Shown one piece after another: positions 1-64,000 of a stretch of 64,000 nucleotides of DNA. The DNA comes from Candidatus Edwardsbacteria bacterium RifOxyA12_full_54_48 (GTDB lineage: Bacteria; Edwardsbacteria; AC1; EtOH8): contig MFFN01000004.1 of assembly GCA_001777915.1 (NCBI GenBank), positions 489,744-553,743 on the forward strand. The letters run 5' to 3'. Within the stretch, counting starts at the first letter, position 1; every line of letters begins with the position of its first letter. Both the position numbers and the translations under genes were made by a program. The notes beneath the pieces are model-generated. The model was given only the letters and a program-made list of their open reading frames with translations, did no database searches and was not told where the DNA came from.

Positions 1-2
1 CA

Positions 3-257
3 AATGGTAAATGTATTTATAAAAACATTTTATACGGAAAATATAAAGTGAGTGCCGAGGAAAAGGGGGGAGGTTATGAACCATTTACAACAAAATATAT
101 TGATATAAGAAAAACCGAGACAGGAATATGGATTAGATTGGTGGCTAAACCAATACCAGGTTTGGGTCACGGCGACATGATGTGGCCATTATCAACCTAT
201 CCCAATGTTCATATTTACACGCCAGAGGATATAAAACGATACCCCAGTAAGCCATAA
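3..257 (+). CDS. C-terminal part of a probable secreted CarboxypepD-like protein (5' partial)
   Basis: The reading frame is open from the first bases of the window to the TAA at 255-257, so this is the end of a gene that starts outside. A GTG at 48 is possible but the frame continues upstream of it. The visible part has a G-x-Y-x-V-x-A beta-strand pattern (GKYKVSAEE) followed by an ITK/IDI strand, as in carboxypeptidase regulatory-like (transthyretin-fold) domains. It ends with TPEDIKRYPSKP. The small secreted protein at 1674-2120 is of similar type and ends with a similar EIKRMP tail. Function unknown; an extracytoplasmic location is inferred from fold type only. Confidence 0.55.
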   Translation, partial: NGKCIYKNILYGKYKVSAEEKGGGYEPFTTKYIDIRKTETGIWIRLVAKPIPGLGHGDMMWPLSTYPNVHIYTPEDIKRYPSKP

Positions 258-288
258 AATGTCTTTAGAAATAAACAGCATTAAAAAA

Positions 289-312
289 TCCCCTCCTTGA
301 TCAAGGAGGGGA
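289..312. repeat. 24-bp perfect palindrome, intergenic repeat
   Basis: TCCCCTCCTTGA is followed immediately by its exact reverse complement, then ACAAAGGGGTGG. CCCCTCC/GGAGGGG motifs with an AAAGGGGTGG-type tail recur near 16009-16050, 25138-25245 and 53011-53044, so this looks like one member of a dispersed repeat family. It lies 36 bp upstream of the MFS gene and could also act as a terminator or transcript-end hairpin for the upstream gene. Confidence 0.7.
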
Positions 313-347
313 CAAAGGGGTGGTCTGAATATCAATCTGACAAATAA

Positions 348-1607
348 ATGACGACGGAAAAAAGCCAGGCTTACGACGTACTGAAAATACCCGATTTCAG
401 GAAATTCCTGTTCGGCCGCTTCTTCCTCACCATCTCCATCCAGATGACCGCGGTCATCGTGGGCTGGCAGATCTACCAGATAACCAAGGACCCCATGGCC
501 CTGGGCCTGCTGGGCCTGGCCGAGGCCCTGTCGTTCTTCGCAGTGGCCATGTTCGCCGGGCATGTGGCCGACATCGTGGACCGCAGGAAGATCCTGATCG
601 TCACCAATTTCCTGCTGCTGCTGGGAGGGGCGGCCCTGCTGCTGCTCAGCCTGAAACAGTCGCACATATTGCGGGACAAGGGGGTCTTCCCCATCTACGC
701 CGTGATGTTCTTCCTGGGGGCGGTGCGGGGCTTCGTCTATCCGGCCAATGTGGCCATCGCCGCCCAGATAGTGCCCCGCGCCATGTATCCCCGCTCCTCG
801 GCCTGGACCAGCCTGGTGTGGCAGATAGCGGCGGTGTCCGGCCCGGCCGCGGGAGGGCTGATCTACGGATTCTTCGGGGTCAGCGCCGCCTATATCACGG
901 CCATAACCTCTGCCTTGATAAGCCTCACCGCCTTTTTGAACATCCGGAGCTATCCCATCACCGGCCCCCGGACCAAGGAGCCGATACTGAAGAGCCTGTC
1001 CACCGGGATCCGGTTCGTGTTCAAGCACCAGCTGCTGCTTTCGGCCATGTCGCTGGACATGTTTGCGGTGCTGTTCGGCGGGGCGCTGGCCATCCTGCCG
1101 ATGTTCGCGGCCGACGTGCTTAACACCGGGCCCAGGGGACTGGGTTTCTTAAGGGCCGCCCCGGCGGTGGGCGCCATGGTGATGTCGTTATGGCTGGCCC
1201 ACCATCCGCCGGTGAAGAGCGCCGGTAAAAAACTGCTGTGGGTGGTGGCGGGCTTCGGGCTGTGCATGGCCGGATTTGCCCTGTCCCGGAATTTCTACCT
1301 GGCCTTTTTTATGCTGGCCCTGTCCGGACTGTTCGACAACATCAGCGTGGTGATCCGCTCCACTATTGTCCAGCTGTACACCCCGGACAATATGCGGGGG
1401 CGGGTGGCCTCGGTCAACAGCGTGTTCATCGGCTCCTCCAACGAGATCGGGGCCTTCGAGTCCGGAGTGGCGGCCAAACTGATGGGCCTGGTGCCGTCCC
1501 TGCTGTTTAACAGCGGGATGACCCTGGCGGTGGCCGCCGCGGTGGCCCGGCTGGCGCCCAAGCTGAGGAGGCTGGATCTGAGGGAACACATGCAGCAGAC
1601 AGAATAA
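348..1607 (+). CDS. MFS transporter, DHA3/EntS-like exporter
   Basis: A 419-residue integral membrane protein with about 12 hydrophobic segments, the normal size for a single major facilitator. Between TM2 and TM3 it carries the MFS loop-A type motif (GHVADIVDRRKI, about residues 71-82). The N-terminus (DFRKFLFGRFF...GWQIYQITKDP) is typical of the MFS_3/EntS group of proton-coupled exporters that expel siderophores, macrolides or similar molecules. The substrate cannot be told from sequence and no metabolic gene sits beside it. The ATG at 348 has only a weak ribosome-binding site; the gene appears monocistronic. Confidence 0.85.
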   Translation: MTTEKSQAYDVLKIPDFRKFLFGRFFLTISIQMTAVIVGWQIYQITKDPMALGLLGLAEALSFFAVAMFAGHVADIVDRRKILIVTNFLLLLGGAALLLLSLKQSHILRDKGVFPIYAVMFFLGAVRGFVYPANVAIAAQIVPRAMYPRSSAWTSLVWQIAAVSGPAAGGLIYGFFGVSAAYITAITSALISLTAFLNIRSYPITGPRTKEPILKSLSTGIRFVFKHQLLLSAMSLDMFAVLFGGALAILPMFAADVLNTGPRGLGFLRAAPAVGAMVMSLWLAHHPPVKSAGKKLLWVVAGFGLCMAGFALSRNFYLAFFMLALSGLFDNISVVIRSTIVQLYTPDNMRGRVASVNSVFIGSSNEIGAFESGVAAKLMGLVPSLLFNSGMTLAVAAAVARLAPKLRRLDLREHMQQTE

Positions 1608-1611
1608 CTCT

Positions 1612-1640
1612 GCCACAGAGGCACAGAGACACGGAGGTGG
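1612..1640. repeat. CACnGAGG oligo-repeat (half element)
   Basis: GCCACAGAGGCACAGAGACACGGAGG is a run of imperfect 8-10 nt units of the CACnnAGR type. The same unit style occurs at 20022, 26966, 46180, 51345 and 60125. Only one arm is visible here, just after the MFS stop. Confidence 0.5.
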
Positions 1641-1673
1641 GGGCGCGTAACGCCTGAAAGGAGATTAAGCCAT

Positions 1674-2120
1674 ATGAAAATAATATTCAACTTTTGTTTT
1701 ATCGTTTCTGTGTTAGTTATCTTCGCTGTTAGTACCGATGCTGGCGATATGGGAAAGATTACAGGTATTATTATTGATGCTGAGACAAAGGAGCTTATAC
1801 CTGGCGCTATGATTCAAAATTTAGGCACTACAAATTGGACATCGACGGATAGTAGTGGAAACTTTGTAATAGACAACATCCCTTTTGAAATCTGCTCCTT
1901 GCAGATATCAATGCCAGGTTTTTTACCAAAGAAAAAGATTTTACCCAAAGATACAGTAAAAGTAGATAACGAAGGCTTTTATAAAATAAAATTGCAGTTC
2001 GACCCTAAACTTGCAACACCACCTTGGGGTTTTCCCGATAAACCAATGATAGTTCCAGATCAAACGCAAACAATTCGCACCTGGAACGAAAAAGAGATAA
2101 AAAGGATGCCCGGGAATTAA
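1674..2120 (+). CDS. Secreted CarboxypepD regulatory-like domain protein
   Basis: A 148-residue protein with an N-terminal signal peptide (MKIIFNFCFIVSVLVIFAVS then TDAGD). It continues with one carboxypeptidase regulatory-like beta-sandwich: GKITGIIIDAETKELIPGA, then the DSSGNFVIDNIP strand and an ISMPGFLPKK strand. This domain commonly precedes the plug of TonB-dependent receptors. The chain stops right after NEKEIKRMPGN, a phrase resembling the start of such plugs, so it could be the stranded N-terminus of a receptor, or a free-standing surface domain. AAAGGAG lies 10 nt before the ATG. It is AT-richer than its neighbours. Role unknown. Confidence 0.7.
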   Translation: MKIIFNFCFIVSVLVIFAVSTDAGDMGKITGIIIDAETKELIPGAMIQNLGTTNWTSTDSSGNFVIDNIPFEICSLQISMPGFLPKKKILPKDTVKVDNEGFYKIKLQFDPKLATPPWGFPDKPMIVPDQTQTIRTWNEKEIKRMPGN

Positions 2121-2177
2121 TAGTAAGCATTACAACTAACCTTATTGTGAAGTACCCTTGTAGCCTGATAGAAAATT

Positions 2178-2287
2178 GTCACACTGAGAGGACTCTTCGC
2201 CCGACAGTCTGAAGTGTGGGAATAAATAAGATATTAAAATTAGTCACCCGTTCGGCTTGACTAGCAAGAGGGCTGTCTCAGGGTGAC
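2178..2287. repeat. GTCAC...CTCAGGGTGAC dispersed intergenic repeat
   Basis: Starts with GTCACACTGAGAG, has an internal GTCACCC, and ends with CTCAGGGTGAC, which can pair with GTCACCC/GTCACNCTGAG. Related copies occur at 13981, 31371, 44854, 45003, 51432 and 61395. It fills the spacer before scpA. Confidence 0.6.
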
Positions 2288-2319
2288 AATACTAAATATA
2301 TTAGGAGCAGATACAATAA

Positions 2320-3072
2320 ATGCCTAACCAACCATACCAGGTAAGACTGGAGATCTTCGAAGGACCACTGGACCTGCTGCTGTACCTCATCCGGCAGGAG
2401 GAGCTGGACATCTACGACATCCCCATCGCCCGGATCACCCAGCAGTACCTGGAATACATCGAGATCATGAAGGCCCTGGATATCGACCTGGCCGGCGAGT
2501 TTCTGGTGATGGCCGCCACCCTGCTGAAGATCAAATCCAAGCTCCTGCTGCCGCATCACGTGGAGATCGAGGGCGAGATGGAGGATCCCCGCCAGGACCT
2601 GGTGCGCCAGCTGCTGGAATACAAGAAATTCAAGGAGGCCGCCTCCCGGCTGGAGGACCGCGAAGAGGTGCAGCGGCTGATGTTCCCCCGGCCCAAGGGG
2701 GCAATAGAGAAGCAGGAGGAGGTTGCCGCCGAGCCGCCGGTGCCGGAGGTGGGGCTGTACGAACTGCTGTCGGCCTTCCGCCAGGTGGTGGAGCGGATAG
2801 ACAAGGTCCGGCTGTACGAGATAGTGGGCGAGGATATCACCATAGAAGAAAGGATCGATTTCATTCTCCGGGAGGTCCAGGGGAGATCACAAATAAAATT
2901 CACAGATCTTTTTGTCAACGAACGACGCAAACTGGTGATCGTGGTCACCTTCTTCGCCCTGCTGGAGCTGATCCGGCTGGGCCGGGTGAAGGTGGCGCAG
3001 GATTCCCTGTTCGGCGATATAATCATCCGAAAGGCCGGAGAACAGATATCGCTTATTTCCGAAAATAAATAA
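2320..3072 (+). CDS. scpA: Segregation and condensation protein A
   Basis: ScpA is the kleisin subunit of the bacterial SMC condensin; it bridges SMC heads and recruits ScpB for chromosome compaction and segregation. The 250-residue product begins with the family hallmark Y-x-V-x-L-E-I-F-E-G-P-L-D-L-L-L-x-L-I, followed by ELDIYDIPIARITQQYLEYI (residues about 27-47). The C-terminus has the winged-helix segment VVTFFALLELIRLGRVKVAQ that binds the SMC cap. Length fits the family. An AGGAG-like site precedes the ATG. scpB is not in the window; an EnvC-like gene follows 7 bp later, suggesting co-transcription. Confidence 0.95.
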   Translation: MPNQPYQVRLEIFEGPLDLLLYLIRQEELDIYDIPIARITQQYLEYIEIMKALDIDLAGEFLVMAATLLKIKSKLLLPHHVEIEGEMEDPRQDLVRQLLEYKKFKEAASRLEDREEVQRLMFPRPKGAIEKQEEVAAEPPVPEVGLYELLSAFRQVVERIDKVRLYEIVGEDITIEERIDFILREVQGRSQIKFTDLFVNERRKLVIVVTFFALLELIRLGRVKVAQDSLFGDIIIRKAGEQISLISENK

Positions 3073-3079
3073 TATCTGA

Positions 3080-4255
3080 ATGAGAAAAGCACTCCCAATC
3101 TTATATTTGTTTTTGGCTCTGGCGTTGACGGCGTTGAATACCCACGGTCAAAGCATTGATGACCAGGAGGACGCCCTTAAAGAAGTAAAACGCAAACTGT
3201 CAGAGGCCAGGGCCAGAGCCTCGGAACTGAAGGGGCAGGAGAAGGGCATTCTGGGCCAGCTGGAACGCACCTCGGAGCAGGTCCGCCTGACCCGGCAGGT
3301 ATTGTCCGCCCTGCGGCAGAAGGAAGCCCGACTGAACAAGGACCTGAAGAGCCTGGGGGAGCAGCTGCTGAGCACCGAATCACAGCTGGCCAAACAGGAG
3401 GCCCTGATGGCCGTCCGCTTAAGGGAGATGTATAAAAAAGGCGGGCTCTTCCAGTGGGAGGTTCTGGTGTCGGAGCGGTCCTTTGCCGATATGGCCAAAA
3501 GGTATAAGTACATGAGCCTGATCACCGAACAGGACCGGAGTCTCTATAACAACATCGACAGTAAAAAGCGCCTGATCGTTCGGGACAAACAGGACCGGGA
3601 GAGCAAGCTGATGACCCTGGCCCAGGTCAAGGGCGAGACCGAGCGGGAGGCGTCCAACCTGAGCGATGATGAGGCCCAGCAGAAGAAACTGTTGAGCCGG
3701 GTGCAGCGGGAGAAATCATCCAAGGAGGCGCTGGTCAGGGAGCTCCAGGAGTCGGCCAGGAAATTGCAAAGGATAATCGACCAGCTGGAGAAGGAACGCA
3801 AGGCAGAGCTGGCCCGCAGCCGCAACTCCCACGTGCCGGCGGCTCCCAGCTATCTGGAGAGGAACCAGGGCTCGCTGAACTGGCCGGCGGACGGAAAGCT
3901 GTACTCCAGCTTCGGCCTGAAGAAACACGAGAAATACAACACCTATATCCAGAACAACGGGATAGACATCCTTTCGGCCGCCGGGGCCCCGGTGCGGTCG
4001 GTGGCCGCCGGCAAGGTGGTCTACGCCGAAAGATTCATCGGCTACGGAAACGTGGTGCTGATTGACCACCAGTCGGGCTTCTACACCCTTTACGGAAACC
4101 TGAGCGACATCTTGGTGGCCACCGGCTCCCGGGTGGAGATATTCCAGCAGATCGGGACTGTGGGCGGCTCGGTGGACGGGCCCATCCTGCATTTCGAGGT
4201 CCGCCAGGGCGGCAAGCCGGTGGATCCCCTGAAATGGCTGAACAAGAAACGATGA
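3080..4255 (+). CDS. EnvC-like murein hydrolase activator (LytM/M23 domain)
   Basis: A 391-residue periplasmic protein: signal peptide (about residues 1-24, ending THGQS), a long charged coiled coil (about 30-255) and a C-terminal LytM/M23 fold (about 280-390). The LytM part has lost zinc ligands: the first motif reads NNGIDI instead of HxGxD, and the terminal HxH reads ILHFE. The Y-G-N-L motif is the EnvC-type form. EnvC-type proteins do not cut peptidoglycan themselves but activate amidases during septum splitting; FtsEX dependence is family knowledge, not seen here. It sits between scpA (7 bp upstream) and a TPR gene (4 bp downstream). Confidence 0.88.
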   Translation: MRKALPILYLFLALALTALNTHGQSIDDQEDALKEVKRKLSEARARASELKGQEKGILGQLERTSEQVRLTRQVLSALRQKEARLNKDLKSLGEQLLSTESQLAKQEALMAVRLREMYKKGGLFQWEVLVSERSFADMAKRYKYMSLITEQDRSLYNNIDSKKRLIVRDKQDRESKLMTLAQVKGETEREASNLSDDEAQQKKLLSRVQREKSSKEALVRELQESARKLQRIIDQLEKERKAELARSRNSHVPAAPSYLERNQGSLNWPADGKLYSSFGLKKHEKYNTYIQNNGIDILSAAGAPVRSVAAGKVVYAERFIGYGNVVLIDHQSGFYTLYGNLSDILVATGSRVEIFQQIGTVGGSVDGPILHFEVRQGGKPVDPLKWLNKKR

Positions 4256-4259
4256 TAAA

Positions 4260-5681
4260 ATGACGGATAAACCTGAAGAAACAAAATACCAGGACGATCC
4301 CGACCTGGCAGCCCTGCTGGAAGGCTATCACAAGGCAGCGGTCCCCAGGGAGAAGTTCGCCGCTGGCATCAGCCTGTTCGACCTGGCCGATGCCAAGGGA
4401 TACAAGGAACAGTCGGCGATGATGCTGGACGAGCTGGAGAAGAACGCCTATACCGATGAGCAGCGGAACATCATCCTGATCAAACGGGGAGAGAACCTGC
4501 TGAGGCAGAGCCGCTTCGAGGAGGCGGTGGTTTACCTGGAGAAAGCCATAGTGAACCTGTCCGGTAATCCAGGTTCGCTGGACCTGTTCCATGCCTATCG
4601 CAATCTGGCCTGGATATATTTCCGGCAGGGCTACCTGGAGCGGGCCCGCAGCTTCACCGACGGGGCCGGCCTGGTGCTGGAGATGAGGGCCGGCAAGACC
4701 GACCGGGAGACCGCCAGCGCCCGGGCCTCGCTGTACCACATTCTGGGTCTGATCGACAGCACCGTCGGCGAGCACGACCGGGCCATCGGATACTACGACA
4801 AAGAGATCGGACTGCTGGAGGAACTGGGGGAGGAGTCGCGCACCGGCTCGGTGTACAACAACCTCAGCGGCATCTATAAGGCCAGGGGGATGTTCGCCCG
4901 GGCCCTGGAGTACCAGCTCAAGTCCTTCAATATGGCCGAGCGATCCGGGGAACTGCTGTCGATGGCCATCTCCTGCAACAACCTGGGCGAGATCTATTAT
5001 GCCCTGGGGAGATACCAACCGGCCCGGGAATTTTATGACCGGTACCTGGTGATCAACAAGAAAATCAACAACCTGGTGGGCGATGCCTTCGGCCATGCCG
5101 GCCTGGGCCGGATCTGCCAGAGCGCCGGGGACCACCAGCAGGCCGAAAAGGAATTCACCAAGGCCCTGAAGGTGGCCGGAGAGGTCAAGGGCCGGGGCAA
5201 GGAGGCCAGCATCCTGGCCGAGATGGCCGAGCTATACCTGGCCTGGGGCCAGCCGGAAAAGGCCGCCCCGTGCCTGGATAAGGCCATCCAGATATCGCTG
5301 GAGATCGAGAGGTTCAACACCCACCGCCACCAGGTGCTCAACGCCAAGATCATCATCAGCCGGGCCCTGGCGCAGGGGGCGGACCGCGCCCTGCTGGCCA
5401 AGGCCCGGGACCTGCTGGCCGACGTTCTGTCCCGGACCATGATCGTCGAGGACGAGGAGGCGGTCTCGGCCATCGAGCTGGAGATAGACGCCTGGCATAA
5501 CTTGGCGAAAACGGATCATCACCTGGGCGATACGGCCCGGGCTCGGGAGAACATCGCCAAGGCGATCGAAAAGATAGATTCCATCACCGGACAGCTGGAG
5601 CCGGAGCTGAAGGAAAGTTTTCTGGCGAGAAAAGAGATTGACGAAATCTACGAACTAAAAAAGCAATTGGATAACGGCTGA
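4260..5681 (+). CDS. Tetratricopeptide repeat protein
   Basis: A 473-residue, soluble, almost entirely helical protein without signal peptide. TPR units run through most of it, for example EEAVVYLEKAIVNL, RAIGYYDKEIGLLEEL, RALEYQLKSFNMAERSGE, QPAREFYDRYLVINKK and QQAEKEFTKALKVAGE, each followed by short turns with conserved small residues. The repeats with NNL(S/G) resemble signalling TPR scaffolds (Rap/LGN type). No catalytic domain is visible. It starts 4 bp after the EnvC-like gene and is followed by a strong terminator, so it is the last gene of the scpA transcript. The partner is unknown. Confidence 0.85.
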   Translation: MTDKPEETKYQDDPDLAALLEGYHKAAVPREKFAAGISLFDLADAKGYKEQSAMMLDELEKNAYTDEQRNIILIKRGENLLRQSRFEEAVVYLEKAIVNLSGNPGSLDLFHAYRNLAWIYFRQGYLERARSFTDGAGLVLEMRAGKTDRETASARASLYHILGLIDSTVGEHDRAIGYYDKEIGLLEELGEESRTGSVYNNLSGIYKARGMFARALEYQLKSFNMAERSGELLSMAISCNNLGEIYYALGRYQPAREFYDRYLVINKKINNLVGDAFGHAGLGRICQSAGDHQQAEKEFTKALKVAGEVKGRGKEASILAEMAELYLAWGQPEKAAPCLDKAIQISLEIERFNTHRHQVLNAKIIISRALAQGADRALLAKARDLLADVLSRTMIVEDEEAVSAIELEIDAWHNLAKTDHHLGDTARARENIAKAIEKIDSITGQLEPELKESFLARKEIDEIYELKKQLDNG

Positions 5682-5698
5682 AAGGCTGTAATTAAAAA

Positions 5699-5723
5699 CC
5701 CCCCGCCAAAGGCGGGGGGTTTT
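5699..5723. terminator. Bidirectional rho-independent terminator
   Basis: CCCCCCGCC-AAA-GGCGGGGGG forms a 9-bp G/C stem with a 3-nt loop, with TTTT on the plus strand and an A-rich stretch (TAATTAAAAA) upstream that gives a U-tract on the minus strand. It separates the convergent TPR gene (+) and leuD (-) and can serve both. Confidence 0.9.
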
Positions 5724-5782
5724 GTGTTCCAAGACAAGAAACCTGGAAAATATCTTCGCGTCATTTCGTGGGCAATGGTCGT

Positions 5783-6277
5783 CTATCTCCTTCCGGCCAG
5801 AACCATCTTACGGGTATAGGGGATCAGTCCTCCGGCGTCGATGATGGCCTGGCGGGCTTTTGGCAAAGGCACGATGTCAAAGCTCTTGCCGCTGGTCTGG
5901 TTGATTACCTTGCCATTCTCTATTGCCAACTCATCGCCCTCGTTGGCCTCGATGTTGGGACAGATCACCATGTACAATCCGACGTTGATGGAGTTCTGCA
6001 GGAATATCCGGGAGAAATTCTTGGCGATCACCTTCAGGCCCCAGCCCACCAGGCAGGAGGCGGCCTGTTCCCGGGAGGAGCCGCAGCCGAAGTTCTTGTC
6101 GGCTACGATGAAGCTGCCGGGCTCGATCTGCTTGGATTTAAGCTTCTGGTTGAACGCGGCGTCGTCCACAAAGGCGAACTGGGGGGTCTCGGTGGGGAGA
6201 ACCGTGGCCATGAAACGGCCGGGATAGATGATATCGGTGGAGATATCGGCGCCCAGTTTCAATACTACTTTACCCAT
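5783..6277 (-). CDS. leuD: 3-isopropylmalate dehydratase-type small subunit
   Basis: The swivelling small subunit (164 residues) of a two-subunit aconitase-superfamily hydro-lyase; it completes the active site with LeuC. It has the family signature DKNFGCGSSREQA (about residues 59-71) and the N-terminal D-I-S-T-D-I-I-Y-P loop. The length matches the short archaeal/bacterial LeuD type. Its ATG lies 2 bp after the leuC stop and has an AGGGAGG site inside the end of leuC, so the pair is co-translated. The substrate loop reads YPGRFM, which does not let me decide between isopropylmalate, citramalate/citraconate, homoaconitate and similar substrates. Confidence 0.9.
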   Translation of the reverse strand: MGKVVLKLGADISTDIIYPGRFMATVLPTETPQFAFVDDAAFNQKLKSKQIEPGSFIVADKNFGCGSSREQAASCLVGWGLKVIAKNFSRIFLQNSINVGLYMVICPNIEANEGDELAIENGKVINQTSGKSFDIVPLPKARQAIIDAGGLIPYTRKMVLAGRR

Positions 6278-6279
6278 CT

Positions 6280-7701
6280 TTATTTCCTCCCTTTCTTGGT
6301 GACACCCCGAGCCTGTCGAGGGGCAATTTTCTTGGCTTTTTCCCCGGCCTTCTTGACCACAACTTTCTTTTTAGTTGTTTTAATAGGTTTAACCTTCTTG
6401 GCTTTCGGTGCCGGGCTGACCGTGCGGGGATCGGTGATCTCGCCAGTTATGGCCGAGGCCGCGGCGGTGGCCGCCGAGCTTAAGTAGACCTCGGCATTAG
6501 GATTGCCCATCCGCCCCTTGAAATTCCTATTGGTGGTGGCCAGGGCCTTGTCGCCGTCGGCCAGGGCTCCCTGGTGCACGCCCAGGCAGGGGCCGCAGCC
6601 GGAGTTCATCACCACCGCGCCGGCCTTCATGAATATCTCCACGTAACCCTTCTTCAAGGCCTGCTGATAGATACGGGTGGAGGCCGGGAACACCAGCATC
6701 CGGACGCTGCGGGCCACTTTCTTGCCCTTTAATATTCCGGCGGCAATGGCCAGGTCGTCCAGGCGGCCGTTGGTGCAGGAGCCGATCACGATCTGCTGGA
6801 CCTTGATGCCGCGGGCGGCGCCCACCGGCTTGACGTTATCCACGGTGTGGGGGAAGGCGATCTGGGGCTCCAGTTTGGAAGCGTCGATCTCCACCACCTG
6901 TTCGTAAACCGCGTCGGCATCCGGGCCGAACAGCTCGGGGATGTTCTTGACCCCGGCTTCTGTCTTCAGGTAGCGCACGGTCTCGTTATCCGGCGGGACG
7001 ATGCCGCCGGTGGCGCCGGCCTCCACCGTCATGTTGCACAGCACCAGACGGCCGGAGGTGGACATCTTCCTGATGGTCTCGCCGTGGAACTCGATCACCT
7101 TGAAGTTGGCACCCTCGGCGGAAAGCTTGCCGATCAGGTGCAATATGATATCCTTGGGTTCGACGTACTTGGGCAGGGTCCCGTTGACCACCACCTTGAT
7201 GGTCCCCGGCACCTCCACGTTCAGGATCTTGCCCAGGGCCCAGACCGCGGCCATCTCGGTGGCCCCGATGCCGAAGGAGAAGGCGCCCAGGGCCCCGTGG
7301 CTGGTGGTGTGGCTGTCGGTGCCGACCACCACCGATCCCGGCAGGACGTAGCCGTTCTCGGGCAGTATCTGATGGCAGATGCCGCCCTCATCGCCCCGGA
7401 TGTCGTGGAATTTGGTGATGCCCTGTTTGGCCACGAACTCGCGGATCTTCTTCTGGTTCCCGGCGGTCTTGGAGCTCTCGGCCGGCACCCGGTGGTCAAA
7501 GATGATGGCGATCTTTGACGGATCCCAGACCCTGGCCTCGATCCCGGTGTCCTGGTAGATCTCGTTGAATTGGTTGATCACCAGTGCGCCGTTCTCGTGG
7601 GACATGGCCAGGCTGACCTTGGGCTCGACCACGTCGTTCACTTTGACGGCTGCCTGGCCGGTGGCCCTGGCCAGGATCTTTTGGACCATTGTCATTCCCA
7701 T
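6280..7701 (-). CDS. leuC: 3-isopropylmalate dehydratase-type large subunit with a basic C-terminal tail
   Basis: The catalytic [4Fe-4S] subunit of an aconitase-family hydro-lyase. Cluster ligands are visible: C309 in GSCTNGR and C369/C372 in SGCGPCLG; GTDSHTTSHGALG (about 127-139) is the other signature. The core ends near residue 427. It is followed by a lysine-rich tail (about 428-473, KKVKPIKTTKKKVVVKK and so on) not normal for LeuC. Part of the tail (APRQARGVTK) is encoded by a dispersed-repeat-like sequence at 6305-6323. The ATG at 7701 has AGGAG 7 nt upstream. It forms an operon with leuD and lies just downstream of the AT-rich nuclease block. Substrate uncertain. Confidence 0.9.
   Translation of the reverse strand: MGMTMVQKILARATGQAAVKVNDVVEPKVSLAMSHENGALVINQFNEIYQDTGIEARVWDPSKIAIIFDHRVPAESSKTAGNQKKIREFVAKQGITKFHDIRGDEGGICHQILPENGYVLPGSVVVGTDSHTTSHGALGAFSFGIGATEMAAVWALGKILNVEVPGTIKVVVNGTLPKYVEPKDIILHLIGKLSAEGANFKVIEFHGETIRKMSTSGRLVLCNMTVEAGATGGIVPPDNETVRYLKTEAGVKNIPELFGPDADAVYEQVVEIDASKLEPQIAFPHTVDNVKPVGAARGIKVQQIVIGSCTNGRLDDLAIAAGILKGKKVARSVRMLVFPASTRIYQQALKKGYVEIFMKAGAVVMNSGCGPCLGVHQGALADGDKALATTNRNFKGRMGNPNAEVYLSSAATAAASAITGEITDPRTVSPAPKAKKVKPIKTTKKKVVVKKAGEKAKKIAPRQARGVTKKGRK
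6305..6323. repeat. Palindromic repeat embedded in the leuC 3' end
   Basis: CCCCGAGCCTGTCGAGGGG, flanked by GGTGACA on the left, has the look of the dispersed GTCACCC/TCGACAGGCTC intergenic repeats in this chromosome, yet it lies inside the leuC reading frame and is translated as part of the basic tail. Confidence 0.55.
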
Positions 7702-7741
7702 ACTGTAACTCCTAACATGTTAATAAACATTTGGTTTATTA

Positions 7742-9238
7742 TTACTTTTGTTGCTTGGGCGGGAAATATGTCTGAAATTCATAGACATTAATATTTATGG
7801 TATTCTTATTATCAGAGCCAAGTTGAATCTTTATGTTCTCCCCTGACCTATTCTTTTGACTAGCACGCGTAAGATACTTTTCTATTGTTGTTGAATATTT
7901 ATGCGTTATCTGTATGAAACGTTTTTCGCCCTTTTGTGCTTTATTGTAAATTTGAATTACATCCCGTGGTTTTAAAAAGCCATATTTATCATCCATATCA
8001 TATAATTCATCTAATTTACATTCTTGAAAAGCTTTATAACTTTCGTCATTTAATAAAACCATTTTCTTTTTATAAATTTTGGTAACTGGTAATTTCGTGT
8101 GTTTTTCGGGAAATATTTTAATCCGTGAGTATTCATCACTATAAAATTCTTCTCCGCCACCAATAATTCTAAAAGTTTTAATATAGCCAGCGAAAGGATC
8201 ATCATTTTTGTTGTAATCAACATATATATGTGCGCATTTATGGCTTATATCACCAATACTATCCACAAGTAAAATATCTGAATATTTTATTAAGCCATCA
8301 ATTGTAATATAACCTTTGTTACAATTGGGAATAAAATTCCATGTATCAAGAGTCAATTCATGTTTTTCTGACTCGATACGTCTTTTTTCGGGATCAAGTT
8401 CAATCACATGGTAGTTGGTTGTCAAATCAAATAATTTAGTAAAATCGAATTCTTTTTTATCATAATCAATATATGCATAATATTCATGACAATGGCATAA
8501 AATACCAAGTGGATGATGCTCAAATGCGATATATTCTTTCCAGCGTGGATATTTATCAAAATCCGTATAATCGTCTTTATACGGATACTTTATATCTTTT
8601 AAGTCTCTAACAAGTATTGGTGTGTTAAAATGATAATTATCCCCGAGTATTTTATATAATTTATTTTTTGTAATTACTCCGGCGCGTAGTTCTGTTACTC
8701 TTGATCTTCTTTTACTAACCAATGAAATACCAAAAAATGTAAAAAGAAGCCTATCGTTTTTGGGTAAATATAACATGTCTTCTAGTTCGGCCTTACCCCA
8801 TAGATAAAATTCCATCACTCCTTTTTTACGTAGTTCTTCCCTGAAAATATCATAGGATTCTTTAGAGAAATTTGCAGATGCAGCTAATATGTATCCATAA
8901 GGTGGGGTTTTAATATCGGCTTCAGCAACAATTGCTTGTACCCGTTTAGGTCCAATCTCTTTTTCTCTTTTCCCTTGTATCATCCATAGATTACCTTCCA
9001 TAGGATGAATTTCAGAAACTTCGTCGTCCTCAGCAGTGTTTTCGCGTGAAGGAGTTTCTGTTTTTTCGTACGCACGAATATCAAAACCTTCATCGCTTCC
9101 ACTTCTGCCGGTAGCTTCTATGCTTTGCCAGTCCTTATAGTCATAAATTAATTCTCTAACTAGATCCTCAAAGCGATGGGGATCTAAATCTTCAAAATGA
9201 ATAGGACCATATGTCCTTGTAATGTGCGGCTTATGCAT
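7742..9238 (-). CDS. Mrr-like restriction endonuclease domain protein
   Basis: A 498-residue protein whose N-terminal ~150 residues match the Mrr_cat PD-(D/E)xK nuclease fold: F-E-D-L-V (E24), GSDEGFD (D53) and W-M-I-Q-G-K (Q88-x-K90), followed by GPKRV and a GYILAAS strand with SKESYDIF. This is the arrangement of type IV, modified-DNA restriction enzymes. The remaining ~350 residues match nothing I recognise and may be a recognition or sensing domain. It is distinctly AT-rich in a GC-rich neighbourhood. It starts 11 bp after the HNH gene, forming a three-gene unit. A role in phage or plasmid defence is inferred. Confidence 0.75.
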   Translation of the reverse strand: MHKPHITRTYGPIHFEDLDPHRFEDLVRELIYDYKDWQSIEATGRSGSDEGFDIRAYEKTETPSRENTAEDDEVSEIHPMEGNLWMIQGKREKEIGPKRVQAIVAEADIKTPPYGYILAASANFSKESYDIFREELRKKGVMEFYLWGKAELEDMLYLPKNDRLLFTFFGISLVSKRRSRVTELRAGVITKNKLYKILGDNYHFNTPILVRDLKDIKYPYKDDYTDFDKYPRWKEYIAFEHHPLGILCHCHEYYAYIDYDKKEFDFTKLFDLTTNYHVIELDPEKRRIESEKHELTLDTWNFIPNCNKGYITIDGLIKYSDILLVDSIGDISHKCAHIYVDYNKNDDPFAGYIKTFRIIGGGEEFYSDEYSRIKIFPEKHTKLPVTKIYKKKMVLLNDESYKAFQECKLDELYDMDDKYGFLKPRDVIQIYNKAQKGEKRFIQITHKYSTTIEKYLTRASQKNRSGENIKIQLGSDNKNTININVYEFQTYFPPKQQK

Positions 9239-9249
9239 AACATCATTAT

Positions 9250-10356
9250 TTATGAAGTGCGAAACATGTCTTCATGCAATTTGTCACTTTCGGCAATAAT
9301 CGTTTTAATAATTTCATATTCTTTTTTTGTTTCGTACTCGACATGTAGCATCCTTAAGGGAATACTATCAAATAAACTACCATAGGTAGTTTGTAGTCGA
9401 ATGGCATATTCAAAACCACCATTATAAAGGCTTACAATGCCAAAAACATTGTTTGCTTGATTTACATTGCCACAAAGTAATAAATGAGAATTTTCGGTAA
9501 GTTTTAACCCAGATGAAAGATTCTCATAAATGCTATGGCCACTAAACTTCGGGATTATAGAAACATAACTAAATTGAGAGGCATTGCTTCCAAATCTGAC
9601 ATATTCCCTAAAATCATTAAATGTTGCATGCAGAGCTGTTTCTTGTGAAAAATGCATAGCCAAACAATTTAAAATCATTTTACCAATAATCCTAAAATGC
9701 TCATCTAAAGAAAATGGTAGGGATTGATGGCTGGTGACGTATGAGATTGTTGTTTTGCTGTTAGCTAAATCTGTCGGTGTGGGCGTTGTGGTCTTGCAGC
9801 TTTCTTTTAAATCAAACAATAAAGGTTTATCGCTTTCATTATTAATGCCCGCAAATAATTTGCCTTTAAACATTGCTAAAATGGGATGATTTGGTTCTAT
9901 GCGATCATCCATTATAAATATTATATTTTCATTAGGGGTCGTACTACACAAAGCTTTAAAATCATTAAGAATAGCTTCCAGATTACCGCGATCTCTTTCA
10001 TTAGCCGCAAAAGCCGCCTCATTTTCATTTATATATTTAAATTGAGGCGCAAGACAAGGATAACCACCTTGTTCTATATATCCAAGCCCTAAGGTAGTCG
10101 ACCCACGCATTATTAAATGCAATCTTGTTTGATAGACACCACTTCTACCCGAAGGACCTCTAAACTGTTTAGGAATAGCCATGATTGAATCATAAATAAA
10201 ACGCCGTTCCAAAAAACTAAAATATTGGTTGCACTCATCACAAACAAATCCGACAGGTAAACGGTTAAGACCACCAATATTACGCAATACAATATGATCA
10301 CGACATGTAAAACTTGTTGGTGCGTCTTCTTTAAGACAATAAATGCACTTATTCAT
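9250..10356 (-). CDS. HNH endonuclease family protein
   Basis: A 368-residue protein beginning with a zinc-stabilised HNH module of the HNH_5 kind: C4-x2-C7, H21 in the RDHIV stretch, then GG and C39-x2-C42-N43. The rest, about 320 residues, has no motif I recognise. Its ATG is 3 bp after the stop of the upstream membrane-protein gene and its stop is 11 bp before the Mrr-like gene, so all three are very likely co-transcribed. It is AT-rich like both partners. A nuclease in a nuclease pair with a membrane protein suggests an immunity function, but no known defence system with exactly these three genes comes to mind. Confidence 0.75.
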   Translation of the reverse strand: MNKCIYCLKEDAPTSFTCRDHIVLRNIGGLNRLPVGFVCDECNQYFSFLERRFIYDSIMAIPKQFRGPSGRSGVYQTRLHLIMRGSTTLGLGYIEQGGYPCLAPQFKYINENEAAFAANERDRGNLEAILNDFKALCSTTPNENIIFIMDDRIEPNHPILAMFKGKLFAGINNESDKPLLFDLKESCKTTTPTPTDLANSKTTISYVTSHQSLPFSLDEHFRIIGKMILNCLAMHFSQETALHATFNDFREYVRFGSNASQFSYVSIIPKFSGHSIYENLSSGLKLTENSHLLLCGNVNQANNVFGIVSLYNGGFEYAIRLQTTYGSLFDSIPLRMLHVEYETKKEYEIIKTIIAESDKLHEDMFRTS

Positions 10357-10359
10357 TTA

Positions 10360-11148
10360 TTACTTTTTAACCTTAATTGTGCGCCGAGTGTGTTTGTGTG
10401 TTTTAATAACTTCCGTTTTTTGGTTTCGCTCGTTGTAGTGAGCAACTATATATAGCTCTGCCTCTGCCTGGAATTTGCTAAACAATACTGGTAAAATATC
10501 AAGTAAACGGTATGACAGCGTTAATAAATAGAGCGTCACAAGTAGTGTTAATGTGGTTAGCAAGTAAAGAAGCCAACCAAAGGTGGATAGGGAAATAAAA
10601 TATATAGTAATTGTTATTAAAGCCCGAAAAATGAAATGATAATTTGCCATCAGTTCATTTTTCTGTTCGGTTAAGCCCTTTTCAATATTATTATAATTTT
10701 CCGGCGTTAGTTTATTTTTTAAATGATTGTAAACTTCAATAAGCATTGTTTCCGTTAATTCAATGGGGATAACTTTTTTTGATATAGCACTTATCTCGTT
10801 TATTTTATTGGCAACGGTTTCTTTTTTTACCTTATAGTCAATTATGGATTTAGTCCATTTTACCGTCTTTGAATATGTTATTAGGTAAAAGGTTGTAAGA
10901 GAAATAATATGAGTGATGCCATATGCCGCAATAAAAATACTCAAAGGTATAAAAAAATTACCCTTAACAAAATAATCCAATATGCTCTTATAGTCATAGT
11001 AATCAAACCAATAATATTGCTCATAAATCTTTTCATATATGAATGAAGCAATACTTATATTAAAAAGCAAATTAAATATTCTACGCACAGGACGATAGAT
11101 AGAATTGCCTTTTATATAATCTGCAGCAATAAAAAATAAATCATTCAT
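10360..11148 (-). CDS. Membrane protein of unknown function, first gene of the AT-rich block
   Basis: 262 residues with about four hydrophobic spans: near residues 23-45, a long one near 68-92, and a double span near 172-215 (ITIYFISLSTFGWLLYLLTTLTLLVTLYLL in outline). Between them is a charged, helical cytoplasmic stretch of about 80 residues; the end is basic (TRRTIKVKK). No family recognised. It shares the low-GC composition of the following HNH and Mrr-like genes and starts only 19 bp after the broken recombinase, so it has little room for its own promoter. In a defence model it would be a membrane effector or anchor; that is speculation. Confidence 0.65.
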   Translation of the reverse strand: MNDLFFIAADYIKGNSIYRPVRRIFNLLFNISIASFIYEKIYEQYYWFDYYDYKSILDYFVKGNFFIPLSIFIAAYGITHIISLTTFYLITYSKTVKWTKSIIDYKVKKETVANKINEISAISKKVIPIELTETMLIEVYNHLKNKLTPENYNNIEKGLTEQKNELMANYHFIFRALITITIYFISLSTFGWLLYLLTTLTLLVTLYLLTLSYRLLDILPVLFSKFQAEAELYIVAHYNERNQKTEVIKTHKHTRRTIKVKK

Positions 11149-11167
11149 AAAAGTCTGTTTTATAATG

Positions 11168-11776
11168 TTAAAAAGTTGTTTTCTTCTTCATAGTCTTGAT
11201 ATCCCCTGCCGCCGGTGGGCAGATCTCCCGCGCCGGGGTCAGCACCTGCTCAAAGTAAAACTTGATGGCGCTCATGGCCTGGTTCCTATAGCTCCCGGAC
11301 ACGCCCTTCTCGACGCTTAGGTATTCCAGGTAAGCCTGGATCTCCGCCGGGCCCAGTTCCTGGGGCGGCCGGTGCCTGGTATGGGCCAGCAGCAAATTAA
11401 AATGAGACACATAGACCCGGATGGTGGCCTCGCTGTAATTGCGCTGGCGGAGCTGTTCCAGGTACTCCGGCGGCAGGGCCGGGCTTTGGGACGATGAACG
11501 CCTTCTTTTCAGCCCGTCCGTCCGGGGCCCGTCAGCGCTCCGTTTGGCCCGCCGGCCGGGCTGGGGCGCGTCGCTTACCTCGGCCAGGCCGTCCAGCTTG
11601 GCCTGCAGGTAGGCCAGCCAGTTCTCCCGCCAGGGCATCAGGCCCTCATGGGAGCCGGCTCGCCAGTGCAGGCTGGGCAGCCTTGTTTTGATCTCGGCCG
11701 CTGGGATCTCGTCAGCGATGTCCAGCCTGACCCATTTCCGGCCCAGATGGGTAACGGGTTCGCAGTAGATGGTCAT
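11168..11776 (-). pseudogene. Truncated tyrosine recombinase (integrase SAM-like domain only)
   Basis: From the ATG at 11776 (or an in-frame GTG 9 nt earlier) a 202-residue product can be read. Residues about 103-180 are a core-binding SAM-like domain: YLEQLRQRNYSEATIRVYVS, then LGPAEIQAYLEYLSVEKGVS and NQAMSAIKFYFEQVL, as in XerC/D-type and integron-type recombinases. The catalytic domain (R, H-x-x-R, Y) should follow, but after AREICPPAAGDIKTMKKKTTF the frame ends, and no such domain exists anywhere in the following AT-rich block. The N-terminal ~100 residues are unlike usual integrases. GC content drops abruptly at this stop, so it was probably cut by the insertion of, or a deletion beside, the nuclease block. 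Confidence 0.8.
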
Positions 11777-11832
11777 CCGGTTCACCGCTGGCTCTGGTTG
11801 GGTCCCGGGGATGTCGTGAGTTCCGTCATTAA

Positions 11833-13938
11833 TTAAATTGCCGCTTTGTCCTTCATGGCCTTGATCTCTTCCGCCGTATAGCCCAGCTGGGTCAGGATCT
11901 CCTGCTGGTGCTGTCCCAGGGTCGGCGGCGGGGCGTCGATCGAGGCCGGGGTGGCCGAGAACTTGGCCGACAGGTTGAACAGCTTCAGCTCGCCCAGGTC
12001 CGGGTCCTTGATGCTCTCGATGGTCTGGCGGTACTTCACTTGCTCGGCGTTGAGGGCCTTCTCCAGGCTGAAGATGTCGCCGGTGGGAATGCCCTTGGCG
12101 TTCAGCGCCTCCACCCAGTAGTCGGTGGTCTGCTGTTTGAGCTTGGCCTCCAGCAGGGGTGTCAACTCTTTTCGGTTCTTCTTGCGGGTGTCCCGCTCCT
12201 GGAACCTGGGATCGGTCAACAGCTCCGGTACGCCCAGCACGGTGGCCAGGTCCTCCCACTGCTTCTGCTGGTTGGCGGCGATGTTGACGAAGCCGTCCTT
12301 GGTCACGAAAGTTCCCGAGGGCGCGGCGGTGAAATTGTCGTTGCCCATGGCCACCGGCTGCTGCCCGCCGATCAATAAATTGGCCGCCACCCAGCCCATC
12401 AGGGGCATGATGGAGTCCAATAATGCGATGTCGATGAACTGGCCCTGGCCGGTCTTCTCCCTATAATACAAAGCGGCCATGATGGCGAAGGCGGCATTGA
12501 GGCCGCCCACCGTGTCGCACACCGGGAAGCCGGCCCGCAAGGGATGCAGGCGCTCGTCGCCGTTGACGTCCATCACCCCGGACAGGCCCTGGATGATCTG
12601 GTCATAGGCCGGCTTGAAGGCGTCGGGCCCGGCCTGGCCGAACCCGGAGATGGCGCAGTAAATGATCTTGGGGTTGATCTTCCTGATCTCGGCGTATGAG
12701 AAGCCCAGCCGGTCCATCACCCCGGGGCGGAAATTTTCCACCAGAACGTCGGCGGTCTTCAGCAGCTTGCGGAAGATCTCCTTGGCCTCCTCGGCCTTCA
12801 AATTTAAGGTGATGGATTTCTTGTTGGCGTTCTGGGCCAGAAAGCTAGTTCCCATTAGTTTCTGGTTCAACGCCGGGACCGCCCCCAGCTTGCGGGCCAG
12901 GTCGCCGCCCTCGGGGTTCTCGATCTTGATCACCTCGGCGCCCAACAGGGCCAGGTGCATGGTGGAGAAGGGGCCGGACAGGACATTGGTCATGTCCAGC
13001 ACCCGGACATTATTCATCATTTTTTTCGGCCTCGGCTTTATAAGTGAACCGGACTTGAGCACGGCGCCCGGCAGTTCGCGGTTAAAGAATACGGAAACCT
13101 CCTGGGCCACATCCAGCAGCCGGAACAGATCGATATCGGTCCGAAGCTCGGCCCGCTGCAGGGAATGGACCAGATCCTCGGTGGGCACGTTGCCGGCCGC
13201 CACCTTGGTGAAGGGACAGCCACCCAGTCCGCCGAAGGCCGTCTCGATGTACTTCACCCCGGCGTTCAGGGCGGCATAGCAGTTGGCCATTCCCAGCCCA
13301 TAAGTATTGTGGAAATGGCAGGCCAGTTCCACCTTGGGGTCCATCTTTCTGATGGCGGAGAACAGCCGCTCCACCTGCTGGGGATTGGCGTGGCCGGCGG
13401 TGTCGGCCAGGCTGATGTTCCTGATCCCGGCTTCCAGGTATTTTTTGACCATGGCCAGCACCTTGTCCTCGGGGATGGGGCCGTCGAAGCCGCAGCCGAA
13501 GGCCGACTGGACCGAGGCCTGGACCTTTTTGCCGGCGTCCCGGGCCTTTTTGGCCATTGACAGGATCTGGTCCATGGCCTTGTCCGGGCTCATCCCGGTG
13601 TTCTTCTGGCTGTGGGTCTCGGAGGCCGAGACTCCCATGCAGAACATCTCCACCCCGCAGGCCAAGCCGCGCTCGAAACCCTTTTCGTTCAGCACCAGTC
13701 CGGACAGGATGGTCTTGGGGTTCGGCTTGCCGTTTTTGGTATAGTGCTCGAACAGGGAGTCGGTGTCGGCCATCTGGGGCACCTTCACCTGATGGACGAA
13801 GGAGCCCACCTGGATGATATCCAGGCCGGACTCCATCAGGGCGTCGATCCATTTGATCTTGACGTCCATGGGCACCAACTGTTTCTCGATCTGCAGGCCG
13901 TCCCTAAGGCCCACCTCGTGAATGAAAATCTCAGACAT
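11833..13938 (-). CDS. Fused HMG-CoA lyase and family III (CaiB/BaiF) CoA-transferase
   Basis: One 701-residue frame with two complete enzymes. Residues 1-306 are an HMG-CoA lyase-type TIM barrel: GLRDGLQ (R12, D13), metal histidines in CHFHNTYG (H208, H210) and the G-loop cysteine in GLGGCP (C241). Residues 307-701 are a family III CoA-transferase: LDMTNVLSGP start, AEVIKIENPEGGD, and a catalytic-type Asp in VCDTVGG (D475, position 169 of the domain as in formyl-CoA transferase). A transferase of this kind could load CoA on a 3-hydroxy-dicarboxylate (3-hydroxy-3-methylglutarate, citramalate) and the lyase would cleave it to acetyl-CoA plus a keto acid; this is inference. The junction lies on an A7 run (13020-13026): one A fewer would give KK-stop overlapping ATGATG, so this may be two genes in some strains. 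Confidence 0.88.
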   Translation of the reverse strand: MSEIFIHEVGLRDGLQIEKQLVPMDVKIKWIDALMESGLDIIQVGSFVHQVKVPQMADTDSLFEHYTKNGKPNPKTILSGLVLNEKGFERGLACGVEMFCMGVSASETHSQKNTGMSPDKAMDQILSMAKKARDAGKKVQASVQSAFGCGFDGPIPEDKVLAMVKKYLEAGIRNISLADTAGHANPQQVERLFSAIRKMDPKVELACHFHNTYGLGMANCYAALNAGVKYIETAFGGLGGCPFTKVAAGNVPTEDLVHSLQRAELRTDIDLFRLLDVAQEVSVFFNRELPGAVLKSGSLIKPRPKKMMNNVRVLDMTNVLSGPFSTMHLALLGAEVIKIENPEGGDLARKLGAVPALNQKLMGTSFLAQNANKKSITLNLKAEEAKEIFRKLLKTADVLVENFRPGVMDRLGFSYAEIRKINPKIIYCAISGFGQAGPDAFKPAYDQIIQGLSGVMDVNGDERLHPLRAGFPVCDTVGGLNAAFAIMAALYYREKTGQGQFIDIALLDSIMPLMGWVAANLLIGGQQPVAMGNDNFTAAPSGTFVTKDGFVNIAANQQKQWEDLATVLGVPELLTDPRFQERDTRKKNRKELTPLLEAKLKQQTTDYWVEALNAKGIPTGDIFSLEKALNAEQVKYRQTIESIKDPDLGELKLFNLSAKFSATPASIDAPPPTLGQHQQEILTQLGYTAEEIKAMKDKAAI

Positions 13939-13980
13939 AATTATATGTTATATGATTTACGGTTGAAAACACAGAGGGAT

Positions 13981-14089
13981 GTCATTCCTGCGCCGCGCCC
14001 CGACAAAGTCGAGGCTCCGATTTTATCGGGGCCGTGGGAAAGCAGGAATCCATGGTATCTCTCTGGATTCCCGCCTGCGCGGGAATGAC
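13981..14089. repeat. GTCATTCCTGC...GCGGGAATGAC intergenic repeat
   Basis: The outer ends GTCATTCC and GGGAATGAC are inverted, with inner inverted words (GCGCCCCGACAAAGTCGAGGC, TTTATCGGGGC, GCAGGAATCC/GGATTCCCGC). It fills the 173-bp spacer between the lyase/transferase gene and the dehydrogenase gene. Similar end sequences are at 31371-31454 and 46944-46967. Confidence 0.65.
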
Positions 14090-14111
14090 AATTAAAACAC
14101 GTTTCGAAAGA

Positions 14112-15230
14112 TCACAATTTATCGGCGATGGCCTGGGCCATTTCCAGGGTCTTGGTGTCGCCGCCCATGTCGTAGGTCCGGGCCCGGCCCTCGGCGATCA
14201 CCGCGGCCACCGCGGCCTCTATCCTGTCGGCCTTTTCGGTCTCGCCCAGCCAGGTCAGCATCATCTTGGCGGCCAGAATGGTGGCGATGGGATTGGTCTT
14301 ATACATCCCGGCGTATTTGGGGGCCGAGCCGTGGGTGGGCTCGAACACCGCCAGCTTCTGCCCGATGTTCCCGGAGCAGCCGAAGCCCAGTCCGCCCACC
14401 ATCTGGGCGCACAGGTCGGAAATGATGTCGCCGAAAAGATTGGTGGCCACCAGCACCGAATAATTCATGGGATTCTTCAGCAGCCACATGCAGATGGCGT
14501 CCACGTTGGCGTCGTCGCATTGGATGCCGGGATAGTCTTTGGCCACCTCCTTGCCGATCTCCAGGAACAGCCCCTCGGTGGCCCGCACCACGTTGGCCTT
14601 GTGGACGATGGTCACCTTCTTCTTGCCGTACTTCTTGGCGTACTCGAAGGCCGCCCGCACTATCCGCTCCGAACCCTTTTTGGTGTTGATCTTGCAGGTG
14701 ATGGCGTACTGCTCCAGCGGCACGTCCTTGAAGGCGGCGAAGGGTTTGGAGGCCTTGGCCAGGGCGTCTTTGATCTCCTGCGGCACCGGGTTGAACTCCA
14801 CTCCGGAATACAGCCCCTCGGTGTTCTCCCGGAACACGGCCAGGTCGATGTCGGTCTTGTAATTGAGCGGGTTGCCGGGATAGGCCTTGCATGGGCGGAG
14901 GCAGGTGTAGAGGTCGAACAGCTGGCGCATCCGGACGATGGGGGAGCGGTAGACCATGCCTTTGCCCTGAAGCTCGGGAATGAGTTCCTTCTCGGCGGCC
15001 TTGACCGGCTTGGAGGTGATGGCTCCGAACATGGCGGCGTCAACTTTGCCCAAAAGATCTATGGTCCGCTGGGGGAAAGCTTCGCCCTCCTTGCACCAGA
15101 ACTCCCAGCCGATATCCCCGTGGGTGTATTCGGCGTCGAACTTGACCGCATCCAGCACTATTTTGGCGGCTTCCATCACCTCGATGCCGATGCCGTCGCC
15201 CGGCAGCCAGGCTATCTTGTACTTGGCCAT
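14112..15230 (-). CDS. Isocitrate/isopropylmalate dehydrogenase family enzyme
   Basis: A 372-residue beta-decarboxylating dehydrogenase, the usual size. It starts with WLPGDGIG, has RMRQLFDLYTCLRP and FRENTEGLYSG substrate-site segments, the catalytic Lys region IVHKANV, the metal-binding NLFGDIISDLCA and the coenzyme loop FEPTHGSAPKYAG. The NTEGLYSG form and DLY-CLRP resemble isocitrate dehydrogenases more than LeuB, and the Asp/Ile-type coenzyme pocket is consistent with NAD, but isocitrate, isopropylmalate, homoisocitrate or tartrate/malate-type substrates cannot be told apart here. AAGGAG lies 8 nt before the ATG. It heads the minus-strand group that also holds the lyase fusion and leuCD. 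Confidence 0.88.
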   Translation of the reverse strand: MAKYKIAWLPGDGIGIEVMEAAKIVLDAVKFDAEYTHGDIGWEFWCKEGEAFPQRTIDLLGKVDAAMFGAITSKPVKAAEKELIPELQGKGMVYRSPIVRMRQLFDLYTCLRPCKAYPGNPLNYKTDIDLAVFRENTEGLYSGVEFNPVPQEIKDALAKASKPFAAFKDVPLEQYAITCKINTKKGSERIVRAAFEYAKKYGKKKVTIVHKANVVRATEGLFLEIGKEVAKDYPGIQCDDANVDAICMWLLKNPMNYSVLVATNLFGDIISDLCAQMVGGLGFGCSGNIGQKLAVFEPTHGSAPKYAGMYKTNPIATILAAKMMLTWLGETEKADRIEAAVAAVIAEGRARTYDMGGDTKTLEMAQAIADKL

Positions 15231-15266
15231 TGAATGACTCCTTGTCGATATTGTTAAATTTATTTA

Positions 15267-15286
15267 ATAATCTTCGAACAGATTAT
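15267..15286. promoter_or_regulatory. Inverted repeat upstream of the dehydrogenase gene
   Basis: ATAATCT-TCGAAC-AGATTAT is a 7-bp inverted repeat with a 6-nt spacer, in an AT-rich stretch 37-56 bp before the ATG at 15230. The position is right for an operator or promoter-overlapping site. The regulator is unknown. Confidence 0.4.
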
Positions 15287-15370
15287 CATTTTACCTTAAT
15301 TAAAACCGCCCTGTCAAGCAGAACTGGTTCCCGGAAAAGGCGACCCGTTTCCAGGATAAACTTCGCCGCA

Positions 15371-15715
15371 TCACTCCTTTTTTATTTTTCGGCGGTCCAC
15401 CTTTTTCATCTTTTTGTGATCCTGGCTTACCATGCTGTCCTGGTTGGCCCACCGGGTGATGTGCTTGAGCAGGATCGGAACATATTCATTGGCGGCGGCG
15501 GCGGAAAGCCGGTAGTTGACCCACAGGGCGTCCCGCTTGTCCTCCACCAACCCGGCTCCCTTGAGCAGATGCAGGTGGCGGGAAACGCTGGGCTGGGAGA
15601 TGCCCAGGACCGCGGTCAACTCATTGACACTCATGGGCTTCTCCTGAAGCATCTTGATTATCCTTATCCGGTTCCGGTCCCCCAGGGCTTTGAACACTTT
15701 GACCAGGTTTTGCAT
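15371..15715 (-). CDS. ArsR/SmtB-family transcriptional regulator
   Basis: A 114-residue winged-helix repressor. It begins LVKVFKALGDRNRIRIIKML, and the recognition helix is ELTAVLGISQPSVSRHLHLL (about 32-51), followed by the wing LVEDKRDALWVNYRL. The metal-binding ELCVCD motif of arsenic/cadmium sensors is replaced by ELTAVL, so the signal is probably not a metal held at the alpha-3 site; the Lys-rich tail HKKMKKVDRRKIKK is unusual. A palindromic operator-like sequence lies just upstream of the start. It is probably autoregulatory and might control the nearby minus-strand dehydrogenase/lyase genes, though a 140-bp gap separates them. Confidence 0.88.
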   Translation of the reverse strand: MQNLVKVFKALGDRNRIRIIKMLQEKPMSVNELTAVLGISQPSVSRHLHLLKGAGLVEDKRDALWVNYRLSAAAANEYVPILLKHITRWANQDSMVSQDHKKMKKVDRRKIKKE

Positions 15716-15735
15716 CGGCCGTCCTTCAATATGCT

Positions 15736-15758
15736 TATATAGCTATATGGCTATATAG
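15736..15758. promoter_or_regulatory. Probable ArsR-type operator/promoter
   Basis: ATATAGCTATAT (15737-15748) is a perfect 12-bp palindrome, followed at once by GG-CTATATAG so that GCTATAT is repeated with an 8-bp step. It lies 20 bp upstream of the regulator ATG. Palindromes of this AT-rich kind are typical ArsR-family binding sites and overlap the -10 region. Confidence 0.55.
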
Positions 15759-16415
15759 ATGATATCAAAATATCGCCCGGTTGTCAAATGTTTTTTTGTT
15801 TTACCTTATTTCTTTCTTTTCTCCGCTTTCTCTTTGAAGAGAAAGCTACAAAGAGAACTGTCGCTGCACCGCTGTCCGGAAGCCCCCAAACCAGCCGCCT
15901 AAATGTCTTGACCACGAAGTAGGGCTACAGCAGGCAAAACATTCTTAACGGCGGCTTTTGCCAGGCGGCAGCGCTGATGCGACCCGGACCTCTCCCTGCC
16001 TGCCGGCCTCCCTCCCCTCGAGGGGAGGGAAGGGGTGGGGTTGGGGCCCCGCCTTCAGTGGAGCGGCTATGCTTCAGCTTCGATAAAGCAATCATTGTGT
16101 CATTTGCATCATGCTTGTTCTGGTTCAATGAGTGTCGGGGCGTAGGCCTTACTAACCGCGGAGCTGGGCGGTGAAGACTTCTTTGGTTACTTTCTTATGA
16201 CTAAGAAAGTAATACTGGAGATAGTGCAGACCTTATCTCGGATAAAACTTAATTTCTGTTCGGGAAACGAAATAGGTCCCCGACAGTCTTAAACAAAAGG
16301 CCTAATAGGGTATCGCCAGGTGCAAATAAACCCGGATGGTCGCTTGCGAAAACACCATAAATTATGATATGATAACCCCTAGGTTACTCGAAGATCAACC
16401 CACCAAACAGCGGCC
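15759..16415. other. Gene-less spacer with two strong hairpins
   Basis: No convincing gene. GCTTTCTCTT-TG-AAGAGAAAGC (15825-15846) and TTACTTTCTT-ATGACT-AAGAAAGTAA (16187-16212) are perfect 10-bp stems that bracket about 390 bp. Between them is a CCTCCCCTCGAGGGGAGGGAAGGGGTGGGG repeat (around 16009-16038) of the same class as 289-312. Two short overlapping opposite-strand frames in this stretch follow the palindrome and look accidental. The rest (16213-16415) shows nothing recognisable. Confidence 0.6.
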
Positions 16416-17156
16416 ATGAAAGAACATATGAAAGATCCCATTATCGGGCTTACCGCCCTGCGCAGCCCCGATCAGACCAGCCATCACCATATCCTGACCG
16501 GGCCCTACGTCCGGGCCGTCACCGGGGCCGGAGGGTATCCCATAGTGGTGCCGGCCATCATCGACCGCTGCGACCAGGCCCTGGATATGATGGACGGGCT
16601 GCTGCTGATCGGAGGGGGCGATATTGAGGCCAAGCATCTGGGGGCCGAGAATCACCCCAAAGCCAAGTTCTTCAATCCGCTGCGGGACGATTTTGAGCTG
16701 GCCCTGATCAGACGGGCCGCTCATAGGAAAATGCCGATGCTGGGCATCTGCCGGGGCATGCAGATAATGAACGTGGCTCTGGGAGGCGGGCTGTACCAGG
16801 ACATCGCCGACGAGCAGGGCTCCTCCTTCGATCATTACCGGGAGGACCTGCCCAATCAGGCGGTCCATTCGGTCAGCATCGCCCCGGATTCCTGCCTGGC
16901 CTCCATCCTGGGCTCCACCTCTGTCTCGGTGAACAGCGTCCACCACCAGGCGGTCAGGGATCCGGCTCCGGGCCTTAAGGCCGCAGCCTGGGCCCCGGAC
17001 GGGGTGATCGAGGGGTTTGAATCATCCGGAAACGGCGGGTTCATGCTGGGGGTGCAGTGGCATCCCGAACGGATCGCCGAGACCATGCCGGAGCACAGGA
17101 GGCTGTTCGAAAGGTTCGTCAAGGCGGCCGAAGGGTATCGAGAAAAAAACGGATAA
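16416..17156 (+). CDS. Class I glutamine amidotransferase-like hydrolase, peptidase C26 (PuuD-like)
   Basis: A 246-residue cytosolic hydrolase of the gamma-glutamyl-gamma-aminobutyrate hydrolase group. It has the catalytic triad in standard places: the nucleophile elbow GICRGMQIMN (Cys about 110) and QWHPE near the C-terminus (His about 214, Glu two later), plus the family stretch LLLIGGGDIE and VNSVHHQAV. Members cleave gamma-glutamyl bonds in small amides (putrescine breakdown, for instance). No other polyamine gene is adjacent, so the substrate is open. The next gene starts 5 bp after the stop. Confidence 0.88.
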   Translation: MKEHMKDPIIGLTALRSPDQTSHHHILTGPYVRAVTGAGGYPIVVPAIIDRCDQALDMMDGLLLIGGGDIEAKHLGAENHPKAKFFNPLRDDFELALIRRAAHRKMPMLGICRGMQIMNVALGGGLYQDIADEQGSSFDHYREDLPNQAVHSVSIAPDSCLASILGSTSVSVNSVHHQAVRDPAPGLKAAAWAPDGVIEGFESSGNGGFMLGVQWHPERIAETMPEHRRLFERFVKAAEGYREKNG

Positions 17157-17161
17157 ACCGT

Positions 17162-17668
17162 ATGACTGATTTCAATCCCGGTTCTTTCTGCGGGCTCTAT
17201 TGCGGGGCCTGCGAGATAGTGGCGGCCTATAAAAAGGCCCTGGCGACAGGCATTCCGGCCAAATGGGAGGACCTGCCGGCCCCCCTGAGGGATAATATAC
17301 CGCCGGCCCCTCTGGAATGCCGGGGCTGCAAGACGGATTCGCTGTACGAGGGCTGCCGGAAATGCGGAATTCGGGCCTGCGCTTCAGGAAAAAAGATTGA
17401 GGCCTGCATACTCTGCTCCGACTATCCCTGTCCGTTGGTAAAGGAAAGGCTCCAAATGGTGGAGCGGATAAAGGAAGTCCTGCCGCACTGCGCCGTGATG
17501 TTCAAAAATCTCGATTCGCTTAAAGTAAAGGGTCTGGTATTCTGGCTGGAGGAGCAGAAAAACAAATGGAGCTGTCCCGATTGCGGAGAGCCCTTTACCT
17601 GGTACCAGGAAAAATGCGAAAAGTGCGGGCGGGAGTTGGTGACTATAAAGGACCATAGTAATTATTGA
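17162..17668 (+). CDS. DUF3795-type cysteine-rich protein
   Basis: 168 residues from the ATG at 17162, immediately after the amidotransferase stop. The N-terminus FCGLYCGACE and the later CRGC, CxxCGIRACA and ILCSDYPCPLVKE stretches are the DUF3795 pattern, probably a metal-binding module. The C-terminus adds a zinc-ribbon-like pair CPDCGEPFTWYQEKCEKCG. The function of the family is unknown. An upstream in-frame ATG at 17057 lies inside the preceding gene and is not a likely start. Confidence 0.8.
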   Translation: MTDFNPGSFCGLYCGACEIVAAYKKALATGIPAKWEDLPAPLRDNIPPAPLECRGCKTDSLYEGCRKCGIRACASGKKIEACILCSDYPCPLVKERLQMVERIKEVLPHCAVMFKNLDSLKVKGLVFWLEEQKNKWSCPDCGEPFTWYQEKCEKCGRELVTIKDHSNY

Positions 17669-17714
17669 TAACAATGATTCGCGTACTGATTATTATATTA
17701 AACTAATAACGGCC

Positions 17715-18149
17715 ATGGAAAAGTCTAACCAAATTGGATCGGACAAACCTTGGTATCACGGCTCACCCCAAAAATTGACCAGGCTTAAAGCCGGAAGCAC
17801 GATAACCCAACAATTCGAAATTGCCCGAATATTTTCCCATAAACCGGCGGTGGTGGTTGGCAACGGAGCAAAATGGAAACATACCGGCCCTTTTATAAAA
17901 GGTTTTGTCTATCGTCTATTGGGATTGGTATGTAAGAACGACATCGTGGCGGTTCCCAATTCAACTATGTCCAAAGGAGATGAATGGAACACCCGGCGGG
18001 AATTTAGATTGGAGCTGGTTGCTGAAACGATTGTCAATCCAGCAGAATTACTAACAAAACATGAATTAAAAGAAATGGTCAAGCGCGGCGAAGTTGACAA
18101 AACCGTTATAGAAACAATTTTTAAAAAGCAACAATATAATAACCCTTAG
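17715..18149 (+). CDS. Small protein with YHGS motif, possible ADP-ribosyltransferase-like fold
   Basis: 144 residues, no signal peptide. It opens with WYHGSPQKLTRLKAGSTIT followed by ARIFSHKPAVV; a Y-H-G-S start, G-S-T and later Glu-rich strand (RREFRLELVAE) are the sort of spacing found in DUF3990/ART-like domains, where His, Ser and Glu bind NAD. I recognise this only as a widespread hypothetical family; no activity is shown. The composition is more AT-rich than the following lepA. Downstream, GCGTTCTTCGCGCCTTGGCGG is an arm of the oligo-repeat family. Confidence 0.6.
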   Translation: MEKSNQIGSDKPWYHGSPQKLTRLKAGSTITQQFEIARIFSHKPAVVVGNGAKWKHTGPFIKGFVYRLLGLVCKNDIVAVPNSTMSKGDEWNTRREFRLELVAETIVNPAELLTKHELKEMVKRGEVDKTVIETIFKKQQYNNP

Positions 18150-18197
18150 CGTTCTTCGCGCCTTGGCGGCAAAATAATTTTTCAGGAGTATAAATAA

Positions 18198-19997
18198 TTG
18201 TCCCAAGATCACATCCGAAATTTCTGCATAATAGCCCATATAGACCACGGGAAATCCACCCTGGCCGACCGCCTGCTGGAGACCACCGGGTCCATCATGA
18301 AGAAGGACATGCAGGAGCAGGTGCTGGACAGCATGGACCTGGAGCGGGAACGGGGCATCACCATCAAGATGCACCCGGTCAAGATGAACTACCGCTCCCA
18401 GAGCGGGCAGGAATACATCTTCAACCTGATAGACACCCCGGGCCACGTGGATTTCGGCTACGAGGTCTCCCGCTCCCTGGCGGCCTGCGAGGGCGCCATC
18501 CTGGTGGTGGACGCCACCCAGGGGGTGGAGGCCCAGACCGTGGCCAACCTCTACCAGGCGGTCAACCACAACCTGACCATCATCCCGGTGATCAACAAGA
18601 TAGACCTGCCATCGGCCGAGGTGGAGCGCTGCAGGCAGCAGATCGTCGAACTGATCGGATGCGACGAAGAGGATGTATTGTTGGTCAGCGCCAAGACCGG
18701 CCTGGGCATAGATCGGCTGCTGGAGGTGATCATCGAAAAGATCCCGGCCCCCTCGGGCAAAACCGAGGGGCCGCCCCGGGCCATGATCTTCGACTGCATC
18801 TTCGACGTCTACCGCGGGGCGGTGCCGTATATCCGGATGGTGGAGGGCAGCCTGAAAAAAGGCATGAAGATAAAACTGTTCTCCAACGAAAAGATCTTCG
18901 AGGTCACCGAGGTGGGGACCCTCAAGCTGGGCATGTATCCCAAGGATATATTGCTGACCGGCGAGGTGGGCTATGTGGTGGCCGGCATCCGGACCGTCTC
19001 CGACGCCCGGGTGGGCGACACCATTACCGACGCCGAGCATCCGGCCCAAGAGGCCCTGCCGGGCTACAAGCAGGTCAAGCCCATGGTCTACGCCGGGCTG
19101 TATCCCACCGAGAACCAGCAGTACCCCGAACTGCGGGAGGCCCTGGACAAGCTGGTGCTCAATGATTCGGCCCTGTCCTACATCCCCGAGACTTCCGGAG
19201 CTTTGGGCTTCGGATTCCGCTGCGGATTTTTGGGCATGCTGCACATGGAGATCGTCCAGGAGCGGCTGGAGCGGGAATACAATCTTTCCCTGATCAACAC
19301 CGTGCCCAACGTGGAGTATAAGGTCTACAAGACCGACGGCCAGGTTCTGCAGGTGGATAACCCGGCCGAGATGCCATCCGAGGTCAGCATCGAGAAGGTG
19401 GAGGAGCCCTACGTGGCGGCCGAGATCGTGGTGCCGGCCGAGTTCATCGGCAACATCATGAAGCTGGGGCAGGACCGGCGGGGCATCTACAAAAAACTGG
19501 AGTATCTGGATCCCACCCGGGGGATACTGTTCTACGAGTTCCCCCTGGCCGAGATCATCTTTGATTTCTACGACAAGCTGAAGAGCCTTTCCAAGGGCTA
19601 CGCCTCGCTGGACTACGAGATGCTGGAATACCGGGAATCGGAGCTGGTCAAGCTGGACATCCTGATCAACGGCGACCCGCTGGACGCCCTGTCCTCCATC
19701 GTCCACAAGCAGCACTCCTTCGAATGGGGCAAGGCTCTGGTGGGGAAGCTGCGCAAGCTGATCCCCCGCCAGCAGTACGAGATCGCCATCCAGGCGGCCA
19801 TCGGCAGCCGGATCATCGCCCGGGAGTCGGTCAAGGCCTACCGCAAGAACGTCACCGCCAAGTGCTACGGCGGGGACATCACCCGCAAACGGAAGCTGCT
19901 GGAGAAGCAGAAGGAGGGCAAGAAGCGGATGAAGCAGGTGGGCAACGTGGAGATCCCCCAGGAGGCATTCCTGGCGGTGCTGAAGGTTGGAGACTGA
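18198..19997 (+). CDS. lepA: Elongation factor 4 (LepA) GTPase
   Basis: 599 residues, the full family length. Ribosome-associated GTPase that remodels stalled or mistranslocated ribosomes. G1 is [10 protein letters not shown] (about 14-23), G3 [12 protein letters not shown]4 NKIDL, followed by EF-G-like domains and the LepA-specific C-terminal domain (about 480-599, with [31 protein letters not shown] in outline). The start is TTG at 18198 (SQDHIRNF), supported by AGGAG 10 nt upstream and by alignment to the family N-terminus. Confidence 0.97.
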
Positions 19998-20021
19998 GAC
20001 GAGCGAGGAGGACTTTTTAAA

Positions 20022-20042
20022 CCACTAAGACACCAAGACACC
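20022..20042. repeat. CCACTAAGACACCAAGACACC oligo-repeat arm
   Basis: Tandem imperfect CAC(T/C)AAGA units immediately followed by a GTCATTCTGAG repeat end and a CCGAAGGATCTTT stretch. It occupies the spacer between lepA and the lipoprotein gene. Confidence 0.5.
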
Positions 20043-20144
20043 AATGTCATTCTGAGATTGACGCCGTGCGTTGCAAGCCGAAGGATCTTTCCAATCCGAC
20101 GACAAGTTCGAAAAGGAATTGTCCGATTTGTATGGAGTGGTGAA

Positions 20145-21326
20145 ATGCGAAAGCTTCTATTAATAAACATATTTGTTCTATTGACCCTGGGGTGTGCAGC
20201 GGTTCCCGTGCAGGCGCAAGATAAGGTCAATTATCATGCGCTTCCCAGCGAATTTAAAGAAATTTATTTTCGAACAGTTTGTCGGGATGTATCTGTCTAT
20301 GTAAATTTCTATGAATGGCAGGGCGAATCTCTTGATCAGGTGCATACCATTGCGTTATTGCCTACTGGTTATGTCTATGAACACGAAATGGATAGTACAA
20401 ATTTCCCTGATAAAGAATGGATCGATCGTTTTACTGAAAGTGTCAAAGCTAAATTGATCAAAGGATATACCAGTAAGTATATTGATAGTTCAGTGTTTGA
20501 TACTACGTCAAATTGGTTTAAAAGCGTTGATTCTTACAGTAAACATCTTCAGCAGGTTCTAATATATTCCAGCTTAAAAGCCGAAAACAAAATATTTAAT
20601 CGGAAGTTACTTGATTCTTTAAATAAATTATGGTACCACCCGGAGCTATTTATCATTTCACCTTCGGCAATAGATGATTATATAGATACTTCTGAATTCT
20701 ATCGTGACAATAGTATCAAAAAGAAATATGCCCGGTGGGGAGGCAAAGCTCATTACGATTCCATATACGATAATATAACAAGAATCGTACAAAGCGAGTT
20801 TACGGGAATTGGATTTTATAAAGTAATGCCGCCGGCAACGGCAAAAAATAAATGCGATTCCATCTATAATACACTTGATGACCATGGGCATGATTTATGG
20901 GATACGTGGTTTTACCCAAACACAAGTCGGGATGGATTATTTTATCCCTACAAAAAGACGAATTATTCCACTAAAAATGAAAGAACCAAAAAACAACTAT
21001 CAGATGCTGTCTTCCAATGTTTAGGAACGGATGCATATGTTGTTATTGATATTTCCTACGGTAGTTCAACAACGTCTTATATTGAAAAACGAAAATTTGA
21101 AATATCAAATCAAATATTTCTTCAAATATCTATGTTCGGACCTGAGTTTAATGTGCTTTGGTCGGCTGATTTTCCGATCAGCATGCAAATAAGACGGACG
21201 TATAGTATGCCAAACAAGAAAGAGCACAAGTATATATATCCCTATGAAATTATTGATTACAATATGGCCCGTGAAAATGTAAGGCGGACGTTAGCGGTGC
21301 TAAAGGCAAACAAAATATCAGAATAA
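20145..21326 (+). CDS. Hypothetical lipoprotein
   Basis: From the ATG at 20145 the product has 393 residues, beginning MRKLLLINIFVLLTLGCAAV: a lipoprotein signal peptide with a lipobox (LTLG-C). The mature part is mixed alpha/beta with many Tyr, Asp and Ser residues. I find no recognisable domain; a DAYVVIDISYGSS strand followed by a KRKFEISNQIFLQISMF segment hints at a beta-rich C-terminal domain like those of outer-membrane-associated CsgG-type lipoproteins, weakly. It is distinctly AT-rich between GC-rich lepA and lepB, a sign of a different origin. A longer in-frame start at 20058 is not needed. Confidence 0.7.
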   Translation: MRKLLLINIFVLLTLGCAAVPVQAQDKVNYHALPSEFKEIYFRTVCRDVSVYVNFYEWQGESLDQVHTIALLPTGYVYEHEMDSTNFPDKEWIDRFTESVKAKLIKGYTSKYIDSSVFDTTSNWFKSVDSYSKHLQQVLIYSSLKAENKIFNRKLLDSLNKLWYHPELFIISPSAIDDYIDTSEFYRDNSIKKKYARWGGKAHYDSIYDNITRIVQSEFTGIGFYKVMPPATAKNKCDSIYNTLDDHGHDLWDTWFYPNTSRDGLFYPYKKTNYSTKNERTKKQLSDAVFQCLGTDAYVVIDISYGSSTTSYIEKRKFEISNQIFLQISMFGPEFNVLWSADFPISMQIRRTYSMPNKKEHKYIYPYEIIDYNMARENVRRTLAVLKANKISE

Positions 21327-21376
21327 AATAATAAACTCCGGCACAGATGTATTTATAAAAAGGATTAGAAATTGGA

Positions 21377-22081
21377 ATGAAAAACAATTCATTTAATAAA
21401 CTCTGGCACGACTGGCTGTGGCCGCTGCTGTTTGCCGTGATCGTGGTCAAGTTCATCATCAACCCCTTTCTGCTGGAGGCCTACGAGGTGCCCACCGGCT
21501 CCATGGAGAAGACCATTCTGCCGGGCGACCGGCTGTTCGCCGAGAAATTCACCTACGGCATCCATATTCCCTTTACCGACAAGACCGTGCTTTCCATGAC
21601 CTCGCCCCGGCCGGGACAGATGGTGATCTTCCGCAGCCCCTACGACGGCCTGACCCTGGTCAAGCGCTGCATCGGCCTGCCGGGAGATACCATAGAAGTG
21701 AAGAATAAAAATCTTTACGTGAACGGCCATAAGTTGGAACAGAAATTCATCCAGCATACCGACCCCGAGCAATATCCCTTTCCGCAGTCCGTCATCAACC
21801 CCAAAACCATCCAGAACGACTGGGAGAGCGGGCGCAACGCCGAGCGCTACTGGGTGCGCGACAACTTCGGCCCGGTGGTGGTCCCCCCGGATTGCTACTT
21901 CATGATGGGCGACAACCGGGACGAATCGTTCGACTCCCGCTACTGGGGGCCGCTGCCCAAAAGGAACATCCGGGGCCGGGTGATGTTCATCTACTGGTCC
22001 TGGGACAAACAATCGGATACCCCGCTTATGAAATTCTGGCAGCGGTTCAGAATAACGCGGATAGGCAAGATACTGACCTAA
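21377..22081 (+). CDS. lepB: Signal peptidase I (first of two)
   Basis: A 234-residue membrane-anchored serine protease that removes signal peptides. One N-terminal TM span (about residues 13-31), then catalytic Ser in PTGSMEKTI (about 41), Lys in LVKRCIGLPGD (about 97), and box E MGDNRDESFDSRYWGPLP. It starts 50 bp after the lipoprotein gene and is followed 33 bp later by a second signal peptidase, so the two are probably co-transcribed. Confidence 0.95.
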   Translation: MKNNSFNKLWHDWLWPLLFAVIVVKFIINPFLLEAYEVPTGSMEKTILPGDRLFAEKFTYGIHIPFTDKTVLSMTSPRPGQMVIFRSPYDGLTLVKRCIGLPGDTIEVKNKNLYVNGHKLEQKFIQHTDPEQYPFPQSVINPKTIQNDWESGRNAERYWVRDNFGPVVVPPDCYFMMGDNRDESFDSRYWGPLPKRNIRGRVMFIYWSWDKQSDTPLMKFWQRFRITRIGKILT

Positions 22082-22114
22082 AGTAAATATAAAATAAAAT
22101 ATCAAAAAGCAAAA

Positions 22115-22834
22115 ATGCTGAAAGCTCACGATAACCGCAAAAAATCCTGGTACCGGGACTGGACGGAATCCATCATCTGGGCGGCGGTGATGGCCCTGAT
22201 CATCCGCAGCCTGCTGATCCAGGCCTTCAAGATCCCCTCCGGCTCGATGGAGGACACCCTGCTGGTGGGGGATTTTCTGATGGTCAACAAGTTCATCTAC
22301 GGCACCAAGATCCCCTTCACCGACCGGGCGGTCCTGCCGGGGATCCGGCCGCCGGTGCCCGGCGATATCGTGGTGTTCAAATACCCGCTGGACGGGCGCG
22401 ATTTCATCAAGCGCTGCGTGGCGGTGGAGGGCGACACCGTGGAGGTGATCGGCCGGGACCTGTATATCAACGGGAAGCGGCCCGACGAGCCCTATGCCGT
22501 CCACAAGTCCCGGGAAGCCAGCCTGAACAGGGACGCGGTCAAGAGCATCTGGAAGCCGGATTACCAGAGGGCCTGGGAGGAAAGAAAGTTCGTCCAGCTG
22601 GGCTGGATGCGGGACAACTTCGGGCCGGTGGTGATCCCGCCGGGGAACATCTTCGCCATGGGCGACAACCGGGACAACTCGCTGGATTCCCGCTTCTGGG
22701 GGCCGCTGCCCAAGGATCTGCTTAGGGGCCGGGCGCTGTTCATCTACTGGTCCTGGGATTCGGAGAACGGCGAGCCGTTCTGGATGTTCTGGAAGAATAT
22801 CCGTTTCCAGCGGTTGGGTGATCTGATAAAGTAG
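22115..22834 (+). CDS. lepB: Signal peptidase I (second of two)
   Basis: 239 residues, paralogous to the preceding gene: TM anchor (about 19-37), catalytic Ser in PSGSMEDTL, Lys in FIKRCVAVEGD, box E MGDNRDNSLDSRFWGPLP. Both copies keep the whole active site, so both should be functional; they differ mainly in the cap region between the Lys and box E. Different substrate preferences may explain the tandem, which is inference. Confidence 0.95.
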   Translation: MLKAHDNRKKSWYRDWTESIIWAAVMALIIRSLLIQAFKIPSGSMEDTLLVGDFLMVNKFIYGTKIPFTDRAVLPGIRPPVPGDIVVFKYPLDGRDFIKRCVAVEGDTVEVIGRDLYINGKRPDEPYAVHKSREASLNRDAVKSIWKPDYQRAWEERKFVQLGWMRDNFGPVVIPPGNIFAMGDNRDNSLDSRFWGPLPKDLLRGRALFIYWSWDSENGEPFWMFWKNIRFQRLGDLIK

Positions 22835-22856
22835 CTACCGCTAAAAAGATCTCTTG

Positions 22857-22954
22857 CCCACTAAACACACGAAAATAAAACCGGAATCTAATTATTTCCA
22901 TAGCCAAGAAAATAATACTCTCTGCTGTTTAAAAAGGAACTGGCGTTTTAGTGG
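22857..22954. repeat. Miniature inverted oligo-repeat element
   Basis: The left arm CCCACTAAACACACGAAAA (22857-22875) is very like the left arm of the GxxExxY element at 49442 (CCCACGAAACACACTAAA); the right arm GTTTTAGTGG (22945-22954) is its inverted outer end. There is no gene between. It fills the spacer after the second signal peptidase. Confidence 0.6.
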
Positions 22955-22993
22955 TAATCATTATTTGTGGCCGAGTTTAAAAGAAAGGTTATC

Positions 22994-24115
22994 ATGCCAG
23001 ATGATATCGTGGTTAAGCAGGCGGTTAGCCAAAGTGATATAGATGATTTCATAAAACTGCCCTGGGCCGTCTATCGCAACGATCCCTGCTGGGTGCCGCC
23101 CCTGATCGCCGAACAGCGCAAGATGCTGGATGTCGGAAAGAACGCCTTCTTCGAACATGCCCGGGCCGCCTATTTTCTGACCCAAAAGGACGGCAAGAAC
23201 ATCGGGCGCATCTCCGCCCATATCGACGACAACAGCAACCGGTTTCATAATGAAAAATGCGGCTTTTTCGGATTCTTTGAATGCCGGGATGACCAGAATG
23301 CCGCCGCGGCTCTTTTTGCCGCCGCCGGGAGATGGCTTAAAGATCAGGGCATAGATACCATCCGGGGCCCGTTCAACTTCACCACCAACGATACCGCCGG
23401 CCTGCTGATAGACGCCTTCGACTCTCCGCCGGTGATAGAGATGACCTACAACCCGTCATATTATCCCAAATTGATCGAGGGCTGCGGGCTGGAAAAGGCC
23501 ATGGACATGTATGCCTACTTCTTCGACGTGGAGAAGATGGACGGCCGGCGGGTGAGGATGCTGGCCCAGAGGGTGGAGCGCCACGGCATCACCTTCCGGA
23601 GCATCGACAAAAAAAAGTTCGTCCAGGAGGTGAAGATATTCAAGGAGGTTTACAACCAGGCCTGGAGCCATAACTGGGGCTTTGTTCCCCTGACCGAACA
23701 TGAGATAGACCATTATGCCGAAAATTTCAAGGACATAGTGGATGCCGATTTCGTGATCTTCGCCTTCGACGGGCAAAAGCCGGTGGGCTCGCTGTGGGCC
23801 CTGCCGGATTACAATTACGTCATCAAAAAGCTGAACGGGAAAATGGGGCCGCTGGAGATGGCCAAATTCCTGTGGCACAAAAGAAAGATCACCCATGCCA
23901 GGGTGATGACCGCCGGGGTGGTCGGTGACTACCAGCATCGGGGCATCGAGGCCGGGCTGATCAGCCGGGTGTTCGAGAACGGTCTTAAAAAGGGCTATCG
24001 GACAGGGGAGCTGTCCTGGGTGCTGGAGAACAATACTATGATGAACCGGCTGGCCGAGGCGGTGGGGGCCAGGGTTTACAAGACCTACCGGGTGTATGAG
24101 AAAAAGATCGTTTGA
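22994..24115 (+). CDS. GNAT-like N-acetyltransferase family protein
   Basis: 373 residues from ATG 22994 (AGAAAGG 7 nt upstream); a GTG at 22967 would add 9 residues. The pattern of the family is clear: LPWAVYRNDPCWVPPL near the start, then GRISAHID, and a second acetyltransferase-like half with VIFAFDGQKPVGSLWALPDYN and VGDYQHRGIEAGLISRVFENG followed by ELSWVLENNTMMNRLAEAVGARVYKTYRVY. This suggests two GNAT folds. These proteins are widespread hypothetical acyltransferases; no substrate is known to me. Followed by a strong terminator. Confidence 0.7.
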   Translation: MPDDIVVKQAVSQSDIDDFIKLPWAVYRNDPCWVPPLIAEQRKMLDVGKNAFFEHARAAYFLTQKDGKNIGRISAHIDDNSNRFHNEKCGFFGFFECRDDQNAAAALFAAAGRWLKDQGIDTIRGPFNFTTNDTAGLLIDAFDSPPVIEMTYNPSYYPKLIEGCGLEKAMDMYAYFFDVEKMDGRRVRMLAQRVERHGITFRSIDKKKFVQEVKIFKEVYNQAWSHNWGFVPLTEHEIDHYAENFKDIVDADFVIFAFDGQKPVGSLWALPDYNYVIKKLNGKMGPLEMAKFLWHKRKITHARVMTAGVVGDYQHRGIEAGLISRVFENGLKKGYRTGELSWVLENNTMMNRLAEAVGARVYKTYRVYEKKIV

Positions 24116-24195
24116 TTGTTCCCTGTTCGGAATTTAAATTTGTAGGGGAGGGTTTGAACCCCTCTCCTACAAATAAACCAAAAGGTTATATACAA

Positions 24196-24226
24196 AGGCC
24201 GCCCTAATTTTGGGCGGCCTCTTTTT
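24196..24226. terminator. Bidirectional rho-independent terminator
   Basis: AGGCCGCCC-TAATTTT-GGGCGGCCT is a 9-bp stem followed by CTTTTT. It overlaps the PAP2 stop codon (24204-24206, minus strand) and ends the plus-strand acetyltransferase gene. A second hairpin (TTTGTAGGGGAGGG / CCCTCTCCTACAAA, about 24141-24175) precedes it. Confidence 0.85.
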
Positions 24227-25094
24227 GATCATTCTTTGCCGGCAAAAAATGCGGATTCCATAATTCGGTGATGAAAATGGCCAGCGCGGCCAGGCCGAAC
24301 CCGGCGATGACGTCTATCACATAGTGCAGTCTTAAGAATACCGTGGCCAGTATCAGCAGAATCCCCACCGGCAGCAGGAAGGCGAACAGTTTTTTATGAT
24401 GGACATGGGCGTAATACAACACGATCAATGTTATGCCGGTGTGCCCGGAGGGGAAACAATCCCTTTTGTTGAACTCGTTGGCGGTCAAAAAATCCAGGAT
24501 CTGGTTGCCCCAGAACAGGCCCTTGACCGGGCCGGCCTGCTGGCCGGTCAGGGTGAAGCGCGGCCCGACGGCCGGCACCAGCAGATATCCCACGTAGGAG
24601 ATGAAGAAACCCAGGGTCAAAGCCAAAAAGAGATGCTCCAGCTCGTGATGTTTCTGGTCGAAGTGCAAAAAGACCGCCAGGACCACCGGCAGAAAATAGT
24701 AGCTGGAATAGGCCAGGGCCAGCACGTCCACCATCCAGGGGACGGTGAAACGCTCCAGCCAGACGGTGGGATGGACCCCGAACAGGACATAGTCTATCTT
24801 GATCAGGTAGCTGTCCAGATCGGGCCGGATATAATGGGTGATGAAGCCTAGGCTCTGGAAGATGGGCAGGATCCCGGCGTAGGGCGCCAGGTGGCGCATG
24901 GTTTTGGTCAGCTTGTTGGGCCAGCGGGTGTTGAAGAATATCACCAGGGCGTAGGCCGCCAGGGTCAGCCCGTAGATATAAAAGATCTGCGGCCAGCCGT
25001 CGAGTTTGCGCAGGAAGATCACCGTCAGTAGGGAAAGCCCCAGGATGAACCACAGGTAGAGCCATTCCACCTTCTTCAATCGGATGTTTTTCAT
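24204..25094 (-). CDS. PAP2-family phosphatase/phosphotransferase, membrane
   Basis: 296 residues from the ATG at 25094, with six or more TM spans. It carries PAP2 motif C2 as CFPSGHT (His acid/base) and motif C3 as RLHYVIDVIAG (His nucleophile), preceded by an extended GPRFTLTG segment in place of classical C1, as in the Aur1/Ipt1-like PAP2_3 subgroup. It probably dephosphorylates or transfers lipid-linked phosphates (undecaprenyl-PP, phosphatidate or inositol lipids) at the inner membrane. A longer TTG start at 25130 would overlap a good promoter, so the ATG is preferred. Confidence 0.85.
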   Translation of the reverse strand: MKNIRLKKVEWLYLWFILGLSLLTVIFLRKLDGWPQIFYIYGLTLAAYALVIFFNTRWPNKLTKTMRHLAPYAGILPIFQSLGFITHYIRPDLDSYLIKIDYVLFGVHPTVWLERFTVPWMVDVLALAYSSYYFLPVVLAVFLHFDQKHHELEHLFLALTLGFFISYVGYLLVPAVGPRFTLTGQQAGPVKGLFWGNQILDFLTANEFNKRDCFPSGHTGITLIVLYYAHVHHKKLFAFLLPVGILLILATVFLRLHYVIDVIAGFGLAALAIFITELWNPHFLPAKNDQKEAAQN

Positions 25095-25101
25095 ATTGGT
25101 A

Positions 25102-25130
25102 ATTTTAGCATAGATGTAAAATAAGTTCAA
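25102..25130 (-). promoter_or_regulatory. Sigma70-type promoter for the PAP2 gene
   Basis: On the minus strand TTGAAC (25130-25125), a 17-nt spacer and TAAAAT (25107-25102) match -35/-10 consensus. The -10 ends only 7 bp before the ATG at 25094, so the transcript would have almost no leader. Confidence 0.45.
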
Positions 25131-25245
25131 TAATTGAAAACCCCTCCCCTAGCGTTCAGCTTTCGTAAGCCGTAGCCTGCTTTTTTGGATCAAGGCTCAT
25201 TACGGCGAAGTAGGCCATTAGGAGAGGGATAAAGGGTGGGGTCCT

Positions 25246-26946
25246 TTACTCCTTCACTGCTTTGCCCCAGGATTCCTTCAGCGGCACCGTCCGGTTCAGC
25301 ACCAGCTTGCCTTCCCTGGAATCCGGGTCCACGCAGAAATAGGCCAGCCGTTCCAGCTGGATGGCCTGGCCGGGCTTGACCTGGGCCAGGGCCGGTTCGC
25401 ATTTGCAATCGGATATCACTTTAAGCGAATCGGGATTTAGGTTGGCGATAAAATCCTGCCCTTCGGGGGCATCGTCGGGATTCTCCTTGGTGAACAACCG
25501 GTCATACAGCCGGGCCTCGGCCGTGATGGCATGCTTGGCCGACACCCAGTGCAATGTGGCCTTGACCTTGCGGCCGTCCGGGGCGTCGCCGCCCTTGGTG
25601 GCCGGGTCATAGGTGCAGCGCAGTTCGGTGATGTTGCCTGAAGCATCCTTGATGGCCTCGGTGCAGGTGATGAAATAGGCCCAGCGCAGGCGCACCTCGC
25701 GGCCCGGCGACAAACGGTAGAATTTCTTGTGCGGCTCCTCCATGAAGTCGTCCCGCTCCAGGTACAGTTCCCGGGAGAAGGGGACCTTTCGGGTGCCGGC
25801 GGTGGGGTCCTCGGGGTTGTTGACCGCCTCCAGCTCCTCGCTTTGGCCTTCCGGGTAATTGGTGATGACCACCTTGACCGGATTGAGTATCCCCATATAA
25901 CGTGGCGCTCTTTTATTAAGGTCTTCCCGAACGTAATGCTCCAGCAGGGCATAATCCACCAGGCTGTCGCGCTTGGCCACCCCAATGCGCTCGCAGAAAT
26001 TTTTGATGGCCAGCGGCGAGAAGCCACGGCGGCGCATCCCGGCCAGGGTGGAGAGCCGGGGATCGTCGTAGCCGTTCACCTTGCCGTCTTTTACCATATC
26101 GATGAACTTTCGCTTGCTCATCACGGTATAGGTCATATTGAGCCGGGCGAACTCCATCTGCCGGGGGTGATAGATGCCCAGCTGGTCCAAAAACCAGTCG
26201 TACAGCGGCCGGTGATCCTCGTATTCCAGCGAACACAGCGAATGGGTGATGCCCTCGATGGAATCCTCCAGGCCGTGGGCCCAGTCGTACATGGGGTAAA
26301 GGCACCACTTGTCTCCCTGGCGGTGGTGAGGGGTGTGCAGAATGCGGTACATCACAGGGTCGCGCAGGTTCAAATTCGGGTGGGTCATGTCTATCTTGGC
26401 CCTTAAGGTCTTGGAGCCGTCGGGGAACTCCCCGGCCCTCATCCGGCGGAACAGGTCCAGGTTCTCGTCAACCGAGCGGTCCCGGTGGGGGCTGTTCCTG
26501 CCCGGCTCGGTCAGGGTTCCCCGGGTCCGGCTGACCTCCTCGGCCGCCAGGTCGCAGACGTAGGCTTTGCCTTTTTTGATCAGCTCCTCGGCCCACTGAT
26601 ACATCTGCTCGAAATAATCCGAGGCGAAGAACAGCCGGCCGCCGAAATCGGCCCCCAGCCATTTGACGTCCTCTATTATGGCGTCCACGAACTCCTGCTC
26701 CTCCCTGGCGGGATTGGTGTCGTCGAAGCGCAGGTTGAACAGCCCGCCAAACTCTTTGGCGATGCCGTAGTCAATCCAGATGGCCTTGGCGTGGCCGATG
26801 TGGAGGTAGGCGTTGGGCTCCGGGGGAAAGCGGGTGTGGACCGATCTGAAGCGGCCGCTCTTTAGATCCTCGGCCACGGCCTCGCGGATGAAATTGGTGG
26901 CGGCCGCGCCTTCGATGGGGGTCTTGGTGTTTTCGGTGTTGTTCAT
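25246..26946 (-). CDS. glnS: Glutaminyl-tRNA synthetase
   Basis: Charges tRNA-Gln directly with glutamine. 566 residues from the ATG at 26946 (AAGAAGAG 7 nt upstream; a start 39 nt earlier is less likely). Class I signatures: [12 protein letters not shown] and MSKRK in TVMSKRKF, with GlnRS-specific [16 protein letters not shown], and the double beta-barrel anticodon-binding C-terminus. GlnRS was acquired from eukaryotes by only some bacterial groups; a separate GluRS (gltX) is encoded at 29832. Confidence 0.96.
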
Positions 26947-26965
26947 AATCAACTCTTCTTTTAAA

Positions 26966-27027
26966 CCACTAAGACACGAAGACACAAAAGGAACAATGAT
27001 TTTTGTGTTCAGGGGGCATCTTGGCGG
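26966..27027. repeat. Miniature inverted CACnAAG element
   Basis: The left arm CCACTAAGACACGAAGACACAAA and right arm TTTTTGTGTTC...ATCTTGGCGG (reverse complement CCGCCAAGAT) pair imperfectly around a short loop. It lies between glnS and the TonB receptor gene. Confidence 0.6.
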
Positions 27028-27054
27028 TTCCTGTTAGCCGTTTTGTCTGTTGTT

Positions 27055-29820
27055 TTAAAAAGATACGCTTAAAGCCAGTTTAAATCTTCGCGGGGACAAA
27101 TAAGCCTGGTCATAGGGCACACGATTGGGATTGAAGGGATCGGAAATATAGTCACTCCAAGCCTGAACGTATGTCAAATATTTCTCGTTCTGATCTATCT
27201 GCCCGTCGCGGTTAAGATCACGCCATTTGCTGTAGTATGGATTTGGAATATTTACCGGAACGCCATTCTCGTCAATAGTATATGAAATGCTGTCCGGAAT
27301 TGGTGATGAAGAAAAATCTTGAACGGATATTATATTACCATCATCATTTACTAAGCCGGTGACCGAATAAAGGCCGCTGACATTCTTTCGGTTGAATAAG
27401 TTCAGTATTTCCAGATCCAACGATAAGTTGATTTTATTGAAGTTCATTTTTTTGGATATCAACAGGTCGGTATACCAATAAGAAGGAAGCAGAGAGTCAT
27501 TCAAATTGCCAATAGTAATTCCTTTCAGGTCTGTCTTAGTGTAAGGAAACCCGGTTCCTAAATTATTGGTCAGCCCAATCGTGATATTTGCCAAGGGGTG
27601 GAAGTTAGCTACCTTTGGCCCGAAATTATCGCTCGAATAAAAATTGGTTACAATATTAAATTTGCCGGATTGGTTGCAATTCATAACAATATTATTGCTG
27701 TCGTTACCTTTAATGGCTGACAGGGCCTTGCTATAGCTATAATTTAATTGCCCTAAAAAGTAATCTGTTTTATAATCTGTATTCAGTTCAAAACCCTTCA
27801 CGGTTCCATAGTCGCCGTAATAATAGTCTGTATAAGTAAGCCCTGTGATTGAGTCCATTTTTGAACGTGATTGAAGAATATTATTAATATTTTTATAATA
27901 AAAGATAGCGGTTATAGATGTATTATTACCAATTTGCTGCTTAATGCCTGTTTCGTAAGCCGTGGTCGTTTGGTAATCAATCAAATTGCTTACAGAGTAT
28001 AAAAAGCTCGTGCAAACCTCTTGATAAAAATCCTCCCAAGAGGGTAATTTTTTATAATGGTTATATCCAAAAGTTACCAGCGTGGATGGTGTCAAGGAAT
28101 AACCAGTATTGGCTCTAAAACTGGTACCATTTTTTTCCTTTTCATAGGTTATTGTTGAGTCTAGGAGCCAATTATAATATTGCTGGTTAAAAGAATCCCC
28201 TAAATCCACATGATCAAATCGCAAGCCGACCATTAAGGAAATATTTTTATATATAAAAGCATCTTGAATATAAAATGTCCGGGTTTGTGGTTCAAAATCA
28301 TAATATTCCTTGAAGGGAACCGGATCCCAGGGAAGAGTATTATTTTTCTTATAAACACGATATTTCTTTAGCTCACTACCCCCGGAAAGTTTGTTGTGTT
28401 CATTGATTTGTGAGGAAACGTCAAGTTTTCCCGAGGTATAATCCGAAAACGTTTTTTCCCACGTTCTGGCCAGCCCGTAAGTGTTAAATATACCGGTAAC
28501 CCCATAAGGGTTATCAACGTTTCCGGAATTGTATGCCTGACCCTCGTAAGCATCATACATGCTGTCGCCGTCGGCATCGGCATCGGAAAGAAAGGCATAA
28601 TCTTCCCACCAGCTTCTATTTTTCTCTGCTATGGTATCACGTATTCCTAATTGGGTCTGGCTGTGATGCTTGCTTAGCTTGAGAGTGTAGTTGATCTTGT
28701 TGGCGATGTTGTGTGTCCATGTCGCGCCCAGCAAGTGGGATTTTTGTAGTTTTGAATAATACCCGTCCAGATTATATTTGAAGGAGGCTGTATATTGGGC
28801 TTGTTGATCCCTGGTGGCTATGCCCAAGAGGCTCAATTTTGCGTCAAGTGGCTGTATCTTGTAGCTTGCTTTTCCCGTGATGCGGTATTTATTATAATCG
28901 CTGTGCGGCAGATATTCTGCATCGCTTTCCTTCCAGCCACGCAACCAACCGTTGGCGATTCGTTCTGCCTTTTCTGCCTGCCATGCTCCATCAGAGGAAT
29001 CTGCCCAATCGCCTTTCCAGTCGGTCAGGCCCATGGTATCGTCGTTGGTGGCCACATATTCGGCATGGCTGTATTGAAGGGTGTCCGCCCAAAGATAATC
29101 CTTACTGGGATCAGGGATATAAAATTTCTCCGGCATAAAACAGGGCCGAATATCGTCGCCGTTATCGGTCTCGGCCGAAAGTAAGTATGATATATTCCTA
29201 TAGAACGGCAGAGCTCCGCCAAGCGCCGTTTCAAATTTATTACCATTACGGCTTGGCTCTGTGGACCATTTGCCGAAAATGTTGAATTTTCCCGTATAGT
29301 CCTTGGTTTTGAAATTAACCAAACCGCCCATTGCGTCTCCGGTTTCGGCACCCCAGCCGCCAGTAGTTACGGATAATTCTTCAATAGCCGCCAAATTGAT
29401 AGGGATAGCGATCTCTCCGGTGTATTGTTCGGTTACATTGAAACCGTCTATGAAATAGGCTATCTCATCGGAACGGCTTCCCCGGAAATAAAGCGAGCCA
29501 TTTCCGTTCACCACTCCGTTGGTAGCCGATAATACTGTGATGATATTGGCATTGGGCGTGGTGGCTATCTCCCCGGAATAAACAACTCTAGTGCCAGGCG
29601 CAGATGGTTTATAATTGGAGGTTACTCCATAAACGCCGCCACCTACGGGTCTTACTATAATAGTGTCGGCCGCCAATGTGTCATTGGCCGGGACGGCAAT
29701 CGTAATTTCAGTACTATCTGTTTTCAATGTATCCGGAACGGGAATGGTTTCCTGGGCGCCGGCCAAAAGAGGTAAAGAAAGGATCGTGTAAAACAGGACA
29801 AACGAAAAATACCGTTTCAT
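27055..29820 (-). CDS. TonB-dependent outer-membrane receptor
   Basis: 921 residues: signal peptide (about 1-22, ending LAGAQ), a short Thr/Asp-rich stretch, a plug domain (about 55-165, TTPNANIITVLSATNGVV, YFRGSRSDEIAYFIDGFNV, EELSVTTGGWGAETGDAMGG) and a long Tyr/Asn-rich 22-strand-type barrel ending in the terminal aromatic signal FKLALSVSF. It imports an unknown ligand (siderophore, cobalamin, glycan or peptide) using TonB energy. No SusD-like partner or uptake genes are adjacent. It is more AT-rich than gltX upstream. Confidence 0.9.
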   Translation of the reverse strand: MKRYFSFVLFYTILSLPLLAGAQETIPVPDTLKTDSTEITIAVPANDTLAADTIIVRPVGGGVYGVTSNYKPSAPGTRVVYSGEIATTPNANIITVLSATNGVVNGNGSLYFRGSRSDEIAYFIDGFNVTEQYTGEIAIPINLAAIEELSVTTGGWGAETGDAMGGLVNFKTKDYTGKFNIFGKWSTEPSRNGNKFETALGGALPFYRNISYLLSAETDNGDDIRPCFMPEKFYIPDPSKDYLWADTLQYSHAEYVATNDDTMGLTDWKGDWADSSDGAWQAEKAERIANGWLRGWKESDAEYLPHSDYNKYRITGKASYKIQPLDAKLSLLGIATRDQQAQYTASFKYNLDGYYSKLQKSHLLGATWTHNIANKINYTLKLSKHHSQTQLGIRDTIAEKNRSWWEDYAFLSDADADGDSMYDAYEGQAYNSGNVDNPYGVTGIFNTYGLARTWEKTFSDYTSGKLDVSSQINEHNKLSGGSELKKYRVYKKNNTLPWDPVPFKEYYDFEPQTRTFYIQDAFIYKNISLMVGLRFDHVDLGDSFNQQYYNWLLDSTITYEKEKNGTSFRANTGYSLTPSTLVTFGYNHYKKLPSWEDFYQEVCTSFLYSVSNLIDYQTTTAYETGIKQQIGNNTSITAIFYYKNINNILQSRSKMDSITGLTYTDYYYGDYGTVKGFELNTDYKTDYFLGQLNYSYSKALSAIKGNDSNNIVMNCNQSGKFNIVTNFYSSDNFGPKVANFHPLANITIGLTNNLGTGFPYTKTDLKGITIGNLNDSLLPSYWYTDLLISKKMNFNKINLSLDLEILNLFNRKNVSGLYSVTGLVNDDGNIISVQDFSSSPIPDSISYTIDENGVPVNIPNPYYSKWRDLNRDGQIDQNEKYLTYVQAWSDYISDPFNPNRVPYDQAYLSPRRFKLALSVSF

Positions 29821-29831
29821 ATTGATCCTTT

Positions 29832-31292
29832 TTAGCTTGGTTTAGATAATAATTTTATTCCCGATGTAATTCTTCCGATAGTCTCCTCTTTTCCCAGCAC
29901 CTCCGCCAGGTCAATGGCCCCGCCGGGCGAGCTTTCCTTGCCGGATAGGGCGGTGCGTATGGGCCACAGCATCTGCCCGGTCTTCAGCCCCTTTTGTTCT
30001 ATCAATTTAAAAAGCGTATCATGTATGGCCTGGTGCTCCCAGCTTCCCAACTTCTCCAGTTCGGACAGGGCCAATTTCAGCGACTCCAGCGAAACGGCCG
30101 GGTCGGTCTTCATCTTCTTGTTCACGTAAAGCGAAACATCGTATTCCGGCAGGGTGTCTATAAAATCCACAATGGCCGGTATGTCGCTCAATACTTCAGT
30201 TCTCAATTGAACCAGCTTGCTGAGTTTAAGAAGATCGATATCCGTTCTTTTAATGGCCTTCTGGTAGTAGGGCATTGCCATCTGGTTGAACTGCTCGGGG
30301 GCCAGCTTGCGGATATACTCGGCGTTCATCCACTTCAGCTTGTCGGGATCGAAGATGGCCGGAGAATTATTCAGCCCGGAGACCGAGAATATCTGCTTTA
30401 ACTCATCCAGCGAGAAGATCTCCCGGTCATCCTTGGGATTCCAGCCCAGCAGGGCAATATAATTGACAATGGCCTCCTTGAGATATCCCTGGTGGTAAAA
30501 ATCCTCGAAGGAGGCGTCGCCCTCCCGCTTGGAGAGCTTTTTGCCGGCGGCCTTCATGATCAGCGGCAGATGGATGTAGGCCGGGATCTCCCAGCCCATG
30601 GCCTGGTAGATCAGATTGTATTTCGGCGCTGAAGAAAGATATTCGCTGCCCCGGATGACGTGGGATATCTGCATCAGGTGGTCGTCCACCACGTTGGCGA
30701 AATTGTAGGTGGGCAGGCCATCCGATTTGAGCAGGATGCCGTCCTCCAGGGTGTCGTTCTCCACCGTCACCGAACCGTAGACCATATCCTGGAAGGTGGT
30801 CGTTCCTCCGCGGGGGATCCTCTGCCGCACCACACAGGGTTCGCCGCTGGCAGCCCGCTTTTGGGCCTCGGCCGGAGCGATCTCCCGGCAGGGGTCCTGA
30901 TATTTGAAGACGGTCTCCTTGCCCCCGGCTTCTTTGCGCAAAGACTCCAATTTTTCCTTGCTGCAGAAGCAGTAGTAGGCCCCGCCCCGGGAGATCAACT
31001 TTTCGGCCCATTCCTTGTAGATGCCCTTGCGCTGGCTCTGGACATACGGTCCGAATGGTCCGCCGATATCCGGCCCCTCGTCATGTTCCAGGCCCACCAG
31101 GTTCAGGGTATTATAGATCACTTCGACCGACCCCTCCACCAGGCGCTCCTGGTCGGTGTCCTCGATCCGCAGGATGAACTGGCCGTTCCTGGCGCGGGCG
31201 ATCAGGTAGGCATACAGGGCGGTCCGTAAATTGCCGATATGCATGTAGCCGGTGGGGCTGGGGGCGAAGCGGGTCCTTACTGGTATTGGCAT
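29832..31292 (-). CDS. gltX: Glutamyl-tRNA synthetase
   Basis: 486 residues, normal for bacterial GluRS. HIGH motif in RFAPSPTGYMHIGNLRTAL (about 7-25), KMSKS-type KKLSKREGDASF (about 250-261), and the alpha-helical anticodon-binding C-terminus. A CYFC-type zinc-binding patch is partly kept (YYCFCSKE). Encoded 11 bp upstream of the TonB receptor on the same strand. Confidence 0.97.
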   Translation of the reverse strand: MPIPVRTRFAPSPTGYMHIGNLRTALYAYLIARARNGQFILRIEDTDQERLVEGSVEVIYNTLNLVGLEHDEGPDIGGPFGPYVQSQRKGIYKEWAEKLISRGGAYYCFCSKEKLESLRKEAGGKETVFKYQDPCREIAPAEAQKRAASGEPCVVRQRIPRGGTTTFQDMVYGSVTVENDTLEDGILLKSDGLPTYNFANVVDDHLMQISHVIRGSEYLSSAPKYNLIYQAMGWEIPAYIHLPLIMKAAGKKLSKREGDASFEDFYHQGYLKEAIVNYIALLGWNPKDDREIFSLDELKQIFSVSGLNNSPAIFDPDKLKWMNAEYIRKLAPEQFNQMAMPYYQKAIKRTDIDLLKLSKLVQLRTEVLSDIPAIVDFIDTLPEYDVSLYVNKKMKTDPAVSLESLKLALSELEKLGSWEHQAIHDTLFKLIEQKGLKTGQMLWPIRTALSGKESSPGGAIDLAEVLGKEETIGRITSGIKLLSKPS

Positions 31293-31370
31293 AAAGTGGA
31301 ATGAACTCTTTCTGAAATTTTGGTTTATAACTTATCAAACCGAACGATCAATGGCGGTCATTTTGTTTTT

Positions 31371-31454
31371 GTCATTCCTGCGGAAGCAGGAATCCACGTT
31401 TTTCAGGATTCCCGCCGGAGTTAACTTTTGGATGCCTGCCTGCGCAGGCATGAC
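31371..31454. repeat. GTCATTCCTGC...GCAGGCATGAC intergenic repeat
   Basis: The ends GTCATTCCTGCGGAAGCAGGAATCC and GCCTGCCTGCGCAGGCATGAC are each self-complementary (TTCCTGC/GCAGGAA, GCCTGC/GCAGGC), giving two hairpins. Same family as 13981-14089. Confidence 0.65.
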
Positions 31455-31519
31455 GGGAGGCGGGTATGACAATATAATAGAAATGCGCTTATATAGAGAA
31501 GGGGACCAGATCGGTTGGG

Positions 31520-32005
31520 TTATCTATTCCGCGATATCAGGTAATAAACATTGGCGATCACCGCCAGGTCGGCCACAAAGCCGATGGCGTCCTTCCAGAA
31601 GAACCGGGCGTTGCGCGGGATCATCACGGTATCGCCGGGCTTCAGGGCCGGAATGGCAACCTGCTTGGTGCTGTTAAGGTATTTGTCGATATTTATCTTC
31701 TGGTTGAGCCGTTTGGCTCCATCGTGGCTCGACAGCCTGACCCGGGAGAGGGCGGCATACTGGGTGGGGCCGCCGGCCCGGGACATAAGGTCCAGCACCG
31801 TCGAGCCGTCCGGCACCCGGTACATGCCGGGACTGTTGACCTCGCCCCAGACGTGCACCTCTATCAGCAGGCGCTGGCCGGCGTCCATGTAGAACTCCTC
31901 CTTTTTGAAGGAGGGGGCATCCTGGGCCATGATAAAGGATGAGCCCGGGATCGTAACCACCAGAGAAAGTATCGCTAGTTTGACCATCAGTTTCATATTT
32001 AACAC
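31520..32005 (-). CDS. Secreted SLBB-domain protein
   Basis: 161 residues. The signal peptide covers about 1-28 (ending IMAQD). The mature part holds one soluble-ligand-binding beta-grasp domain: VHVWGEVNSPGMYRVPDGSTVLDLMSRAGGPTQYA in outline, then LKPGDTVMIPRN, the pattern seen in polysaccharide-export (Wza/BexD) proteins. It ends with a hydrophobic helix (AIGFVADLAVIANVYYLI), possibly a membrane anchor. Only the SLBB part of an export lipoprotein is present, so the protein may be an accessory of a capsule or EPS exporter. The next upstream gene is a surface barrel/TPR protein. Confidence 0.8.
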   Translation of the reverse strand: MLNMKLMVKLAILSLVVTIPGSSFIMAQDAPSFKKEEFYMDAGQRLLIEVHVWGEVNSPGMYRVPDGSTVLDLMSRAGGPTQYAALSRVRLSSHDGAKRLNQKINIDKYLNSTKQVAIPALKPGDTVMIPRNARFFWKDAIGFVADLAVIANVYYLISRNR

Positions 32006-32098
32006 CCCGCTTGAGTTTCAAATATATTTCACCGCAAAGAACCGATGCAGCCGTTATCGGATCCCTGCGGTGAATCGAAATGACCGATATCTGTATTG

Positions 32099-33820
32099 TT
32101 AGCCCTTGATCTTCTTCAGGCGGTCCTTGGCCTTGGCCAGGTAATCCTTGGCCTTGGCGTGTCCGGGATCGGATTTTAAAAGCTGCTGGAAGGTCTTGAC
32201 TGCCTGGTCGTATTCCTCGTTCATATACTGCTTGACGCCGGTCTTGTAAAGATCGGTGATCTGGTCGGCCGAAAGTTTGGCCGAGGCGGCCGGCTTGGGC
32301 GCTGCGGCTTTGGGTTTTTCGACGGCCGCTGGCTGGAGGGCTGTTTTCCTGGTGACGGCCGGTTTGGCCGGCGGCGCGGCCGGGGCGGAGACCGCCGGGG
32401 GCTGGTATGTCCGGCGGGCGGTGGTATTATAAGCCACCGGGGCGGCAGCGATGGGCTGCAGGGCCAGTTCGTTTACGGCATCCTTGCGGTCCCTGGCGGC
32501 CACCTCTATGCTTTGCGAGCGGTACCCCTCGGCAGAGATGGACAGGCTGTACTTCCCCGGGGGCGCCTGGGTATTGTACTCCCCGGTCCGGGGATCGGAG
32601 CTGAATTCCGGCAGGTCCTTGCCCACGAAACTGAAGCTGGCCGCCACGGGCTGGCCGGTGGCGGCATCGACCACCGTGCCCTTGATGGTGCCCAGTTTGC
32701 GCTTGAGGGTCAGGTCCCATTTTTCCTTCTTGCCCGGCTCCACCTTGATCTTTCTCTCCAGCCAGCGGTAGCCGTTGGCGTAGATGTGGATCTTATAATC
32801 GCCCGGCGGCAGCTCGGTCAGGTATTTGCCGATATCATCGCTGACGGACCCCGGGAGCCCGGCCCCGGGGAAGGTGATCATGCCCTTCATGGGCACCCCG
32901 GTGTCACGGTCCTTGATCATCCCGGCGATGGCCCCGGTGATCACCCCGGAGATGGCCCGGCCGGCGCTGGCCGGAAAGTCCAGCCCCAGATTGATCTGCC
33001 AGGGGGCCGAGGCCCTGGTCAGGCCGATGTCGGCCGACAGGGATATGCCCAGGATGTCCAGCGGGACATAATGGATGCCGGGGGTGAACCGGGCCTCGGT
33101 GCGGTCATAGCCCCGGCCCGAAAGCACCAGGGAATCCGGCAGGGAATCCTTGGCCGAGCCCATCCGCAGTTCGGACGAGACCTCGGCAAAGGCGGAAAAC
33201 TTCTGGCTGAAGCCGTATTCGTATCCCGCCCCGGCCGGGACCTGGGGCCGCTGGTCGCCCCGGGTCAGAAAGCCCAGGTTGGCATACAGGGTGGACTGCC
33301 TGAGGTTTATATCGCCCAATATCTTGGCCCCAAAATCCAGCTGGCCGGTCTGGGACGGTCCGTCGTCATATTTATCCTTGTCCACGGGAACCGAGATGAT
33401 GGGCATTATTCCCAGATCCACCATTTGGTCGGCCAGGGCCAGGCTGTACTTGCCGGAGATGGTGATGTCGCCGGGACAGCCCAGGGTGTTGTCCAGGCCC
33501 TCGCCGCCCGGGCTGGTGATGGTCCACTGCTCGCCGTGGGCCACTCCGCTCAGCAGCAGCGACATGTTTGGCAGGGGGGCAAAGCTCAAAAGCTGGTAGC
33601 TCCAGATGTCGTTGTAGGAGTTTTCGGCCCCGGCCAGATAGGAGACCCTCTGCTGGCCGTAGCTGGAGAATGAATTCACCGTGCGATAGCCGAACATCGA
33701 GCCGGTCTTGGCCGATTGCAGATGCACCAGCCCCGGCCCGCCGATGATCGGGAACCGGGCGGCCCAGGAGAGCGCTGCCGTGAGGGCCAGCACCACGGTC
33801 AGGCGGAATAATAATTTCAT
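32099..33820 (-). CDS. Outer-membrane-type barrel with CarboxypepD domains and a TPR tail (paralogue A)
   Basis: 573 residues: signal peptide (about 1-20), then a beta-rich barrel-like region (about 22-290) starting RFPIIGGPGLVHLQSAKTG and containing LGCPGD and GFLTRGDQRPQVPAG. Two carboxypeptidase regulatory-like domains follow (about 293-370, 374-450, each with a GTI(K/A)G... start and GKY(S/K) turn), then an Ala/Pro/Lys-rich linker and a C-terminal TPR-like helix pair (LYKTGVKQYMNEEYDQAVKTF). It is a tandem duplicate of the gene at 33830. The role is probably cell envelope; no specific function recognised. Confidence 0.8.
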   Translation of the reverse strand: MKLLFRLTVVLALTAALSWAARFPIIGGPGLVHLQSAKTGSMFGYRTVNSFSSYGQQRVSYLAGAENSYNDIWSYQLLSFAPLPNMSLLLSGVAHGEQWTITSPGGEGLDNTLGCPGDITISGKYSLALADQMVDLGIMPIISVPVDKDKYDDGPSQTGQLDFGAKILGDINLRQSTLYANLGFLTRGDQRPQVPAGAGYEYGFSQKFSAFAEVSSELRMGSAKDSLPDSLVLSGRGYDRTEARFTPGIHYVPLDILGISLSADIGLTRASAPWQINLGLDFPASAGRAISGVITGAIAGMIKDRDTGVPMKGMITFPGAGLPGSVSDDIGKYLTELPPGDYKIHIYANGYRWLERKIKVEPGKKEKWDLTLKRKLGTIKGTVVDAATGQPVAASFSFVGKDLPEFSSDPRTGEYNTQAPPGKYSLSISAEGYRSQSIEVAARDRKDAVNELALQPIAAAPVAYNTTARRTYQPPAVSAPAAPPAKPAVTRKTALQPAAVEKPKAAAPKPAASAKLSADQITDLYKTGVKQYMNEEYDQAVKTFQQLLKSDPGHAKAKDYLAKAKDRLKKIKG

Positions 33821-33829
33821 AAAAAGGAA

Positions 33830-35488
33830 CTATCCTCTAATTTTCTTCAAGCGTTCCTGGCTCTTTTTCAGATAATCCCGGGCCTTGGTATTCCCGGGGT
33901 CGGACGCCAGCAGCTTCTTGAAGGTGGCCACGGCCTTGTCGTATTCTTCGCTCATGTACTGCTTGACCCCGGTCTTATAAAGGGAGGCCACCTCCTCGGG
34001 GTTTAAGCCGGGCGCCTTGGGAGCCGGCTTTCTTTCCGGTTTGGGCTTTGCCACCACAGCCACCGGCGGCTTGGCCGGTTTCTGAACCACCGCCGGCTGG
34101 ACCGGCTTGGGCTTGGGAATGGGCTGCAGGACGATATTCTGAACGGATTCTTGCTTGTCGGTCAGGCTGATGCTGGCCTGAAAAGGCTGATAGCCGTCGG
34201 CGGCCACGCGTAGGTCGTATTTCTTGGGGGCGGCCAGGGTCAAGCTGAAACCGCCGGTAGCCTGGTCGTTGTGGTATCTGTCTCCGTTCCCGTTCAGGGT
34301 GATCACGGCCGGCACCGGCCGGCCGGTGCCGGCATCGGCCACCTGGCCCTTGATGATGCCCTCCCGGGGGCTGAGGGTCAGGTCCCAGGACTGCGATTCG
34401 CCGGATTTGACCTCCAGCTTCCGGTCAACCGTCCGGAAACCGTTGGCCATCACCTTGATATTATAGGTGCCGGGATTAAGTTTTAACTGATAGCTTCCGT
34501 TGGGCTGGCTGACCACCGCCGGCATATCGGTGCCGGGGAAGCTGATCATGCCCCTGATCGGCTGGTTGGTCTGGCGGTGTTTTATCAGGCCGGCGATGGT
34601 CCCGGGCATGATGATGGATCTGATAAGTCCGGCGGCGGCCGGAAAATCCAGCCCCAGAACCAACTGCCAGGAAGGAGTGGCCCTGGTCAGCCCGATGTCG
34701 GCGGCCAGGTTTACTCCCAATAAGGGAAGCGGCACAAAACGAAGCCCCGGGGTTATCCGGGCTTCGGTGCGATCGAAGCCCCGCCCGGAAAGTATCAAGG
34801 AATCCGGCAGGGAATCTTTCTTGGAGCCGATCCGCAGTTCGGCCGAGGTTTCCATGAAGGCCGAGAAGCGGTTGTTTATTTCATAATTGACACCCAGCCC
34901 GGCCGGCACCTGGGGGCGCTGGTCGCCGCGGGTCAAGAAACCCACGTTCACCAGGATGCTCATTTTATCCCGGGCCATATCTGTCAGCAGCTTGCCGCCG
35001 AAATCCACCTGGCCGGTCTGAGACGGGGAATCCTGAAATTTCTCTTTATCCATCGGAATGGTGACCATCGGCATAAAGGCCAGATCAACCATGCCGTCAT
35101 AAAGCTGGAGGCCGTATTTGGCGGCTATGGTAAAATCGCCGGGGCAGCCCAGGGTATTGTCCAGGCTGTCTCCGCCCGGGCTTTTTATGCTCCATTGCTC
35201 GGCATGGGCCAGGCCCACCACCATAAACGCCAGGTTATCCATCGGCGAATAGTTCACCAGGTTGTAGCTCCACAGGTCGTTATATGAATTATCGTCGCCC
35301 GGCAGATACGATACTTTCTGACCGCCGTAATTGGTGATGGTATTGAAGCTTCTGAAGCCAAAGCCCTGTCCGGCCTTGGCCGACTGCAGATGGATCAGGC
35401 CCGGGCCGCCCAGCAGGGGGAAACGGGCGGCCTGCGCGGCGGGCAGCGTCAGAAACAGGGATATTGTGATCAATAGATATTTTTTCAT
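33830..35488 (-). CDS. Outer-membrane-type barrel with CarboxypepD domains and a TPR tail (paralogue B)
   Basis: 552 residues with the same order of parts as its neighbour: signal peptide, barrel-like region beginning RFPLLGGPGLIHLQSAKAG, two CarboxypepD-like domains (TIAGLIKHRQTNQPIRG; GIIKGQVADAGTGRPVPA), Pro/Lys-rich linker and TPR tail (LYKTGVKQYMSEEYDKAVATF). The barrel halves are highly similar; linkers differ most. The stop is 9 bp before the next ATG, so both are on one transcript. The TPR would face the periplasm, possibly holding envelope partners. Lineage-specific family; no function known to me. Confidence 0.8.
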   Translation of the reverse strand: MKKYLLITISLFLTLPAAQAARFPLLGGPGLIHLQSAKAGQGFGFRSFNTITNYGGQKVSYLPGDDNSYNDLWSYNLVNYSPMDNLAFMVVGLAHAEQWSIKSPGGDSLDNTLGCPGDFTIAAKYGLQLYDGMVDLAFMPMVTIPMDKEKFQDSPSQTGQVDFGGKLLTDMARDKMSILVNVGFLTRGDQRPQVPAGLGVNYEINNRFSAFMETSAELRIGSKKDSLPDSLILSGRGFDRTEARITPGLRFVPLPLLGVNLAADIGLTRATPSWQLVLGLDFPAAAGLIRSIIMPGTIAGLIKHRQTNQPIRGMISFPGTDMPAVVSQPNGSYQLKLNPGTYNIKVMANGFRTVDRKLEVKSGESQSWDLTLSPREGIIKGQVADAGTGRPVPAVITLNGNGDRYHNDQATGGFSLTLAAPKKYDLRVAADGYQPFQASISLTDKQESVQNIVLQPIPKPKPVQPAVVQKPAKPPVAVVAKPKPERKPAPKAPGLNPEEVASLYKTGVKQYMSEEYDKAVATFKKLLASDPGNTKARDYLKKSQERLKKIRG

Positions 35489-35600
35489 GGTCCGTCTCCA
35501 AAATAGGGGTTGAGGGGCAAATGCCCCTTTGGGTTGTATGGAAAAATTACATAAAATACTACAACCCGAGTATCATAGATTAGCACATTTAGGCAATAAA

Positions 35601-35636
35601 TGTCAATATTGTTGACAAAATAAATTGCTTTATAAT
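35601..35636 (+). promoter_or_regulatory. Promoter/operator candidate upstream of mnmE
   Basis: TGTCAA-TATTG-TTGACA (35601-35617) is an inverted repeat, and TATAAT lies at 35631-35636. TTGTTG at 35609 is 16 nt from TATAAT, so a sigma70 promoter overlapped by a small palindrome is plausible. It sits in an AT-rich spacer between divergent genes. Confidence 0.45.
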
Positions 35637-35709
35637 AAGAACTTGCGTTTTTTCAGGATGGTCATTAATTTCTTGATTTTAATCCGAAGTTCCAGTATCA
35701 TTAAACTCT

Positions 35710-37092
35710 ATGGACCGCCACTTTATAGATGTGATGAAATCGAACCACACCATAGCCGCCATAGCCACCGGCCCGGGGCCGGCCGCCCTGGCCATGATCA
35801 GGATCTCCGGCTCGGATTCGGCCCGGATCGGCGACGCCATTTTCACCGGGAGCCTGAAACCATCGGCGATGGAAAGCCATTTACTGCATTACGGCCACAT
35901 CGTCGATGCCGGTGGAGCCCGGCTTGACGAGGCCATGCTGGTGGTTTTAAGGCCGCCGCATTCCTTCACCGCCGAGCAGATGGTGGAGATCACCTGCCAC
36001 GGGGGTGGGGCGGCGGCCGGAGCGGTCCTGGAGGCGGCCCTGGCGGCCGGCGCCCGGCCGGCCCGGCCGGGGGAGTTCTCGTTGCGGGCCTTTCTCAACG
36101 GACGGATAGACCTGGCCCAGGCCGAGGCGGTGTGCGACATCATCAATGCCCGGACCGGCACCGCCGCCCGGGCCGCGCTGGAAAGGCTCTCCGGGGGTCT
36201 CTCCCGCAAGATCGCCGCCGTCAGGGAGAGCCTGCTGGATGCGGCCGCCTTGGTGGAGTCCCTGATAGACTTTCCCGAGGAGGATATTCCTCCGGCCGAA
36301 TCCGGCAAATTGATAAATGATATCGACCGGGCAAGGGAGCAGATCGCCAGGGTCCTGGCCGGCAGCAAAGCCGCCATGGTATTAAAGGACGGGGCCCGGG
36401 TGGTCATCGCCGGCCGGCCCAACGTCGGCAAATCCAGCCTGTTCAACATGCTGCTTAAAGAAGAGAAGGCCATCGTCACCGAAACCCCCGGAACGACCAG
36501 AGATGTGCTGGAGGGCTGGATAGACATCGGGGGCATCCCCGTCCGCCTGTTCGATACCGCCGGCCTCAGGGATACGCTCGATGAGATCGAGTCCCATGGC
36601 ATGGAACGGGCCCGGGGCAAGCTGGAGCAGGCCGACCTGGTGCTGTTGGTGCTGGACGGGACCGGGCCGATGGACCAGGAGGATGAAAAGCTTTTATCCC
36701 AAACCGAAAAATATGCCCGTTTGATCCTGGTGAACAAATGCGACCTGTCGCAATCTCTGGTGAACGGCACTGGCGGATCGTGGCTGAAGATATCGGCCGT
36801 CACCGAAGAAGGTTTGCCGGAACTGGAGTCTTCCATTGTGGCCCGGCTTACCGACGGACAGGGCATCGAGCCCGGGGCCGCCTCGGCCGCCAATGCCCGG
36901 CAGGCGCAGCTGATGGGGGAATGCCTGAAGCACCTGGAAGTCGCCAGAAATGGCCTACAGCAGAAGCTGTCTTACGATCTTTTGGCCAGCGATCTCAAGG
37001 CCGCCATCGATGCTTTGGGCCAGATAACCGGCCAGACCATAGGCGATGATATTCTGGACAGGATCTTCGAAAAATTCTGCATAGGCAAGTGA
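35710..37092 (+). CDS. mnmE: tRNA modification GTPase MnmE
   Basis: 460 residues (ATG 35710; ATG 35734, giving MKSNHTIAAIATGPG, fits the family N-terminus better and may be the real start). Works with MnmG to install carboxymethylaminomethyl groups on wobble U34. N-terminal folate-binding domain (VEITCHGGGAAAG region), helical domain, inserted G domain with GRPNVGKSS, TETPGTTRD, DTAGLR and NKCD, and the C-terminal FCIGK motif with the conserved cysteine. mnmG is not in the window. Confidence 0.96.
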   Translation: MDRHFIDVMKSNHTIAAIATGPGPAALAMIRISGSDSARIGDAIFTGSLKPSAMESHLLHYGHIVDAGGARLDEAMLVVLRPPHSFTAEQMVEITCHGGGAAAGAVLEAALAAGARPARPGEFSLRAFLNGRIDLAQAEAVCDIINARTGTAARAALERLSGGLSRKIAAVRESLLDAAALVESLIDFPEEDIPPAESGKLINDIDRAREQIARVLAGSKAAMVLKDGARVVIAGRPNVGKSSLFNMLLKEEKAIVTETPGTTRDVLEGWIDIGGIPVRLFDTAGLRDTLDEIESHGMERARGKLEQADLVLLVLDGTGPMDQEDEKLLSQTEKYARLILVNKCDLSQSLVNGTGGSWLKISAVTEEGLPELESSIVARLTDGQGIEPGAASAANARQAQLMGECLKHLEVARNGLQQKLSYDLLASDLKAAIDALGQITGQTIGDDILDRIFEKFCIGK

Positions 37093-37166
37093 CAATAGTT
37101 ATTCGTTAATGGTTGATAGGGATATTTTTGCGAAATAAAAAGCAACATAATTAAAGGAGGAAAGCA

Positions 37167-38048
37167 ATGAAACGCCTGGCACGTTCACTGATCTTAGCCA
37201 TCATGGCCGCTCCCTCACTGTTGCTGGCCGAGCCATGGCAGGCCACCCTGGACGCCAACCTGCTGGCCACCCAGAACGCCTACAGCAACAGCTGGACCGG
37301 CGGGGAGGCCGGGGCCCTGTCCTGGGCCACCAACTGGAATTTTGTGGGGCAGAGACAGTTCAACGCCAGATGGCACAGCAAGAACACCATCAAGCTGGCC
37401 TTCGGACAGACCCACAGCCAGGAGCAGGAGAGCAAGCGCTGGATGAAGCCGGTCAAATCCACCGACCTGATCGATTTCGAATCTATGTGGCGGATGACCC
37501 TGGGGCTGTTCGTTGACCCCTTCGCCGCGGTCCGGCTGGAGTCGCAGTTCCTGGACGCCAGCCAGCCCGATAATATCCGTTACGGCAACCCCCTGAAATT
37601 CACCGAGAGTTTGGGCGCGGCCAAATCCCTCTTCAAGGAGAAGGACCGCGAACTGACCTTCCGGCTGGGCGCGGCCCTCCACCAGGAGGCCAACCGGGGG
37701 GTGATCATTGATCTGGCCGGAACCAAACAGGATTTTTCCAGCAACAACGGCGGCGCCGAGTTCGTGGCCGACTACAAGACCCCGGTGGGTTCCGACAAGA
37801 TATCCTTTGCCAGCAAGATGACGGTCTACAAGGCGGTGTTCAGTTCCCAGAAGGATGAATTGGCCGGGCTGCCCGGCCAGGATTACTGGAAACAGCCGGA
37901 CGTCGGCTGGGAGAACACCCTGGTGGCCAATATCAGCAAATACCTGATGGTCAACCTTTACCTGCAGATGCTGTACGACAAGGAGGTGGACCTGCGGACC
38001 CGGTTCAAGCAGACCCTGTCGCTGGGATTGACCTATTCCATCAAATAA
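37167..38048 (+). CDS. DUF3078-like outer-membrane protein
   Basis: 293 residues with a signal peptide (about 1-21, ending LLAEP). The mature chain has alternating beta strands, the NSWTGGEAGALSWATNWNF segment near the start and a KQTLSLGLTYSIK terminus, the pattern of DUF3078 barrel proteins first known from Bacteroidetes. Strong AAAGGAGGAAAGCA ribosome site. Function unknown; possibly a small porin-like barrel. mscL follows 21 bp later. Confidence 0.75.
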   Translation: MKRLARSLILAIMAAPSLLLAEPWQATLDANLLATQNAYSNSWTGGEAGALSWATNWNFVGQRQFNARWHSKNTIKLAFGQTHSQEQESKRWMKPVKSTDLIDFESMWRMTLGLFVDPFAAVRLESQFLDASQPDNIRYGNPLKFTESLGAAKSLFKEKDRELTFRLGAALHQEANRGVIIDLAGTKQDFSSNNGGAEFVADYKTPVGSDKISFASKMTVYKAVFSSQKDELAGLPGQDYWKQPDVGWENTLVANISKYLMVNLYLQMLYDKEVDLRTRFKQTLSLGLTYSIK

Positions 38049-38069
38049 TTTTTTAAAAGGATAAAGACC

Positions 38070-38531
38070 ATGTTCAAAGAATTCAAAGAATTCGCCCTGC
38101 GGGGCAACGTGCTGGACCTGGCGGTGGCGGTGATCATCGGCGGGGCCTTCGGCAAGATCGTGTCCTCCATGGTCAACGACATCATCATGCCCCCCATCGG
38201 GCGGCTGATGGGCAAGATGGATTTCAGCCAGCTGGTGATACCGTTGGCCAGGCCGCAGGGCATGGAATTCACCAAGATCACCCTAAAATCCGCCACCGAA
38301 GCCAATATTGCGGTCATCAAGATCGGCCTGTTCATCAACAATGTGATCGATTTTGCCATCGTGGCCTTGGTGATATTCCTGGTGATCCGGCTGGTCAACA
38401 AGCTCAAGAAGCAGCCGGTCCCGGTTCCGGCCCAGCCCACCACCAAGGAGTGCCCGTTCTGCTTCTCGGCCATAGCCCTCAAGGCGGTGCGCTGCCCCAA
38501 CTGCACCTCGGAGATCAAGCTTCCGGCGTAG
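38070..38531 (+). CDS. mscL: Large-conductance mechanosensitive channel
   Basis: 153 residues. Pentameric inner-membrane safety valve for osmotic downshock. N-terminal [30 protein letters not shown] (in outline) with TM1, TM2 ([25 protein letters not shown]), then an added C-terminal zinc-ribbon-like pair [18 protein letters not shown], a known variant in many bacteria. It has an AAAGG site. Confidence 0.95.
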
Positions 38532-38580
38532 AACGATGGTATCATTGAATATACCGAAGCATAAACCGCTTTAGGAGATT

Positions 38581-39354
38581 ATGCCTTTTACCGCCGCCCA
38601 TCCCGCCATGATCCTGCCCATCAAGGCCAGATGGCCGAAATATTTCAGCCTGACCGCTTTGGTGGTGGGCAGCATGGCCCCGGATTTCGAGTTCTTCATC
38701 CGCTTCTATCCGCTGCGGGGGCCGGGCCATACCCTGCTGGGATCGCTGTATTTCAACCTGCCGCTGGTATTCCTGACGGCGCTGTTGTTCCATTATGTGG
38801 TGAAAAAACCCCTGATATATTGCCTGCCGGGATCCCTGGGCAGCCGTTTTTATGCGATGGCCGGGGACAGATGGTCCATCGCCACCCCCAGGAATTTTCT
38901 GGTCTTCACCTATTCAGCCCTAGCCGGCATGCTGACCCATTTCTTTCTGGACGCCTTCACCCACCCTTTGCAGATGTTCAGGGATCTGGCGCCGGTTTTG
39001 ATGAGCCACCTTTTCACCATTCGTTTTTACGGTGCGGAATATAAAGTGCCGGCCCATAATGCCATTCATCTGGCGGTGACGGCCATCGGCCTGGGGGTGA
39101 TCCTTTATTACATCATGAAATTGAAACCGGCCGCGGCCGGAGAGAAAAGAAGGATCGGACAGCTTTTCAAGTGGGCCTATTGGGGCTTTGGCCTGGCCCT
39201 GGCGGTAGCCATCACGGTCCTGCGCACCATTCAGATCAGGGGCCGCCCGGGGATCGGGTTTTTCGAGCACTACGGGGTCACCTTCCTGAGCGGTTTGATA
39301 CTGGGATTCCTGGCGGTATCCCTGGTTTACAGGGCTTTCCGGGAATTTCGATAG
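38581..39354 (+). CDS. DUF4184-family membrane protein
   Basis: 257 residues, about six TM spans. Starts MPFTAAHPAMILPIK, contains GSMAPDFEFFIRF and LTHFFLDAFTHP: the conserved H/D residues of the DUF4184 family, related to YdjM-like metal-dependent membrane hydrolases. No proven function. It lies after mscL; a terminator follows. Confidence 0.85.
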   Translation: MPFTAAHPAMILPIKARWPKYFSLTALVVGSMAPDFEFFIRFYPLRGPGHTLLGSLYFNLPLVFLTALLFHYVVKKPLIYCLPGSLGSRFYAMAGDRWSIATPRNFLVFTYSALAGMLTHFFLDAFTHPLQMFRDLAPVLMSHLFTIRFYGAEYKVPAHNAIHLAVTAIGLGVILYYIMKLKPAAAGEKRRIGQLFKWAYWGFGLALAVAITVLRTIQIRGRPGIGFFEHYGVTFLSGLILGFLAVSLVYRAFREFR

Positions 39355-39383
39355 CCCGGATCAGGGGCCACGGCCTGAAGCGA

Positions 39384-39411
39384 AAGCAAGCCAAATTTCG
39401 GCTTGCTTTTT
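39384..39411 (+). terminator. Rho-independent terminator
   Basis: AAGCAAGCC-AAATTTC-GGCTTGCTT gives a 9-bp stem with the T tract TTTTT at its foot, 30 bp after the DUF4184 stop. Confidence 0.85.
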
Positions 39412-39468
39412 GCGCTTTAAATATGATAGCCTATGATGTCTGGAACTGTTTCATGATAAAGGAGCCCC

Positions 39469-39837
39469 ATGGATGATAACAAGGTCAAGGAATTGCTGGG
39501 TGAGCTGGAGGCTTCTCTGGTAAACTCGCCCCACCTGGCGGTGATGATACTTGACAAGGACATGCAGATCGTCTGGCATAACAAGCGTTTCGGGGATGAA
39601 TTCGGAGAGTCCGGAGAGGTCGTCGGGAAGAGGTGTTTTGACATCACCGCCGCCGGAAAGCCCCATGCCGGATGTCCTTTGAAGGTCTCCCAGAAGGAGG
39701 GCAGGAACACCAAGGGGTATTTTGACATGGGTGACAAATTATTCTTCTTTCTGACCATTCCGCTAAAGGATGGCTATGCTGCCAAGGTGCATACCTATCT
39801 TCCCAAGGATGGGCAGGGGAAGATAGAGGAGATCTGA
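39469..39837 (+). CDS. Single PAS-domain protein
   Basis: 122 residues, soluble. One PAS fold: VMILDKDMQIVWHNKRFGDEFG (the typical first strand/helix), VVGKRCFDITAAGKPHAGCPL (a CF...H..C segment that may hold a haem or Fe-S/metal ligand, weakly), then the IPLKDGYAAKVHTYLP strands. No output domain, so it probably acts in trans. AAGGAG site present; the alpha/beta hydrolase gene starts 2 bp after its stop. Confidence 0.8.
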   Translation: MDDNKVKELLGELEASLVNSPHLAVMILDKDMQIVWHNKRFGDEFGESGEVVGKRCFDITAAGKPHAGCPLKVSQKEGRNTKGYFDMGDKLFFFLTIPLKDGYAAKVHTYLPKDGQGKIEEI

Positions 39838-39839
39838 CC

Positions 39840-40667
39840 ATGAACCCGGTTCTGGCGTCTATCTTGAGAATTGCTCTGGTATTGGTCTTTTTCCTGTGTT
39901 TGGGGTTGGTGCTTTTTTACCTATACCAGGACAAAATGATCTTTTATCCCCAGAAGATCAGCCAGGCCGAGGTCGAAGGCATAAGCAAGAACTTCAAAAA
40001 TGTTGAAGAAATAAGCCTGAAGGCAAAAGACGGGGTGGTTCTCAAAGGATGGTTTGTTAAAGACAGTACTGACGGCAGATCAAAAATACTGTTCTATTTC
40101 GGCGGCAACGCCGAGGAGGTTTCGTATCTGATAGAAAAAGCCCCGGAGTTCAAGGGCTGGTCTCTGGTTCTTTTAAACTACCGGGGATACGGCCAGAGCG
40201 GGGGCAAGGTGAGCGAAAGATCGCTTTATAGCGATGCGCTAGAGATATATGATCATTTTATCAACCGGAAGGATATAAAAGACCCCAAGATCGCGGTCAT
40301 GGGCCGGAGCATCGGCACCGGTGTGGCCACCTATCTGGCCAGCAAAAGAAAGGCCGATGCCGTGGTTTTGGTATCTCCATACACCAGCCTTAAAGATGTG
40401 GCAAAGGCGCATTATCCGTTTTTGCCAGTGGGATTGATACTAAAATATAAGTTCGATTCTATAAAGCGGGCTCCGGAGATCAAAGCATCGGGGCTGATCT
40501 TGGTGGCCACGGAGGACAGGACCATCCCGCCCCGGCAATCATACCAGCTGGCAGAAAAATGGGGCGGGAAGGTTAAGATAAAGGAATTTGCCGGGGCAGA
40601 CCACAACTCGCTCAGCGGAGACAGCGGGTATTGGGCGGCCATAACAGCGTTCTTGGACGGAATATAA
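39840..40667 (+). CDS. Membrane-anchored alpha/beta hydrolase (Bem46-like)
   Basis: 275 residues: an N-terminal TM span (about 7-29), then an alpha/beta-hydrolase. Oxyanion-loop NYRGYGQSGG, nucleophile elbow GRSIGTG (Ser about 157), acid in EDRTIPP and His in GADHNSLSG near the end. Similar to YfhR/Bem46 serine hydrolases of unknown substrate. It overlaps the control region of the PAS gene closely, suggesting one transcript. Confidence 0.88.
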   Translation: MNPVLASILRIALVLVFFLCLGLVLFYLYQDKMIFYPQKISQAEVEGISKNFKNVEEISLKAKDGVVLKGWFVKDSTDGRSKILFYFGGNAEEVSYLIEKAPEFKGWSLVLLNYRGYGQSGGKVSERSLYSDALEIYDHFINRKDIKDPKIAVMGRSIGTGVATYLASKRKADAVVLVSPYTSLKDVAKAHYPFLPVGLILKYKFDSIKRAPEIKASGLILVATEDRTIPPRQSYQLAEKWGGKVKIKEFAGADHNSLSGDSGYWAAITAFLDGI

Positions 40668-40685
40668 CTTTTATATAAGACAAGA

Positions 40686-41162
40686 ATGAGAACCAAGCCA
40701 AACATAATAATCCGTCTGGCTAGGAAAACCAACCTTAACGACTGGCTATTCATGCGCCGGGCGTTGTGGCCCGATTGTCCGCCCAAAAAACACCGGGAGG
40801 AGATGGCCCAGATCCTGGCCGACGGGAAGGACCAGCCGGCCTGGGTGGCCGAATCCCTTTCCGGGGAAATCATCGGCTTTCTGGAGGTCTCGGTCCGCAA
40901 CTACGCCGACGGGGTCGGCCGGCAGGATGTCGGCTATCTCGAGGGCTGGTATGTAAAACCCAAGTACCGCAAGCAGGGGGTGGGCCGGGCGCTGGTCAAA
41001 ACCGCCGAGGAATGGGCTGTCCGCAGTGGTTTTTCGCATATGGGTTCTGATACCTGGGTCGGAAATAGGGGCAGCTACAGAGCCCACCGGGCCATGGGTT
41101 ACCAGGATGTCGGCCGGGACGTGCATTTTGTTAAAAAATTAAATATCAAAAATAAAAGATAA
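40686..41162 (+). CDS. GNAT acetyltransferase resembling aminoglycoside 6'-N-acetyltransferase
   Basis: 158 residues. The N-terminus (DWLFMRRALWPDCPPKKHREEM) and YLEGWYVKPKYRKQGVGRALV / GSDTWVGNRGSYRAHRAMGYQDVGRDVHFVKKL match the AAC(6')-I pattern, where W-x2-LR-x2-LWPD, EG-x-[VY], R-x-x-G-V/I-G and SDT-x-x-[DG]N-x-x-S are conserved. Whether it acts on aminoglycosides or on an internal amine is unknown; many environmental relatives are untested. Confidence 0.75.
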   Translation: MRTKPNIIIRLARKTNLNDWLFMRRALWPDCPPKKHREEMAQILADGKDQPAWVAESLSGEIIGFLEVSVRNYADGVGRQDVGYLEGWYVKPKYRKQGVGRALVKTAEEWAVRSGFSHMGSDTWVGNRGSYRAHRAMGYQDVGRDVHFVKKLNIKNKR

Positions 41163-41184
41163 AATCTTTTATTAAGGAGGACCC

Positions 41185-41724
41185 ATGTTCGAAGGAAAGA
41201 AGGTCCGTTTAAGGGCCTATCGAAAAGAGGATATCCCGCAGGCCCTGGAATACATCAACGATCCCGAAGTGAAAAAGAACCTGGTGATAGGGATTCCCTT
41301 CCCCCTGAAACTGGAGGACGAGGAGAAGTTCTTCAATGACATGAGCGCGTTCAAGGATGCGTATTCGTTTGCCATAGAGACCTTGGACGGCTCGAAATAC
41401 ATCGGCGGCTGCGGGACAAACAAGGTCGATTGGAAGAACCGCTACGCCATGGTGGGCATATTCATCGGCGACGAGCAATACCGGGGCAAGGGGTACGGCA
41501 GCGATGCCATGAGGGTTTTATTGCGCTTCATCTTCGACGAGATGAACCTGGACAAGGTCAAGCTGGAGGTGTTCTCCTTCAACCAGCGGGCTATCAAAAG
41601 CTATGTTAAATGCGGCTTCCGCCAGGAAGGGGTGCTGCGGCAGGAGATATTCCGGGAGGGGAAATACCACGATGTGATCATGATGGGCATCCTGCGGTCG
41701 GAATGGGAGAAGCTGAACAGTTAG
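41185..41724 (+). CDS. GNAT acetyltransferase, RimJ/RimL-like
   Basis: 179 residues. GNAT_3-type fold: VRLRAYRKEDIPQALEYIND at the start, GIFIGDEQYRGKGYGSDAMRVLLRFIF (acetyl-CoA loop), then KVKLEVFSFNQRAIKSYVKCGFRQEGVLRQ. Relatives acetylate ribosomal protein N-termini or small amines such as spermidine. TAAGGAGGA ribosome site. Confidence 0.88.
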   Translation: MFEGKKVRLRAYRKEDIPQALEYINDPEVKKNLVIGIPFPLKLEDEEKFFNDMSAFKDAYSFAIETLDGSKYIGGCGTNKVDWKNRYAMVGIFIGDEQYRGKGYGSDAMRVLLRFIFDEMNLDKVKLEVFSFNQRAIKSYVKCGFRQEGVLRQEIFREGKYHDVIMMGILRSEWEKLNS

Positions 41725-41725
41725 T

Positions 41726-44392
41726 TTGGTGGATGGATTGATAATAGACATTAGGAACATTACGGCCAAAGATCTGCCAACGGTCGGCAACAAGGCGGCC
41801 AACCTGGCCCGGCTGATGTCTTCGGGATTCAGCGTTCCCGACGGGTTTTGCCTAAGCGCCGAGGCTTATTGGCAGGCCCTGGTTCAGGGACATAGAGGCA
41901 AAGAGCTGGGGGATCTTTTAAGGAACATCGATCCGGGCCATGCGGAGAGGGTCCGGGACATTGCCCATGCCATATCCGAATTGTTTGACAAGGTATCCAT
42001 CCCCGATGAAATGGCCGGGAAGATCAAAAATAAATACCGGTCTGGTTTCACCGATAACGATCTGGCCGCGGTGCGCTCGTCGGCCACCGCCGAGGACCTG
42101 CCCGGCCTCTCCTTTGCCGGACAATATGACAGCTTCCTCAACCTCAGGGGAGCCGACGATATCTTGCCGGCAATAAAAAAAGTCTGGGCTTCCCTGTGGT
42201 CGGAGAGGGCCATTGTCTACCGGGAAAAGAACGGCATCAGACAGGACGATCTCGCGATGGCGGTGATCATCCAGCGGATGGTGCCGGCGGATGTCTCGGG
42301 CGTGGCGTTCACCGCCCATCCCGTCTCGGGCGACCGGGGATCCATTCTTATCAATGCCGTCCGCGGCCTGGGGGAAGAACTGGTGTCGGGGAAGACCAAA
42401 CCCGATCAATACCAGATCATAAAGGGTTCTTTCCAGATCGAAAAGGACCTGTCTGGTAACGAGCCACTGTTGTCGGACGGCAGGATAAAGGAATTGACAG
42501 GCATTGCCCTGAAGATAGAAAAGCTGTTCGGCTGTCCCCAGGATATCGAATGGGCTTTTAATAAAGATAAATTTTATATCCTGCAATCGCGGAATATCAC
42601 GGCAGCAGAAAACAACCAACCGCCCTTCCCGGTCATCTGGGGAAATACCGCCACCCGGGAGATCCTGAAAAACACGCCGGTCTACTGGTCCAACTGGAAC
42701 ACCCGGGAGAACATGCCCTATCCGTTGAAGCCGCTCAGCTGGTCGTTCTTCAACGATTTTCTGGTCCCGGCCATCAACCGGGCCATCTGGGGAGTGGCCC
42801 CGGGATCACCGATCTATCATTACAGCCACATCATCGACCTGGTGAACGGGCGCACCTATTGGAACATGAACCTGCTCTACGGACATCCGTTATTTCGCAG
42901 GATCATGCGGCCCATCATGGGGCGGATAGACCATGAGGCCACGGTCTTTTTCGAAAAGGCCTACCATAACGGGGATCTGCGGCCGGCGGCACTGCCGATA
43001 AACCCTTGGCAGAAGATGATCGTCGCAGCCACCGCCCTGAAGTGCTATCTGGGATTTCCCTGGTTCATGAGCCTGAAGCAGATCTACCGGCAATGCGACG
43101 AATACTGGGTTTTGGCCGACCAGTATGATGCCACCCCCCTGGAGGGGAAATCCAGCCGGGACCTGCTGGAGGAGGCCCGGCTGTTCGGGTTCGTCACCGC
43201 CCGGTATGCCTTTCCCCTGCTGTTCATCGCCAGCAAGGCGGTCATGGCGTTTGATGTCATCAAGCGATTGACCGGCGAGTGGCCCGGCTTCAGATACGAG
43301 GATCTGATGCTCGGCATCAAGGGGAACAAGACCACCGAGGCGGCCCTGGAGCTTTTCAAGCTTTCGCGGATGCCGGAAACCGTCAGGGGAATATTCGAAC
43401 GATCGGATGTTTCCCGGTGTGAAGAGTTTGAAACCGCCTTGGCAAAATATCCGGAGGGCCAGGACTATCTTGCCAGGGTCAACAAATTTCTTGATGCCTA
43501 CGGCCACCGGGGGATGAAGGACCTGGACATGGGCTATCCCAGCTGGGGCGAGGATCGCAGTTATGTTTACCAGATGATAAAGAGCTATCTGCAATTCGGC
43601 CCGGGCGATATCGATCCGATAAAGCAATTCGAGCAGTCGGTGGCCAGGCGCCGGCAACTGATAAAAACCGCCAAAGAACGCCTGTCTAAAAATCCAGGGG
43701 ACAGAATATTACCCGTCCGGCGCTGGCTGTTTCAGAAGATGGCGGATGTCATCCACGACTGCCTGCCCCTGCGGGAGAACGAGAAATTCTACGGCATCCG
43801 GTGCTTTCCCGGCAGCCGCCGGATAGTGTTGGAGATAGGCCGCCGCTATTGTGAAAAAGGTTTACTGGATGACCGGCAGGACATCTTCTATCTGACGGTG
43901 GGGGAGATAATGGATATCGAGAGCGGGAGATTTCCCGAAACCGGAAATATCAAGCAGTTCCTTCAAAAAAGAAAGGACGATTGGCAAAGCCAGGTGGATT
44001 CCGATCCGCCGTTCATCCTCCGCAGCGACGGTCGGCAGTGGCGGAACACCAACCAGAAGCCTCAGGAAGGAAATGTCCTGCGCGGGGTGGGGGCCTCTTC
44101 CGGCCGGGCCACCGGCCGGGCCCGGATCATCCGGGACCCTTCGCAGGCCCGCCTTTTCAACAAGGGCGAGATCCTGGTGGCGCCCTATACCGAGCCGGGC
44201 TGGGCCCCGCTGTTCCTTATGGCCAAAGCCCTGGTGATGGAGGTGGGCGGGGCGCTGTGCCACGGGGCCATCGTGGCCCGGGAATACGGCATTCCGGCGG
44301 TGGTGGGTGTGAACCGGGCCACCTCGGAGATAAAGGACGGGGACCAGATCACGGTGGACGGGAGCAGCGGGGAAGTGATAATAAATAAATGA
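41726..44392 (+). CDS. PEP-synthase-superfamily phosphotransferase, rifampicin-phosphotransferase-like
   Basis: 888 residues, TTG start at 41726 (or GTG 41729) one base after the preceding stop. ATP-grasp PPDK_N domain (about 1-300: VRSSATAEDLPGLSFAGQYDS, SGVAFTAHPVSGDRG, QDIEWAF), a large helical middle domain (about 310-775) and a C-terminal swivelling His domain with GGALCHGAIVAREYGIPAVVG (His about 846). The middle domain and the lack of a PEP/pyruvate TIM barrel separate it from true PEP synthase; this layout is that of rifampicin phosphotransferase (Rph). Substrate unknown. A neighbour resembles an aminoglycoside acetyltransferase. Confidence 0.8.
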   Translation: MVDGLIIDIRNITAKDLPTVGNKAANLARLMSSGFSVPDGFCLSAEAYWQALVQGHRGKELGDLLRNIDPGHAERVRDIAHAISELFDKVSIPDEMAGKIKNKYRSGFTDNDLAAVRSSATAEDLPGLSFAGQYDSFLNLRGADDILPAIKKVWASLWSERAIVYREKNGIRQDDLAMAVIIQRMVPADVSGVAFTAHPVSGDRGSILINAVRGLGEELVSGKTKPDQYQIIKGSFQIEKDLSGNEPLLSDGRIKELTGIALKIEKLFGCPQDIEWAFNKDKFYILQSRNITAAENNQPPFPVIWGNTATREILKNTPVYWSNWNTRENMPYPLKPLSWSFFNDFLVPAINRAIWGVAPGSPIYHYSHIIDLVNGRTYWNMNLLYGHPLFRRIMRPIMGRIDHEATVFFEKAYHNGDLRPAALPINPWQKMIVAATALKCYLGFPWFMSLKQIYRQCDEYWVLADQYDATPLEGKSSRDLLEEARLFGFVTARYAFPLLFIASKAVMAFDVIKRLTGEWPGFRYEDLMLGIKGNKTTEAALELFKLSRMPETVRGIFERSDVSRCEEFETALAKYPEGQDYLARVNKFLDAYGHRGMKDLDMGYPSWGEDRSYVYQMIKSYLQFGPGDIDPIKQFEQSVARRRQLIKTAKERLSKNPGDRILPVRRWLFQKMADVIHDCLPLRENEKFYGIRCFPGSRRIVLEIGRRYCEKGLLDDRQDIFYLTVGEIMDIESGRFPETGNIKQFLQKRKDDWQSQVDSDPPFILRSDGRQWRNTNQKPQEGNVLRGVGASSGRATGRARIIRDPSQARLFNKGEILVAPYTEPGWAPLFLMAKALVMEVGGALCHGAIVAREYGIPAVVGVNRATSEIKDGDQITVDGSSGEVIINK

Positions 44393-44429
44393 AAAGTTAA
44401 AAATAAAACATAAAAAACAAGGATTCGCC

Positions 44430-44831
44430 ATGCCAAAGAAAAACTATGGACTGACATTATTGGGTAAAAAGGTCACCAGGCCCGGCGGCAAGTTGGAGGC
44501 CTTTCCCAACAAGTATCCCAAAAGGGACTACCAGGTGGTGCTGGAATCGGCCGAGTTCACCGCGGTCTGCCCCATCACCGGGCAGCCGGATTTCGGGACC
44601 ATCACCATCAACTACGTGCCGGACAGGCTGATCATCGAATCCAAATCCTTAAAACTTTACCTGTGGTCCTTCCGCAACCAGGGCATCTTTCACGAGGAGG
44701 CGGTCAATAAAATATTGGATGATATCGTCAAGATCGCCAAGCCCCGCCGCTGCAAGGTGACCGGGTTCTTCAATGCCCGGGGGGGTATTGCTATTAACGT
44801 AAGCGCCAGCTATAATTGCGAGGAGAAGTAA
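44430..44831 (+). CDS. queF: NADPH-dependent 7-cyano-7-deazaguanine reductase
   Basis: 133 residues, short (unimodular) QueF. Reduces preQ0 nitrile to preQ1 in queuosine synthesis. Active-site Cys in FTAVCPITGQPDFG (about 47-60), and the conserved YLWSFRNQGIFHEEAVNKI with Glu and His. No preQ1 riboswitch-like sequence is visible in the short leader. First gene of the que cluster. Confidence 0.96.
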   Translation: MPKKNYGLTLLGKKVTRPGGKLEAFPNKYPKRDYQVVLESAEFTAVCPITGQPDFGTITINYVPDRLIIESKSLKLYLWSFRNQGIFHEEAVNKILDDIVKIAKPRRCKVTGFFNARGGIAINVSASYNCEEK

Positions 44832-44853
44832 TCATTTTGGCTGAGAACTGACC

Positions 44854-44945
44854 GTCACCCTGAGAAGTCAATATTGGTTGGCAAGCCGAATGGGTGACTT
44901 GGTCATCCCTCAACCGGTGTTGCTTCGTTGTGTCCTCGGGATGAC
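44854..44945. repeat. ~92-bp double-hairpin repeat, copy 1
   Basis: GTCACCC (44854) pairs with GGGTGAC (44892), and GTCATCCC (44903) with GGGATGAC (44938). Nearly the same sequence follows at 45003-45094 and again at 61395-61485. Confidence 0.85.
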
Positions 44946-45002
44946 AGCATGGATCGTTTAGTTTGCATGGCAATGCGGTCCTCTCGCGATGACCGGACCA
45001 CT

Positions 45003-45094
45003 GTCACCCCGAGAAGGCAATCTTGGTTGACAAACTGAATGGGTGACATGGCCATCCCTCAACCGGCATTGTTTCGTTGTGCCCTCGGGATGAC
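45003..45094. repeat. ~92-bp double-hairpin repeat, copy 2
   Basis: GTCACCCCGAGAAGGCAATC start, inner GAATGGGTGAC, CATCCCTCAACCGGC, end CTCGGGATGAC. It differs from copy 1 by scattered substitutions. The two copies fill the 307-bp queF-queD spacer together with a third partial GGATGAC/GCGATGAC stretch around 44985. Confidence 0.85.
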
Positions 45095-45138
45095 AATAAA
45101 TTAGAAGATAGCAATCATATCAACCATAAGGAGACAGC

Positions 45139-45510
45139 ATGTATTACGTGTCCGCCGTCCAGCATTTTTCCGCGGCCCACAGCTTGCGGGGCTACCAGGG
45201 CAAGTGCGAGAACCTGCACGGCCACAACTACAAGGTGGAGGTGGAGCTTAAAGGGCTGGAGCTGACCAAGAACGGCATGGTGGTGGATTTCACCGATCTG
45301 CGGGCGGCCCTGGACAAGGTCCTGGCCCGGATGGACCACAAACATCTCAACGAGATCAAGCCGTTCGACAGGATCAACCCCACCGCCGAGAACATTGCCA
45401 AGCTGGTCTACGAGGAGATGCTGCTGAAATTCAGCGCCAAAAAGATCAAGGTCAGCCAGGTGGTGGTGTGGGAAAGCGAAGGATGCAAGGCCACCTATGG
45501 GCCTAAATAA
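45139..45510 (+). CDS. queD: 6-carboxy-5,6,7,8-tetrahydropterin synthase
   Basis: 123 residues, PTPS fold. Converts dihydroneopterin triphosphate to carboxytetrahydropterin. Zinc histidines in HFSAAHSL and HGHNY, catalytic Cys in CENLHGH (about 25-31), and Glu near the C-terminus in WESEG. Its end overlaps the queC start by 14 bp. Confidence 0.96.
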   Translation: MYYVSAVQHFSAAHSLRGYQGKCENLHGHNYKVEVELKGLELTKNGMVVDFTDLRAALDKVLARMDHKHLNEIKPFDRINPTAENIAKLVYEEMLLKFSAKKIKVSQVVVWESEGCKATYGPK

Positions 45511-46174
45511 AAAAGCCGTGATCCTGCTGTCCGGCGGGCTGGATTCGGCCACCGTCCTGTTCTGGGCCATAAAGAAAGGCTATCATCCGCAGGCCCTGAT
45601 ATTCGACTACGGCCAGCGGCACAGCCGCGAGGTGGCATCGGCCAGGGCGTTGTGCAAAAAGACCGGCGTGCCCTTTCGGGTCATTTCCATAAAACTGCCC
45701 TGGCAGGGCAGCAGCCTGCTGGATAAAAAAACCACACTGCCCAGGGCCGGAAGCGTGAAGAATATCGGATTAAAGATCCCCTCCACCTATGTGCCGGGAC
45801 GCAACACCCTGTTCCTCAGCTACGGGCTTTCATTTGCTGAAGCTACTGGGGCCGGAGCGGTGATGATCGGGGCCAACGCCCTGGATTATTCGGGCTACCC
45901 CGACTGCCGGCCGGATTTTATTGAGGCCATGTCAAAGGTCTTTAAACTGGGCACCAAGGCCGGACGGCAGGGAAGACCGATAAAGATAGTTGCACCGCTT
46001 CTTAAACTGACCAAATCCCAAATAATAAAATTGGGAATCAATCTAGGCGTGCCGTATGAGCTGACCTGGTCCTGCTACCGGGGCGGCAAGAGGCCCTGCG
46101 GGACCTGCGATTCCTGCCTTTTGAGGAACAAGGGGTTCGATGAGGCGGGGGTCGAAGATCCGGCGCTAAACTAA
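45497..46174 (+). CDS. queC: 7-cyano-7-deazaguanine synthase
   Basis: 225 residues. ATP-dependent conversion of carboxydeazaguanine to preQ0. PP-loop LLSGGLDSAT (about 9-18), FDYGQRHS, and the C-terminal zinc cysteines CYRGGKRPCGTCDSC. Overlaps queD, so translation is probably coupled. Confidence 0.96.
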   Translation: MGLNKKAVILLSGGLDSATVLFWAIKKGYHPQALIFDYGQRHSREVASARALCKKTGVPFRVISIKLPWQGSSLLDKKTTLPRAGSVKNIGLKIPSTYVPGRNTLFLSYGLSFAEATGAGAVMIGANALDYSGYPDCRPDFIEAMSKVFKLGTKAGRQGRPIKIVAPLLKLTKSQIIKLGINLGVPYELTWSCYRGGKRPCGTCDSCLLRNKGFDEAGVEDPALN

Positions 46175-46272
46175 CCGCGGAGACGCGAAGAACGCAAAGA
46201 TTTATTTTAGAGCCGTCTGGCGGCCAATTGGTTTATCAAACAATAAAAGAGAACCCTTTTAAAAAGTGTAAC

Positions 46273-46911
46273 ATGCATTATTTCTTCACTATTTTAATAA
46301 TAACCATTTTCCAAGTATCTGCGCTTGCTCAGGATTCCATCCTGATCAAGCTTCAGCAGAATATGGATCGGCAGGAGGCGGAGCAGAAGGAACTGGTCTA
46401 CAGCTATAACACCATCAGTTACGTTCATAAACTGGACAAGCACGGAGTCGTCAAAAAGACCGATACTACCAAGACCTGGCATAAATTCAAGGGCGATTCC
46501 CTGCAGGAATATACCCTGCTGTATTCATCCAATAAAAAAGAAGAAAAGAGCGAGGGGATGAAAAGGCGCAGCGAAAAGGTCAAACTGCCAAAGTTAAACG
46601 ACCCGGCCTACAATTTCCGGGTGGACCCAACATCGGGGAAGGTTGCCTTCAACCCCAAAAAGCCCAAGAAAGGCGATGTGGCCGGTGAATTGCTGTACGA
46701 TCCTCAGGACCTGACCTGTAAACAGATAAATGCCACCATGCCCAAATTGAAGTGGCCGGTTAAAGAGCTCGAAATGGAGATGAGGTTCATCCAGATCAAA
46801 GAATTCCTGTTCCCTTCGGAATTCCGGGTGCAGGTCGGCTGGAATGCGCTGATCAACCGGGGAAGGATAAGGGTGGTGAGTCAAAATTCGGATTTCAAGA
46901 TATACCAGTAA
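46273..46911 (+). CDS. Hypothetical secreted protein inside the que cluster
   Basis: 212 residues from the ATG at 46273: signal peptide HYFFTILIITIFQVSALAQ, then a Lys/Gln-rich mature chain with YNTISYVHKLDKHG, a central KLPKLNDPAYNFRVD and SEFRVQVGWNALINRGRIRV strands. This could be an outer-membrane-lipoprotein-sorting-like beta sheet, but no family is certain. It has no obvious link to queuosine. A GCGGAGACGCGAAGAACGC oligo-repeat lies just upstream (about 46180). Confidence 0.65.
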   Translation: MHYFFTILIITIFQVSALAQDSILIKLQQNMDRQEAEQKELVYSYNTISYVHKLDKHGVVKKTDTTKTWHKFKGDSLQEYTLLYSSNKKEEKSEGMKRRSEKVKLPKLNDPAYNFRVDPTSGKVAFNPKKPKKGDVAGELLYDPQDLTCKQINATMPKLKWPVKELEMEMRFIQIKEFLFPSEFRVQVGWNALINRGRIRVVSQNSDFKIYQ

Positions 46912-47293
46912 TGGAATTCTTCGCAAGTTTGGTCAATTCAATTGTCATTCCGGGCTTGACCCGGAATCCAGCCGATCTTTGCCTTTCTGGTTTTCTGCCG
47001 GAGCCTATGCCGAATGCAATGTAGTGCCGGAATGATATTCTTTAATCACACAAAATAGGTTAAGAATGATTGGTCGCACTGGAGCAGCTGGATTAAATTA
47101 CCGTTAGCCGTTCTTTTCTCAATCGGGAGAAAAGAACCAAAAGACCTCGCGGGGTGCGCTGCCACACCCCGCACCCCGGCTATCCGCCTACCTTTCCACT
47201 ACGACGGACAAGCCGGCGGATCAGGATTCCGATCATATAGCCAACGATTATTGAAGCATCCTTGTGGTCAGTAGTTATCATTTTTAAGATCCA
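46912..47293. other. Gene-less spacer with hairpin repeats
   Basis: ATTCCGGG-CTTGA-CCCGGAAT (46947-46967) is a member of the GTCATTCC repeat family. GTTCTTTTCTC-AATCGG-GAGAAAAGAAC (47110-47137) is an 11-bp perfect stem followed by CAAAAGACC and a GC-rich GGGGTGCG...CACCCCGCACCCC palindrome. No gene found. Confidence 0.6.
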
Positions 47294-47974
47294 ATGAAAC
47301 CCACCGCCAAAATAACCGAAATATTCCATTCCCTGCAGGGCGAGGGCATCTATCTGGGCGACCCCACCACCTTCGTGCGCCTGGCCGGCTGCAACCTGGA
47401 TTGTTCTTACTGTGATACGCCGCAGGCCAAGGACGACGGCAAAGCCACCGAGATGAATGTCTCGGAGGTCTTGGCTAAAATAAGCGCCGTCACCCAGCCG
47501 GGTCAGTTCGTCTCCTTCACCGGCGGGGAACCGCTGCTGCAGTCGGGATCCCTTTCCGCCATAATTCCCGTTCTAAAAGAGAAAAAGTTTATAACCTATC
47601 TGGAGACCAACGGCACTCTGCCCCGGGAATTAGCACCCCTTATCTCCGGGATCGAGGTGATCTCCATGGACATCAAGCCGCCCTCGGCCTGCGGGGAAGA
47701 CCTTTGGGATGTTCAGAGGGAATTTTTGACTATCGCCAAAGAGAAGGCCTTTGTCAAAATGGTGGTCTGCGACAATACGGTTCCAGGCGAAGTCGAGCGG
47801 GCCGCCAAGATGATAGCCGATATTGACAAAAAGATCATTTTTATCCTCCAGCCGGCCGAAGGCAGGTCCGCCCCGGACATACAGGCGGTGCGCAGATACC
47901 AGGGCCTGGCCGGTCAGTTTTTAACCCAGGTCAGCATAATCCGACAGATGCACAAGATCTGGCAGATAAGATGA
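47294..47974 (+). CDS. queE: 7-carboxy-7-deazaguanine synthase (radical SAM)
   Basis: 226 residues. Contracts carboxytetrahydropterin to carboxydeazaguanine. FHSLQGEG N-terminus, radical-SAM cluster CNLDCSYC (CxxxCxxC, about 34-41), FTGGEPLLQ, and ETNGT. Closes the QueF-D-C-E set; folE and tgt are elsewhere. Confidence 0.95.
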   Translation: MKPTAKITEIFHSLQGEGIYLGDPTTFVRLAGCNLDCSYCDTPQAKDDGKATEMNVSEVLAKISAVTQPGQFVSFTGGEPLLQSGSLSAIIPVLKEKKFITYLETNGTLPRELAPLISGIEVISMDIKPPSACGEDLWDVQREFLTIAKEKAFVKMVVCDNTVPGEVERAAKMIADIDKKIIFILQPAEGRSAPDIQAVRRYQGLAGQFLTQVSIIRQMHKIWQIR

Positions 47975-48053
47975 GACTTCTATAAAAATGTTCTTTACCA
48001 CGCTTGCGCGCCACCTCTTTCGTCGGCGTAAACTCCGCGCTACAGCGTGCAGG

Positions 48054-48146
48054 CACGGAAACACTGAATTTTGGAATAATAATTCCGGAGAAGATCGTTT
48101 TTAAGGCTCTTTCTTTGGTATTTTCATTAGTTCCGTGTTTCAGTGG
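48054..48146. repeat. Miniature inverted oligo-repeat element upstream of the hydrogenase operon
   Basis: CACGGAAACACTGAA (48054-48068) and TTCCGTGTTTCAGTGG (48131-48146, reverse complement CCACTGAAACACGGAA) use the same CACnGAAA units in opposite order. Loop about 60 bp with GGAATAATAATTCC. A gene-less relative of the GxxExxY element at 49442. Confidence 0.6.
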
Positions 48147-48216
48147 TTGGTTTCGTAAAAGGTCTCAAAATAATTTAAGAAGAATTTTCACCCCTAACGG
48201 AACGCTTAAAAAGGGC

Positions 48217-48246
48217 TTGACTTTTTGCCGTCTTTGTGAAATAATT
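48217..48246 (+). promoter_or_regulatory. Candidate sigma70 promoter for the hydrogenase cluster
   Basis: TTGACT (48217), 18-nt spacer, ATAATT (48241), the only good promoter-like match in the 376-bp spacer before the first hydrogenase gene. A weak AGGGCC/GGCCCT stem with T-run (about 48269-48299) follows and could act as an attenuator. Confidence 0.4.
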
Positions 48247-48350
48247 CACAAATTATGGCCTTACATTAAAGGGCCCTTTTGTCATTGGCCCTCTTTTTGT
48301 TAAGCCCGTTCAGCACAATGCTAAAAACAATATAAACCGGATCATATCAT

Positions 48351-49436
48351 ATGTCGCAAAACAAGAACTATTCACTTGCCAGATCCAAGGTGCCGGAGCT
48401 GCTGGCGCGCCTGATAAAGAAGGGCGACGAGGTCTGGGGGCCGATGGCCGGCGAGAACGGAGACGATTTTTTTGGCCGGCTGACTTCCGAGAAGGAACTG
48501 GCCGGGGATTACGTCAACGGCTATCTGGGCGCCAAGCGGTTCGTGTTTCCCCAGATCGAGGAGATGTTCCGCTATAAAAAGAACAAATCCGGACTGGAAT
48601 TGTCCGAGCCGGAAGCCATGCCGCGGGCGGTGATCTGGGGCATACGCTCCTGCGACATGTCGGCGGTCAACTATTTCGACAGCTTCTTCGGCCAGGGCGC
48701 CAAATCCGGCCCGGACTGGAAATCGGGCGATCCCCTGCCGGATCCGCTTTATGAGGCCCGCCGGAACCGGGCGGTGTTCATCACCATCGGCTGCAATGTG
48801 GCCGGGCCCAAGTGTTTCTGCGTCTGTACCGACAGCGGCCCGTTCCTGGCCCAGGGCTTTGACATTCAGCTTACCGACCTGGGCGACCGCTACTTTGCCG
48901 AGGTGGGCAGCCCCAAGGGCGAGGAGTTCATCAAGGAATTCAAGGAATATTTCACCCCGGCCCAGGACGGCGACCAGCATGCCCGGCGCAACCTGGAGAA
49001 CCAGGCCGAAAAGACCTTCCAGCAGCCCATCAGCTTCTTTGCCAAGGCCATGCGCCGGATGGACCAGGGGCATCTCAAGCCGGAGTTCTGGCAGAAGGTG
49101 GCCGATTACTGCATCGGCTGCGGGGGCTGCATCTACGTCTGCCCCATGTGCTCCTGCTTCGACGTGGACGACCGGGTGGAGTCAGAAAACGAAGGGATGC
49201 GGTATCGCAGCTGGGACACCTGCGATTTCGCCGGGTTCACCCGCGAGGTTTCGGGCCACAATCCCCGGGCCACCCGGGCCGACCGGAGAAAACGCTGGTT
49301 CTACCACAAGGTGTCCATGGACTACCTGGAGAAGAACCCGGTGATCGGATGCGTGGGCTGCGGCCGCTGCGTGATCGCCTGCCCCGGCGGGGTGGATATG
49401 CCGACGGTGATCCGCTGGATGAGAAAAACGGAATAG
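48351..49436 (+). CDS. 4Fe-4S dicluster protein, sulfhydrogenase beta/AsrA-like subunit
   Basis: 361 residues, cytoplasmic. About 250 residues of alpha/beta lead with an IRSCDMSAVNYFD segment and a CNVAGPKCFCVC cysteine cluster, then two ferredoxin motifs: CIGCGGCIYVCPMC (about 249-262) and CVGCGRCVIACPGG (about 338-351). It matches sulfhydrogenase beta (HydB) and anaerobic sulfite reductase A subunits, which relay electrons to a partner flavoprotein. That partner (gamma/HydG-like) is at 49937, after an inserted GxxExxY gene. First gene of the hydrogenase cluster. Confidence 0.88.
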   Translation: MSQNKNYSLARSKVPELLARLIKKGDEVWGPMAGENGDDFFGRLTSEKELAGDYVNGYLGAKRFVFPQIEEMFRYKKNKSGLELSEPEAMPRAVIWGIRSCDMSAVNYFDSFFGQGAKSGPDWKSGDPLPDPLYEARRNRAVFITIGCNVAGPKCFCVCTDSGPFLAQGFDIQLTDLGDRYFAEVGSPKGEEFIKEFKEYFTPAQDGDQHARRNLENQAEKTFQQPISFFAKAMRRMDQGHLKPEFWQKVADYCIGCGGCIYVCPMCSCFDVDDRVESENEGMRYRSWDTCDFAGFTREVSGHNPRATRADRRKRWFYHKVSMDYLEKNPVIGCVGCGRCVIACPGGVDMPTVIRWMRKTE

Positions 49437-49441
49437 ATCGC

Positions 49442-49915
49442 CCCACGAAACACACTAAACTGCACGAAAATTTATCTTGCATCATGAAACCCGGAATAAT
49501 ATATAAAGAGGAAAGTTATCAGATCGTAGGTGCTTGTTTTGAGGTATATAAAACCATGGGGAACGGATTTTTGGAACCGGTTTATCAAGAGTGCTTGGAG
49601 ATAGAATTTACTCGACAAAAAATCCCATTTGTAGTCCAAAAGGAACTTTTATTAAGTTATCGCAACCAGGTGCTGAAGCAAAAATATAAACCTTATTTCA
49701 TCTGTTACGATAAAATCGTTGTTGAAATCAAAGCTGTGGATAAAATTGCTGATGAACACCGAGCGCAAATATTGAATTACCTGAATGCCACAGGTTATAA
49801 ACTTGGTTTGCTGATAAATTTCGGGCATTACCCCAAGATTGAAAACGAGAGATTCGTGTTATAACCAATTTCCACTTAACCAGAAAAATTTCGGGTTTTT
49901 CGTGTGTTTCGTGGG
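49442..49915. mobile_element. Inverted-repeat-bounded element carrying a GxxExxY gene
   Basis: The outer 14 bp, CCCACGAAACACAC (49442-49455), is exactly inverted at 49902-49915, and the similarity continues imperfectly for about 30 bp (CGAAAATTT / AAATTTCGGG). The gene between them fills the element. It separates two genes whose products should form one complex, and its composition is AT-rich against GC-rich flanks. No transposase. The mobility mechanism is unknown. Confidence 0.65.
49484..49864 (+). CDS. GxxExxY protein
   Basis: 126 residues. Hallmark G-N-G-F-L-E-P-V-Y (about 26-34) gives the family its name. A PD-(D/E)xK-like core follows: FICYDKIVVEIKAV with E-x-K, and QILNYLNATGYKLGLLINFG. 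GxxExxY proteins are small, scattered in many bacterial phyla, and have no proven function; a nuclease-like fold is assumed. It sits inside an inverted-repeat element in the hydrogenase operon. Confidence 0.88.
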   Translation: MKPGIIYKEESYQIVGACFEVYKTMGNGFLEPVYQECLEIEFTRQKIPFVVQKELLLSYRNQVLKQKYKPYFICYDKIVVEIKAVDKIADEHRAQILNYLNATGYKLGLLINFGHYPKIENERFVL

Positions 49916-49936
49916 CAAAAATAAAGCAAGAGTATT

Positions 49937-50773
49937 ATGAATCCCAATATCTACCTACCGTACATTTCGGAGATCACCGACATCAAGCAGGAGACGCCGG
50001 ACACCCGCACCTATGATGTCAAAATAAAGAAGAAGGACGAGGCCAGGCTGTTCGTCTCCCGGCCGGGGCAGTTCGTGGAGGCCTCGGTGTTCGGGGCCGG
50101 AGAGGCGCCCTTCGGGCTGACCACCTCACCCCACGAGCCGGGGGTGATGACCTTCACGGTGCGGGCCTGCGGCAGGGTCACCAATGCCCTGGCCGAATTG
50201 AAGAAGGGCGACGAGATCGGCATCAAGGGGCCGCTGGGCAACAGCTTTCTGGACAAGATAGACTCCAGGGGCAAGGACGTGCTGGTGATCGGGGGCGGCA
50301 TAGGCCTTCCGCCGCTGCGCTCCATGATAGATCATATATTCAACCACCGCTTGGATTATCGCGATTTTACCATACTCTACGGAGCCCGGACCCCGGCCGA
50401 CCGGGTCTATAAATATCAGCTAAGCGACTGGGAAAAGAAGACCGACCTGAAGCTGATCCAGACGGTGGACGTGGCCGACAAGGAATGGACCGGAAACGTG
50501 GGAGTGGTCACCACCCTGTTCCCCAAATTGAAATTGGATATCCCCAACACCGTGGTCTACACCTGCGGGCCGCCCATCATGATCAAGTTCGTGATCATCG
50601 AACTTTTAAAGCTGGGCCTGCCGGAGAAACAGATCGTCTCCACCCTGGAGCGCTACATGAAGTGCGGGGTGGGCAAGTGCGGCCACTGCTGCATCGGGAA
50701 CAAGTATGTCTGCACCGAGGGGCCGGTGTTCGACTACACCGAGATCAAGGGGCTGGCCGAGGAGGCATTTTAA
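49937..50773 (+). CDS. FAD/NAD(P)-binding sulfhydrogenase gamma/AsrB-like subunit
   Basis: 278 residues. FAD domain (about 1-100) of the ferredoxin-NADP reductase family, NAD(P) domain with IGGGIGLPPLR (about 117-127) and a C-terminal [2Fe-2S] site, CGVGKCGHC then C in KYVC (about 239-259). With the beta subunit it forms an NAD(P)H-oxidising or -reducing input module. The pairing next to a group 4 hydrogenase suggests NAD(P)H-linked electron flow; that is inference. Confidence 0.9.
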   Translation: MNPNIYLPYISEITDIKQETPDTRTYDVKIKKKDEARLFVSRPGQFVEASVFGAGEAPFGLTTSPHEPGVMTFTVRACGRVTNALAELKKGDEIGIKGPLGNSFLDKIDSRGKDVLVIGGGIGLPPLRSMIDHIFNHRLDYRDFTILYGARTPADRVYKYQLSDWEKKTDLKLIQTVDVADKEWTGNVGVVTTLFPKLKLDIPNTVVYTCGPPIMIKFVIIELLKLGLPEKQIVSTLERYMKCGVGKCGHCCIGNKYVCTEGPVFDYTEIKGLAEEAF

Positions 50774-50867
50774 CGATCGGGATCACGATGGGCAATACAA
50801 TAGCGATACGATAGAGATGCAATGGTGATCTCAACGTATAACCATGGTATAATTTATCGAGGCAGCC

Positions 50868-51332
50868 ATGCCGGACCTGTTTGAATATCTTGGTTCTTTG
50901 AATAGCGACTCGCTGATGGTCGGGGTGGGAAATGTTCTGCGGGGCGACGACGGGTTCGGCCCGGAGCTGGTCAAGAACCTTTCCGGTAAGACAGAGATCA
51001 ATCTGCTGGACGGAGGGGAGACCCCGGAGGACCTTCTGGATCAGATCGTCCAAACGGCCCCGGCCAGATTGGTGATAGCCGATGCGGTGGCTCTGGGCGG
51101 GATGCCGGGCGATGCGGCTTTACTGGAATCGGACCAGCTGGGCAAGCGGATAGCGGTCTCCACCCACAACCTGTCGCTGCTGATGTTCATCAAGTATTTG
51201 AAGGAAAAACTGCCGGAGTTGGACATCAAGATACTGGGGGTTCAGCCCAGGAATATCGATTTCGGCAAGGGATTGAGCACCGAGGTCAGAAAGACCATAG
51301 ATAATCTGGCGGGGATAATTGCGGGACGTTAG
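50868..51332 (+). CDS. Hydrogenase maturation protease (HycI family)
   Basis: 154 residues, peptidase M52. Cleaves the C-terminal tail of the NiFe large subunit after nickel insertion. VGVGNVLRGDDGFGPEL (Asp about 28), a second acidic site in IADAV, and the His in VSTHNLSLLMFIKYL are the nickel-sensing residues. Its substrate is presumably the large subunit at 56360, whose end matches the HycE cleavage site. Confidence 0.93.
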   Translation: MPDLFEYLGSLNSDSLMVGVGNVLRGDDGFGPELVKNLSGKTEINLLDGGETPEDLLDQIVQTAPARLVIADAVALGGMPGDAALLESDQLGKRIAVSTHNLSLLMFIKYLKEKLPELDIKILGVQPRNIDFGKGLSTEVRKTIDNLAGIIAGR

Positions 51333-51344
51333 GATATTTTCACG

Positions 51345-51475
51345 CCAAGACACAGAGGCACTAAGGTTAATAAGAATTTCTTGGTCATCCTGAAGGCGGC
51401 ATCAAGTTTTACAATTGAAGGATGAATTATCGTCACCCGTTCGGCCTGTCGGGCGGACAGATTTCTCAGGGTGAC
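51345..51475. repeat. Oligo-repeat arm followed by a GTCACCC...GGGTGAC repeat
   Basis: CACGCCAAGACACAGAGGCACTAAGG (about 51344-51370) is a CACnAAG-type run; GTCACCCGTTCGGC... ends with CTCAGGGTGAC at 51475, pairing GTCACCC/GGGTGAC. Spacer between the protease and the first antiporter-like gene. Confidence 0.55.
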
Positions 51476-51558
51476 AAAGAGATTCTTCGGCTTGTTGGGC
51501 AGGGAGTCGGACTCAGAATGACGATCAAAAATATAAACCCATACTATTATAGAAGATT

Positions 51559-53010
51559 ATGTTAGGTTCCATACTTATCGTAATGCTGATACTGCCCTTT
51601 CTAGGGGCGTTGATAACCCAGTGGCTGCCGGAAAAGAAGCAGGATATCTTTGCCGCGGTGGTGGCCTCGCTGGTGACCATCCTTTCCCTGCTGGTGGTGC
51701 TGCTGGCCTACGGCCAAAGATTCTCCCTGCCGCTGATCAACTGGCCATGGCTGCCGGATGTTCCCGGGATCATGGGAGTTTTCATGGATCCGCTGTCCAT
51801 GGTGCTGCTGCTGGTGACCACCATCATCGGGTTGCTGGTCACCTTCTACTCCCGGGACTACCTGTCGCCGGAGAACAAGTTCCACCCGGTCAAGGACGGC
51901 AAGCGGCGCTTCTACCTGTGGCACCTGCTGTTCCTGGGGGCCATGGTCGGGGTCTCGGTGTCGGCCAATTTTCTTCAGCTGTTCATCTTTTGGGAGCTGA
52001 CCACCATCTGCTCCTGGGCCCTGATCTCCTATTACCACAACAAGGAATCGCTGGACGCCGGATTCGAGGCCCTGATCAAGACCTTCTTCGGCGGGATCTT
52101 CTTCCTGATCGCCCTGATCGTGCTGTTCGTCAACACCGGCAGTTTCGGCTTCGACGCCATCAATCTGCTGACCCCCCAGATGAAGACGGTGATCTTCATC
52201 CTGTTCCTGATAGCGGCCTGGGCCAAGTCCAGCCAGATAGTATTCTTCGCCTGGCTGCCCAACGCCATGGCGGCCCCCACCCCTGTTTCCTGCTACCTGC
52301 ACGCCGCGGCCATGGTCAAGGCCGGGGTCTATCTGATGGCTCGGGTGACCATCTCCACCGTGGGCTTCTCCTACGGGCTGGGCCTGCTGGTGGCGGTGTT
52401 CGCGGTGATGACCATGCTGGCCTCGTTGTTCCTGTTCTTCTTCCAGACCGACATCAAGAAATTCCTGGCCTATTCCACCATCGCCCACCTGGGGTACATC
52501 TTCCTGGGCCTCGGCCTGGGGGTGATGGGCTCGCACTACGGCTATCAGGGGGCCATCCTGCACATCATCTGCCACGCGCCGGCCAAGGCCCTGCTGTTCA
52601 TCTGCGTGGGGGCCATCGCCTACGCCACCGGCACCCGCAACATGGACGAGCTGGGCGGCCTGACCAAGGCCATGCCCCTGACCTCCATCGCCTTCATCAT
52701 CGGGACCCTGGGGGTCACCGGGATCGCCCCGCTGTCCTGCTACTGGTCCAAGCTCTTTTTGATGGAGGGCGTCATCGAGATCGGCGGCAAGACGGCGGTG
52801 TTTCTGATCATCCCCTTCGTGGCCGAGATCATCATCGCCTTCGCCTGGTATTTCTTCGTGGCCCACAAGGTGTTCTTCGGAGAACCTTCGGTCAAGGTGA
52901 ACGAGGCTATAAATATTCCCATGAACTCCAAGGTCATCCTGATCGTGCTGATGATCCTGACCGTGATCGCCCCGCTGGTGGGCCTGCCGCTTATCAAGCT
53001 GATAAGGTAG
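51559..53010 (+). CDS. Antiporter-like membrane subunit (HyfD/NuoL-MrpD type)
   Basis: 483 residues with about 14 TM helices, proton_antipo_M domain. The ion-channel residues are kept: FWELTTICSWAL (Glu about 138) and KSSQIVFFAWLPNAMAAPTPVSCYLHAAAMVKAG in outline (Lys about 217, HAAAMVKAG), and LTKAMPLTS later. Close in size to HyfD. Transfers ions coupled to hydrogenase redox in the inner membrane. Confidence 0.9.
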   Translation: MLGSILIVMLILPFLGALITQWLPEKKQDIFAAVVASLVTILSLLVVLLAYGQRFSLPLINWPWLPDVPGIMGVFMDPLSMVLLLVTTIIGLLVTFYSRDYLSPENKFHPVKDGKRRFYLWHLLFLGAMVGVSVSANFLQLFIFWELTTICSWALISYYHNKESLDAGFEALIKTFFGGIFFLIALIVLFVNTGSFGFDAINLLTPQMKTVIFILFLIAAWAKSSQIVFFAWLPNAMAAPTPVSCYLHAAAMVKAGVYLMARVTISTVGFSYGLGLLVAVFAVMTMLASLFLFFFQTDIKKFLAYSTIAHLGYIFLGLGLGVMGSHYGYQGAILHIICHAPAKALLFICVGAIAYATGTRNMDELGGLTKAMPLTSIAFIIGTLGVTGIAPLSCYWSKLFLMEGVIEIGGKTAVFLIIPFVAEIIIAFAWYFFVAHKVFFGEPSVKVNEAINIPMNSKVILIVLMILTVIAPLVGLPLIKLIR

Positions 53011-53044
53011 ACCCCTCCCTAACCCTCCCCCAATGGGAGAGGGG
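53011..53044. repeat. ACCCCTCCCT...GGGAGAGGGG repeat
   Basis: The hairpin of CCCCTCCC/GGGAGAGGGG type lies directly after the HyfD-like stop. Same family as 289-312 and 25138-25245. Confidence 0.5.
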
Positions 53045-53109
53045 AAAGGATCAAAAGGATAAAGGAATTCAAAAAAGCAATATATTGAAGCGATAAAAGA
53101 ACGTAAGTT

Positions 53110-55152
53110 ATGAATCTTCAAACCGTCATTCTGTTCTCCATGGCGACGCTGTTCCTGGGCGCTGCCGTAACCCTGCTGATGCCGTATTCCCGGCGGACCA
53201 TCGGCTGGATATCGTTATTCTTCCAGACCGTGGCCTCGCTGGGTTTTCTCTACACGGCCCTGCAGGTGCTGGCCAGCGGGACCTTCAACTTAGACAAGCC
53301 GGTGTTCCAGGTGGCCGGCCTGGGGGCTTCGTTCCTGCTGAAGGTGGACGTGCTGTCGGCCATCTTCCTGCTGGTGATCACCGTGGTCTCCTGGGCCGCC
53401 GGGCTGTACTCCATAGAATACATGAAGCATTACAAGGAATCGCTGGCCCGCTACTATCCGCTGCTGCTGCTGTTCCTGCTGGGCATGTACGGGGTGGTGG
53501 TGGTGCGCGACCTGTTCTTCTTCATCGTCTTTTGGGAATTCATGACCCTGACCTCATATGCCCTGGTGGTCTACGAATGGGGCAACAAGACCAACGTCAA
53601 CGCCGGGTTCAAGTACTTTCTGATGACCCATATCGGAACCGCCGGGATCATCATCGCCGCCAACACCCTCTACCACTACAGCCAGTCCTTCGACTTCAAC
53701 GCCCTGGGCCCGGTGATGGGCCTGCTGATGAGCGACAACCCGGTCCTGCTGCATACCCTGCTGCTGCTGTTCTTCGTCGGCTTCGCCACCAAGGCCGGCA
53801 TCTTCCCCTTCGGCGACTGGCTGCCCGACGCCCACCCGGCGGCGCCCTCCCCGATATCGGCCATTTTGTCCGGGGTGATGATCAAGATGGGCATCTACGG
53901 GATACTCCGCATCTTTCTGGGGATGCTGCCGGTCTCGCACTTCTCCTACACTTGGGGCATCATCATGGTCTGCTTCGGCACGGTGTCGCTGTTCATTGGC
54001 ACCCTGACCGCCCTGTTCCAGAAGGACGCCAAGCGGCTGTTGGCCTTTTCCTCCATCGGGCAGGTTGGCTATATCCTGCTGGCGGTCGGTGCCGGCCTGG
54101 CCCTGCTGCCCATCAGCCCGGCCATGGCCACCATCGCACTGATGGCTGGGATATATCACATCATCAACCATGCCTCCATAAAGACCATGCTCTTTTTGTC
54201 GGCCGGCTCATTGCAGTATAAGACCGGGCATCGCGACCTGGACCGGCTGGGCGGCCTGGGCAAATACATGCCGCATACCGCGGCGGCCGCCCTGGTGGCC
54301 GGCCTGGCCGTGGCCGGCATACCGCCGCTGAACGGCTTCGCCTCCAAGTGGTTCATCTACCAGGCCACCCTGAACAGCGGCTTTGCCGTGCCGCTTATCT
54401 TGGTATGCGGCCTGGTGGCCCTGTTCACCAGCCTGATAACGCTGTCCATGATGGTCAAATACCTGGGGATGAGCTTTTTGGGCCAGCGCCTGCCGGAGAA
54501 TGCCCAGGTAGGGTCGGACGTCCCGGGGACGATGAGAAGCGCCCAGTATCTGCTGATGGCGGTGATGTTCCTGGAGGGGCTGCTGGTGGTGCCCATCGCC
54601 AGGGTGATCTACCGGGCGGTGTCCGGTTTCCAGACGCCCTCATACTGGCCGCAGTTCTCCTCGCTTATCAACACCAGCCAGTGGGGCCTGGCCCTCAACT
54701 TCGGCGAAGGGCTGGTGGGCTTCTACAAACCGCTGTTCGTGCTGCTGGCTCTGGCCGTCCTGACGATGATCGCTTGGGTGATCTGGAAATCGGGCGGCGC
54801 CAAGCAGACGGTATCCAACCTGTGGTATTCCGGCGAGGTGCAGAGCCCGGAGGCGGTGCGCTATTATTCGGGCAGCTATTTCAAGACATTCAAGCAGCAT
54901 TTCAACATCCGGTTCGGCAAGTACAGCCAGGAGGGGGTCTATCCCCATTGGAAACTGCCCAAGATCCACAAATCGTTCAAGCTCAAGCACCTTTTGGATG
55001 TGGACGATTGGTTGTATCGACCGCTGGTCTACGTCGGACACAAGGTGCTGGAAGTATTCGCCGGGACCCACAGCGGCTTCCCGCAGTGGTATCTGCTGTG
55101 GATGGTGGTGGGGGCGGCGGTGGCGCTGTTCATCATGTTCATGGTGGGATGA
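53110..55152 (+). CDS. Antiporter-like membrane subunit (HyfB/HycC type)
   Basis: 680 residues, 16 or so TM helices. Same antiporter domain with FFIVFWEFMTLTSYAL (Glu), KAGIFPFGDWLPDAHPAAPSPISAILSGVMIKMGIY (Lys and His-bearing helix), LGGLGKYMPHTAA, and the extra C-terminal part (after about 470) typical of HyfB. It has the longest form among the three antiporter-like subunits here. Confidence 0.9.
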   Translation: MNLQTVILFSMATLFLGAAVTLLMPYSRRTIGWISLFFQTVASLGFLYTALQVLASGTFNLDKPVFQVAGLGASFLLKVDVLSAIFLLVITVVSWAAGLYSIEYMKHYKESLARYYPLLLLFLLGMYGVVVVRDLFFFIVFWEFMTLTSYALVVYEWGNKTNVNAGFKYFLMTHIGTAGIIIAANTLYHYSQSFDFNALGPVMGLLMSDNPVLLHTLLLLFFVGFATKAGIFPFGDWLPDAHPAAPSPISAILSGVMIKMGIYGILRIFLGMLPVSHFSYTWGIIMVCFGTVSLFIGTLTALFQKDAKRLLAFSSIGQVGYILLAVGAGLALLPISPAMATIALMAGIYHIINHASIKTMLFLSAGSLQYKTGHRDLDRLGGLGKYMPHTAAAALVAGLAVAGIPPLNGFASKWFIYQATLNSGFAVPLILVCGLVALFTSLITLSMMVKYLGMSFLGQRLPENAQVGSDVPGTMRSAQYLLMAVMFLEGLLVVPIARVIYRAVSGFQTPSYWPQFSSLINTSQWGLALNFGEGLVGFYKPLFVLLALAVLTMIAWVIWKSGGAKQTVSNLWYSGEVQSPEAVRYYSGSYFKTFKQHFNIRFGKYSQEGVYPHWKLPKIHKSFKLKHLLDVDDWLYRPLVYVGHKVLEVFAGTHSGFPQWYLLWMVVGAAVALFIMFMVG

Positions 55153-55230
55153 CCATTATTCAGCGAGGATATAGGTCCTGTTTTAAAAGTTTAAGAAGTT
55201 GAAAAGGTTTAAATGTTTAAAGCGTTCAAT

Positions 55231-55854
55231 ATGAATAAAATAGCTGCAACGATTCTTTTGTTTGGCCTCTGCGGAGCGGCCCAGGCCCAGTTTCAGAGCG
55301 ACGACGAGGTGGTGGCCGCGGCCCTGAATCAAAAAAAGTTCAGCCAAAATCTTGGCAGGCACCATATCTCCCTGGGGCTATTGGGATATTTCAAATCCAC
55401 CAGCGGTGATTTTGAGTTGCCGGGATTCGACCTAAGCCAGGGAACAGGCCAATTCCTAAACTACAGATACTCGTTCGATAAAAACATTGATTTGGCGGTG
55501 GATGTCCGGGCCTGGGGTAGCGAAAAAGAAGTGTCCGGGATTAGCGGGGAAATTGTTGCTGGGGGTGTGGGGGTTGGTTTAAGGTTAAACTCAAGTAATA
55601 TTGGAGAAAGAATATTTCCCTATATTCAAGTAAATGCTTATTCAACAACCGAAGAATGGAAATTAGGCCCATTTTCAGGGAGGAATGAAGATCCCGAGAT
55701 AGGCTTTGGAGTAAATGGAGGCTTTGAAATAAAGCTTGGAAAACTAATTTCCATACCACTCGAGGCAAACTATCTTTACGGGAAACCGCTGGACGATGTC
55801 TCCGGTTACGGTTTTACCACCGGCGTCAGTTTTAACTGGGGGGATGTTAACTAA
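55231..55854 (+). CDS. Outer-membrane beta-barrel protein within the hydrogenase cluster
   Basis: 207 residues from the ATG at 55231 (18 nt after an alternative ATG): signal peptide KIAATILLFGLCGAAQAQ, then an eight-strand-like barrel (HHISLGLLGYFKS, LNYRYSFDKNIDLAVDV, GVGVGLRL, FTTGVSFNWGDVN end). OmpA/porin-like family member of unknown function. It is preceded by TTTAAGAAGTTGAAAAGG (about 55190-55207), the same words that precede the four-helix gene at 55928. Not a hydrogenase subunit. Confidence 0.75.
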   Translation: MNKIAATILLFGLCGAAQAQFQSDDEVVAAALNQKKFSQNLGRHHISLGLLGYFKSTSGDFELPGFDLSQGTGQFLNYRYSFDKNIDLAVDVRAWGSEKEVSGISGEIVAGGVGVGLRLNSSNIGERIFPYIQVNAYSTTEEWKLGPFSGRNEDPEIGFGVNGGFEIKLGKLISIPLEANYLYGKPLDDVSGYGFTTGVSFNWGDVN

Positions 55855-55927
55855 GCTGGCAGATATCTGGCTCGGTTTAAAATGTTAAAGAAGTTGAAAA
55901 GGTTCACAAGTTGCAGTTGTTTTTAGT

Positions 55928-56338
55928 ATGACCGTAAAACGGTTTGAAGAGTTGAAGGTATGGCAGCAAGCTAAAGAACTGGCCAATTTGGTTTATGATT
56001 TTACCAACAATTCGAACTTTGGCAGGGATAGAATACTCGCCGATCAGACCAGACGAGCTGCGGTCTCAATTATGGCCAACATTGCAGAGGGATTTGAGAG
56101 GGGAAGCAACAAGGAGTTCATACAGTTTTTATTTATTGCCAAAGGGTCCTGCGGCGAATTGCGCAGCCACCTGATATTTGCCAACGAAAGAAAATATATC
56201 CACCAAGATAATTTTGTGCGTGCTGTTGAAATGGCTGCCGGCATTTCCACTATGTTATTCAAATTCATTACATATTTACAAAAGGTCAATGTTAAATCAA
56301 AGAGAAGCCAAACCTCTTTAACCAATTCAACAAAGTAA
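55928..56338 (+). CDS. Four-helix-bundle (23S rRNA IVP-type) protein, copy 1
   Basis: 136 residues. VKRFEELKVWQQAKELANLVYDFT..., RDRILADQTRRAAVSIMANIAEGFERGSNKEFIQFLFIAKGSCGELRSHL: the diagnostic pattern of the intervening-sequence protein family (IVP), related to the RNA/RT-binding Avd of diversity-generating retroelements. It forms a ring-like bundle in relatives and binds nucleic acids. It is AT-rich and placed between hydrogenase genes. TTAAAGAAGTT (55885) and AACTTCTTCAA (56337) flank it in inverted orientation. Confidence 0.9.
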   Translation: MTVKRFEELKVWQQAKELANLVYDFTNNSNFGRDRILADQTRRAAVSIMANIAEGFERGSNKEFIQFLFIAKGSCGELRSHLIFANERKYIHQDNFVRAVEMAAGISTMLFKFITYLQKVNVKSKRSQTSLTNSTK

Positions 56339-56359
56339 CTTCTTCAATTTAAGAGAGAT

Positions 56360-58042
56360 ATGACCAAACAGGATATTCTCAGCTTACTGAAAGCTAAACT
56401 GGGCGCCGGGTTCATCGGATCCACCGAGCCGATCCACGATCAGCTGTGGGTGGAGGTCAAGCCGGAGGCGGTGGTTCAGGCGGTGGAGATACTTCACCGC
56501 CAGACGGTCGCCAGGTACCTGGTCAGCGTCGGCTCCGACGAACGGGACATCAAGAAACGCTTTGCGGTCTACCACCTGTTCACCTTCGACAAGGACCACT
56601 TCTTCGTCACCTTAGACGTGACGGCCGATCCCCATACGCCCCAAGTGCCCTCCATCACCAACGTCATCACCGGGGCCAACTGGTCGGAGCGCGAGATCCG
56701 GGACCTGCTGGGGGTACAGTTCCCCGGCCATCCCGATCCCCGAAGGCTGATACTGGCCGACGACTGGCCGGCCGAGGTCTACCCCCTGCGCAAGGAGTTC
56801 GATTACAGCCAGAAGCCGGAGTCCCATCCCGAGCAGGCCTACAAGTTCAAGGACAATCCTCCGGGGACCACGGTGGTGGCCATGGGGCCCTATTTCCCGG
56901 TGTTCGAGGAGGCCACCTATTTTAGGCTCTATGTGGAAGGCGAGAAGGTGGTGGACGTCGACTACCGCGGGTTCTACGCCCACCGAGGTATCGAAAAACT
57001 GGGCGACCAGACCCTGACCTACAACCAGATTCCGTTCATGGCCGAGCGGATCTGCGGCATCTGCGGCTTCGTGCACAACGTCTCCTTCTGCAAGCTGGTG
57101 GAGCATGCCGCCGACATCAAGGTGCCGCGGCGGGCCGACTACATCCGGACCATCATGCTGGAGCTGGAGCGCATCCATTCCCACGCCCTGTGGCTGGGGG
57201 TGGCCGGGCACATCATCGGCTTCGATACCGTGCTGATGCAGACCTGGCGGATGCGGGAGCCCATCATGTGGCTGTGCGAGAAGATCACCGGGAACCGCAA
57301 GACCTACGGCATGAACCTGATCGGCGGGGTGCGGCGCGACATTCCCCGGGCCCTGGTGCCCGAGATCCGCACCAAGATCAACAACATGGAGAAGGAATGG
57401 CTGGCGGTGCTGGATGCGGTCAAGGACGACACCACCCTGCGGATGCGCTTGGAGAAGGTGGGGATCCTCAACAAGGAGGGCTGCCACGAGTGGGCGGCGG
57501 TGGGCCCGGTGGCCCGGGCGGCCGACCTGGACATGGATGCCCGCAAGGACCATCCTTACTGCGCCTATGATGCCATTGATTTCAAGGTGATCACCGCCGA
57601 CAGCAACGACGTCTGGGGCCGGACGGTGGTCCGGATCCTGGAGACCCTGGAGTCGTTCAAGATAGTCAAGCAATCGCTGAATGCTTTAATGGAACTGCCG
57701 GAGGGCGACATCATCACCGAGATCCGGGAGGAGATCCCGGCCGGACGCATCGCCATTTCGGCGGTGGAGGCCCCCCGGGGCGAGGATGTCCACTTTCTGC
57801 TGACCGGCGGCAACAACCGGCCGGTGCGCTGGAGGGTGCGCTGCCCCACCTACCCCAACCTGCCGACCATCCCGGACATGGTCCGGGGCGAGCAGGTGGC
57901 CGACGTGCCGATCATCGTGGGCTCCATCGATCCCTGCTTCTCCTGCACCGAGCGGATGGAGGTGGTGGACGTCAATTCCGGGGATATCAGGATCTACGGC
58001 CAGGAGGAACTGTCGAAGTGGACGACCAAGCGCAAGTCTTGA
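56360..58042 (+). CDS. Group 4 [NiFe]-hydrogenase large subunit (HycE/HyfG type)
   Basis: 560 residues, NuoC-like N-terminal domain (about 1-165) fused to the catalytic NuoD-like part. Nickel ligands: RICGICGFVHN (C232, C235) and DPCFSCTER (C526, C529). After Arg532 come 28 residues starting MEVVDV, matching the HycI cleavage point of HycE. Complex I NuoD lacks these cysteines, so it is a hydrogenase that uses or makes H2. It starts 22 bp after the four-helix gene. Electron partner: HyfH-like ferredoxin at 59671. No small subunit in the window. Confidence 0.96.
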   Translation: MTKQDILSLLKAKLGAGFIGSTEPIHDQLWVEVKPEAVVQAVEILHRQTVARYLVSVGSDERDIKKRFAVYHLFTFDKDHFFVTLDVTADPHTPQVPSITNVITGANWSEREIRDLLGVQFPGHPDPRRLILADDWPAEVYPLRKEFDYSQKPESHPEQAYKFKDNPPGTTVVAMGPYFPVFEEATYFRLYVEGEKVVDVDYRGFYAHRGIEKLGDQTLTYNQIPFMAERICGICGFVHNVSFCKLVEHAADIKVPRRADYIRTIMLELERIHSHALWLGVAGHIIGFDTVLMQTWRMREPIMWLCEKITGNRKTYGMNLIGGVRRDIPRALVPEIRTKINNMEKEWLAVLDAVKDDTTLRMRLEKVGILNKEGCHEWAAVGPVARAADLDMDARKDHPYCAYDAIDFKVITADSNDVWGRTVVRILETLESFKIVKQSLNALMELPEGDIITEIREEIPAGRIAISAVEAPRGEDVHFLLTGGNNRPVRWRVRCPTYPNLPTIPDMVRGEQVADVPIIVGSIDPCFSCTERMEVVDVNSGDIRIYGQEELSKWTTKRKS

Positions 58043-58271
58043 TGGAAAGGCCCGGCAGGGAGTAGGGCTGACGATTGAGGAGCGACAATAAAGCAAGGCG
58101 ATGATGGAAACGATGGAGAAGCAATGCAGGGAGGCGGGCAACGATAAACGTTAGATCGTTGCTGGCCTCAAAAAGCAGACTTCTCCAACATCGTGAGGCC
58201 TTTTGAATGACACCTCGGACAAAGAGGCATATGAAAATAGAAATTTCACTAAAAAATAAGTAAATAGCGTT

Positions 58272-59171
58272 ATGCAGTCATTAGTAAAAATGATCACAAT
58301 GGTGGCGCTGCTGCTGTTCATCTCCCCGCTGCTGGAAGGCATCCTGCGCAAGTTCAAGGCCCTGGTGCATTCCCGGATCGGGCCGCCTCTGCTGCAGCCT
58401 TATTGGGACACCCTCAAGCTGCTGGGCAAGGACAATGTCCGTTCGGTCCATTCCATGCTGGGGCCCCTGCCGGCCTACCTGAGCCTGGCCGCCGTCCTGC
58501 TGGCCGGACTGCTGGTGCCGGTGGGCGGGACTTCGGCCTTTGCCGGCGGCGACATGATCCTGTTCCTTTACATGATCGGCTTCGCCTCGGTCTGCGTGAT
58601 GCTGGCCGGGATGGACTCCGGCTCGCCCTACGCCTTTCTGGGCATCGCCCGGGAGATGATGACCTCCCTGACCGTGGAGCCGGTGCTGTTCATCGCCCTG
58701 ATCACGGCGGCCTTGAAGACCCACAGCTTCCGCTTCTCGGACATGGCCTTCTACCAGCAGTCCTCCGGCACCTCGCTCTCCATGATCATCTCCGGCATCG
58801 CCCTGTTGTTGGGCATCCAGGCCCAGCTGTCAAAACTGCCGTTCGACATCCCCGAGGCCGAGGGCGAGCTGATGGGCGGGCCGTTCATCGAGATCTCCGG
58901 GCCGACCTTCGCCCTGTACCGCTGGGGCTTTATCATCAAGCAGCTGATATTCTCCCTGATCCTGGTGCAGATATTCTTCCCCTGGACCTTCGGCCTCTCC
59001 GGCCCGTGGGCGGTGCTGGCGCAGGCGGCCAAGATATTGGTGGTGGTCTTGCTGGTCGGGCTGGTGGACGTGGTCAATCCCCGTCTGCGGATAGACCAGG
59101 CCATCGTCTATTATTTCGGCGTGGTGCTGACGGCTTTGGTGGGACTGGTGTTCGCTTTAGTAGGAGCGTAA
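58272..59171 (+). CDS. HyfC/HycD-type membrane subunit (NuoH-like)
   Basis: 299 residues, about eight TM helices. LVHSRIGPPLLQPYWDTLKLLGKDN, SKLPFDIPEAEGELMGGPFIEISGPTFALYRWG, family signatures of the NuoH/HycD quinone-site subunit in hydrogenases. Links the peripheral arm to the antiporter arm. Confidence 0.94.
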   Translation: MQSLVKMITMVALLLFISPLLEGILRKFKALVHSRIGPPLLQPYWDTLKLLGKDNVRSVHSMLGPLPAYLSLAAVLLAGLLVPVGGTSAFAGGDMILFLYMIGFASVCVMLAGMDSGSPYAFLGIAREMMTSLTVEPVLFIALITAALKTHSFRFSDMAFYQQSSGTSLSMIISGIALLLGIQAQLSKLPFDIPEAEGELMGGPFIEISGPTFALYRWGFIIKQLIFSLILVQIFFPWTFGLSGPWAVLAQAAKILVVVLLVGLVDVVNPRLRIDQAIVYYFGVVLTALVGLVFALVGA

Positions 59172-59226
59172 TAAGAGTTTTAAGTTTACGGTTTGGTAGT
59201 TTACAGTAATCATAAGAAATGTTTAC

Positions 59227-59625
59227 ATGGCTACGTTTAAGAAGTTTGAAGATATCACTGCTTGGCAGAAAGCAAGGGAATTGACCAGATTGGTTTATGA
59301 AATTACCAAGAATGGAAATTTTTCCAAGGATTTTGGTTTACGAGATCAAATAAGAAGAGCCTCTGTTTCAATTATGTCAAATATTGCGGAGGGGTTTGAC
59401 CGTGGCGGCAGGAAAGAGTTTATTCAGTATTTATCGATAGCTAAAGGATCTGTGGGCGAGGTCAAGAGTCAGCTATATACAGCACTGGATCAAAAGTATA
59501 TTGCGGAAAATGTATTTAACGAAGCCTATCCGCTGGCAGAAGAAATAAATCGTTTGATTTTTAGCCTAATTAAATACCTTGGCAATACTGATATTAAGGG
59601 TTTAAAGTATAAAGCTATCCAATAG
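59227..59625 (+). CDS. Four-helix-bundle (23S rRNA IVP-type) protein, copy 2
   Basis: 132 residues, clearly paralogous to copy 1: FKKFEDITAWQKARELTRLVYEIT, RDQIRRASVSIMSNIAEGFDRGGRKEFIQYLSIAKGSVGEVKSQL. Flanked by GTTTAC words: AGTTTACAGT (59198) and ATGTTTACA (59219) upstream, ACTGTAAAC and TGTAAACAT (59641-59651) downstream, in inverted sense. AT-rich. It interrupts the spacer between the HyfC and HyfH genes, as copy 1 does between two others. Confidence 0.9.
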   Translation: MATFKKFEDITAWQKARELTRLVYEITKNGNFSKDFGLRDQIRRASVSIMSNIAEGFDRGGRKEFIQYLSIAKGSVGEVKSQLYTALDQKYIAENVFNEAYPLAEEINRLIFSLIKYLGNTDIKGLKYKAIQ

Positions 59626-59670
59626 TTCAGGTAACAGTAAACTGTAAACATACAAATTGTAAACAGTAGT

Positions 59671-60123
59671 ATGATCTTATCAAAACTAAAAGAAGCCCTC
59701 ATCTGCTTCAAGAACCTGCGGGTCACCTTTCCCTATCCGCTGAAGCGGAATTTCGAGGCCCTTCCGGTGGAGGGTTTTAGGGGCAAGCTGACCATCGATG
59801 TGGCCAAGTGCATCGGCTGCGCCGGCTGCGCCAACGTCTGCCCCTCGCGGCTGATAGTGGTCACCGACAAGAAAGCCATCCGCAAGCTGGATTTCTACCT
59901 GGAGCGCTGCACCTACTGCGGGCGCTGCGCCGACGTCTGCCCGGAGAAGGCCATCACCATGACCCAGGAGTTCGAGACCGCCACCAACGACGTTCACAAC
60001 GACATGCATATCTCGGCCGAGGTGTACATGGGGACCTGCCAGCGCTGCGGCCGGTGCTTCGAGACCCAGACCATCATCGACAAGATGATGACCGTGGGGT
60101 TCCGCAATCAAATCACAGAATAA
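59671..60123 (+). CDS. HyfH/HycF-type ferredoxin subunit
   Basis: 150 residues. Two 4Fe-4S motifs: CIGCAGCANVCP and CTYCGRCADVCP, plus a further CQRCGRC after a HISAEVYMG segment. NuoI/HyfH-like electron relay between the beta/gamma module or ferredoxin and the large/small subunits. Confidence 0.94.
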   Translation: MILSKLKEALICFKNLRVTFPYPLKRNFEALPVEGFRGKLTIDVAKCIGCAGCANVCPSRLIVVTDKKAIRKLDFYLERCTYCGRCADVCPEKAITMTQEFETATNDVHNDMHISAEVYMGTCQRCGRCFETQTIIDKMMTVGFRNQITE

Positions 60124-60124
60124 A

Positions 60125-60194
60125 CCACCAAGACACCAAGAAGTATTCAGGTTAATAAGGTATAAAAAAGTTTTGTGCCTTTGTGCCTTGGTGG
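60125..60194. repeat. Miniature inverted CACnAAG element
   Basis: CCACCAAGACACCAAG (60125) and CTTTGTGCCTTGGTGG (to 60194) are inverted arms around about 36 bp. The clearest gene-less member; it lies between two hydrogenase genes. Confidence 0.75.
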
Positions 60195-60214
60195 TAGAAA
60201 GCAAAGAAGAGAGT

Positions 60215-60877
60215 ATGGGTGATCTGATCACAACCTTAATGGCCTGCCACTTCATCGCCTCGGTGGGGGCGGCCGAGATCCGGAACTTGAAGACCGCCAC
60301 CCTGTTCCTGCTGGTGCAGTCGCTGCTGCTGTCGTTCATCATCGTGGCCTTCGCCGAGAAGAGCCAGAACTACACCCTGTACTGGTGGGCGGCCCTGACC
60401 TTCATCACCAAGGTGGTGATCATTCCGGCCCTGCTGTGGTGGCACATCAAGCGCACCGAGTTCATCGAGGTAAAGCCGCTGGTGAGTTTTGTGGTGTCGT
60501 TCATAATCCTGTCCGTATTCCTGATCGTCTTCTACCAGATGATCCGCACCTATGTGGGCTTTGTCGCCCCGACGGTGGAGGCCACCATCGAACCGGCCCG
60601 CTCATCGCTGGCCCTGGCTTTCACCATCTTCGTGCTGGGATTGTACGTGCTGGTGGTCCACCGCGATGCGGTCAAGATAATCATCGGTCTGCACCTGATA
60701 GAGAACGGCGTCCACCTGGCCCTGGTGACCCTGGTGCCCAAGCTTCCGGTGACCACCATCCTGGGGATAGTCTCCAACGTGGTGGTGGCCGCGGTGATGC
60801 TGCTGTTCCTCACCGAAAATATCTACAAGGCCTTCGGCAGCTCCGACACCATGAAGCTGTCCAGCCTGAAACGATAG
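60215..60877 (+). CDS. HyfE-type membrane subunit
   Basis: 220 residues from the ATG at 60215, six or seven TM helices. MGDLITTLMACHFIASVGAAE start, IIIGLHLIENGVHLALVTL and VVVAAVMLLFLTENIYK, similar to HyfE and to NuoK/MrpC, probably a small ion-channel subunit. Confidence 0.85.
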   Translation: MGDLITTLMACHFIASVGAAEIRNLKTATLFLLVQSLLLSFIIVAFAEKSQNYTLYWWAALTFITKVVIIPALLWWHIKRTEFIEVKPLVSFVVSFIILSVFLIVFYQMIRTYVGFVAPTVEATIEPARSSLALAFTIFVLGLYVLVVHRDAVKIIIGLHLIENGVHLALVTLVPKLPVTTILGIVSNVVVAAVMLLFLTENIYKAFGSSDTMKLSSLKR

Positions 60878-60891
60878 AGAAGGAGCAAAAA

Positions 60892-61368
60892 ATGGTCAAC
60901 AAGGATGTTTTGAAAAAGCTGAACTTCTTCAGCGAGTTTTCCGATTCCGAGCTGGGAAAGCTGGCTCCGTTGTTCAGCCAGAGGATCTACAAAGCCGAAC
61001 AGACCATGATCCCCGAGCGCGCCGAGAACACCGAGATGATGGTCCTGGTGGAGGGCAAGGTGGCGGTGGAGGTGGCCACCAGTCTTTCCGAAAGCGCCGA
61101 CCGGCTGGTGCTGACCATGGAGCTCAGCCCGGGCCGCATAATCGAATGGTCCAACGCCTTCGACCTGGCCCAGAGCGGCGGCACCGCCTCGGCCCGGGCG
61201 GTCAGCGACGTCACCGTGCTGGTGGCCGAGGGGCAGAAGGTTTGTCAACTTTGCACCAAAGAACCGCAGTTGGGCATCAAAATGCTTCAGCTGATTCTGC
61301 AGGTGTTGACCTCGCGATTAAAAGATACCAGGATGCAGCTGGTCAGCATGGCCGCCCAGTGCCAGTAA
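60892..61368 (+). CDS. Stand-alone cyclic-nucleotide-binding-like domain protein
   Basis: 158 residues, AAGGAG site. VLKKLNFFSEFSDSELGKLAPLFSQR, EMMVLVEGKVAVEV, LSPGRIIEWSNAFDL (phosphate-cassette region), ARAVSDVTVLVAEG: a CRP/CNMP-type beta-roll with a C-terminal helix but no HTH, so not a transcription factor by itself. The phosphate cassette lacks the usual GE...R; cNMP binding is doubtful. The genomic position in the operon suggests a regulatory or structural role for the hydrogenase. Confidence 0.8.
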   Translation: MVNKDVLKKLNFFSEFSDSELGKLAPLFSQRIYKAEQTMIPERAENTEMMVLVEGKVAVEVATSLSESADRLVLTMELSPGRIIEWSNAFDLAQSGGTASARAVSDVTVLVAEGQKVCQLCTKEPQLGIKMLQLILQVLTSRLKDTRMQLVSMAAQCQ

Positions 61369-61394
61369 ACGGGACGTGGGCGTCGCATAAACAT

Positions 61395-61485
61395 GTCACC
61401 CTGAGAAAGGCATCGGGCCTTGCCGGTTGAATGGGTGACGATATCATCCCTCAGCCAGCAGGGCGGGGAGCAATCTCGGGATGAC
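61395..61485. repeat. ~91-bp double-hairpin repeat, copy 3
   Basis: GTCACCCTGAGAAAGGCATC, GAATGGGTGAC, ATCATCCCTCAGCC and CTCGGGATGAC occur in the same order as at 44854-44945. Spacer between the CNMP-like gene and the HyfF-like gene. Confidence 0.8.
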
Positions 61486-61545
61486 AACTAAATTCTTAAA
61501 GTTCGAAAAACAATAAGCATCAAAGCAGTAAAGTAGAGTAAATAT

Positions 61546-63072
61546 ATGGTTGTAACCATCAATCCCATGGCGGTGTCGATACTGCCATTTCTGGTCTTCA
61601 TGGTCCCCCTGGTTTTCGGCGGCCTGATATTCGCCCTGGGACGGCTGGGAAAGATCTTCCGGCACGGCCTGGCCCTGACCGGGATAAGCCTGACCCTGCT
61701 GATCGCCGTAATGATGACCGTCCGGGTCCTGAACGGGGAGGTGCTCACCTGGTGGGGCAACAATTTCTACGTGGACGGACTGTCCACCCTGATGGAGCTG
61801 GCGGCCAGCGTGATGGGGGTGATAGTGGTGGTCTACTCCATGAAATATTTCGGGGCCAAGACCGAGATAGAGGAGGCCCATCCCTACACCAGCATGACCA
61901 CCTATTACGGGCAGATCCTTTTATTCCTGGGGCTGATGAACTGGACCTGCGCCACCAACAACATCATCATGCTGTATGTCTCCCTGGAGTTCACCACCCT
62001 GGCCACCGTTTTTCTGGTTACTTTCCACTGGAACAAACCGGCCCTGGAAGCGGGGTATAAGTATCTGTTATTGGTGACAGTGGGCGTGGTGTTCGCCCTG
62101 CTGGGTTCGGTCCTTTTATATTCGGCGGCCACCCCGTTCCTGCCGGCTTCCCGGGTGTTGCTGCTGACCGAGCTGGGCACCATCGCCACCAAGATACCCA
62201 GCAACATCGTCTTGTTGGCCGCCGCCTTCATGGTGGTGGGCTTCGGGACCAAGGCCGGGCTGGTGCCCTTCCATGCCTGGCTGCCCGACGCCCACGCCGA
62301 GGCCCCGGCCCCGGTGTCGGCCCTGCTTTCCGGCATTGTCATCAAGGTGGGGGCCTACGCTTTGGCCAGGACCATCTCGGTGTTCGCTCCGCATTACGGC
62401 ACCATTCCGCTGTTCATCGCCATCCTCTGCTCCATCTCCATGATCGTGGGCATGATGATGGCCATGGTCCAGGACGACCTCAAAAGGATGCTGGCCTATT
62501 CTTCGGTGGCCCAGATCGCCTATGTCATCGAGGGCCTGGGCATGGGCACCTACCTGGGAATCTACGGCGGGCTGATGCATCTGGTCAACCATACCATCGT
62601 AAAGGGGCTGCTGTTCCTGGCGGTGGGGGCCATCATCTATGCCGCGGGAAAACGCAAGATATCCGAGCTGGCCAGGGTAAAATTCCGGATGCCCCTGACC
62701 GCCTTTGCCTTCTTCGTGGGGGTGTTCGCCATCTCGGGCATGCCGCCTTTCAACGGATTCGTCTCCAAGTTCACCCTGTTCCTGGCATTGGGCCAGGCCA
62801 AGCTGATGTGGGCGGCCATCATCGGCATCATCACCAGCCTGTTCACCCTGGTCTGCTTCTTCCGGGCCGGCTATAAGATATTCTGGTCCGAAAAGGAAGT
62901 TCACGCAGTCGGAGCCGAGGCCGTCACCGCCGCCGAGGTCCCGGCGGCCATGTGGGTGGGAATGGTCCTGCTGGCCATCGCGGCCATCGTGCTGGGGGTG
63001 TTTCCCCAGATCATGCATCCCCTGCTGGACAGCGCCACCAAGTGCATTTTAAGGATTTTGATCGGTGGATAG
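61546..63072 (+). CDS. Antiporter-like membrane subunit (HyfF type)
   Basis: 508 residues, about 14 TM helices. MLYVSLEFTTLATVFLVTF (Glu on TM5 type), GFGTKAGLVPFHAWLPDAHAEAPAPVSALLSGIVIKVGAYAL, HLVNHTIVKGLLFLAVGA, SGMPPFNGFVSKF. Third antiporter-like subunit of the cluster and last hydrogenase gene in it. Confidence 0.9.
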   Translation: MVVTINPMAVSILPFLVFMVPLVFGGLIFALGRLGKIFRHGLALTGISLTLLIAVMMTVRVLNGEVLTWWGNNFYVDGLSTLMELAASVMGVIVVVYSMKYFGAKTEIEEAHPYTSMTTYYGQILLFLGLMNWTCATNNIIMLYVSLEFTTLATVFLVTFHWNKPALEAGYKYLLLVTVGVVFALLGSVLLYSAATPFLPASRVLLLTELGTIATKIPSNIVLLAAAFMVVGFGTKAGLVPFHAWLPDAHAEAPAPVSALLSGIVIKVGAYALARTISVFAPHYGTIPLFIAILCSISMIVGMMMAMVQDDLKRMLAYSSVAQIAYVIEGLGMGTYLGIYGGLMHLVNHTIVKGLLFLAVGAIIYAAGKRKISELARVKFRMPLTAFAFFVGVFAISGMPPFNGFVSKFTLFLALGQAKLMWAAIIGIITSLFTLVCFFRAGYKIFWSEKEVHAVGAEAVTAAEVPAAMWVGMVLLAIAAIVLGVFPQIMHPLLDSATKCILRILIGG

Positions 63073-63141
63073 GATCCACCGAAAGTCTATAAGCTACGAT
63101 CAATAAAATTTAAATTTCTTAACATATAAATAGGCGCTAAA

Positions 63142-64000
63142 ATGAAAAGAGTCTTTACTGCTGTAATGGTCTCCCTGGCTGCTGCAGTACTGGCAGTCAT
63201 CTCGGGCTGCGAGGGCGGCGGGGAACAGGTCCGGATAGGGGTGGCCGCGCCGCTGACCGGCGAGCAGGCCAAGGCCGGCCAGGATGTGCTGCACGGTGTT
63301 CAGCTGGCGGTCTCCGAATGGAACGCCAAAGGCGGGGTGCTGGGCAAAAGGATAGTGATCATCGCCGGCGACGACCGGGCCGACGAGAAGGAAGCATATA
63401 TTGTGGCCGAGAAGCTGGCCAATCAGGGGGTCTGCGGGATCGTCGGGCACTACAACAGCCATTGCTCCATCGCCGGCAGCCGGATCTACAATCAAAGGAT
63501 GCTTCCCCAGATCTCCCCGGCCTCCACCAACCCCAAATTCACCGAGCAGGGATTTGCCAATGTATTCCGTAGCTGCGGGCGTGACGACCAACAGGGGCAG
63601 GTGGCGGCCGATTTCGCGGTCAAGACGCTGAACATCACAAAAGTGGCCGTATTCAACGACGGAACAACTTATGGACGCGGCCTGGCCGAAGAATTCAAAA
63701 AATCCATTGCCGCTCTGCAGCCACCGGCCGGCGCCAGAGGCAAGAATGTCATGCCGGCAGTGGAGATCGTGGCCGAGGCCGAGCTGCAGCCGGTCAGGGA
63801 GGGCCAGGCCCCGGGCTATGACGCAGTGCTGGATCCGCTGATCAGCATCCAGCCGGACCTGGTATACTTCGGCGGCAGCTATCCCGAGGGGGCGGTGCTG
63901 GTGAGGAAGATGAAGGAGCGCAAACTTAAAAGCGCCTTTATGGCCGGCGACGCCATTGCCAATTCAGTCTATTTAAAGGCCGGGGGCATTGCCACCGAGG
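63142..64000 (+). CDS. Branched-chain-amino-acid-type ABC substrate-binding lipoprotein (3' partial)
   Basis: At least 286 residues; the frame is open at the window end. ATG 63142, signal peptide with lipobox (LAVISGC), then VRIGVAAPLTGEQAKAGQDVLHGVQLAVSEWNAKGGVLGKRI: the periplasmic-binding fold type I of LivJ/LivK proteins, with DDRADEKEAYIVAEKLANQGVCGIVGHYNSHCSIAGSRIYNQ. Probably binds Leu/Ile/Val or another small amide or urea. The permease and ATPase genes are presumably downstream. It is not part of the hydrogenase operon by function. Confidence 0.9.
   Translation, partial: MKRVFTAVMVSLAAAVLAVISGCEGGGEQVRIGVAAPLTGEQAKAGQDVLHGVQLAVSEWNAKGGVLGKRIVIIAGDDRADEKEAYIVAEKLANQGVCGIVGHYNSHCSIAGSRIYNQRMLPQISPASTNPKFTEQGFANVFRSCGRDDQQGQVAADFAVKTLNITKVAVFNDGTTYGRGLAEEFKKSIAALQPPAGARGKNVMPAVEIVAEAELQPVREGQAPGYDAVLDPLISIQPDLVYFGGSYPEGAVLVRKMKERKLKSAFMAGDAIANSVYLKAGGIATE

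Follow-up and report, generated by a model that had tools for sequence, protein, structure and literature searches.

A putative modification-dependent restriction enzyme among the AT-rich cargo of a variable slot beside leuC

Do the three genes of an AT-rich block beside leuC form one new defense system, or are they separate genes that share a swappable site? The block has approximate edges at positions 7715-11205 of the window, meaning the whole 64,000-nucleotide stretch of Candidatus Edwardsbacteria DNA that was analyzed; the edges come from the GC step profile and from homology to relatives, and no strand is assigned to the block as a whole. Three intact genes lie within it, all on the minus strand: gene A (10360-11148) encodes an orphan membrane protein of 262 aa, gene B (9250-10356) an HNH protein of 368 aa, and gene C (7742-9238) an Mrr-type nuclease of 498 aa. 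Among the papers searched, we found no described operon that combines Mrr, HNH and membrane proteins.

An AT-rich block in a swappable slot

The initial annotation had described three genes on the minus strand, spaced by 3 and 11 bp and low in GC within a GC-rich region, and the coordinates and GC profile agree with that description. A 3-bp spacer separates genes A and B, an 11-bp spacer separates genes B and C, and GC content is 0.28-0.38 in the block (about 33%) compared to 0.57-0.65 outside (about 60%). The step profile showed sharp low-GC edges near 7690-7715 and 11190-11210, and homology to related genomes is lost at about 7701-7715 and regained at 11221. The AT-rich block is horizontally acquired foreign DNA. 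We found no clear terminal repeats at its edges, where flank repeats were limited to 7-bp matches not above chance, and a promoter and terminator scan gave a number of sites not above that in shuffled sequences. The tight spacing and common low GC suggest co-transcription and a single arrival, which could mean that the genes cooperate. A second AT-rich stretch (GC 0.34-0.41) is found at 20000-21500 of the window and carries a 422-aa ORF without a Pfam match.

The left flank of the slot is leuC (6280-7701, minus strand), which begins 40 bp beyond gene C and is also present as a conserved gene in eight more members of the family. On the opposite side, the ORF of a truncated tyrosine recombinase (11168-11833, minus strand) stops 19 bp ahead of gene A. 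The right flank is a minus-strand gene at 11833-13938, conserved in relatives and named by inspection as an HMG-CoA-lyase-like/CoA-transferase-like fusion. These positions bear out the annotated limits of the gene set, which was said to start 19 bp past a recombinase fragment without its catalytic half and to end immediately upstream of leuC.

Two relatives in the same family have an empty slot. In G006, leuC is followed by 131 bp, the same truncated recombinase and then the same right-flank gene; in G004, the slot is 148 bp long and the recombinase is absent. Other relatives carry cargo that is likewise AT-rich but different in content. G001 has a 229-aa protein with two TM segments, G002 has a C5-methyltransferase together with a double GHKL ATPase, a radical SAM gene and a receiver-like gene, and G005 has a GNAT. 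The cargo of G009 is a Tsp45I restriction enzyme adjoining the recombinase remnant, with the two flanks on different contigs. With fixed flanks, empty alleles and other defense cargo in relatives, the site upstream of leuC is a swappable, defense-rich slot that follows the pattern of a defense hotspot, and it amounts to a small natural collection of defense-type genes.

Some neighboring features are recorded here in their own right. The C5-methyltransferase, double-GHKL ATPase and receiver-like genes of G002, which belongs to the same genus, lie together at L052:5641-9925 and possibly constitute an unusual restriction system. In G009, the 3' end of the right-flank gene is partly duplicated (L055:8230-8589) in the interval from the gene itself to the recombinase relic, and a remnant related to this duplicate is found in G008 (L059:1900-2545), perhaps as a trace of recombination at the slot.

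The recombinase fragment retains its N-terminal region and the SAM-like core-binding domain only (Phage_int_SAM_4, E 6.8e-16). The loss of the catalytic half thus stands as first described, but the fragment does not belong to the cassette, because the same loss is common to relatives that lack the cassette. In G006, G008 and G009, the remnant breaks off at one shared residue (...REI) with a stop directly after it, and the window copy loses homology at the very codon where these relatives (L055, L057 and L059) end. The truncation is therefore older than, or independent of, the cassette, and we rejected the recombinase as the cassette's own integrase. The remnant has a dN/dS of 0.18-0.39. Its dS between the window and G006 or G008 is 0.14-0.17, which is lower than the 0.35-0.53 of the flanking genes and suggests that the remnant may have moved on its own. 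Judged from these substitution rates, the N-terminal half is possibly a retained, mobile half-recombinase.

Gene C and its predicted sensor domain

Gene C was initially credited with the Mrr-type motifs E24, D53 and Q88-x-K90, and these held up under profile and alignment analysis. The protein matches Mrr_cat (PF04471) in Pfam with an E-value of 2.1e-5 and 25 bits, above the curated cut-off of 21. All nine sequences of the C alignment match the same family, and E24, D53, Q88 and K90 are invariant among them. PADLOC also matched the nuclease domain to PDC-M58A, although weakly.

A scan of a genome collection identified eight full-length C relatives with 41-59% identity from various phyla, their hosts being a delta-proteobacterial MAG, Paceibacterota, Microgenomates, Ignavibacteriae, Mucilaginibacter, Pedobacter, Hyphomonas and one more bacterium. 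Across 386 whole genomes, gene C recovered only itself and a broken fragment of 60 residues in G009. In most of the relative loci, C sits among known defense genes. At L013, its neighbors include C5-methyltransferase, Vsr, PifA-like and SIR2-like genes, and at L009 they include a LexA-S24-C5-methyltransferase fusion and an OLD-like ATPase. An MmeI-type IIG enzyme is found at L014, the DRT reverse transcriptase RT_UG39 at L012, SIR2_2 at L010 and an HSDR_N protein at L011; at L007, no defense-type genes surround the relative. Together with the restriction genes that occupy the leuC slot in relatives, these restriction-modification, reverse transcriptase, SIR2 and OLD neighbors support the defense-like setting first proposed for the block. 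The L009 fusion (L009:6337-7914) is itself unusual in that a single protein contains a LexA DNA-binding domain, an S24 peptidase and a C5 DNA methyltransferase.

We modeled C with AlphaFold2 from the nine sequences, at moderate confidence (mean pLDDT 77.7), and compared the model to the PDB with Foldseek. The top match was MspJI, a modification-dependent restriction enzyme, at E 1.6e-3, and no match reached E 0.001. Further matches were to YqfB, ASC-1 homologues, DUF984, DUF3850 and ASCH proteins with probabilities up to 1.00, the ASCH-type matches having TMt values up to 0.65 in the PDB. Among viral models, phage restriction endonucleases matched best, with DUF3850 and ASCH proteins lower down. 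Because Foldseek reports no residue range, we placed the predicted ASCH/PUA-like domain at approximately residues 375-492 by exclusion, from secondary structure and from a weak hhalign match of residues ~411-453 to YqfB. The ASCH-like domain gave no Pfam match with the nine-sequence alignment, and sequence searches of the PDB with C and with B returned nothing useful. Between this end and the nuclease lies a beta-rich middle domain.

ASCH is a member of the PUA superfamily, which supplies the usual sensors of modification-dependent restriction enzymes (PMC11347163), and these enzymes are usually built as fusions of a PUA-superfamily sensor to a nuclease (PMC11347163, PMC7897488). An MspJI-like nuclease together with an ASCH/PUA-like end in the predicted structure leads us to read C as a stand-alone, type IV-like enzyme, probably one whose restriction activity is modification-dependent and whose sensor is unusual. 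On incoming DNA, the C-terminal domain, perhaps with the middle domain, would recognize a modified base, and cutting would then fall to the N-terminal PD-(D/E)XK domain. C would need no partner methyltransferase because host DNA would lack the modified-base mark. The block has no methyltransferase gene, yet two C relatives (L009 and L013) adjoin a C5-methyltransferase. Modified-base reading, cleavage and any protection against phage are inferred.

Another view is that C is some other defense nuclease, such as an abortive effector, whose middle or C-terminal domain senses a signal other than modification. Shorter relatives of about 300-394 aa fit this view, since they have the nuclease and the greater part of the middle domain but not the ASCH-like end, as does the middle domain itself, which is conserved across the C alignment and of no assigned family. 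However, the best structural matches include MspJI and ASCH proteins, and C stands alone with no sensor partner, so we consider a role of this kind unlikely. A more ambitious form of the restriction-enzyme reading, which we put forward tentatively and with more doubt than belief, is that C founds a widespread and as yet unnamed family of Mrr-type enzymes that contain ASCH, in which ASCH would for the first time be seen to read modified DNA, with the middle domain acting as a second new reader or as a dimerization module. There is no experimental demonstration that ASCH domains read modified DNA (PMC11037411). If C is an ASCH-type modification-dependent enzyme, then it offers a direct test of this unproven idea and adds a stand-alone restriction family spread over several phyla.

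Genes A and B and the question of a single system

The annotation of B as an HNH protein is upheld by a match to HNH_5 (PF14279) at residues 4-53, with an E-value of 1.2e-7 and 32 bits against a curated cut-off of 27.5, and by the invariance of H21 and N43 in a six-sequence alignment. A C-terminal region of ~300 aa follows the HNH domain, and the whole protein matches phrog_35254 across its full length (E 3.4e-31). Relatives with 20-28% identity are found on a Niallia plasmid, on a Hymenobacter plasmid and in five viral contigs representing prophage loci; in the 386 genomes, B recovered itself and one short HNH match. The predicted structure (pLDDT 61) and fold search were uninformative. In two prophage loci, a TIR gene lies just upstream of the B relative. 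The TIR proteins of the two loci share 51% identity, which suggests that members of the B family may have partners; the remaining relatives have no partner gene in common. As an observation apart from the block, the conserved TIR-HNH pair (L041:4662-7059 and L042:4131-6549) is a candidate two-gene defense module. Judged by its homologues, B most likely belongs to a cargo family of plasmids and prophages and is an HNH nuclease independent of A and C.

Gene A was described as encoding about four TM segments. A simple hydropathy scan resolved three of them clearly, and the fourth is plausible only. The protein has no significant Pfam family, and plasmids, viral contigs and the 386 genomes yielded no relatives, only an unconvincing 25% partial match in a reading frame interrupted by stops. 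A is most likely an orphan membrane protein unrelated to B and C.

The initial annotation had proposed a single new system made up of A, B and C and had stated that failure to co-occur in other genomes would count against it. The sample for this question was one genome-contig scan with C only, the 386 whole genomes, and plasmid and viral loci, limited enough that a rare conserved form of the gene set may have escaped it. Neither A nor B was found near C within the DNA fetched for the eight full-length loci (0/8), nor in the five prophage (0/5) or three plasmid (0/3) loci, some of which hold partial C relatives only. Likewise, A and C were absent from all seven B loci, and neither B nor C was found in the phage records searched. 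The three genes are together in no other locus found, and B and C each occur without the other two, which is the outcome that the proposal had named as telling against it.

A three-gene anti-phage system, in which A would be the sensor or the executor and the two nucleases would cooperate, draws its appeal from the short spacers, shared strand and uniform low GC, and it is very unlikely given that no pair of the three genes was found together at another locus and that both nucleases have relatives without the other members. Somewhat less implausible, though still improbable, is that A and B arrived beside an independent C as a two-gene module of membrane protein and HNH effector. The 3-bp spacing between A and B and the TIR genes beside B relatives would agree with such a module, but no A homologue was detected in plasmids, viral contigs or the 386 genomes, the partners seen for B are TIR proteins rather than membrane proteins, and for several relatives of B no partner is evident. 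Because the two nucleases occur elsewhere without each other, the block looks like separate defense genes in a swappable slot. We consider it reasonably likely that the block is composite defense cargo, comprising a stand-alone modification-dependent restriction endonuclease (C), an independent HNH nuclease (B) and an unrelated membrane protein (A).

Comparison with known systems

The leuC slot resembles chromosomal and phage defense hotspots in its fixed flanks, empty alleles and exchangeable, partly restriction-type cargo, but differs from them in having neither an intact integrase nor clear terminal repeats. B shares an N-terminal HNH_5 domain, overall length and the H21 and N43 residues with phrog_35254 proteins, although it is only 20-28% identical to the plasmid and prophage members. 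C is like the Mrr and MspJI-type (type IV/IIM) enzymes in being a stand-alone protein with an Mrr-like PD-QXK nuclease and a predicted PUA-superfamily domain, encoded in a block without a methyltransferase partner. In contrast to those enzymes, its predicted sensor is ASCH-like and C-terminal, and it has a conserved middle domain of about 200 residues.
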